Shown: positions 1-37,459 of the stretch, in pieces
How positions within the stretch are numbered: position 1 is the stretch's first letter
Layout: each line of letters starts with the position of its first letter
Assembly (NCBI GenBank): GCA_945861515.1
Contig: CAMAVA010000012.1
Span: 1 to 37,459, forward strand
Origin: Brevundimonas vancanneytii
GTDB taxonomy: Bacteria > Pseudomonadota > Alphaproteobacteria > Caulobacterales > Caulobacteraceae
DNA: 37,459 bases
Direction of reading: 5' to 3'
Translations under genes and position numbers: made by a program
Notes under the pieces: generated by a model
Databases searched by the model: none
Seen by the model: the letters and a program-made list of their open reading frames with translations, nothing else
What the model was told of the DNA's origin: nothing

Positions 1-828
1 GCCTATGCCATGGCCTCGACCACCACCGGGCGGCTGTCCTCCTCCGATCCCAACCTGCAGAACATCCCGATCCGCACCGAGGAAGGCCGCAAGATCCGCA
101 AGGCCTTCATCGCCGAGCCGGGCCATGTGCTGATCAGCGCCGACTACAGCCAGATCGAGCTGCGTTTGTTGGCCCATGTCGGGGAAATCCCGCAGCTGCA
201 GGCCGCCTTCCGGCAGGGTCTGGACATCCATGCCATGACCGCCTCGGAGATGTTCAACACCCCCATCGAGGGCATGCCGTCCGACATCCGGCGCCGGGCC
301 AAGGCGATCAATTTCGGCATCGTCTATGGCATCAGCGCCTTTGGCCTGGCCAACCAGCTGTCGATCCCCCAGGCCGAGGCCGGGGCCTATATCAAGACCT
401 ATTTCGAACGGTTCCCCGGCATCGCCGCCTATATGGACCGGATGCGCGCCCAGGTGCGGGAGCATGGTTTTGTCACCACCATCTTCGGCCGCCGGATCAA
501 TATCCCCGACATCCGCGCCAAGAGCGTCGGCCAGAAGCAGTTTGCCGAACGGGCGGCCATCAATGCCCCGCTTCAGGGCGCCGCCGCCGACATCATCCGC
601 CGGGCCATGGCCCGCATGCCGGCTGCCTTGAAGGCGGCCGGCCTGAAGGGCCGCATGCTGCTGCAGGTCCATGACGAACTGGTGTTCGAGGCCCCTGCCG
701 AGGAGGCCGAGGCCACCTGCGCCCTGGCCCGGGCGGTCATGGAAGGCGCCGCCCTGCCCGTCATCGAGATGAGCGTGCCCCTGGTCGTCGAAGCCCGCGC
801 TGCAGCCAACTGGGATGAGGCGCATTGA
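1..828 (+). CDS. polA: DNA polymerase I, C-terminal polymerase domain (5' truncated by window start)
   Basis: Frame open from base 1. Family A polymerase motifs: TTGRLSSSDPNLQNIPIRTEEGRKIRKAF, SADYSQIELRLLAH, RRRAKAINFGIVYGIS, LLQVHDELVFE. Confidence 0.97.
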   Translation, partial: AYAMASTTTGRLSSSDPNLQNIPIRTEEGRKIRKAFIAEPGHVLISADYSQIELRLLAHVGEIPQLQAAFRQGLDIHAMTASEMFNTPIEGMPSDIRRRAKAINFGIVYGISAFGLANQLSIPQAEAGAYIKTYFERFPGIAAYMDRMRAQVREHGFVTTIFGRRINIPDIRAKSVGQKQFAERAAINAPLQGAAADIIRRAMARMPAALKAAGLKGRMLLQVHDELVFEAPAEEAEATCALARAVMEGAALPVIEMSVPLVVEARAAANWDEAH

Positions 829-831
829 GGG

Positions 832-944
832 TGCGTGCTTCGATTCCGGTCTTTAGAACGCCCGTTTGAAAGGAAGATACTTCAGCCAAATCAGATATTT
901 CGTCATGCTGAGTAGCCAGTGCAGCGGGCGTGTCGAAGCACGCA
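832..944. repeat. MITE-like 113-bp element with 12-bp perfect terminal inverted repeats (TGCGTGCTTCGA / TCGAAGCACGCA)
   Basis: TGCGTGCTTCGA at 832-843 and its exact reverse complement at 933-944. The right half (about 897-944) recurs inverted at 1311-1366. Confidence 0.6.
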
Positions 945-1012
945 GGCTCGAATCCGTCCGAATTGCAGCTGATGACCGCTGAACTGGACGCCTGTATTGA
1001 AGCGGCGGAGGA

Positions 1013-1279
1013 TCACTCGTAGCCAAAGTCTGGAAGCGACCGAAGTCTATAGGCTTTGCGATCTGGTAAAGGGATGTCAAATCTGGGTGTGGCCGCAAGC
1101 AGCACCGCTCTGGGGTCCAGCCTGCGCCGTCCGGGGTTCGACCCTTCCCACTCAACTGCGCTCACCAGAACAGCACAATTCCGGCCTTGAACGGTGACCA
1201 TCTGGGGGCCGTCCTTGAGTACCGCCCGCAACAACTCATTGAAGCGCCCCTCGATCTGTTCTGCAGGCCATGGCTTCAT
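1013..1279 (-). CDS. Phd/YefM-family antitoxin-like protein, no toxin partner visible
   Basis: 88 aa; N-terminus MKPWPAEQIEGRFNELLRAVLKDGPQMVTVQGRNCAVLVSAVEWE resembles the Phd/YefM fold. No PIN-type (LLDTNV-like) ORF downstream. Confidence 0.65.
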   Translation of the reverse strand: MKPWPAEQIEGRFNELLRAVLKDGPQMVTVQGRNCAVLVSAVEWEGSNPGRRRLDPRAVLLAATPRFDIPLPDRKAYRLRSLPDFGYE

Positions 1280-1310
1280 CGCGGGCTCCTGAAGGTCCTG
1301 GTCGGAATGG

Positions 1311-1366
1311 GCGTGCGTGCTTCGACACGCGGTCTGCGACCGCTACTCAGCATGACGAAAAACCTA
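1311..1366. repeat. Second copy, inverted, of the intergenic repeat GCGTGCTTCGACACGC...GCTACTCAGCATGACGAAA
   Basis: Reverse complement matches 897-944 in both arms (TTTCGTCATGCTGAGTAGC and GTGTCGAAGCACGC). Internal hairpin GCGGTC-TGC-GACCGC. Confidence 0.75.
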
Positions 1367-1430
1367 AACATTACCGCATACGGGCGATTTCTCGCCACGT
1401 GATGGGTCGGCAGGACGATGCACGCAAGCG

Positions 1431-2732
1431 CTACCCCAGGGCCGCCGCCTGAGCTGCGATCCGCTGGATCAGGGTCGGGGTCAGGTAGCCGTCGGCGGGC
1501 AGGCCATTGGCCTTTTGCCAGGCCCGGACGGCCACCCGGCTCTTCGGTCCGATCGCCCCGTCCACACCGCCGGTGTCAAAGCCCAGCTTGATCAGGGACT
1601 GCTGGGCCAGGATCCGGTCTGACAGGGACAGGGGAATTTCCACCGGCCAGGGGGTCGCCAGGGGCCCGTCGCCGGAAAACCTCAGGCCCAGCAGTCCGAC
1701 GCCGAGCGCATAGGCCGTGGAATTGTTGTAGCGCATGATCACCCCGTGGTTGGGGAAGATCAGGAAGGCCGGGCCATTGCCGCCGGAGGGCAGGATCAGG
1801 CTGGCGCCGGAGGCCTGGTCCGCCGCCGACCAGGGCAGGCCGTCGGCCCGCACCACCCCGCGCTGGATCCAGACGGACAGGGGCTCCCGCGCCTGTTCGG
1901 TCAGGCCCAGGTCCAGGCCCGGCGGCAGCCGCACCTCCCGCGACCAGCTTTCGCCCCGCTTCCAGCCGGCCCTGGCCAGGTAGTTGGCCGTGGAGGCCAG
2001 GGCGTCCGGGGTCGAGCCCCAGATGTCGCGAAGGCCATCGCCATCGCCGTCCACGGCGGTGGACAGAAAGACGCCTGGCAGGAACTGGGTCTGGCCCATG
2101 GCGCCGGCCCAGCTGCCCTTCAGTCCGGCCCGGCTCTGCTGGCCGCTGCCAATGATGGTCAGGGCCGAGATCAGTTCGGACTCCGCCCAGGCCCGCCGGC
2201 GGCCGTCCGCCGCCAGACTGGCCAGGGACCGGACCACATCCATGTCACCCTGCAGCTTGCCAAAGGCCGATTCCATGGCCCAGACGGCCAGAATGATATC
2301 GCGCGGCACGCCGTAACGGGTCTCGAGCCCGGGCAGATAGTCCAGGCTCTGGCGAAACTGCCGGCCCTGGGTGATCCGCACCTCCGAGACCGTGCCTTTC
2401 ACATAGTCGCCCACCGGCTTGGAGAACTCCGGCTGCTTGCCGTCCAGGGCCGCCGCCCGGGGGTCGGGCGTCAGGCCGGCCAGTTCCCGGTCCAGCAGCT
2501 GGGGCGACAGGCCCGCAGCCAGGGCCCGGCCGCGAAAGGCATGGAGCCAGCTGTCAAAGGACAGATCGCCCGACACGACAGGCGGCGGCATTGCGGCCGG
2601 CGCCACAACGGCAGCCGACACCGGCGTGACCGCCATCGGCGGCGGCGCCGCCGGAGCCAGCCCCAGGGACGGTTCCAGATTGGGATCGGCGCAGCCGGCC
2701 AGGGTGAGCATCAGAAGGAGGCGTAGGTCCAT
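1431..2732 (-). CDS. Lytic murein transglycosylase (MltB/SLT_2 type) with C-terminal peptidoglycan-binding domain; lipoprotein signal
   Basis: Lipobox-like LTLAGC; AVWAMESAFGKLQGDMDVVRSLA; GAMGQTQFLPGVFLSTAVDGDGDG; C-terminal IGPKSRVAVRAWQKANGLPADGYL. Confidence 0.93.
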   Translation of the reverse strand: MDLRLLLMLTLAGCADPNLEPSLGLAPAAPPPMAVTPVSAAVVAPAAMPPPVVSGDLSFDSWLHAFRGRALAAGLSPQLLDRELAGLTPDPRAAALDGKQPEFSKPVGDYVKGTVSEVRITQGRQFRQSLDYLPGLETRYGVPRDIILAVWAMESAFGKLQGDMDVVRSLASLAADGRRRAWAESELISALTIIGSGQQSRAGLKGSWAGAMGQTQFLPGVFLSTAVDGDGDGLRDIWGSTPDALASTANYLARAGWKRGESWSREVRLPPGLDLGLTEQAREPLSVWIQRGVVRADGLPWSAADQASGASLILPSGGNGPAFLIFPNHGVIMRYNNSTAYALGVGLLGLRFSGDGPLATPWPVEIPLSLSDRILAQQSLIKLGFDTGGVDGAIGPKSRVAVRAWQKANGLPADGYLTPTLIQRIAAQAAALG

Positions 2733-2808
2733 GGGCTCAAACTAGCCGCAAGGCGGCTCCGGACTCAATCACAACCCTGACAACGGCCCGTATCGCCGGT
2801 CTGGCGGG

Positions 2809-3243
2809 CTATTTCTGAAGCCTGAAAACAAACTGGCCGGTGTCGCCGGGCTTGTTGATCATCCGGCCGGCCAGACTGGTCGTGCTGACCCACCGGGCGA
2901 GGTACAGGGCATAGCCGCTGTTGACGGCATACATGATGCGGTCCTCGTCCTGCAGCCAGCGGGCGTCGTCATAGGTCGCGCCGTTATAGCCATAGGTCAG
3001 GGTGCAGTCGGCCTTGAACACGATGGTCATGTCGTAGGTGTCGCCGTCCTGCCAGACCGTATTGCCGCGAAAGGTCTTGCCGGCCACGGAGGTGGCCCGG
3101 CCGGGATCGCCACATTTGGCGGCCGGTTTCGCGGCCGGGGATGCCGTCTGGGCCGGCAGAGAGAGGGCGGGGGCCGCCGCGGTTGCAGCAGGGGCCGCGA
3201 CGAAAACGAACAGGGTCGCGGTGACCAGGATCGAGGGGCGCAT
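2809..3243 (-). CDS. Secreted hypothetical protein
   Basis: 144 aa, Sec-like signal peptide MRPSILVTATLFVFVAAPAATAAA; good coding character; no family recognised. Confidence 0.75.
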   Translation of the reverse strand: MRPSILVTATLFVFVAAPAATAAAPALSLPAQTASPAAKPAAKCGDPGRATSVAGKTFRGNTVWQDGDTYDMTIVFKADCTLTYGYNGATYDDARWLQDEDRIMYAVNSGYALYLARWVSTTSLAGRMINKPGDTGQFVFRLQK

Positions 3244-3344
3244 GGGACTTCGCTCCGTTGCAAGTCAGACCAGGACTCTAGTGCGGGTCCAGGCGGCCGG
3301 AACCCTCAGGAAGGGGGGCAGGCCTTGCGATGTTAAATATCTTT

Positions 3345-3355
3345 GACATCATGTC
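3345..3355. promoter_or_regulatory. Dyad GACATCATGTC within an AT-rich stretch upstream of the membrane protein/XRE pair (candidate operator)
   Basis: Perfect palindrome GACAT-C-ATGTC within TTAAATATCTTTGACATCATGTCTGAAATATT; AT-rich relative to its surroundings. Confidence 0.4.
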
Positions 3356-3397
3356 TGAAATATTGCACATCGCTTCCGCACAATGGAGCGCAACGAG

Positions 3398-3859
3398 ATG
3401 TCGTATCGGGAGAAAAGCGCCTGGGTGTCGCTGGTCAGCACCCTTCTCATCTGGGGCGGCTATTTCGTCGCCCTGTTCCGGGGCTTGCTGTCGGGCCAGG
3501 CCGGCCTGATGAGTTTCGCCGGACTGTTTGTCGGCTGCATCTTCCTGGTGGTGGTGGTCCAGGTGGTCCTGGCGATCCTGATTGCCCTGCAGTCACCGTC
3601 GGAAGCCGAGGCCGCGCCCGATGAGCGGGAACGGCGGATCGACGACCAGGCCGGCCGCCGCGCCTACTGGGTCCTCAGCAGCCTGACCCTCACCCTGGTG
3701 CTCTGCCTGCCCGTCGCCCTTCTGCTCTGGCCGGCCTTCCGGCAGGGGCCGGGCCCCCAGGGCCTGATGCTGGCGGCCAGCGGCGTTTTCCTGGCCATCA
3801 CCCTGGCCGAGGTGGTGCGGTCGGCCAGCCAGGTGCTGGACTATCGCAGGCTGGCCTGA
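3398..3859 (+). CDS. Small integral membrane protein, co-transcribed with XRE regulator
   Basis: Four hydrophobic segments; start MSYREKSAW chosen because GGAG lies 9 nt upstream (alternative start 3383). Confidence 0.75.
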   Translation: MSYREKSAWVSLVSTLLIWGGYFVALFRGLLSGQAGLMSFAGLFVGCIFLVVVVQVVLAILIALQSPSEAEAAPDERERRIDDQAGRRAYWVLSSLTLTLVLCLPVALLLWPAFRQGPGPQGLMLAASGVFLAITLAEVVRSASQVLDYRRLA

Positions 3860-3862
3860 TCC

Positions 3863-4075
3863 ATGGCCAGGGGATCATTGCAGAACCAGGTCCGCCGCCT
3901 CCGGTTCGACCATGGCGAGATGACCCAGGCAGACCTGGCCAGCCGCATCGGCGTCACCCGCCAGACCATCGCCGCCATAGAGCAGAACCGCTATGCGCCG
4001 TCGCTCGAGGCGGCTTTCCGGATTGCCCATGTCTTCGGCGTCGGGATCGACGAGGTGTTCCAGTGGACGCCGTAA
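3863..4075 (+). CDS. XRE-family helix-turn-helix transcriptional regulator (YgzD-like)
   Basis: 70 aa; [49 protein letters not shown]. Confidence 0.92.
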
Positions 4076-4150
4076 CCTCGTGGTCGAGGGCCGCGCCATG
4101 GTGCAGAGAGCGGTTGGCGCACTTCGGGTTCGGCGCAGTCGGGATCAAGA

Positions 4151-6409
4151 TCAGATCGCTATGGCGACGTCTTCGGGCTCCGCGTCCACTGCGGCGCTGA
4201 TCGCGGCAAACAGCTGGCCGACCTCGATGGGCTTGGCCACGAAGCCGTTCATGCCGGCAGCGATATAGTTTTCCACCTGGTGGGTCATGGCATTGGCGGT
4301 GAGGGCGATGACCGGCGTGGCGGGCCGTCCGGTCTCGGCTTCCCGGCGTCGGATCTCGCGGGTTGCGGCGACGCCGTCCATGACCGGCATCTGGACATCC
4401 ATCAGGATCACATCCCAGTCACATTGCGCCCAGGCGGTCAGGGCCTCCTCACCATTACCGACACACACGGGATTGAGACCCGCCTGGCCCAGAAGCGTCT
4501 TCAGCACCAGCTGGTTCACCGGGTTGTCTTCCGCCGCCAGGATGCGCAGGGGTCGGTCATCGAAACCGCACTCCGGCCCCATGTCCCGGGTTGCTGCAGG
4601 GACGGCTTGGGCGGACTGCGGCAGTGGCAGGTCCACCGTGAAGCAGCTTCCAAGGCCGACCGCGCTCTCGGCCCTGATCTCGCCGCCCATGGCCAGACAA
4701 AGCTCCCGGCAGATGGACAGGCCCAATCCCGTCCCGCCAAATCGGCGAGTGGTCGAGGCGTCGGCCTGGACGAACTTGTCGAACAGGCGATCGATTCTCT
4801 CCGGGTCCATGCCGATGCCCGTGTCGGAAACCGTGATCCTCATCCGGTCCTCGACCCGGTCGACCTGGACCCGCACCGACCCGGCGCTGGTGAACTTCAG
4901 AGCGTTGGAGATCAGGTTGAACAGAATCTGGCGAACCCGGACGGGATCGCCGCGATAGGCGCCCAGGGCCAGCGGCGCGATTTCGACGCTGAAATCCAGT
5001 CCCCGGTTGCCGGCCAAGGGCTTGAAAGTGTCCCTGACTCCATGGACCAGCGGCTCCAGGTCGAAAACAACCGCTTCCAGTTCCAGTCCCCCGGCCTCGA
5101 TCTTGGAGAGGTCCAGGATATCGTTCAGAATCGTCAGCAGGGTGGCGCCAGACTGTCCGATCACCTCGAGCCGCTCGCGCTGCAGCCCGGCCGGGGTGTC
5201 GCGCTGCATGGCCTGAACCATCCCCAGCACGCCCTTCAGGGGCGTACGAATCTCATGGCTGACGGTCGCCAGAAACTCGCCCTTGGCCCGGTTGGCCGTC
5301 TCGGCCGCATCAAGCGCCTCTTGTTGGGCCTTTGCGGCGCGCTGCACTTCGGTCATGTCGACAAAGGTGGCGATACAGTTGCTCCAGGGGTTCTTGCCCT
5401 CCGGGACCGTGCGGATATGGACGCAGACCTCGACCGTTGAGCCGTCAGTGCGCAGGACCTTTGCGTAGAACGGCGGAAAGCTTCCATCGGGCCGAAGACC
5501 ATCCAGGCTTTCGCAGAAGCCGGTCAGGAAACTGGTGTCAAAATGGCGCGCAGCGACCGAGCCTTCAAAGCCGGTGACCCCGTACAGTTCCTCGGCGGTC
5601 TTGTTGGCGCCCAAGAGGAAAAGCGCCGAGATGGCGTCCTCGACCCTTTCTATCTTGCCGCGCAGGGCCTGGCCTAACGCCCTGTCCCCTGCCTCGACAT
5701 GGGGTTGAAGCAGGTCGTAGATGCCGGCGGCGCTGAAGTTGATCTGGGGCAGGGGGCTCTGGTCGAACAGCATTCTCCAGAGGGCGGCGCTCTGACGCAG
5801 CTTTTCCTGGGTTTCATTCAGGTGACGCCGGGCTGCCAGCATTCGGGTCACCCCCTCGGCCGCGAAGCCAAGAGCAATGACCAGGACCAGGCCGACTGGG
5901 ACGAGACGCAGGTTTAGGGGATTGGGCCCGAGCAGGACAATGGCCAGGACCACAAGGCCAGGAAGAGCGCCGCCGACCACGAATCCTGTCTGGGACTGAT
6001 AGGCGTTGGTCTGGGCGAAGAAGATCACCGACAACCAGACCAGGATGGCGCAAAGGGCGCCCTCGAAGGAACCGGACAGCCAGAGCATGGCGCCCATGCC
6101 CACCCAGGAGGCGCCTGCCGCAGCCAGACAGCCGACGTGCCACAGTCGTGTGGGCCAGCCCACTACCTGTCGAAGATACTGCCTGCGCGTGGCGAACCAG
6201 GCGACGATTTCGATGGCCACGCCAAGCACCGCCCAGCTCAGGCAGAGGCTCCAGGGCAACATCTGAGCGAACACCACCCCGACGCCGCTGGTCACGATCA
6301 CCCGCAGGGCAAACCCTGCGTGCGTACTTACGGCCAGTTCGTCCAGCCCTTCGTCGAGGATTTTCTGCAAAGCGCAGGCCCTTCTCTTGTCAGGGCAGTC
6401 TGGGGCCAA
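4151..6409 (-). CDS. Hybrid sensor histidine kinase (N-terminal TM region, PAS-like region, HisKA, HATPase_c, C-terminal receiver)
   Basis: HEIRTPLKGVLGM H-box; FNLISNALKFT N-box; GGTGLGLSICREL G-box; REC: ILAAEDNPVNQ...VILMDVQMPVMDG...VIALTANAM...GFVAKPI. Confidence 0.95.
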   Translation of the reverse strand: MAPDCPDKRRACALQKILDEGLDELAVSTHAGFALRVIVTSGVGVVFAQMLPWSLCLSWAVLGVAIEIVAWFATRRQYLRQVVGWPTRLWHVGCLAAAGASWVGMGAMLWLSGSFEGALCAILVWLSVIFFAQTNAYQSQTGFVVGGALPGLVVLAIVLLGPNPLNLRLVPVGLVLVIALGFAAEGVTRMLAARRHLNETQEKLRQSAALWRMLFDQSPLPQINFSAAGIYDLLQPHVEAGDRALGQALRGKIERVEDAISALFLLGANKTAEELYGVTGFEGSVAARHFDTSFLTGFCESLDGLRPDGSFPPFYAKVLRTDGSTVEVCVHIRTVPEGKNPWSNCIATFVDMTEVQRAAKAQQEALDAAETANRAKGEFLATVSHEIRTPLKGVLGMVQAMQRDTPAGLQRERLEVIGQSGATLLTILNDILDLSKIEAGGLELEAVVFDLEPLVHGVRDTFKPLAGNRGLDFSVEIAPLALGAYRGDPVRVRQILFNLISNALKFTSAGSVRVQVDRVEDRMRITVSDTGIGMDPERIDRLFDKFVQADASTTRRFGGTGLGLSICRELCLAMGGEIRAESAVGLGSCFTVDLPLPQSAQAVPAATRDMGPECGFDDRPLRILAAEDNPVNQLVLKTLLGQAGLNPVCVGNGEEALTAWAQCDWDVILMDVQMPVMDGVAATREIRRREAETGRPATPVIALTANAMTHQVENYIAAGMNGFVAKPIEVGQLFAAISAAVDAEPEDVAIAI

Positions 6410-6567
6410 TGGCTTGACATCGCGTTACTTCCAAATTCGTTCGTGAATCCTGTCGGCAGCAGCAGGTTCGACTGGCGACGAGAGGTTGTGGGGATCCCGG
6501 GGCGCCTCTCGCTATGGTCGATGCGGCGATCATCGGCCGGCCTGGAGCGGCCGCAGGATGTTGCAGG

Positions 6568-7395
6568 TCAGTCTGGCGCCAGGCCGTCCCGGGCCTCCAG
6601 GGCGAATTCTATCCGCCGGATGAGCCGCGCCTGTTCTGACGGCGACACCCCCGCCAGGAGGACAAGACCGCAGCCCATGGGCAGAAACGGCGCTGCCGCC
6701 GCTGTCAACGCTTCGGGGGACAGGCCGGCCAGCCGGGCATAGTCCGACTTCAGGGCGGCAAAGACCGCCCTCGGCCGTTCCGGGTCGGCCACCCGGTCAG
6801 CAACGATCTCGGTCAGCAGGATCTCGCAGAGGCACAGGTCATAGGCGGCTGGCGCGCAGACCGCGCCAAACCAGTCAATCAGCCCGGGTCCCTGGGCCGT
6901 CATGATCACGTTGCCCGGGTGAAGATCACTATGACACAGGGCGTCTCCGGCCGGCAGGCCGTCGATCAGCGACAGGAGGCCCCTGGCGATAGGGGCCGGG
7001 ATCCGCTCTCCGGCATCTTGAAAATTGGCGGCTAGCCAGTCCCGAAGGGAAGGCAGGGCGGCGGGCGCCGGCGTCCTGTGAAGCTGCAGGGCCAGGGTTG
7101 CCAGCACCGCCCCGGTCTCGGCCGGCGTCATGGCCCCAGTCCGGGACAGATGCATCAGGGTCGGCCCGTCCAGCCGCGACAGGACGAGGCCGTTCCGCCC
7201 GTCCAGAACCACCTCGTCCAGCACTTCCGGCGCCGGCGCGCCCGCCGCAAAGACCGCCCGGGTCATCCGGGCCTCATGGCGGATCAGCCGTCCCGAAACC
7301 CCGGCCCTGAACAGCTTGACCACCTGTCCGGGCGCGAAAGCATAGACCTCGGCAAAGGCCCCCTCGCCGATTTTTGCACCCGGAAGCTCTGCCAT
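6568..7395 (-). CDS. Aminoglycoside phosphotransferase-family (kinase-like) protein
   Basis: Start placed at MAELPGAKIGEGAFAEVYAF. Catalytic-loop-like ALCHSDLHPGNVIM and LIDWFGAVCAPAAYDLC. Confidence 0.85.
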   Translation of the reverse strand: MAELPGAKIGEGAFAEVYAFAPGQVVKLFRAGVSGRLIRHEARMTRAVFAAGAPAPEVLDEVVLDGRNGLVLSRLDGPTLMHLSRTGAMTPAETGAVLATLALQLHRTPAPAALPSLRDWLAANFQDAGERIPAPIARGLLSLIDGLPAGDALCHSDLHPGNVIMTAQGPGLIDWFGAVCAPAAYDLCLCEILLTEIVADRVADPERPRAVFAALKSDYARLAGLSPEALTAAAAPFLPMGCGLVLLAGVSPSEQARLIRRIEFALEARDGLAPD

Positions 7396-7562
7396 CCGAC
7401 AGTGGTATAGCCGGCTTCGTTGCCGTTCAATCGTCCGGGCGCTGTAGTCGACAGGCTGGCGACACCGACTTTCGGTCGCAAAATGAGTCTGATAGACAGA
7501 TCGCCGTCCCGGGATGGGTCGCGCAACAACGCGAACAGCAGAGCCAGCCGGACCTGACGGGG

Positions 7563-8954
7563 ATGGGTATGAAGCCTGGAAAGGCCGAGGTTCGGGTCGA
7601 GAACGCCCTCCGATTTGAGCGTGAAGGTCTGATGCAAAGGGCGGAGCGGGAGTATCGCTCGGCCCTGGAGGCGGCCCCAAGGCACTTGATTGCCCTCAAC
7701 AATCTGGGAACTCTCTATGCGTCGCGGCGACGATTTACAGAAGCCGCGCAGATGTTCCGGCGAGCCCTTGCCGCCCACCCCGAAGATCTGCCCTCGAACA
7801 TCAACCTTGCGGGCGTCTTGCGCGAGCTTGGACAGGAAGCCCAGGCTGTTCAAGCGCTCGAACGGGCCCTGGCCCTCGACCCCGGTTCGAGAATGGCCCG
7901 GATAAACCTGGCGAACCTGCTACGCTCCATGGGCAGGCTGACCGAGGCCAGGCCGCATTACCAGACCTTGCTGAAGGCCAACAGCGAGGATGGCCTGGCC
8001 CGATGGAATCTGGCCGCGCTTGAGGGATTGTCCGGTGATCTTCGGGCGGCTTTTTCGGGATTCGCAGCGCACCATGAGCGAGAACCGGTTGCGCCGCCGC
8101 CGCCTCTGCCTCGATGGCGCGGAGAACCTCTGGTGGGCCGCAGCATTCTCCTGATCAGCCACCAAGGCTTTGGTGATACGATCATGTTCGCCCGCTTTGC
8201 CGATCGGCTGACAAGACTCGGCGCCCGGGTCGTCATCTGGGCGGAGCCGCCGCTTCAGCCTCTCTTGCGTCGCCTGACCGGCGTCGATCTGTTCGAGCCG
8301 GTCAAGACGCCCCTGTCCCAGATCGACTTCTGGTATCCCCTTGAAGACCTGCCCGCCGCCCTCGAGGTCGGGTCAACCGACTTGCTCTGGCCCGGCGCCT
8401 ACCTGTCCGCATCCTCCGAAAAACAGGCGGACTGGTCGACCCGATTGGTCAGGCAGCCCGGCAAGCTCCGTGTCGGACTGGTTTGGGCCGGAAACCCCAC
8501 CCATCCGGATGACCACAACCGCTCCATTCCGCTTGCGGCTCTGGTCACCGCACTGTCGACCGTCTCCGGCATCCACCTTCTCAGCCTTCAAAAGGGGCCG
8601 CGAAGCGAGGAGGCCGGGACCGCTGGAATCGAGCGAATTGACCAGGCCCTCAAAGACTTTGACGACACCGCGGGGGCGATCGCCAACCTCGATCTCGTGA
8701 TCACTGTGGATACAAGTGTGCTGCACCTGACCGGCGCCATGGGCCGGGAGGCCTGGGGGCTTATTCCTTACGCACCAGATTGGCGCTGGATGCTGGGACG
8801 CGATGACTCCCCCTGGTATCCCACCGTCCGGCTCTTTCGACAGACGCAGCCCAGGTCCTGGGTCGAGGCGCTTGAAGCGGTTGCTTCGGCTCTGAAGAAG
8901 AAGGTGACCCGGGAAGCGGCCCTGGGCCCGGACCAGCTGGCTTCAGGGGGATAG
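7563..8954 (+). CDS. TPR-repeat protein with C-terminal glycosyltransferase-like domain (family 9-like)
   Basis: TPR units (AEREYRSALEAAPRHLIALNNLGTLYASRRRFTEAAQMFRRALAAHPED...) then LRVGLVWAGNPTHPDDHNRSIPL ... LDLVITVDTSVLHLTGAMG ... PDWRWMLGRDDSPWYPTVRLFRQ. Confidence 0.85.
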   Translation: MGMKPGKAEVRVENALRFEREGLMQRAEREYRSALEAAPRHLIALNNLGTLYASRRRFTEAAQMFRRALAAHPEDLPSNINLAGVLRELGQEAQAVQALERALALDPGSRMARINLANLLRSMGRLTEARPHYQTLLKANSEDGLARWNLAALEGLSGDLRAAFSGFAAHHEREPVAPPPPLPRWRGEPLVGRSILLISHQGFGDTIMFARFADRLTRLGARVVIWAEPPLQPLLRRLTGVDLFEPVKTPLSQIDFWYPLEDLPAALEVGSTDLLWPGAYLSASSEKQADWSTRLVRQPGKLRVGLVWAGNPTHPDDHNRSIPLAALVTALSTVSGIHLLSLQKGPRSEEAGTAGIERIDQALKDFDDTAGAIANLDLVITVDTSVLHLTGAMGREAWGLIPYAPDWRWMLGRDDSPWYPTVRLFRQTQPRSWVEALEAVASALKKKVTREAALGPDQLASGG

Positions 8955-9106
8955 GGGTTACCTCGGCGGACGTTCCACACGCCAATTCACCCCGCCAAGA
9001 TTGACTCCGCCGCCCTGCCCCCCTATAGCCGCCCGCTCTGGTTCAACCGGGCCTGCGGCCGGCGTCTTTTCGCCGGGTTACGCACACCCGCTACAAGTAG
9101 ACGGTC

Positions 9107-9232
9107 ATGAAGGTCAGAAGCTCCCTCAAGTCGCTGAAGTCGCGCCACCGCGACTGCAAGCTGGTCCGCCGCAAGGGCGTGCTCTACGTGATCAACAAGA
9201 CCGATCCGCGCTTCAAGGCCAAGCAGGGCTGA
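9107..9232 (+). CDS. rpmJ: 50S ribosomal protein L36 (zinc-ligand-lacking form); absent from the supplied ORF track
   Basis: Translation [41 protein letters not shown], 41 aa. Confidence 0.96.
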
Positions 9233-9840
9233 TGACGGCCCCCGCCTGCGTCCTCTGGGATGTCGGCAACGTCATTGTCCGTTGGGACCCCCACCGGCTC
9301 TATGCAAAGATCTTTCCGGAACCGGATGCCCGCATCCGGTTCCTTTCGTCTGTCTGCACCATGGACTGGCATGGCGAGACGGACCGGGGTCTCAGCCCCG
9401 CCGAGAACACCGCCCGTCTGGTGGCCCTCCACCCGCAGTATGAGACCGAAATCCGCGCCTGGTGGGATCGCTGGGACGAGATGTTCGATGGCGCCATCCC
9501 CCAGACGGAAAGCGCCATGCAGGCCCTGGCCGCCCGGGGCGTGCCGCAGTTTGGCCTGACCAACATGTCGATAGAGGCCTGGCCCGCCGTCCAGGCCATG
9601 AGCCCGGTCTTTGGCCTGTTCCAGGATGTTGTGGTCTCCGCCCAGGAGCGGCTGATAAAACCTGACCCGGCCATCTATCGCCTGGCGGCGGCCCGCGCCG
9701 GCCACGCCCCCGGCCAGATCCTGTTTGTCGATGACAATGCCGCCAATATCGCCGCGGCCCGCGATCTGGGCTTCCATGTGCTGCATTTCACCGATCCGGA
9801 CGCCCTGGCCGGGGTGCTGACGGGCCATGGCCTCATCTAG
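9232..9840 (+). CDS. HAD-family hydrolase (HAD-IA type)
   Basis: Starts [20 protein letters not shown], overlapping the rpmJ stop (TGATG); KPDPAIYRLAAARAG and ILFVDDNAANIAAARDLGF. Confidence 0.92.
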   Translation: MTAPACVLWDVGNVIVRWDPHRLYAKIFPEPDARIRFLSSVCTMDWHGETDRGLSPAENTARLVALHPQYETEIRAWWDRWDEMFDGAIPQTESAMQALAARGVPQFGLTNMSIEAWPAVQAMSPVFGLFQDVVVSAQERLIKPDPAIYRLAAARAGHAPGQILFVDDNAANIAAARDLGFHVLHFTDPDALAGVLTGHGLI

Positions 9841-9935
9841 GCCTGGCTGAACAGGACAGGGCTGTTGTGGCGGCGCGTCGCCGGGGCTAGATCAACGCCC
9901 TTTCCTCCTTCCCCTTCCCGTGAGACCTTTTGACC

Positions 9936-10199
9936 ATGGCTGACGACGCCTCCAGCGACGTTCTGAACGCAACTGCCCAGACGCAGCTCAAGACCATCAT
10001 CGAGCGCATCGAGCGGCTCGAGGAGGACAAGGCGGGCGTCATGGCGGACCTCAAGGAGGTCTATGCCGAGGCCAAGGGCAACGGATTTGACGTCAAGATT
10101 CTCCGCAAGGTCGTCCGGCTGCGCAAGCAGGACAAGGCCAAGCGCGACGAGGAAGAGGCGCTGGTCGACCTTTACCTGTCGGCCATCGGCGGTCTGTGA
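9936..10199 (+). CDS. gapR: DUF2312 nucleoid-associated protein GapR
   Basis: LNATAQTQLKTIIERIERLEEDKAGVMADLKEVYAEAKGNGFDVKILRKVVRLRKQDKAKRDEEEALVDLYLSAIG, the DUF2312/GapR signature. Confidence 0.95.
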   Translation: MADDASSDVLNATAQTQLKTIIERIERLEEDKAGVMADLKEVYAEAKGNGFDVKILRKVVRLRKQDKAKRDEEEALVDLYLSAIGGL

Positions 10200-10513
10200 A
10201 GGCAAAACCGCCAAAAGACCCCCGGGAACAGGCCCGCAAGGCGGCCCAGCGCTCGGCCCTCAACGCCCTGCGCAAGGCCCGCCGCACGGCCGACAAGGCC
10301 GGCATCGCCCTCTCGGACTGGGAGGGCGAGTTCCTGGGGTCGGTGGAAGACCGGGTAAAGACCTATGGCCGGGCCTTCGGCGACCCGGAACTGGGCGGCC
10401 CCGGCCAGGCCCTGTCGGCCATGCAGACCCGAAAGCTGAAGGAAATCGCCGCCAAGGCCCGGGGCGAAGAAAAAGGTCCGCCCGGGCGAAGGCCCTTTGG
10501 CCGCAAGACATGA
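10196..10513 (+). CDS. Basic hypothetical protein overlapping gapR by 4 nt (GTGA)
   Basis: GTG start overlapping the gapR stop; MKAKPPKDPREQARKAAQRSALNALRKARRTADKAGIALSDWEGEFLGSVEDRVKTYGRAFGDPELGG. Confidence 0.75.
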   Translation: MKAKPPKDPREQARKAAQRSALNALRKARRTADKAGIALSDWEGEFLGSVEDRVKTYGRAFGDPELGGPGQALSAMQTRKLKEIAAKARGEEKGPPGRRPFGRKT

Positions 10514-10681
10514 AAAAGCTCGGCCGGAGCCGAAGGCCAGGAAAGGTGGAGCAGTCAGCGGCGTAGCGGCTGACTGTGGGGGTCCGCTCCGCAAAGCATG
10601 ACCCGCCGCCCATGATCGCGGCCTAGACGCCACGGCCCTGTCGGCGTAACCGGAACCTCAAGGGCCCGGGACAATCCGGGG

Positions 10682-10698
10682 CGGGTCTTTCAGACCCG
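10682..10698. other. Perfect 7-bp stem-loop CGGGTCT-TTC-AGACCCG upstream of the GMC oxidoreductase
   Basis: Inverted repeat read directly from sequence. Confidence 0.5.
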
Positions 10699-10731
10699 GC
10701 GGCGTCATCAGGACCTGAGGGGAACGAAACC

Positions 10732-12411
10732 ATGAGCGACAGCATCGAGGTCGACTACATCATCGTCGGGGCCGGCAGCGCCGGCTGCGTTCTCGCCAAC
10801 CGCCTGACCGCCGATGGCAAGACCCGGGTCCTGCTTCTGGAGGCCGGCGGCGACGACCGGCCGACCAAGAACCCCTCGCAGTTCCTTTCCAACATGATGA
10901 TCCACATCCCGGTCGGCTACAGCCAGACCCTCAAGGATCCCAAGGTCAACTGGCTCTACGAGACCGAGCCGGACCCCACCACCGGCGGCCGCAGCCATGT
11001 CTGGCCGCGCGGCAAGGTCCTGGGCGGCTCCTCCTCGATCAATGGCCTGCTCTATATCCGCGGCCAGGACGCCGACTATGACAACTGGCGGCAGCTGGGT
11101 TGCGAAGGCTGGAGCTGGGACGATGTCCTGCCCTATTTCCTGCGCAGCCAGAACCAGGAACGGGACGCAGGCGCGGGCCCCGTCCTGCATGGCAAGGGCG
11201 GACCGCTGAACGTCTCCGACGTCACCACTACCCATCCGGTGTCGGACGCGGTGGTTGACGCCTGCGAACAGGCGGGAATTCCGCGCCGCGCCGACCTGAA
11301 CGGCGGCGACCAGGAAGGGGTCAGCTACTATCAGCTGACCGTCAAGAACGGCCAGCGCTGCTCGGCGGCGGTCGCCTATCTGCATCCGGTCATGGACCGG
11401 GCCAACCTGCGTGTCGAGACCAACGCCCTGGCCTCCAAAGTGCTGTTCGAAGGCAAGCGCGCCGTGGGCGTGGCCTTCGTCCAGAACGGCGTCAAGCGCA
11501 CGGCAAAAGCGGCCAGGGAAGTCATCCTGTCCGGCGGCGCCGTCAATTCACCCCAGCTCCTGCAGCTTTCAGGCGTCGGCCCGGGCGAGCTTCTGCGCAA
11601 GCACGGCGTCGAGGTGGTCGCAGACCTCCCAGGGGTCGGCGAGAACCTGCAGGACCACTATGTCATGAGCCAGCAGTACCGGCTCAAGGCGGGCGTTATC
11701 TCGGTCAATGAACTGACCCGCGGACCGCGCTTCATCGGCGAGGCCATGAAGTTCCTGTTCCAGCGCAAGGGTCTCCTGACCCTGTCGGCGGCCCATATCG
11801 CGGTCTTCTGCAAGTCGCGGCCGGACCTCGCCCACCCCGACATCCAGTACCACATCCTGCCGGCCACCATGAATGTCGAGAAGCTGACCAACGAGCAGAA
11901 GATGGAGCTGGAGGGTCAGCCCGGCCTGACCATCGCCCCCTGCCAGCTGCGGCCCGAAAGCCGCGGCCACATCCGCATCAAGTCGGCTGACCCGTCGGTC
12001 TACCCGGCCATCGTCGCCAACTACCTCTCAGACAGCCTGGACCAGGAAGTGGCCGTGGCCTCCCTGAAGATCGGCCGCCAGATTGCCGCCCAGCCGGCCC
12101 TTGCCCCTTTCATCGACCACGAGATGAGCCCGGGTCCGGACTTCCAGACCGACGAGATGCTGCTGGAATATGCCCGGGCCGCCGGTTCGACCATCTATCA
12201 CCCGGTCGGCACCTGCCAGATGGGAACCGGCCCCCGGGCCGTGGTCGACGCCCAGCTGCGGGTCCATGGCGTTGAGGGCCTGAGGGTCGTGGACGCCTCC
12301 ATCATGCCCCGGCTGGTCAGCGGCAACACCAACGCCCCGACCATCATGATCGCCGAAAAGGCCAGCGACATGATCCTCGGCAAGGCAGTCCCGTCCTCCA
12401 TGGCGGCGTGA
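10732..12411 (+). CDS. GMC-family oxidoreductase (choline/alcohol dehydrogenase-like)
   Basis: [55 protein letters not shown] and [30 protein letters not shown]. Confidence 0.95.
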
Positions 12412-12449
12412 TCGGACCGGTTGATGGTCCGGAGACGGGCAGGGCGGCG

Positions 12450-12474
12450 GCCTGGGGAGGCCCCGTCCCCAGGC
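12450..12474. terminator. Stem-loop GCCTGGGG-N9-CCCCAGGC after the GMC gene (no U tract)
   Basis: Perfect 8-bp inverted repeat; a second stem CGGACC-N7-GGTCCG lies just upstream. Confidence 0.4.
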
Positions 12475-12612
12475 TGCTGGGCCGGATGAACGAGGCGGGA
12501 AGGCTCGGCAGTGGGCGACCCTGCCATCCTGCTCGGAATTGACGTCAGTCTGGACAAACGTCGAAGACCATGTGTCCGAGACCGCAGGGCCCGCCCGGCG
12601 ACGAGCCTGAAC

Positions 12613-12966
12613 TCAGACCTTGATGTCCACCAAGGAACCCGGACGCAGGATCCGGCGCGGCGCCTCGGCGGGACTGTCCGGAGCCGGGGCCGGAGCGGGG
12701 GTGAAGGCGGCCAGGTTCCGCAGGGCTGCTTGAAGAGACGCCGTCTGGACGGCCGGACTGCGTTCCGCCGGTGGCCCGGGAGCGGTCCGAACGCTCGGGG
12801 CCTCTTGACGCACAGCAGCGGCCTGGCCCGGCGCGGCCTGAGCGGGACCGACGCCGCCTGTCGCCCTGCCGAGCGCCTGATCGAAAAACGCCCTCTGCGC
12901 CGCGCTGCGCGGCGCTGCGGGCGTCAGGGGCGCAATCGGCCGGGCCGTGGGACGGATATCGGACAG
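12613..12966 (-). CDS. Small Pro/Ala-rich hypothetical protein, probable CTG start (MSDIRPTARPIAP...RPGSLVDIKV)
   Basis: Manual translation of the frame upstream of the tool's GTG start (12813) gives LSDIRPTARPIAPLTPAAPRSAAQRAFFDQALGRATGGVGPAQAAPGQAAAVRQEAP...; GGTGAG lies 5 nt before the CTG. Confidence 0.5.
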   Translation of the reverse strand: MSDIRPTARPIAPLTPAAPRSAAQRAFFDQALGRATGGVGPAQAAPGQAAAVRQEAPSVRTAPGPPAERSPAVQTASLQAALRNLAAFTPAPAPAPDSPAEAPRRILRPGSLVDIKV

Positions 12967-13026
12967 GACAGCTCACCGGGGTCTGAAGAGGTCGGTGCAG
13001 AGTCCGGTTTTATGGTTAATCCTGTC

Positions 13027-13542
13027 TTAACGGGCCTGGCCGAGCAGGTCCCGCGCGCTGTCCGGCGTCAGTTCTCCGGTGTGCTTGGCCAGGATCACGC
13101 CGTTCGCGCCGACCAGATAGGTTTCGGGAACGCCGGTGACGCCAAACTCCAGGCCCGCCCGGCCATCCCGGTCCAGCAGCCTGCGGGAAAACGGGTCCCC
13201 CAGCCGGCCCAGAAAGGCCTCGGTATTGTCCGGAGCGTCCTTGTAGGCGATGCCGACGACAGCCACACCCCGGGTCTTGAGGTCCATCAGCACCGGGTGC
13301 TCGACCTCGCAGGGCGCGCACCAGCTGGCGAAAAAATTGACCAGATAGGGGGCGGCGACCCCGGATGGATGGACCGGTTCCGGCCGTCCGGTTTCTAGCA
13401 CCGGCAGGCTGAGGGCCGGGACCGGTTTGCCGACCAGGGCCCTGGGCTGGACGTTGGGATCGCGCTTCAGGGCATAGCCGGCGAACAGCACGGCCAGCAG
13501 GACCAGCACCGCCAGGGGCAGCAGGGCGACCAGCCGCTTCAC
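13027..13542 (-). CDS. ccmG: Cytochrome c biogenesis thiol:disulfide oxidoreductase (CcmG/DsbE)
   Basis: N-terminal TM; LVNFFASWCAPCEVEHPVL; GVTGVPETYLVGANGVILAKHTGEL. Confidence 0.94.
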   Translation of the reverse strand: MKRLVALLPLAVLVLLAVLFAGYALKRDPNVQPRALVGKPVPALSLPVLETGRPEPVHPSGVAAPYLVNFFASWCAPCEVEHPVLMDLKTRGVAVVGIAYKDAPDNTEAFLGRLGDPFSRRLLDRDGRAGLEFGVTGVPETYLVGANGVILAKHTGELTPDSARDLLGQAR

Positions 13543-13697
13543 CCCGCGTCGTCCTCTTTGCCCAGCCGATCGAGTTCGGCCCGGGCCTGTGAGGCCTTGG
13601 CCAGACTGTCGACGACCAGCCAGATCAGCACCCCGGCGCTGATGGCGAAGGCGGGCCAGACAAAGGCGGCATAGGTTCCGGCGTCGAGATCGAGCAT
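13539..13697 (-). CDS. ccmD: Heme exporter protein CcmD
   Basis: 52 aa MLDLDAGTYAAFVWPAFAISAGVLIWLVVDSLAKASQARAELDRLGKEDDAG; single TM; position between ccmC and ccmG. Confidence 0.85.
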   Translation of the reverse strand: MLDLDAGTYAAFVWPAFAISAGVLIWLVVDSLAKASQARAELDRLGKEDDAG

Positions 13698-13702
13698 GGG
13701 CC

Positions 13703-14434
13703 TCACCCTTCCGCCGCGCGCAGGGTCAGGACCCGGATCCGTCGCCGGCGCACCTCGGTGCGGATCCGCACCAGCCAGAGCGCCCCGAACAGACCCATAT
13801 AGGCCAGGCTCATCAGCATCAGTGGCGTCAGATAGACGTCCGGCAGACGGTCGCCGGCCTCGGCCCGGAAGGTCGAGGAGCCCTGATGCAGGCTGTTCCA
13901 CCAATAGACCGAGAAATGGATGACCGGCAGGTTGACCAGGCCGACCAGCGCCAGGATGGCTGCGGCCCTGGCCGCCCTGGCCTCGTCATCGATGGAGGCG
14001 CGCAGGGCGATATAGGCCAGCCACAGCAGCAGCAGGATCAGGACCGAGGTCATCCGGCCGTCCCATTCCCACCAGGTGCCCCAGGTCGGGCGTCCCCAGA
14101 AGGAACCGGTGATCAGGGCCAGGGCGGTGAAGGCGGCGCCCAGGGGCGCACAGGCCCGGGCCGCGGCGTCGGCCAGGGCATGGCGAAACACCAGGCTGAG
14201 CAGGCTGGCCACGCCCAGGCAGAGATAGGAGAACATGGCGACCCAGGCGGCCGGCACATGAATGAACAGGATGCGGATCGAGTCCCCCTGCTGGTAGTCT
14301 TCAGGGGCCGTAAATCCGAGCCAGAGACCGACCAAGAGGGCGCCGGTCGTCGCGACCCCCAGCACGGGGGCGGCGATCCGGGAAAAGGCCATGAAGGCCC
14401 GGGGATTGGTCAGGAAAGAGACCATGAGCGCCAT
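13703..14434 (-). CDS. ccmC: Heme ABC exporter permease CcmC
   Basis: FIHVPAAWVAMFSYLCLG; SFWGRPTWGTWWEWDGRMTSVLILLLLW (WGTWWEWD tryptophan motif); PVIHFSVYWWNSLHQGSS. Confidence 0.97.
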   Translation of the reverse strand: MALMVSFLTNPRAFMAFSRIAAPVLGVATTGALLVGLWLGFTAPEDYQQGDSIRILFIHVPAAWVAMFSYLCLGVASLLSLVFRHALADAAARACAPLGAAFTALALITGSFWGRPTWGTWWEWDGRMTSVLILLLLWLAYIALRASIDDEARAARAAAILALVGLVNLPVIHFSVYWWNSLHQGSSTFRAEAGDRLPDVYLTPLMLMSLAYMGLFGALWLVRIRTEVRRRRIRVLTLRAAEG

Positions 14435-14498
14435 CTAGAGGGACCGGCGACCGCGGGCAAGGCGGTGTTTCGTCCGGCCCCTCTCTGGCCTGGCCTCG

Positions 14499-15188
14499 TC
14501 AGGGCAGCAGATCGTCGTCCATATCGTCCAGACCGGACAGCATGATCTCGATTTCCTCGTCGCCGTCCATCATGGCCATGCCGCCATGGCCGGCATGGGG
14601 ATCAGCCGCTCCGGAGGGCGGCGGTCCGCCCGGTCCGCCCATGGGGCCCCCCATGGGACCCCTGTGGATCATCCGCATCCGGCGCATGCCGGGTCCGGGG
14701 CCGGGATGCAGGGCGTCAAAGGCCTTCTTCTGGGTCGGGCTCAGCACGGCGTAGAAGGCCTTCACGGCCTCGGCGCGTTTCTTGAACATCATCTGGTGGT
14801 GCGCCATCATCTCGATCCGCCGATCGAGGCGTTCGGGGGTGGTCAGCGGCCTGGGCATGGCTTCGGAGTCTTGTCCGGGTTCACCCTTTGCGCCGTGCGC
14901 CATGGGGCCGTGATGTCCAGCGTCCATCAGGGCCTTGAGCGCCGGCTCCTGGTCGGGGCGAAGCTGCAGAATGGTCCGCAGGCGCGCCGCCCTGGCGGCG
15001 GGATCGCCCATCCGGCCCATCATCCCGTGACCCATGGGGCCACCTTCGCCGGGGCCCATCCGCATGACGATGCGGCGTTCGACCTTCTGCTCCGGCTTGA
15101 CGGGCTCGGCGGCCAGGGCGCTGCCGGTGGCGGTGAGGGCAAAGGCGGCGCAGGCCATCAGGCCCGCGTGACGTTGAAACAGCGTCAT
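14499..15188 (-). CDS. Spy/CpxP-like periplasmic protein, Met/His/Gly-rich, acidic tail
   Basis: Start MTLFQRHAGLMACAAFALTATGSALAAEP (signal peptide); RAARLRTILQLRPDQEPALKALM and FYAVLSPTQKKAFDAL (LTxxQ-like motifs). Confidence 0.75.
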   Translation of the reverse strand: MTLFQRHAGLMACAAFALTATGSALAAEPVKPEQKVERRIVMRMGPGEGGPMGHGMMGRMGDPAARAARLRTILQLRPDQEPALKALMDAGHHGPMAHGAKGEPGQDSEAMPRPLTTPERLDRRIEMMAHHQMMFKKRAEAVKAFYAVLSPTQKKAFDALHPGPGPGMRRMRMIHRGPMGGPMGGPGGPPPSGAADPHAGHGGMAMMDGDEEIEIMLSGLDDMDDDLLP

Positions 15189-15286
15189 GATGTGGTGTCT
15201 CCCTATTGGTGACCGCACCATGAGCCCCCTCTGTGGCCGGTCAATGTCAAAAGACTGCCGAATTGTTGCGGACCTGTTGCGATCCT

Positions 15287-15952
15287 TCAGGCCACCGCGT
15301 TGCGACAGGCGGCCGCCATGGCCAGGGGCGACAGGGCCACAGCCGCCAGGGTCCAGCCACTGAGCAGCAACAGGCCAGCCGACCCCCCCGACCCCAGTTC
15401 CGCTGCATAGAGCGCCGCGCCGCCAAAGATCACCGGCGGACAGAAGAGGGGCAGGACGATGGCCGCGACCAGCAGACCGCCCCGCCGCGCGCCCAGGGCC
15501 AGGGCTGCGCCGATCCCGCCGACAAAGGCGAAGGCCAGGGCCCCGATCACCGCACAGGCCAGAATCAGGGGCGTCAGCGCGATGTCCGCTCCCAGCAACA
15601 CCGCCGCCACCGGCGCGGCCAGGGCCAGGGGCGCTCCGCCGGCCAGCCATTGGGCCAGGCACTTGATGGCGCAGACCAGTTCCAGCGGCAGGGGTCCGGT
15701 CATCAGCAGGTCCAGGCCGCCATCCTCGAAATCCCGCTCGAACAGACGGTCGAGGGACAGCAGGCAGGCCAGGGCCAGGACCATCCAGGCGAGGCCCACG
15801 GAAACCGGGGCCAGCCGGTCCGTGTCCGACCCCGCCGCCAGGGGCAGCAGCAGGGTGATGGCGGCATAGAAGGCCAGGGCCGGCAGGGGCCCGCCGCCCC
15901 GCCCCCAGGCCAGGCCCAGTTCCCGCCTCAACAGGATGATGGCGGCGCTCAT
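15287..15952 (-). CDS. ccmB: Heme ABC exporter permease CcmB
   Basis: [31 protein letters not shown]; multi-TM; overlaps ccmA by 4 nt. Confidence 0.93.
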
Positions 15953-16554
15953 GCCCCGATCTCCAGGCCCAGGGCCGGGATCGGCAGGGGATCATGGACC
16001 GCTGCCATGATCAGGCCGCCAGCCGCCAGGTGGTCCTGCATGAGGCTGGCCAGCAGGGCGCGCCGGGCCGTGTCCAGGGGCGCCATGGGCTCATCCAGCA
16101 GCCACAGGGGACGGGGCGCCGTGATCAGCCGGGCCAGGGCCAGACGCCGCCTCTGGCCGGCCGACAGGCGTCGCACCTCCAGGGACAACAAGGGTTCCAG
16201 CGCCAGCCTGTCGATGGCCTCGGGCAATCGGCTCGCGCCGCCGCCCAGCCAGGCGGCCTGAAAGGAAAGCTCCTCCAGCGCCGTCCGCGCGCCCTTGAGG
16301 CCATCGGCATGACCCAGCAGATGCAGTTCTTCCGACCGCGCCGTTTCGGAGTCCGGGGCGCCCTCGAACCGGACCTCCCCGGCCTCGGGCCGAATCAGGC
16401 CCGCAATGGTCCGCAGCAGGCTGGTCTTTCCAGAGCCATTGGCCCCCGTCAGGGCCAGGGCGGAGCCGGCCTCCAGCCGGAAGTCCAGGCCCGAAAACAG
16501 CTGTCGTTCACCCCGGCGGATCGCCAGTCCCCGGCCCTGGACGGCATGGATCAT
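15949..16554 (-). CDS. ccmA: Heme ABC exporter ATP-binding protein CcmA
   Basis: Start [25 protein letters not shown]; Walker [31 protein letters not shown] signature; [12 protein letters not shown]. Confidence 0.95.
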
Positions 16555-16629
16555 GGCGCCGGCCGGAAACACTGTCCGACCCGCGGTTCCAGGCCCAAAC
16601 GATTCCCCACGGCCGGCGCATGGACGTTT

Positions 16630-16716
16630 GCTGCGACCCGGAGTATGCAGCGGCCAGCCGACCTCCCGTGCCTGCACGGGGGCGTACGCGGCGCCGGTTG
16701 GGACCCTGTGTGTCCC
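16630..16716 (+). promoter_or_regulatory. Cluster of three short stem-loops upstream of acnA (possible structured 5' leader)
   Basis: GCTGC-N12-GCAGC (16630-16651), CCCGTGC-CT-GCACGGG (16665-16680), GGGAC-N7-GTCCC (16700-16716). Confidence 0.35.
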
Positions 16717-16782
16717 ATGCCGCTGGCGCGCGATCCCGGAAGTGGTTTTCGGGCGGCTCTGAACAGGAAAGGTACTCCCAAA

Positions 16783-19482
<2,700 letters not shown>

Positions 19483-19489
19483 TGATCAC

Positions 19490-19533
19490 CGGGGCTCCTC
19501 TCCTGACCTGTGGGAGACGGGGCCCCGCTTTTC
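19490..19533 (+). terminator. Rho-independent terminator after acnA
   Basis: CGGGGC...TCTCC-loop-GGAGA...GCCCCG followed by CTTTTC, just after the acnA stop. Confidence 0.7.
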
Positions 19534-19582
19534 ACGGCCTCGTGATCCCCGCGACCCTGCCCTATCCGCTTAATAGCGTCCC

Positions 19583-20296
19583 ATGAGGCGCGCGCTCCTT
19601 TCCCTGTTCCTGATGGCGGTGGTTCCGGCCATGGCCGCGTCCGCTGAGGCGGCGCCCACGGCCCGTCAACCCGTCGTGATTGAACTCTACACCGCCCAGG
19701 GCTGCTCTTCCTGTCGCAAGGCCAATGAACATCTGGCCGAACTGGCCGAGAAGCCCGGTGTCCTGGCCCTGACCTTTGCCGTCGACTACTGGGACTATCT
19801 GGGCTGGCCTGACAGTTTCGCCCAGCCTGCCTTTGCCGACCGCCAGAAGGCCTATGCCCGCAAGCTCAATGTCCGGGAAGTCTATACCCCCCAGGTGATC
19901 GTCGATGGCCGGTCCCAGACCGGCGGTGTGAAGATCGAGAAGATCGAGGCCCTGGTCGCCGAGGCGACCCGCACGCCGGTCAATCCGCCGGACATGCTGT
20001 TGCTGCGCAACGGCCGGATCGCCGTCGGGTCCGGCCCCGTGCCGCGGGGCGGCGCCGAGGTCTGGATGGTCCGCTATGACCCTCGGGAACTGACCGTCAC
20101 CCCCAGGCGCGGCGACAATCGCGGCCTGCCGGTCGTGCATCGCAACGTTGTCCGGCAGCTGGCGAAACTGGGCGCCTGGAGCGGCAGCCCCACCGCCTAT
20201 CGCACGCCCAGGCCCACTGAGGATGGCCTGAAGACGGTCATCCTGGTCCAGGCCGCCAGGGGCGGAAAGATCATCGGCGTCCTGGTCGAAAGCTGA
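19583..20296 (+). CDS. DUF1223-family secreted thioredoxin-like protein
   Basis: Signal peptide; VVIELYTAQGCSSCRKANEHLAEL; DYWDYLGWPDSFAQPAFADRQKAYARKLN; YTPQVIVDGR. Confidence 0.9.
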   Translation: MRRALLSLFLMAVVPAMAASAEAAPTARQPVVIELYTAQGCSSCRKANEHLAELAEKPGVLALTFAVDYWDYLGWPDSFAQPAFADRQKAYARKLNVREVYTPQVIVDGRSQTGGVKIEKIEALVAEATRTPVNPPDMLLLRNGRIAVGSGPVPRGGAEVWMVRYDPRELTVTPRRGDNRGLPVVHRNVVRQLAKLGAWSGSPTAYRTPRPTEDGLKTVILVQAARGGKIIGVLVES

Positions 20297-20330
20297 CCAG
20301 CCGGCCCGAGCGGTTCGAGACTCTCCACCA

Positions 20331-20500
20331 ACAACCCCGTCATCCCGGCCGAAGCGCGTCAGCGCGAAGAGCCGGGACCCAGAGCAACTTCCGATAAGTG
20401 TGAAGCGGTTATCGGAAAAGGCTCTAGCGGCTGCAAGGACGCAGTCGGGCAGCTCCGCTGTCTGAATCCTGTCTCTTCTGGCTCCCGGATCGTCCCGGTT
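20331..20500. repeat. Composite palindromic intergenic repeat region
   Basis: TCCCGGC...GCGC-GTCA-GCGC...GCCGGGA (20343-20377) and a perfect 9-bp inverted repeat TTCCGATAA (20389-20397) / TTATCGGAA (20409-20417); a further CTCCCGGATCGTCCCGG downstream. Confidence 0.7.
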
Positions 20501-20534
20501 GGCCGTCCAGGTTGACGGAAGGTTATCCGCAAGC

Positions 20535-21269
20535 CTACACCCGCAGCATCAGCCCGCCATCAACCCCCAGGGCCTGGCCGGTGACAAAGCCGCCATCTTC
20601 GCTGGCCAGGAACAGAGCCGCCCGGGCGATATCGATGGGCTGGCCCAGGCGTTTGAGGGCCGCCTTCTTGGCCCAGAGCGCAGCCACATCCTCGCGGACA
20701 AAGCTGCCGGCGGTCATGCCCGTCGCGATGGCGCCGGGCAGGATGGCGTTGGAGGTCACCGCATGGCGGCCCAGCTCCAGGGCGAAGGTGCGCATCATGC
20801 CCACGACTCCGGCCTTGGAGGCCGAATAGGCCACCAGGCCGTTATCCGTATGGCGGGCCATGATCGAGGCGGTGAAGATCAGCCGGCCGCGGCCGCTGGC
20901 CACCACATGGGGCGTGGCGGCGCGGGACAGGCGAAAGGCGGCCCGCAGATTGACCGAGACCAGCCGGTCGAAGGCCTCGTCGGAGGTGTCGCCCACCGGC
21001 GCCGAATGGGAGACCCCGGCATTGTTGTAGAGGATGTCCAGGCCGCCAAAGGCCTCGGTCGCGGCGCCGATGATGGTCGCGGGGGCCTCGTCAGTGCTGA
21101 TGTCCTGGCCCATCGCCTGGATGGCGGCATGGTCGAACTCGAGGGCGGTTCCGGGACGATCCACCGCCAGGACCTGCGCCCCCTCGGCGGCGAACAGTTC
21201 GGCGGTCGCCCGGCCGATGCCGCTGGCGGCGCCTGTGACGATGGCCCGGCGGCCGGTCAGTCTTCCCAT
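20535..21269 (-). CDS. SDR-family NAD(P)-dependent oxidoreductase
   Basis: Start MGRLTGRRAIVTGAASGIGRATAELFA; LDILYNNAGVS; LVAYSASKAGVVGMMR; C-terminal FVTGQALGVDGGLMLRV; RBS GGAGG upstream. Confidence 0.95.
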   Translation of the reverse strand: MGRLTGRRAIVTGAASGIGRATAELFAAEGAQVLAVDRPGTALEFDHAAIQAMGQDISTDEAPATIIGAATEAFGGLDILYNNAGVSHSAPVGDTSDEAFDRLVSVNLRAAFRLSRAATPHVVASGRGRLIFTASIMARHTDNGLVAYSASKAGVVGMMRTFALELGRHAVTSNAILPGAIATGMTAGSFVREDVAALWAKKAALKRLGQPIDIARAALFLASEDGGFVTGQALGVDGGLMLRV

Positions 21270-21369
21270 GGGTCGTTCCTCCGATGTTTTGCCGCATCGA
21301 AGCAGTACTGCAGGCCCTTGGAAATGGCGCCCCAAGGGAAGGGTGAGTGCGGAAGGGCGTCTTCAGGCC

Positions 21370-21414
21370 AAAAAAAAGGCCCGCGTCGCCAAGGGGGAGG
21401 GAGCGACGCGGGCC
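21370..21414 (-). terminator. Strong intrinsic terminator (minus strand)
   Basis: Perfect 12-bp inverted repeat GGCCCGCGTCGC (21378-21389) / GCGACGCGGGCC (21403-21414) with a U8 tract on the minus strand (21377-21370). Confidence 0.9.
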
Positions 21415-21433
21415 GGTCTTGGAAGTGTCTGTC

Positions 21434-21518
21434 GTCGGCCGATCCAGAGCCCCGGGGTTTCGGGAGGCTGGGGGGGCTGTTCAGGGTCCGGAACCGCGGG
21501 GTCTCTTGATCAGCCGAC
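21434..21518 (-). ncRNA. Candidate structured RNA: long rod-like hairpin immediately upstream of the 21370-21414 terminator
   Basis: Minus strand pairs 21518-21508 with 21444-21434 (11 bp, one U.G), 21506-21503 with 21449-21446, 21501-21497 with 21454-21450, and GGTTC (21495-21491) with GAAACC (21461-21456, one bulge). Confidence 0.6.
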
Positions 21519-21643
21519 CATGAGGTTATCGACCCCGATCCCGGCGGCGGAAGGTCCGAAATAAGGTCTTTGCACGGCGATCTGTGGCGGCTTGCAGACC
21601 GTCTCGCCAAACCGTCGGAATTGGTTCAGGCTGCCGTCAGATC

Positions 21644-21979
21644 ATGACCTTCGACCCGACATACCCCACCCCGCCCGCCGCCCAGGTCTTTTTCGAACGG
21701 CGGGAGCTGGACCAGCTGATGCGGCTCTACGGGCGGATGGTGGCGGCCGGTGAATGGCGGGACTATGCCATAGCCGGCCTGTCCGACCGGGCTGTCTTCT
21801 GCGTTTTCCGCCGGGCCCATGAACAGCCCCTCTACCGGATCGAGAAGCAGCCCGAACTGGCCCGGCGTCAGGGGGCCTGGTCCGTGACGGCCCAGGGCGG
21901 CATGATCCTGCGGCGGGGCCAGGACCTGGCGCAGGTCCTGAAGGTCTTCGACAAGGGCCGGTTCAAGGTCGTGGAATAG
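21644..21979 (+). CDS. DUF2794-family conserved hypothetical protein
   Basis: MTFDPTYPTPPAAQVFFERRELDQLMRLYGRMVAAGEWRDYAIAGLSDRAVFCVFRRAHEQPLYRIEKQPELARRQGAWSV. Confidence 0.88.
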   Translation: MTFDPTYPTPPAAQVFFERRELDQLMRLYGRMVAAGEWRDYAIAGLSDRAVFCVFRRAHEQPLYRIEKQPELARRQGAWSVTAQGGMILRRGQDLAQVLKVFDKGRFKVVE

Positions 21980-21982
21980 CAA

Positions 21983-22010
21983 AAGGCCCCGGTGTCACCA
22001 CCAGGGCCTT
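21983..22010. terminator. Bidirectional terminator between convergent DUF2794 and BI-1 genes
   Basis: AAGGCCC...GGGCCTT inverted repeat, with A-run on the left and CTGTTTTC on the right. Confidence 0.7.
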
Positions 22011-22047
22011 CGCTGTTTTCAGGCCATCTGCCTGGCCGGCCGCAGAC

Positions 22048-22800
22048 CTAGCTGCGGCGGGCGCCGAGCAGGGACAGCAGGAACTGAAACAGGTTGATGA
22101 AGTCCAGATACAGGCTGAGGGCGCCATAGTTGGTGGCCACGGCCATGGCCCTTTGGTCGCCGCCGAGCTCGTAATAGGTCAGCTTCAGCCGCTGGGTGTC
22201 ATAGGCGGTCAGGCCGGCGAAGATCAGCACGCCCGCGGCGCTGATGATCAGGCTGATCATCGGCTGTTGCAGGAACATGTTGACCAGGCCGGCGATGAGC
22301 AGACCCCAGACGCCCATGATCAGGAAGGTGCCCATGCCCTGCAGGTCGCGCTTGGTGGTGTAGCCGAACAGGCTGAGCGCGCCGAAGGAGGTGGCGGTGA
22401 TCAGGAAGGTCGAGGCGATGGAGGCGCCGGTATAGCGCAGCACCCAGACCGCGCCGGAAGCGCCGATCAGGGCCACGATGCCCCAGTAGAGGGCGCCGGA
22501 AGCCGCCGGGCTCGGGTTCTTCATGATGAAGCCCGACACCAGGACCAGCACCAGGGGCGCGAAGGCCAGGACCATGCCCAGGATGGTGTATCCGGCCAGG
22601 GCGCCGTTGGCGTTGACCACATACAGGAGGTCGCGCACCGGCGCGATATTGGCCACGCTATAGGCCAGGACGGCCGAGACCAGCAGGCCCAGAGCCATCT
22701 TGTTGTAGACGCCCAGCATGAAGGCGCGCAGTCCAGCGTCGACCGACATGTCGGCGGTCTGCGGGATCGAGCGCGCGTAGCCGCGTTCGAAGTCGCTCAT
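22048..22800 (-). CDS. Bax inhibitor-1/YccA family membrane protein
   Basis: Multi-TM; MSDFERGYARSIPQTADMSVDAGLRAFMLGVYNKMALGLLVSAVLAY; LTAYDTQRLKLTYYE; ALSLYLDFINLFQFLLSLLGARR. Confidence 0.93.
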   Translation of the reverse strand: MSDFERGYARSIPQTADMSVDAGLRAFMLGVYNKMALGLLVSAVLAYSVANIAPVRDLLYVVNANGALAGYTILGMVLAFAPLVLVLVSGFIMKNPSPAASGALYWGIVALIGASGAVWVLRYTGASIASTFLITATSFGALSLFGYTTKRDLQGMGTFLIMGVWGLLIAGLVNMFLQQPMISLIISAAGVLIFAGLTAYDTQRLKLTYYELGGDQRAMAVATNYGALSLYLDFINLFQFLLSLLGARRS

Positions 22801-22895
22801 TGGAAAAAGACCCTTTTCATTCGAGCCCCGGGATCGGAACTCAGACGCTCAATATTGGGGCTGCGGCGGTTTGGCGCAAGAGGTTGCTTGAGCAA

Positions 22896-25430
22896 CTATT
22901 CCGTTCGCAGGACAGGGGCCGGCCGCCGCGACAGGGCCTGGGCCGCCGCCAGAAGGCCGCCCAGGGTGGCCAGGCCGCCCGCGCCGCCGATCAGGGCGCC
23001 CACCCCGCCCCAGTCGACCGACCATTTCGCCTCGAACACCATCACCACAACCGGCCAGGCGGCGGCATAGCCCAGTCCCACTCCGAACACCCCGGCAATC
23101 AGGCCCACGGCGCCATACTCGACCCCGTAGGCGGTCAGGATCTGGCTGCGCGACCCGCCCAGCACCTTGAGGGTCGCCGCTTCCCGCGCCCGGGCCCGGG
23201 CGCCGGCGGCAATCGCCCCCGCCAGAACCAGAAGGCCGGCCAGGGCCGCAACCCCGGCTGCGCCCCGCACCGCCAGGGACAGGCGATCAAACATTTCCAC
23301 GGCCTGGGTCAGGCCTTCCCGCACGCTGATGACATTGACCTCGGCAAAGTCCTTGCCAAGCGCCCGGGTCGCGGCCTTTTCCTGGGCCTCGCTGGCCTTG
23401 GCGATGGCAATATAGCGAAGGCCGGCCCCTTCCAGGGCGGCCGGATTGAGGATGACCGTGAAGGCGGGGCTGAAGCCGCCCCATTCGACCTTGCGCAGCA
23501 CCGCGACTTTTGCGTCGATATCGCGCCCCAGAACCGACAGGGTGATGCTGTCGCCAACCTTCAGCCCGCCGCCTTTCGCCGCATCGATCTCCATGGCCAC
23601 CAGGGGCGGGCCGCGATAGCCGGCCGGCCACCAGCGGCCTTCCTGGACCCCGGCATTGGCCGGTTCGCCATCAAAGACCGACATCTGCAGGTCATTGTCA
23701 TAGGCCCAGCGCTCGCTGTCCTTGATGGACTTGACGTCGAACACCTCGCCCTTGATCCGGGTGATCCGTCCGGAAACAAAGGGAAACCGCAGATAGGTGG
23801 CCGGCGTCAGGGCCTGGCCGAAGGCCGCCGCAAGGGCGGCATCGAACTGGCTCGCTCGGTCGCCAGGCACATCCAGGAACACCATGGAGGGCGCCGTCCG
23901 GGGGGCCACCTGGCTGACCTGGGACAGCAGGCTGGACTGGATCAGCACCACGGCGGACAGCAGGGCGACGCCCAGGCCGATGGCCGGAGAGGCCGTCCTG
24001 GCGGCAGACCGGGGCCCGGACAGGTTGGCCAGGCCGATCCGCAGGGCGCCGCGGGTGAACCGCCGCAGCCGACCCGCCAGCCAGGCGGCTCCCTGACCCA
24101 GCAGGGCCAGCAGCCCGAAGGCCAGAGCGACCCCGACGATCATGATCCCCGCGGCGGCCGGAGTCGGGGCGGTAATCACCGCCAGGGCGGCCAGCCCCAG
24201 GCCGGCGATCACCGTGACGACGGTCTCCAGTCCGAATCCAACCCGACCCGACAGGTCCCGGCGAAACAGGGCCGATGGCGGGGTGGACCTCGCCCGGGCC
24301 AGGGGAACCAGGGAAAAGGCGGCGGCGGCCAGCAGGCCAAAGGCCGCCGCCTTGATCAGCGGCATGGGATAGACGGCGAACAGGGCCGGGATCGGCAACC
24401 TGTCCCGGGCCAGCTGGCCGAGGATCAAGGGAGCGCAGGCGCCCACCGCCAGACCGATCCCCACGCCCAGCAGGGCCAGCAGGGCGATCTGGATCAGATA
24501 GGTATTGCGGATCAGCACCCCTTCGGCGCCGAGCGCCTTCAGGGTGGCGATGGAGGGTTTGCGGGATTCCAGATAGGCGCCCACCGCCCCGGCCACGCCC
24601 AGGCCCCCGGCCACCAGGGAGGCCAGGCCGATGAAGCCCAGGAAATACTCCAGCTGGTCGATCAGGCGCTTGACGCCGTTGGCCGCCTCGTTGCGGGTGC
24701 GGATCTCCAGGCCCTGTCCGGGCACGGCCTGGCGCAAGGCTTTTGATGCGGAATCGACATTGGCGCTGGCCGGCAGGACGATGCGGGCGGTCTCTCCCCG
24801 GTCCGGCAGGCCCTCGGCCAGGAACCCGCCGGCCTCCAGGGCCGTCAGGCTGGTCAGGACCCGCCCGGCCAGCGCAAAGCCCCGGCCCAGGCGATCGGGT
24901 TCGGACACCAGAACCGCCCGGGCGATGAAGGGGGTCTCGCCGATCAGGAACCGGTCGCCGAGCTTCAGCCCCAGCCGCTGCATCAGGGGCTGCTCGACGG
25001 CGGCGCCGGCGACGCCGTCCCGCACGACAAAGGCGGCGTCCAGACTGGCGGCCCCGGTCAGCACCACCTTGCCGACCAGCGGATAGCCGCTGCTGACGCC
25101 GCGCAGTTCCACCAGCCGCCGCTCGCCGCTGGCCGCCTCGGCCATGGCCGACTGGGCGGCGGAAAAGGTGGCCGGCCCAAGCTTGCGGAAGGCGTCGCGC
25201 TCCGCCGACGTGAATCGCCGGTCCTCGACATTGACCCTCAGGTCGCCGCCGAGGATTTCCCGTCCTTGCGAGGCCAGGCCCTGGCGAAAGGCCTCGGCAG
25301 TGGACCCGGCGGCGGCGATGGCGGCCACCCCCAGGGCCAGACAGGCCAGAAAGATGCGAAACCCGGCCACCCCGGACCGCAGTTCGCGGCCGGCGAACCG
25401 AAAGGACAGCGGCAGCGCAGAGAGGCTCAC
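22896..25430 (-). CDS. ABC transporter permease, FtsX-like, YbbP type
   Basis: 844 aa, multiple TM; ELRSGVAGFRIFLACLALGVAAIAAAGS; adjacent to YbbA-like ATPase with 4-nt overlap. Confidence 0.9.
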   Translation of the reverse strand: MSLSALPLSFRFAGRELRSGVAGFRIFLACLALGVAAIAAAGSTAEAFRQGLASQGREILGGDLRVNVEDRRFTSAERDAFRKLGPATFSAAQSAMAEAASGERRLVELRGVSSGYPLVGKVVLTGAASLDAAFVVRDGVAGAAVEQPLMQRLGLKLGDRFLIGETPFIARAVLVSEPDRLGRGFALAGRVLTSLTALEAGGFLAEGLPDRGETARIVLPASANVDSASKALRQAVPGQGLEIRTRNEAANGVKRLIDQLEYFLGFIGLASLVAGGLGVAGAVGAYLESRKPSIATLKALGAEGVLIRNTYLIQIALLALLGVGIGLAVGACAPLILGQLARDRLPIPALFAVYPMPLIKAAAFGLLAAAAFSLVPLARARSTPPSALFRRDLSGRVGFGLETVVTVIAGLGLAALAVITAPTPAAAGIMIVGVALAFGLLALLGQGAAWLAGRLRRFTRGALRIGLANLSGPRSAARTASPAIGLGVALLSAVVLIQSSLLSQVSQVAPRTAPSMVFLDVPGDRASQFDAALAAAFGQALTPATYLRFPFVSGRITRIKGEVFDVKSIKDSERWAYDNDLQMSVFDGEPANAGVQEGRWWPAGYRGPPLVAMEIDAAKGGGLKVGDSITLSVLGRDIDAKVAVLRKVEWGGFSPAFTVILNPAALEGAGLRYIAIAKASEAQEKAATRALGKDFAEVNVISVREGLTQAVEMFDRLSLAVRGAAGVAALAGLLVLAGAIAAGARARAREAATLKVLGGSRSQILTAYGVEYGAVGLIAGVFGVGLGYAAAWPVVVMVFEAKWSVDWGGVGALIGGAGGLATLGGLLAAAQALSRRPAPVLRTE

Positions 25431-26122
25431 GCGGCGGTCTCCACCATCCGTCCATCGGCCATGGTCACGGTGCGATCGGCCCTGGCCGCCAGGGCCGGAT
25501 CATGGGTGACCAGCACCATGGCCGCGCCGGTCTGGGCCACCAGGTCGAACATCATGTCGGCGACGGTTGAGGCGTTGATGCCGTCCAGGTTTCCCGTCGG
25601 CTCATCGGCGAACAGCAGCTTGGGCTCGATGGCCAGGGCCCGGGCAAGGGCCACCCGTTGCTGCTCACCGCCAGACAGCTGGTGCGGATAATGGGTCAGG
25701 CGCGACGACAGACCCACCCGGTCCAGCCAGCGCCGGGCCAGGGCCGTGGCGCCATTCCGACCGGCAATTTCCAGCGGCGTGGCGACATTTTCCTCGGCCG
25801 TCATGTTGGGCAGCAGGTGAAAGCTCTGGAACACCAGGGAGACATGACCCCGCCTCAGTTTTGCCCGGCCATCCTCGGACAGTTTGCCCATGTCCTGGCC
25901 AAACAGCTTCACCTCGCCGCCGGTCGGCTGTTCCAGTCCCGCCGCCACGGCGATCAGGGAGGACTTGCCCGAACCCGACGGCCCGACCACCGCCACCCGC
26001 TCCCCGGCAGCCACGGTCAGGTCCACGCCCTTCAGGATCTCCACGGGTCCGGCGGCGGAGGGCAGGGTCAGGGTCACCCCGGTCAGGACCAGGGGCAGGG
26101 GCGCGGCGTCAGCGTCGAACAT
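25427..26122 (-). CDS. ABC transporter ATP-binding protein (YbbA/LolD-like)
   Basis: Walker A VVGPSGSGKSSLIAVAAG; LSGGEQQRVALARALA; LLFADEPTGNLDG. Confidence 0.94.
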   Translation of the reverse strand: MFDADAAPLPLVLTGVTLTLPSAAGPVEILKGVDLTVAAGERVAVVGPSGSGKSSLIAVAAGLEQPTGGEVKLFGQDMGKLSEDGRAKLRRGHVSLVFQSFHLLPNMTAEENVATPLEIAGRNGATALARRWLDRVGLSSRLTHYPHQLSGGEQQRVALARALAIEPKLLFADEPTGNLDGINASTVADMMFDLVAQTGAAMVLVTHDPALAARADRTVTMADGRMVETAA

Positions 26123-26246
26123 CGGTCGGGGGCTCGTCTGGTCTGAGGTCTGGTCGGCGGGCAGGGAAAAAATCTCGTTGGCCGGGCCGGACAGACGCCC
26201 ATGGGCATTTGTGGCGGCCGCGCCGTCCCCTACATAGGGCTTCAGA

Positions 26247-26891
26247 ATGCCAAACACACCTTACATAGCCGTCACGCGTCGCACCGCCCTTGGGCTGCTT
26301 GTCGCCGCGCCCGCCCTGCCGGCTCTTGCCCGGACCGGCGGCGGAACCCGGATCGTCACCCTCCTGGGAGACTCCATTACCGCAGGGTTTGGCCTGCCCG
26401 CCCGCGACGCTCTGCCCTGGCGTCTGGAGGACGAGCTCAAGCGGCTGGGCGCCAACGCCCGGGTGCGCGGCGCCGGAGTGTCGGGCGACACCTCGGCCAA
26501 CGGCCTGGCCCGGGTGGATTTCAGTGTCCAGGCCGACAGTCGCCTCTGCCTGGTGGCGCTCGGCGGCAATGACCTGCTCCAGGGCATCGATCCCAAACGC
26601 ACCAGCGCCAACCTGGACAGGATCATCACCCGGCTGAAGGCCCGCAACATCCGGGTCGCCCTGGCCGGCATGCGGCCGCCGCCGGCCCTGGGCCGCAGCT
26701 ATGCCCGGGATTTCGCCGCCATCTTTCCGGCCCTCGCAGGCAAGCATCGGCTGATCCTCTATCCCGACCTTCTGGCCGGTGTCTCCGGTGTGCCTCGCCT
26801 GAACCAGAAGGATGGAATCCATCCCAATCCGGAAGGGGTGAAGATCATCGTCCGGGGCCTGGCGCCCGTGGTTGTCCGGGCCCTGGCCTGA
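26247..26891 (+). CDS. tesA: Arylesterase / SGNH-hydrolase (TesA-like)
   Basis: VTLLGDSITAGFGL; VALGGNDLLQGIDP; QKDGIHPNPEGVKIIV; divergent from YbbA-like ABC genes as commonly seen. Confidence 0.92.
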   Translation: MPNTPYIAVTRRTALGLLVAAPALPALARTGGGTRIVTLLGDSITAGFGLPARDALPWRLEDELKRLGANARVRGAGVSGDTSANGLARVDFSVQADSRLCLVALGGNDLLQGIDPKRTSANLDRIITRLKARNIRVALAGMRPPPALGRSYARDFAAIFPALAGKHRLILYPDLLAGVSGVPRLNQKDGIHPNPEGVKIIVRGLAPVVVRALA

Positions 26892-26910
26892 TCGAGGCTC
26901 GACCCTTTCC

Positions 26911-27447
26911 ATGATCCGCCTGTTCGCCGCCATCGCCCTGCCGCCGGAGATCGGGACGCCGCTCCAGGCCCGCCAAACCGGCCTGGACGGCGCCCGCTGG
27001 CGACCGCTGGAAGCGCTGCACATCACCTTGCGGTTCTTCGGCGACCTGCAGGAGACCATGGCCGAAGACCTGGCGGCGGAACTTTCGGCCATCCGCGCCC
27101 CGGCCTTCGCCCTCGAGCTGGCCGGGGTCGGGCATTTCGGAGAAGCCCAGGATATCCACGCGGTCTGGGCCGGCCTGGCGGAAAGCCCGCCCCTGCGCCG
27201 CCTGGCCCGGGCCTGCGAGACCGCGGCGCGCCGGGCGGGGCTGGCCCCCGATTCCCGCGCCTACCGCCCCCATGTCACCCTGGCCTATCTCAAGCGGCCG
27301 GATCCGTTCAGCGTGGCGGACTGGGAGGCGGCCAACAATCTGCTGCACAGTCCGGCCTTCGATGTGACCCGGTTCGGGCTCTATTCCAGCCACCAGACCC
27401 GGCACGGCTCGGCCTATCGGCTGGAACAGCTCTACCGTCTGGACTGA
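26911..27447 (+). CDS. thpR: RNA 2',3'-cyclic phosphodiesterase (LigT/ThpR)
   Basis: MIRLFAAIALPPEI; two HxTxx motifs (LHITLRFFGD, PHVTLAYLKR). Confidence 0.93.
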   Translation: MIRLFAAIALPPEIGTPLQARQTGLDGARWRPLEALHITLRFFGDLQETMAEDLAAELSAIRAPAFALELAGVGHFGEAQDIHAVWAGLAESPPLRRLARACETAARRAGLAPDSRAYRPHVTLAYLKRPDPFSVADWEAANNLLHSPAFDVTRFGLYSSHQTRHGSAYRLEQLYRLD

Positions 27448-27453
27448 AGCTCT

Positions 27454-27834
27454 TCAGGCCAGGACCGCGTGGTCCTTCAGGACACCGAGCGGCACGATGG
27501 CAAGCGTCTCCTCATGGGTGGATTCCAGCACCAGCTGCGGCGCACAACCATCATCCAGCGCCTCCTTCCAGCGGGGCGCGCACAGGCACCAGCGGTCACC
27601 CGGTTTCAGGCCCGGAAAGGCGTAGTCCGGCCGCGGCGTCGACAGGTCGTTGCCCCGAGCGGCGCTGTAGCGCAGGAACTCCGCCGTCATCACGGCGCAG
27701 ACCGTATGCAGCCCCAGGTCCTGGGGCCCGGTCTCGCAACAGCCATTGCGAAAGAAGCCGGTCACCGGATCGAGGGAACAGGGAATCAGCTCGCCGCCCA
27801 GCACATTTCGGGCCGAAGGATCATATCGGGTCAT
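27454..27834 (-). CDS. DUF2237-family protein
   Basis: RNVLGGELIPCSLDPVTGFFRNGCCETGPQDLGLHTVCAVMTAEFLRYSAARGNDLSTPRPDYAFPGLKPGDRWCLCAPRW. Confidence 0.92.
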   Translation of the reverse strand: MTRYDPSARNVLGGELIPCSLDPVTGFFRNGCCETGPQDLGLHTVCAVMTAEFLRYSAARGNDLSTPRPDYAFPGLKPGDRWCLCAPRWKEALDDGCAPQLVLESTHEETLAIVPLGVLKDHAVLA

Positions 27835-27923
27835 GTCCCCATCCTGACCTGAATGGCCAGGGTCCGCCAGAGGGCTGATGCACTGGCCCCCGGGCCCGCC
27901 CCGTCGGTCGGACAGCCTCAGAT

Positions 27924-27961
27924 AGCCCGTTCGGCTGCCACCCTGTTAGCCCGAATGGCTG
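27924..27961. promoter_or_regulatory. Tandem dyads AGCCCG-TTC-GGCTG / AGCCCG-AAT-GGCTG, 24 nt apart
   Basis: Each unit is a short inverted repeat (AGCC-N5-GGCT); located upstream of ORF 28056. Confidence 0.35.
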
Positions 27962-28055
27962 ATCCCTTCGGACGATGCGGCCCCGGACCGGGCTGTCATG
28001 ATCGCTCGACAACGCCGCTTCCGGCGTTCCGACCACCGAGAGGGTCTGTTTCAGA

Positions 28056-28769
28056 ATGACCGTATCCGGCGCCGGCTTGCGCGTCAGGGGCGGCGACGCC
28101 TCCAGCGTGACCTTTTTCGTCACGGGCCAGGGCTCCAATACGATCAATTTTGCCGAAGGCGGCCAGGCCAGAACCACCGGCGTCAGTGCGCCGCGCGGTG
28201 TCCGCACGACCCTGATGACGGCCCCCGGAGTGGGCACGATTACCGTCCAGCAGACCAATTCCTTCGGGGTTGGACTTATCGGCAGCACTGTCAGGACACT
28301 CCAGGTCCAGGTCGGCGCAACGCCTGCTCCCATCCTCACCATCACGCGTCCGGCGCTGCTGGTCGGGCAGGTGGGGGTGGGCACGATCTCCTTGCCGTTC
28401 ACGCCTGCGGAAGACCTGGTCTTTGAGACGCGCCTTATCGGGACGGGCTTCAATCTGAACTTTCGCCCCGTTTCCGGAGGCGCCTATTCGTCGGTCTACA
28501 CCTATCGGGTTGCCAACGCCGTCCCCAACAGCGCTCAATTTTACTACAAGGCGCCGTCAACCGTGACCCAGAGCCAGCTGGTCTCGTTTGCTTCCCAGTA
28601 CGTGCTCACCACGGCCACCCCCCAGGTCGTCCTCGCCTCTCCCAGGGTGACGGTCAGTCCTGTCCCCAACTGTGGAACCCGGACTCAGATCTTCCAGCTT
28701 CAACCGGACGGGACCCGGGTGGCCGACTGTTTCAAGGCCCAGATCCAGCCCCTGCCGTTCAAGAACTGA
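28056..28769 (+). CDS. Hypothetical beta-rich protein (Thr/Val/Gly-rich, secreted-like), start uncertain
   Basis: 238 aa MTVSGAGLRVRGGDASSVTFFVTGQGSNTINFAEGG...; the in-frame upstream extension SLDNAASGVPTTERVCFR also looks coding, but a TGA precedes it. Confidence 0.6.
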   Translation: MTVSGAGLRVRGGDASSVTFFVTGQGSNTINFAEGGQARTTGVSAPRGVRTTLMTAPGVGTITVQQTNSFGVGLIGSTVRTLQVQVGATPAPILTITRPALLVGQVGVGTISLPFTPAEDLVFETRLIGTGFNLNFRPVSGGAYSSVYTYRVANAVPNSAQFYYKAPSTVTQSQLVSFASQYVLTTATPQVVLASPRVTVSPVPNCGTRTQIFQLQPDGTRVADCFKAQIQPLPFKN

Positions 28770-28785
28770 GGCCGGTCAGCAGGCC

Positions 28786-29373
28786 TCACCGGGTCTCGGG
28801 CCGAACAATCCCGGGACCCAGATTGGCGATCACCTCACGGGCATTGAAGGATTTTTCAGGCCCGGAAGGCGAGGCGCCCCGATAGAGGACGATCTCTGCC
28901 GCAGCCTCGAAACGGGTCACGGTCCGGGTATCGAAATCATCGGCCCAGAAGCGGTTGCTGTACCAGGGGTCCCAGCTGCGCCAGCCGTAGCGGGGACCGA
29001 AATACCGCCAGGACGGCCGCCAGTAGCCATAGCCGACCCCGGGGCCGAACCGTCCGGGACCGGGCTCGTAAACCGTGCGGCTGTCCTTGCTGACCTCGCG
29101 ATCAGCCATGATGAAGCCGTCATGGCCCTCCGCCAGGGCCAGTTCGGCCGCCCGATAGAGCAGATAGCGTTCCACCGTGTCCCGGGAGGTCAGGCTGTTG
29201 CCGGAGAAAGTCACCTTGAACCGCTCGGCAGTGATCTTCTGGTCGCTGTAGCCGCCGGAGACGGCCTGGCCCTTGATGTTGGGCTGATAGGGCGTGGCCG
29301 TGGCGCAGGCGGAAAGGCCGGCTCCGGCCAGGATCACGGCGCCCAGCAGGGCTGCGGCTTTGATCGGCTTCAT
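28786..29373 (-). CDS. Lipoprotein of the CC0125/CC1285 family type
   Basis: MKPIKAAALLGAVILAGAGLSACATATPYQPNIKGQAVSGGYSDQKITAERFKVTFSGNSLTSRDTVERYLLYRAAELALAEGHDGF. Confidence 0.85.
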   Translation of the reverse strand: MKPIKAAALLGAVILAGAGLSACATATPYQPNIKGQAVSGGYSDQKITAERFKVTFSGNSLTSRDTVERYLLYRAAELALAEGHDGFIMADREVSKDSRTVYEPGPGRFGPGVGYGYWRPSWRYFGPRYGWRSWDPWYSNRFWADDFDTRTVTRFEAAAEIVLYRGASPSGPEKSFNAREVIANLGPGIVRPETR

Positions 29374-29442
29374 CTGTTGACTCTCAATCCCTCGATCCCG
29401 GCCCCGAATGAAGGTGGTCTCTCGGCGCGCCGAGGGCAAGGC

Positions 29443-30072
29443 TCAACCGCGCTGGGCCACCAGGCCAGCCGCCAGAATCAGCAAGCAGCCGACCGCATAG
29501 CGAAACCCCTTGCGGAAGGCCGGCCGGGTCATCCGGTTGGCCAGCGCCGCGCCGCCCAGCCCGTAGCTGGTCATGGTGATGACATCCATGCCGATGGTGG
29601 CCAGGGCACAGAAGGCCAGTTGGGGCGGCAGGGCCAGTTTCGGGTCCAGGAAGGGCGGAAGCACGGCGGTGAAGAACAGCAACGCCTTGGGATTGGCCAG
29701 TTGCACCGCGAACCCGTCCCGAAAGGCCGAGGTCTGGATGTGGGTCTCCGGCGCTTCCGCATCGGGAGCATTGGTCCAGCCCGCCCGGATCGAGCTGAAG
29801 CCCAGCCAGGCCAGATAGAGGGCGCCGCCGATGGCCAGCAGGTGGAAGATCTGCGGAAAGGCTGTGACCAGGGCCCCAAGGCCCAGGGCCGCCCCGCCAA
29901 ACCACACCAGGGTCGCGCAGTTCATCCCCAGCACCGCCAGAAGCACGGCACGCCTGCCCCGGCGCATGCCGGTGGCGATGGCGAACAGGTTGGCCGGTCC
30001 CGGCGTCATGGCCATGACGGTCATGGTCGCCAGGAAGGTCCCGTAGAGGGCCGGATTGACGGGCAGGGTCAC
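29443..30072 (-). CDS. LysE/RhtB-family translocator
   Basis: MTVMAMTPGPANLFAIATGMRRGRRAVLLAVLGMNCATLVW; RDGFAVQLANPKALLFFTAVLPPFLDP. Confidence 0.93.
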   Translation of the reverse strand: MTLPVNPALYGTFLATMTVMAMTPGPANLFAIATGMRRGRRAVLLAVLGMNCATLVWFGGAALGLGALVTAFPQIFHLLAIGGALYLAWLGFSSIRAGWTNAPDAEAPETHIQTSAFRDGFAVQLANPKALLFFTAVLPPFLDPKLALPPQLAFCALATIGMDVITMTSYGLGGAALANRMTRPAFRKGFRYAVGCLLILAAGLVAQRG

Positions 30073-30079
30073 GATGCCG

Positions 30080-31129
30080 CTACAGCCCCAGCCGCCGGGC
30101 GCGGCCGGCGATGGTCAGGGCCAGCCGCTCGGCGATCAGCCGGTCGGGCGATCCGGTCTGCTTGCAGGCCCGGTCGGCGGCCAGAATCTCTGGCTGCAAG
30201 GCGTCGATCTGGTCCAGAGACCAGGCCCGGGCCTGCCGCAGGAACTCCCGCTCGTTCTTCCAGAAGACGCCGGAGGCCTTGGCAGCCTCCGCCAGACCAG
30301 CCCCGCTGGCCTGTAGGGTCAGGGCCTTGCGCAGCCTGGCCAGATGCATCCCCATGGCCCGCACCGCCGGAGGGCCAGCCTCGCCTTCGGCCGCCGCCCG
30401 GGCCAGGCCCGCCTGGGCGGCGGCAAGCCGGCCGCCAAAGGCGTCATTGGCCGCGTCGGACAGGGAGGCTTCGGGTTCCACCCCCAGAAAATCCTGCAGG
30501 TCTGCGGCGGTGGCCACCCGGCCGCTGCCCGGGCCGATCCACAGAATCAGCCGCTCGATCTCCTGCCGCGCCACCCCGCGCTCCTTGGGCAGCCGGGCCG
30601 TGAAGACATCCAGGCCGGCGGCGTCCAGCCCGACCTTGTCGGCGGCCAGGGCTTCCCGGGTCATCCTGGCGATATCGCCCTGTTCGTCCTCGTAGCAGGG
30701 CACCACGGCGCAGCCGGCAGCCTTTTCTCCGGCCTTGCGCAGGGCCGAGTCCCGGCCAAGCGCCCCGGCCTCGATCAGGAAGAAGGCATCGGGATTGAGC
30801 CTGCCCTCGGCATGCTGGACCAGGGCTTCCGCAGCCGTCCTGTCCGGCGCCGCCCGCTCGCCGGTCAGCCGCAGCCGCACCAGCCGCCGGCCGCCCATCA
30901 TGGACAGGGCGGTCAGTTCCTCTTCGAGACGGCCCGGCTGGTCCAGATCGGTCTCGGTCAGCATGGCGACATTGAAGGGATCATTCAGGTCCGGGGTAAT
31001 GACCCGGGCCAGGGCGTCTGCCCGCTCCCGCACCCCGCCCCGGTCCTTGCCATGCAGCAGCACCGCCCGCACGCCGGCCGGCGGACTCTTGAGCAGGCGT
31101 TCGACCTCGGGGCGCTTGGAGACAATCAT
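30080..31129 (-). CDS. holA: DNA polymerase III subunit delta
   Basis: MIVSKRPEVERLLKSPPAGVRAVLLHGKDRGGVRERADAL; DPFNVAMLTETDL; RLVRLR; length and domain layout of HolA. Confidence 0.93.
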   Translation of the reverse strand: MIVSKRPEVERLLKSPPAGVRAVLLHGKDRGGVRERADALARVITPDLNDPFNVAMLTETDLDQPGRLEEELTALSMMGGRRLVRLRLTGERAAPDRTAAEALVQHAEGRLNPDAFFLIEAGALGRDSALRKAGEKAAGCAVVPCYEDEQGDIARMTREALAADKVGLDAAGLDVFTARLPKERGVARQEIERLILWIGPGSGRVATAADLQDFLGVEPEASLSDAANDAFGGRLAAAQAGLARAAAEGEAGPPAVRAMGMHLARLRKALTLQASGAGLAEAAKASGVFWKNEREFLRQARAWSLDQIDALQPEILAADRACKQTGSPDRLIAERLALTIAGRARRLGL

Positions 31130-31141
31130 CGGACAGCCAGT

Positions 31142-31789
31142 CTAGGGTGCGTCGGACGGGCTGGCCACGGCGCCGGCATCGCGGCCGGGCGTGAACGGCG
31201 AACTGTATCCCAGATAGGCGCGTCCCAGCCGCACCAGTTCGTCCTCGAAGGCCTGGCTGGCCAGAAAGGGCGCAGTCTCCATGACCGCCGCCCGCATGGC
31301 GCCATGCACGGCCCGTGACAGGACAAAGGCCTGGATTTCCGTCAAACGCGCTCCGGAGGCCGTGACGGGCCAGGCGAGGGGTTCGAAACCGGTCGTCAGG
31401 GCCTCGGGATCGCTTTCCTCCAGCAGGACCCTGACCGCTGCCCGACGGGCCCGCCCACGTCCGTCGAAGGCCGCTAGAAAGGCCCGGATCGCCGCCCGGT
31501 CCCGCGCCAGGCCGGCTGTGGGGTTCCTCAGGGCCCCGGCGACTTCTGCGTCGACCCGGGCCTTTTCCCGTTGCGCCAGGGCCAGAAGGATCGCCCGCTT
31601 GTCCGGGAAATAGCGGTACAGGGCGCCGATACTGACCCCGGCCCTCGCCGCTACGGCATTGGTGTTGAATCCGGCCTCACCGTGAAGCTCCAGAATCTGA
31701 GTTGCCGCCTCCAGAATCGCCTCGACGGAAAAGCGCGAGCGATCCTGTCTGGGCGCAGACCGCAGGCCGGCCGGGGAATTTCGGGTCAT
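31142..31789 (-). CDS. TetR/AcrR-family transcriptional regulator
   Basis: RSRFSVEAILEAATQILELHGEAGFNTNAVAARAGVSIGALYRYFPDKRAILLALAQRE. Confidence 0.94.
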   Translation of the reverse strand: MTRNSPAGLRSAPRQDRSRFSVEAILEAATQILELHGEAGFNTNAVAARAGVSIGALYRYFPDKRAILLALAQREKARVDAEVAGALRNPTAGLARDRAAIRAFLAAFDGRGRARRAAVRVLLEESDPEALTTGFEPLAWPVTASGARLTEIQAFVLSRAVHGAMRAAVMETAPFLASQAFEDELVRLGRAYLGYSSPFTPGRDAGAVASPSDAP

Positions 31790-31880
31790 GTGCGCCTTCT
31801 TGCCTGCGGGGGTCGAAACCCGAGTACCAGAAAACGAGCTTTCCTCACATTCTGTCAGCCTGTTTTCGCCGGAGCCGCTG

Positions 31881-32309
31881 ATGACCTGGGCCACGCAACG
31901 CCTCGACGCCCTGATCGCCGGCGCCGCCACCCCGCCGCCGGTGGTCAGTCAACTGAAACTGGGACTGCTGGACAGCTGGAGACCGGGCTGGATCCGCAAG
32001 ACCTGGACCCCGTCCCCCGGCCTGGAAAATGGCGATGGAACCCTGTTTGGCGGCTATCTGGCCGCCCTGGCGGACCAGAGCCTGGCCTTTGCCGCCATGA
32101 CGGTCATTGACGGCGCCTCAGGGTTTCGAACCCTGAACCTGCAGGTCAACTACATCCGGGTCACAGGGGTCGTCGCCCTGACCATAGAGGCGCGGGTCAT
32201 CGCCCAGACCCGGCAGGTCATCACGGTGCGGGCCAGCTTCCACGGACCGGAAGACCGGTTGGTCGCCGAGGCGACCGCCCAGCAGTTCATTCTGCCCCTG
32301 GCGGGCTGA
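31881..32309 (+). CDS. PaaI-type/hotdog-fold thioesterase
   Basis: NGDGTLFGGYLAALADQSLAFAAMTVID...FRTLNLQVNYIRVTGVVALTIEARVIAQTRQVITVRASF; divergent from TetR gene. Confidence 0.85.
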   Translation: MTWATQRLDALIAGAATPPPVVSQLKLGLLDSWRPGWIRKTWTPSPGLENGDGTLFGGYLAALADQSLAFAAMTVIDGASGFRTLNLQVNYIRVTGVVALTIEARVIAQTRQVITVRASFHGPEDRLVAEATAQQFILPLAG

Positions 32310-32816
32310 TCAGCCCTGCTTGAGCATCCAGACCGCCAGATCGATCTGGATCTTGCGGGCCAGTTCGTCCGCCACCTTCTGTTCGGCGTCCTGCTGGGCG
32401 GCAATGGCGGCATAGGGCTGGTCTGCCCGGTCGAAGGTCACCTCGGAGCGGCTGACGCCCTTCAGCGCCACGGTCCCGTCGGCTTTTGAGGTCAGGCTCC
32501 ATTCGGCGGTCACGACATACTCGTATCGGCTGGCCACGCCGTCCGATCGCCGGCCCCGGGCTATGCGGCTTTCCTTGAGCCCCACTTCCAGTCGCCACCG
32601 GGGGGCAATGGTCGGGTCATGGGCCAGGGCGTCATCCAGGGCCTCCCGCAACAGGGCCCCGGAGCGGCCCTCCGGCGACAGGGTCTCGATGGCCGAAAGG
32701 CCCGGCGCGACGCCTGGAGCCGCATAGAGCGGGGTAAAGCCGCAGCCGCCCAGCATCAGCAGGCCAAGCCCGGCGAGAAGGCCAAGCAGGGAAAGGCGGC
32801 CGGCAGGTCTGGACAT
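32310..32816 (-). CDS. lptE: LPS-assembly lipoprotein LptE
   Basis: Lipobox LMLGGCGFTPLYA; position directly downstream of leuS. Confidence 0.9.
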   Translation of the reverse strand: MSRPAGRLSLLGLLAGLGLLMLGGCGFTPLYAAPGVAPGLSAIETLSPEGRSGALLREALDDALAHDPTIAPRWRLEVGLKESRIARGRRSDGVASRYEYVVTAEWSLTSKADGTVALKGVSRSEVTFDRADQPYAAIAAQQDAEQKVADELARKIQIDLAVWMLKQG

Positions 32817-32818
32817 GA

Positions 32819-35410
32819 TCAGTTGGCCACGATGTTGATGATGCGGTCCTGGACCACGATCACCTTGCGAACGACAAGGCCGGCAAGGTGGACCGAAACG
32901 CCCGGGTCCGCCAGAGCCAGGGCGCGGACAGACGCCTCGTCGGCGCCCTTGGCGGTCGTCACCTCGCCCCGCCGCTTGCCATTGATCTGCACCGGCAGCA
33001 CCGCCGTGCTGTCAGTCGCCAGGGCCGGATCGGCCTTGGGCCAGGGGGCATTGACCACCATGCCGTCCGCCCCCAGCCTCTGCCAGCAGGCCTCGGCCAG
33101 ATGCGGCGTAAAGGGCGCGATCAGCCGGGCCAGGACGTCCAGGGCCTCGGCCCGGGCGGCAAGGACGGCGTCGGAAGCCCCCGACGCCGGAGCTGCCCTC
33201 AGAATGTTCAGGAACTCGTAGAGCCGCGCCACCCCGCTGTTGAAGCGGAAGTTCTCGATGGAGTCGGACACCCAGCCGATCAGCTTGTGGGTCGCCCGGC
33301 GCAGGTCCAGGGCCGGGCCGCTGTCGGCCATGGCCAGGGCCGGCGCAGGCCCTTCCGGCTGGCTGTCGAACTCGGCCCAGACCCGGTGGACGAACCGGTT
33401 GGCGCCCTCGACACCCCCGGTGGTCCACTGCACGTCCCGCTCGGGCGGGCTGTCGGACATGACAAACAGCCGGGCGGCATCCACGCCATAGGCCTCGAAG
33501 ATATCCTCCGGGGCCACGACGTTCTTCTTGGATTTCGACATCTTCTCGATATCGCCCAGGGTCAGGGCCTCGCCGGTCTCCTTCAGCCGGGCGATCCGCA
33601 CCCCGGCCTCGGTCTCGAACTGCACGCCGGACGGTTCGACCCAGTCGCCATTCTGGCGGCGATAGGTCTCGTGGGTGACCATGCCTTGCGTGAACAGCCC
33701 GGCAAAGGGCTCCTCGACGGACAGCATGCCCTCGTCCTTCAGGGCCCTTGTGATGAACCGGGCATAAAGCAGATGCAGGATCGCGTGCTCGATGCCGCCG
33801 ATATACTGGTCCACCGGCAGCCAGCGGTCGGCGGCGGCCTTGTTGATGGGCTCGGACGAGGTCGGATCCGCGAACCGGGCAAAATACCAGCTGGAATCCA
33901 TGAAGGTGTCCAGGGTGTCCGTCTCCCGCTCGGCCTCGCCGCCACAGGTCGGACAGGCGACAAACCGCCAGGTCGGATGATGCAACAGGGGACTGCCCGG
34001 CCGGTCAAAGGTCACATCATCGGGCAGGACCACGGGCAGACTGTCATCCGGCGCCGGGACCAGGCCGCAGGTCTTGCAATGGATCACCGGGATCGGACAG
34101 CCCCAATAGCGCTGCCGCGATATGCCCCAGTCGCGAAGGCGATAGACCACCGCCCCCTCGCCCTGGTCCTGGGCCTCGATCTTCTCGATGGCCGCAGCCT
34201 TGGCCGCCTCCACCGTCAGTCCGTCCAGGAAGCCGGAATTGAAGATCCGGCCAGGGCCGACATAGGCCTCTGCCCCGACCGTGAAACTGGCTGGATCGGC
34301 GTCAGCGGGCAGGACCACCGGCCTGACCGGCAGGCCATACTTGCGGGCAAAGTCCAGATCCCGCTGGTCATGGGCCGGACAGCCGAAGATCGCGCCGGTC
34401 CCGTAGTCCATCAGCACGAAGTTGCCGATCCAGACCGGCAGCCGCCAGTCGGGGTCAAAGGGGTGGGTCACCTCGATGCCCGTATCCAGGCCCAGCTTCT
34501 CCGCACCCTCGATCTCGGCCTCGCTGGTCCCGCCACGCCGGCATTCGGCGATGAAGGCCGCGACCTTCGGGTCGGCGGCGGCCAGCCGCTCGGCCAGGGG
34601 ATGGTCCGGCGCAATGGCCAGGAAACTGGCGCCGAACAGGGTGTCCGGCCGGGTCGTATAGACTTCCAGCCCTTCGCCCAGGCCGGCAGGCGCGGCGCCG
34701 GCATAGCGGAAGGTCAGTCGCAGGCCCCTGGACCGGCCGATCCAGTTTTCCTGCATCAGCCGCACCTTGTCCGGCCAGCGATCCAAGGTGGTCAGGCCCT
34801 CCAGCAGGGCGTCGGCATAGTCGGTGATTCGTAGGAACCACTGGGTCAGCTTGCGCTTCTCGACGGTCGCGCCGGACCGCCAGCCCTTGCCGTCGATCAC
34901 CTGTTCATTGGCCAGGACCGTCATGTCGACCGGGTCCCAGTTGACCGTGGCCTCCTTGCGATAGACCAGCCCGCGCTGCAGCAGCTTGAGGAACCAGCGC
35001 TGCTGCTGGCCGTAGTATTCGGGATCGCATGTGGCGAATTCCCGGGACCAGTCGATCCCCAGGCCCAGGGCCTTCAGCTGCTCGCGCATGGCGGCGATAT
35101 TGTCATAGGTCCAGGCCCGCGGGCTGACGCCCCGCTCCATGGCGGCATTTTCGGCCGGCAGACCAAAGGCGTCCCAGCCCATGGGGTGCAGGACGGCAAA
35201 TCCCTGCGCCCGCTTGTAGCGACCCACCACATCGCCCATGGCGTAGTTGCGGACGTGACCCATGTGGATGCGCCCCGACGGGTACGGGAACATTTCCAGC
35301 ATGTAGTATTTCGGCCGGCCGTCGTCGTCATTCGACGTCCGGAATACATCTGCCTCAGCCCAGGCCTTGCGCCAGTGGGGTTCGACATCCTTGGGATTAT
35401 AGCGAGCCAT
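32819..35410 (-). CDS. leuS: Leucyl-tRNA synthetase
   Basis: [86 protein letters not shown]. Confidence 0.98.
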
Positions 35411-35517
35411 GCACCGGGTCATAAGGCCGGCCCGTCGCCGCCGCAATCGGCCGATGGCCGATCAGGCCCCGGGCGCAGTCGGGAAATTCGGGATCAGATG
35501 CGGCCGGAACCGCCGAT

Positions 35518-35542
35518 CGGGACCGGGGATCGCCCGGTCCCG
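35518..35542. terminator. Perfect 10-bp stem, 5-nt loop (CGGGACCGGG-GATCG-CCCGGTCCCG) between DUF3576 gene and leuS
   Basis: Inverted repeat read directly; no U tract, so terminator function is uncertain. Confidence 0.5.
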
Positions 35543-35550
35543 TCTAGAGG

Positions 35551-36021
35551 CTATTCCGTGACATTGGCCAGGCGCAGCTTGCGCGCCCGGTCGAGGATGG
35601 TGTTTTCCATGTCGATCTCGGTCTGGGCCGAGGCCGGGGCGTCAACCCAGACGCCGCCGCTGGCAATCTGCTTGAACACCGAGACATTCAGGCCATCGGC
35701 CCGCAAGCGGGTGTCCAGGATATAGACCGTCACCTTGAACCGCTCGTCCGGCTTGGCCGGGTCGGCATACCAGTCCGTGATCACCACGCCGCCGTAAGGG
35801 TCCGCCGAAGCCAGCGGCATGAACTTCACCACATCCAGGGCAGCGCGCCAGAGATAGCTGTTGACGCCGATCTCGCTGGCCGTCGCGACCGGGGGGCTGC
35901 CGCTGCCGAACAGTTTCAGTCCGCCGCCGTCCGACGTGGCCGATGTCGTGCCACAGGCCGAAAGACTGGCCGCCATGGCGGCTGCCAGACCCAGATAAAT
36001 TGCCCCGCGCGCAATCCGCAT
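35551..36021 (-). CDS. DUF3576-family lipoprotein
   Basis: MRIARGAIYLGLAAAMAASLSACGTTSA; IGVNSYLWRAALDVVKFMPLASADPYGGVVITDWYADPAKPDERFKVTVYILDTRLRADGLNVSVFKQ. Confidence 0.92.
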   Translation of the reverse strand: MRIARGAIYLGLAAAMAASLSACGTTSATSDGGGLKLFGSGSPPVATASEIGVNSYLWRAALDVVKFMPLASADPYGGVVITDWYADPAKPDERFKVTVYILDTRLRADGLNVSVFKQIASGGVWVDAPASAQTEIDMENTILDRARKLRLANVTE

Positions 36022-36262
36022 GCTGTATCGCTCCAACGCTGCTCCGCCCCCGGGCCGCACCGTCCGTCTACAGCATGAGGATCGTGGCTCCAATGAGGAA
36101 TCTCGTGGCCTTCTCGCCACAGGCGAGCCGTGAATCGACTCCTGTAAGATCAGGCTGATTGACCCTGGGCGGGTGGCGTCGCTTATATCGCTTGTCAGGG
36201 TTGGTTTCCTGCCCCCTTTTCGGGGGTCGGAGACGGATCCCCAGGGGGAAGGTTGGGAGCGC

Positions 36263-36664
36263 ATGTCTCGCGCGCGTGTCTTTGCAATGGTTGCCTTGCT
36301 GTCCCTGGTCGGGTCGGTGGGGGTGGCGCACGCCCAGAGTGCGCCCAAGGCCAAACCCTCGGACGCCTTCCGCGTGCGCGGCGAATTTGATATCCGCGAC
36401 CGTCTCGGCTCGGATCGGTCCGAGCGCAGCCTGCAGTTTGACGCCAAGGCCGGCAAATGGGGCGTCAAGGTCGGACTCGGCGCACCGCTGGGTCGTGAGG
36501 CCGACGCCAAGGACCTGGAAGCCGGCGCCTATTTCCGCGTGACCCCGTCCCTGAGGGTTGGCGGCGCCCTGGGTGTCGCTTCGGAACGGGACAACCCCGT
36601 TCGTCGCCCCGGCCAGAAAGACGAGGCGCCCCGCGTCCGTCTGGAAACCACCTTCAAGTTCTAG
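36263..36664 (+). CDS. ntrZ: NtrZ-family periplasmic regulatory protein
   Basis: Signal peptide MSRARVFAMVALLSLVGSVGVAHAQ; RVRGEFDIRDRLGSDRSERSLQFDAKAGKWGVKVGLGAPLGREADAKDLEAGAYFRVTPSLRVGGALGVAS. Confidence 0.85.
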   Translation: MSRARVFAMVALLSLVGSVGVAHAQSAPKAKPSDAFRVRGEFDIRDRLGSDRSERSLQFDAKAGKWGVKVGLGAPLGREADAKDLEAGAYFRVTPSLRVGGALGVASERDNPVRRPGQKDEAPRVRLETTFKF

Positions 36665-36760
36665 GCTTGATCGGCCCTGAAGCACCGGGTCAGGGTTCTC
36701 AAAGACATCTCGCTCCAGGCGGTCTTTTGATTCCGGCCACCGGTCCGGCCGGCAGGAGCC

Positions 36761-37459
36761 CTATGCCCAACCTGCCAGGACCGCCCTGATCGCCGTCACG
36801 GTGGCGAGGGGCTGGTCGATCATGACGTGATGATCGGCGTCCGGGATCGAGAACTTGAGGATGTCGTCCGGCAGTTCCTTGAGCATGTAGCCAAGGGTTT
36901 CCGGCCCCATCAGCCTCGAGCGTTCTCCCCAGACCAGGGCCAGGGGGCATTTTACATGGCTGAGCAACGCGCCCAGCGGCGGCATGGTGAAGTTGCTCCA
37001 GAGCTCAGGGTCGAACTTCCAGGTCAGGCCCTGACCGGACCCATCCTCCATCGGGGCGGGCCGCAGGGCCAGCCTGGCGATATGGTCGGCGATATAGAGG
37101 TTCTCGCAGGTCTGGGGCGGCGCCAGGCGAAACCGGGCCAGGGCGCTGGTCATGTCTGGATAGACCCGGTTGGGACGTTGCCGGCGCGGCGGACCGTTCC
37201 ATTGCCGCTCCGGCGGGTGGATGGAGGAATCCAGCATTACCACGCCCTTCATCCGTTCCGGATGATGCACCGCGCAATAGAGGGTGGGAAAACCGCCAAA
37301 GCTGTGCCCAACCACCACAGCCTTCTGGCCATCGGCCTCCAGCTGGGCCGCCGCGATGGCCGCAAAGATCTCCTCGGCGAACAGGTCGGCGTCATAGGCC
37401 GGCCGCCAGTCCGAATCGCCCATGCCTGACCAGCTGATCGCTGCAACCCGGTGATCCCC
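36761..37459 (-). CDS. Alpha/beta hydrolase (N-terminus outside window)
   Basis: Frame open to window end (GDHRVAAISWSGMGDSDWRPAYD); nucleophile elbow VVVGHSFGGFPTLY; C-terminal DADHHVMIDQP. Confidence 0.93.
   Translation of the reverse strand, partial: GDHRVAAISWSGMGDSDWRPAYDADLFAEEIFAAIAAAQLEADGQKAVVVGHSFGGFPTLYCAVHHPERMKGVVMLDSSIHPPERQWNGPPRRQRPNRVYPDMTSALARFRLAPPQTCENLYIADHIARLALRPAPMEDGSGQGLTWKFDPELWSNFTMPPLGALLSHVKCPLALVWGERSRLMGPETLGYMLKELPDDILKFSIPDADHHVMIDQPLATVTAIRAVLAGWA

Follow-up and report, generated by a model that had tools for sequence, protein, structure and literature searches.

Organization of the locus

The window is the whole 37,459-nt stretch analysed here, from contig CAMAVA010000012.1 of Brevundimonas vancanneytii (assembly GCA_945861515.1); L, G, C and f numbers are our handles for loci, genomes, contigs and families. 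Between an SDR oxidoreductase gene and a divergently oriented DUF2794 gene, the following features were recognized:

20535–21269, minus strand: SDR oxidoreductase gene (Pfam), an occasional neighbour and not a required part
21370–21518, minus strand: sRNA gene of the CC3664 family (RF01530), from an Rfam match and covariation
21370–21414, minus strand: intrinsic terminator, hairpin 21414–21378 plus U8 at 21377–21370, from its fold and from covariation of helices 4 and 5
21434–21518, minus strand: long rod hairpin, from its fold (z −5.9) and double changes in helix 1
21466–21479, minus strand: C-rich loop core at the apex of the rod, CAGCCCCCCCAGCC, a proposed interaction site, from conservation of the loop columns
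21525–21530, minus strand: −10-like box GATAAC, six bases 5′ of the RNA start, read by eye
21540–21573, minus strand: conserved upstream element GCAAAGACCTTATTTCGGACCTTCCGCCGCCGGG at −55 to −22, candidate promoter or activator site, from motif comparison
21644–21979, plus strand: DUF2794 gene (PF10984; Pfam E 3e-39), divergent neighbour

Two further features were seen by eye in the surroundings. Between the convergent genes for DUF2794 and Bax1-I (21980–22020), an inverted repeat rich in G+C and bordered by runs of A and T is probably a bidirectional terminator, and CGTCATCCCGGCCGAAGCGCGTCAGCGCGAAGAGCCGGGACCC, between the DUF1223 and SDR genes (20335–20400), resembles a dispersed palindromic repeat.

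Identification of a CC3664-type RNA

An Rfam scan of the whole window, one of the checks proposed in an earlier sequence-only reading of this DNA, gave one match over threshold: RF01530 (CC3664) at 21518–21378 on the minus strand. The match covered the complete model (positions 1–136; E 1.8e-7), and its score of 60.3 bits was narrowly above the gathering score of 60. Because of this narrow margin, the identity was tested further by other means. The rod and the terminator were both backed by covariation (next section), and the RNA lies divergent to DUF2794, as do the best-scoring Caulobacter copies; one of these, L003, scored 168.3 bits on RF01530 and shares its arrangement with the window. Besides the full-length match, the two hairpins and the place beside DUF2794, the window RNA has the loop CCUGAACAGCCCCCCCAGCC in common with CC3664. 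It differs from the family in its score near the cut-off, in a longer rod insert, in CCUCC following the core and in the SDR gene downstream.

Among 250 Caulobacteraceae genomes, a CC3664-type RNA was matched in 217 at E ≤ 0.01 and scored over the cut-off in 104, and a search of 14 control genomes at E ≤ 0.1 gave a match in Caulobacter vibrioides only. The window RNA adds a new member to an sRNA family that is known but uncharacterised, CC3664 being an unexplained Caulobacter RNA. A search of a limited body of literature for CC3664 by name or locus tag found no paper; CCNA_R0092 is a possible NA1000 name for this type of RNA.

The long rod with an internal opening had also raised the idea of a 6S-like RNA that binds RNA polymerase, for which the sequence-only reading suggested including 6S models in the scan. 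We give this idea practically no chance, since a 6S match above cut-off is found at a separate locus of this genome (C156:5280–5441 in G000), and the window region matched RF01530 only and not the 6S model (RF00013).

Structure, covariation and strand

On the minus strand, 21518–21434 was shown to refold into the rod of consecutive helices that had been described from the sequence: a closing helix of 11 bp, including the single U.G pair reported for this strand, followed by helices of 4, 5 and about 5 bp with single-nucleotide interruptions (MFE −49.1, z −5.9; none of 200 shuffles was as good). The intrinsic terminator with U8 at 21414–21370 was likewise recovered, as a 13-bp hairpin (21414–21378) with an 11-nt loop (z −5.5). 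A consensus terminator scanner gave no match at this terminator because the loop exceeds the 3–8 nt that the scanner allows. In a comparison with shuffled sequence, which the earlier reading had recommended, the entire 150-nt unit reached z −6.7 against dinucleotide shuffles. The closing helix and the terminator had pair probabilities of 0.97 or more, which held when sequence was added on the upstream or downstream side, and no competing fold was seen in the window RNA, longer contexts included.

The covariation analysis, also recommended by that reading, was based on a MAFFT alignment of 32 Caulobacterales copies (alignment A1), for which RNAalifold gave a consensus of two hairpins. Standard pairs made up 94.4% of the cells of the consensus structure; when the partners were slid by 1–3 columns, pairing was only 33–47%. 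Double changes were found in 24 of the 36 pairs, compared with a shuffled mean of 12.2 (s.d. 2.0) and a count that high in 0 of 500 shuffles, a comparison in which the structure was drawn from the same alignment and the shuffles ignore relatedness. Helix 1 contributed double changes at 10 of its 14 pairs, and helices 4 and 5, which form the terminator, covary among the relatives. The paired columns contained 175 G-U cells versus 12 A-C cells, and the RNA was therefore assigned to the minus strand.

The Rfam match, the covariation and the excess of G-U cells bear out the structured minus-strand RNA of the sequence-only reading, whose coordinates were correct. Among the functions it had offered, that of a stand-alone sRNA is supported by the CC3664 match, the covariation and the RNA's own upstream element, and we consider it almost certain that the minus strand from 21518 to 21370 encodes a stand-alone sRNA of the CC3664 family. 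The predicted transcript has a length of about 149 nt, with a 5′ end placed near 21518 from the Rfam boundary and the −10-like box.

Upstream region and short ORF

A motif of 34 columns, seeded by hand and then refined with some 49 upstream regions, gave the consensus GAAATGGCCTTnnTTCGGCCnTTnnnCCGCC. Its scores are biased by training on the same sequences; its position was left free, so the placement is the informative result, and almost every one of the approximately 49 homologous loci had its best match between −52 and −57. The motif was weak or displaced in L031, L088, L104 and L123, and was shifted in L089 and L142 as a result of a differently set RNA start. Near −12, in the place of the −10-like box, the homologues contain GATAA or CATNTT (CATCTT, CATATT). 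Among transcription start sites (TSSs) that lack a recognised promoter motif, the one of the Bradyrhizobium japonicum RNA BjrC174, which is considered below, had the highest promoter activity of those tested (PMC4842269), and this fits an unusual promoter.

The short ORF with its stop at 21510 was present as written in the sequence-only reading. The role proposed for it, as a small-protein gene or in ribosome sensing, did not survive comparison with relatives, many of which contain in-frame stops (L003, L006, L013, L015, L016, L018, L021, and L026); the stop codon itself was missing in L013 and L017. The apparent PYFGP similarity of the ORF stems from conservation of the upstream DNA element.

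Neighbouring genes

DUF2794 adjoins the RNA in divergent orientation in most homologous loci. It is a small protein encoded next to the RNA across many families, for which sequence comparison gave neither a PDB relative nor an NCBIfam match; a single-sequence AlphaFold model (pLDDT 41.5) was set aside.

In most Caulobacteraceae loci with the RNA, DUF2794 was found upstream and no SDR gene downstream. The SDR gene recurs downstream on the same strand in three Caulobacteraceae loci (L017, L024, and L026), in f14 (L089 and L093) and in f121 (L072 and L073). Recurring in several families but missing from most loci, it is a real yet dispensable neighbour. In the four loci of f14 and f121, the RNA is directly followed by the SDR gene on the same strand, no terminator being obvious between the two, and readthrough from the RNA into the SDR gene is possible there.

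The sequence-only reading had also offered a regulated leader of the SDR gene. As an attenuator of this kind, the RNA would have its terminator controlled by the position of a ribosome on the short ORF or by a ligand. The recurrence of the neighbourhood, in the window as well as in these Caulobacteraceae, f14 and f121 loci, is in agreement with such a leader, as is the absence of a strong terminator past the rod noticed by eye in f14 and f121. However, the SDR gene is missing from most Caulobacteraceae loci that keep the RNA, which therefore shows no conserved association with that downstream gene, and the terminator of the window RNA forms with a probability of 0.97 with no fold competing. 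In addition, the short ORF is unconserved, and the RNA also exists as tandem and second-locus copies. We regard an SDR leader as very improbable, and the proposal was abandoned for the missing SDR gene and the lack of a competing fold.

Conservation of the loop and additional copies

The apical loop was shown to be the most conserved part of the RNA, with 96.6% identity in the loop columns of the alignment of relatives, compared with 82.4% in the rod helices and 24% in the linker. The loop core was also found in homologues from many alphaproteobacterial families. Exact copies of this core in the window genome were restricted to the window locus and a paralogue, and the core is kept in both the tandem copy and the second-locus paralogue described below, with different stems. 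The exact 16-mer pattern also matched without a rod at L064, L070, L074, and L075. Weak matches of the class-wide model at L126, L129–L132, L134, and L135 were without the core and were discounted as chance matches.

The paralogue in the window genome is a second rod with the same loop core (G000:C52:15041–15118, plus strand, locus L140; 64.9 bits with model R1), which has no U-tract terminator and has equivalents in G017 and G061. In many Caulobacter genomes, a second copy follows downstream of the first in tandem, at a distance of a few hundred bases. The tandem copy of G116 (L142; G116:C5:188705–188780, plus strand) was found to have its own upstream element and its own terminator, the same loop core and different stems. 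The f128 locus L124 (G531:C20:8451–8529, minus strand) combines a rod that has the loop core with a matching element upstream, and its contig is not the one that carries DUF2794; the RNA may have been relocated in this family.

Relationship to BjrC174 and distribution in the class

The loop core CAGCCCCCCCAGCCCC was also found beside DUF2794 outside Caulobacterales. At one such locus, L082 (f174), the Rfam scan identified RF02355 (BjrC174) with 175.5 bits. BjrC174 resembles the window RNA in its place beside DUF2794, in a rod with apical CUCAGCCCCC(C)AGCCCCCC and in a related upstream element; in L082, the RF02355 model starts about 80 nt upstream of the rod and includes the conserved upstream element. 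RF02355 matched 37 of 41 genomes of the f174 group, which is tied to Bradyrhizobiaceae through the Rfam name of BjrC174 only. DUF2794 was located just upstream on the opposite strand in all 20 BjrC174 loci examined, 19 of them additional (L145 being the L082 copy), and the loop CUCAGCCCCC(C)AGCCCCC was present in 15 of the 15 readable loci, with L147, L154, L155, L160, and L162 left out for cut flanks.

A model built from Caulobacteraceae rods only (R2) was put to a held-out test on loci of other families totalling 102 kb. Ranked highest were the rods upstream of DUF2794, among them the BjrC174 copy (31.5 bits, E 8e-5) and those of f2, f121, f9, f8, f95, f14, f62, and f126, the last few at E 0.04–0.4. 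Nine such loci beside DUF2794 were compared with Rfam at the gathering threshold, and none matched any family. A mixed model partly trained on non-Caulobacterales sequences (R1) found untrained copies near DUF2794 in G547, G498, G700, G609, G729, G645, and G778; its detection was patchy, most class genomes with DUF2794 giving no match (loss or divergence).

The window showed no match to RF02355 (gathering score 45 bits), and the putative homology of the window RNA to BjrC174 rests on place, loop and the held-out model. From these comparisons, CC3664, BjrC174 and the unannotated relatives look like one family that databases list as two unrelated ones, with no clan given for RF01530 or RF02355 in the Rfam scan output. 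To our knowledge, based on a limited coverage of the literature, no paper has joined CC3664 and BjrC174. What is new is the breadth of the family, which appears to be class-wide and to include BjrC174.

Discussion

The explanation that we favour as a whole, and consider reasonably probable, is a stand-alone sRNA gene of the CC3664 family whose C-rich loop would act by pairing in trans. The RNA would be transcribed from its own upstream element, starting near 21518 and ending at its own intrinsic terminator, and the rod would display the nearly invariant loop. This loop would pair with G-rich stretches, probably in mRNA leaders, and pairing may alter translation or stability of the target, as reported for GsrN. 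Taken by itself, pairing of the loop with G-rich RNA seems to us to have slightly better than even prospects.

Two known systems provide precedents. GsrN, the general stress sRNA of Caulobacter, exposes a C-rich loop, the best conserved portion of that RNA in Caulobacteraceae, which pairs with the G-rich katG leader (PMC5869019). It serves here as a model for the mechanism only. Its locus is a different one (ccna_R0081, near the sigT region), with a sigma-T promoter; by eye, GGAAC was absent from the −35 place of the window RNA. The aR8 sRNAs SisA-D (AbcR-like), likewise class-wide in Alphaproteobacteria, occur as sibling copies and share a C-rich core that is invariant (PMC12559287). They differ in their core, UUUCCUCCCU, and in a link to an FGase gene, both missing at the window RNA; the core was absent from 21370–21519 by eye.

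A search of the window genome for near-exact complements of the loop gave no convincing target; the near-complements (one mismatch in 14) sit inside long open frames, with no obvious leader site. Moreover, the invariant stretch is longer than a pairing seed requires, which speaks against pairing and leaves room for a protein partner. The main rival to mRNA pairing is a protein-binding RNA, the C-rich loop of which would bind or sequester a conserved protein that recognizes C-rich sequence. A loop core that hardly varies across the class, on stems that do change, would suit such a partner, as would the lack of an RNA target and the recurrence of DUF2794 as a neighbour. Conserved C-rich stretches are, however, also found in the base-pairing RNAs GsrN and SisA-D, and we hold a protein partner to be possible but rather unlikely.

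Pairing of the loop in trans remains our preferred reading for the window RNA, and the family to which it belongs appears to be an ancient alphaproteobacterial RNA with one nearly unchanging cytosine-rich loop. A more speculative proposal, which we put forward with considerable doubt, is that of one ancient alphaproteobacterial sRNA that would predate the split of the lineages and whose invariant loop would bind a single universal partner, a conserved RNA or a protein, possibly DUF2794, instead of a lineage-specific set of mRNAs.

BjrC174 has been described as an abundant sRNA of B. japonicum with validated promoter activity (PMC4842269), which speaks for the stand-alone sRNA reading. With CC3664 and BjrC174 joined, work in Caulobacter and in Bradyrhizobium could inform each other. 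The joined family offers a sharp test, with one loop, one neighbour and one upstream element. The near-constancy of the loop across the class, the recurrence of its neighbour and the fixed element upstream together suggest that the RNA is a core regulator.
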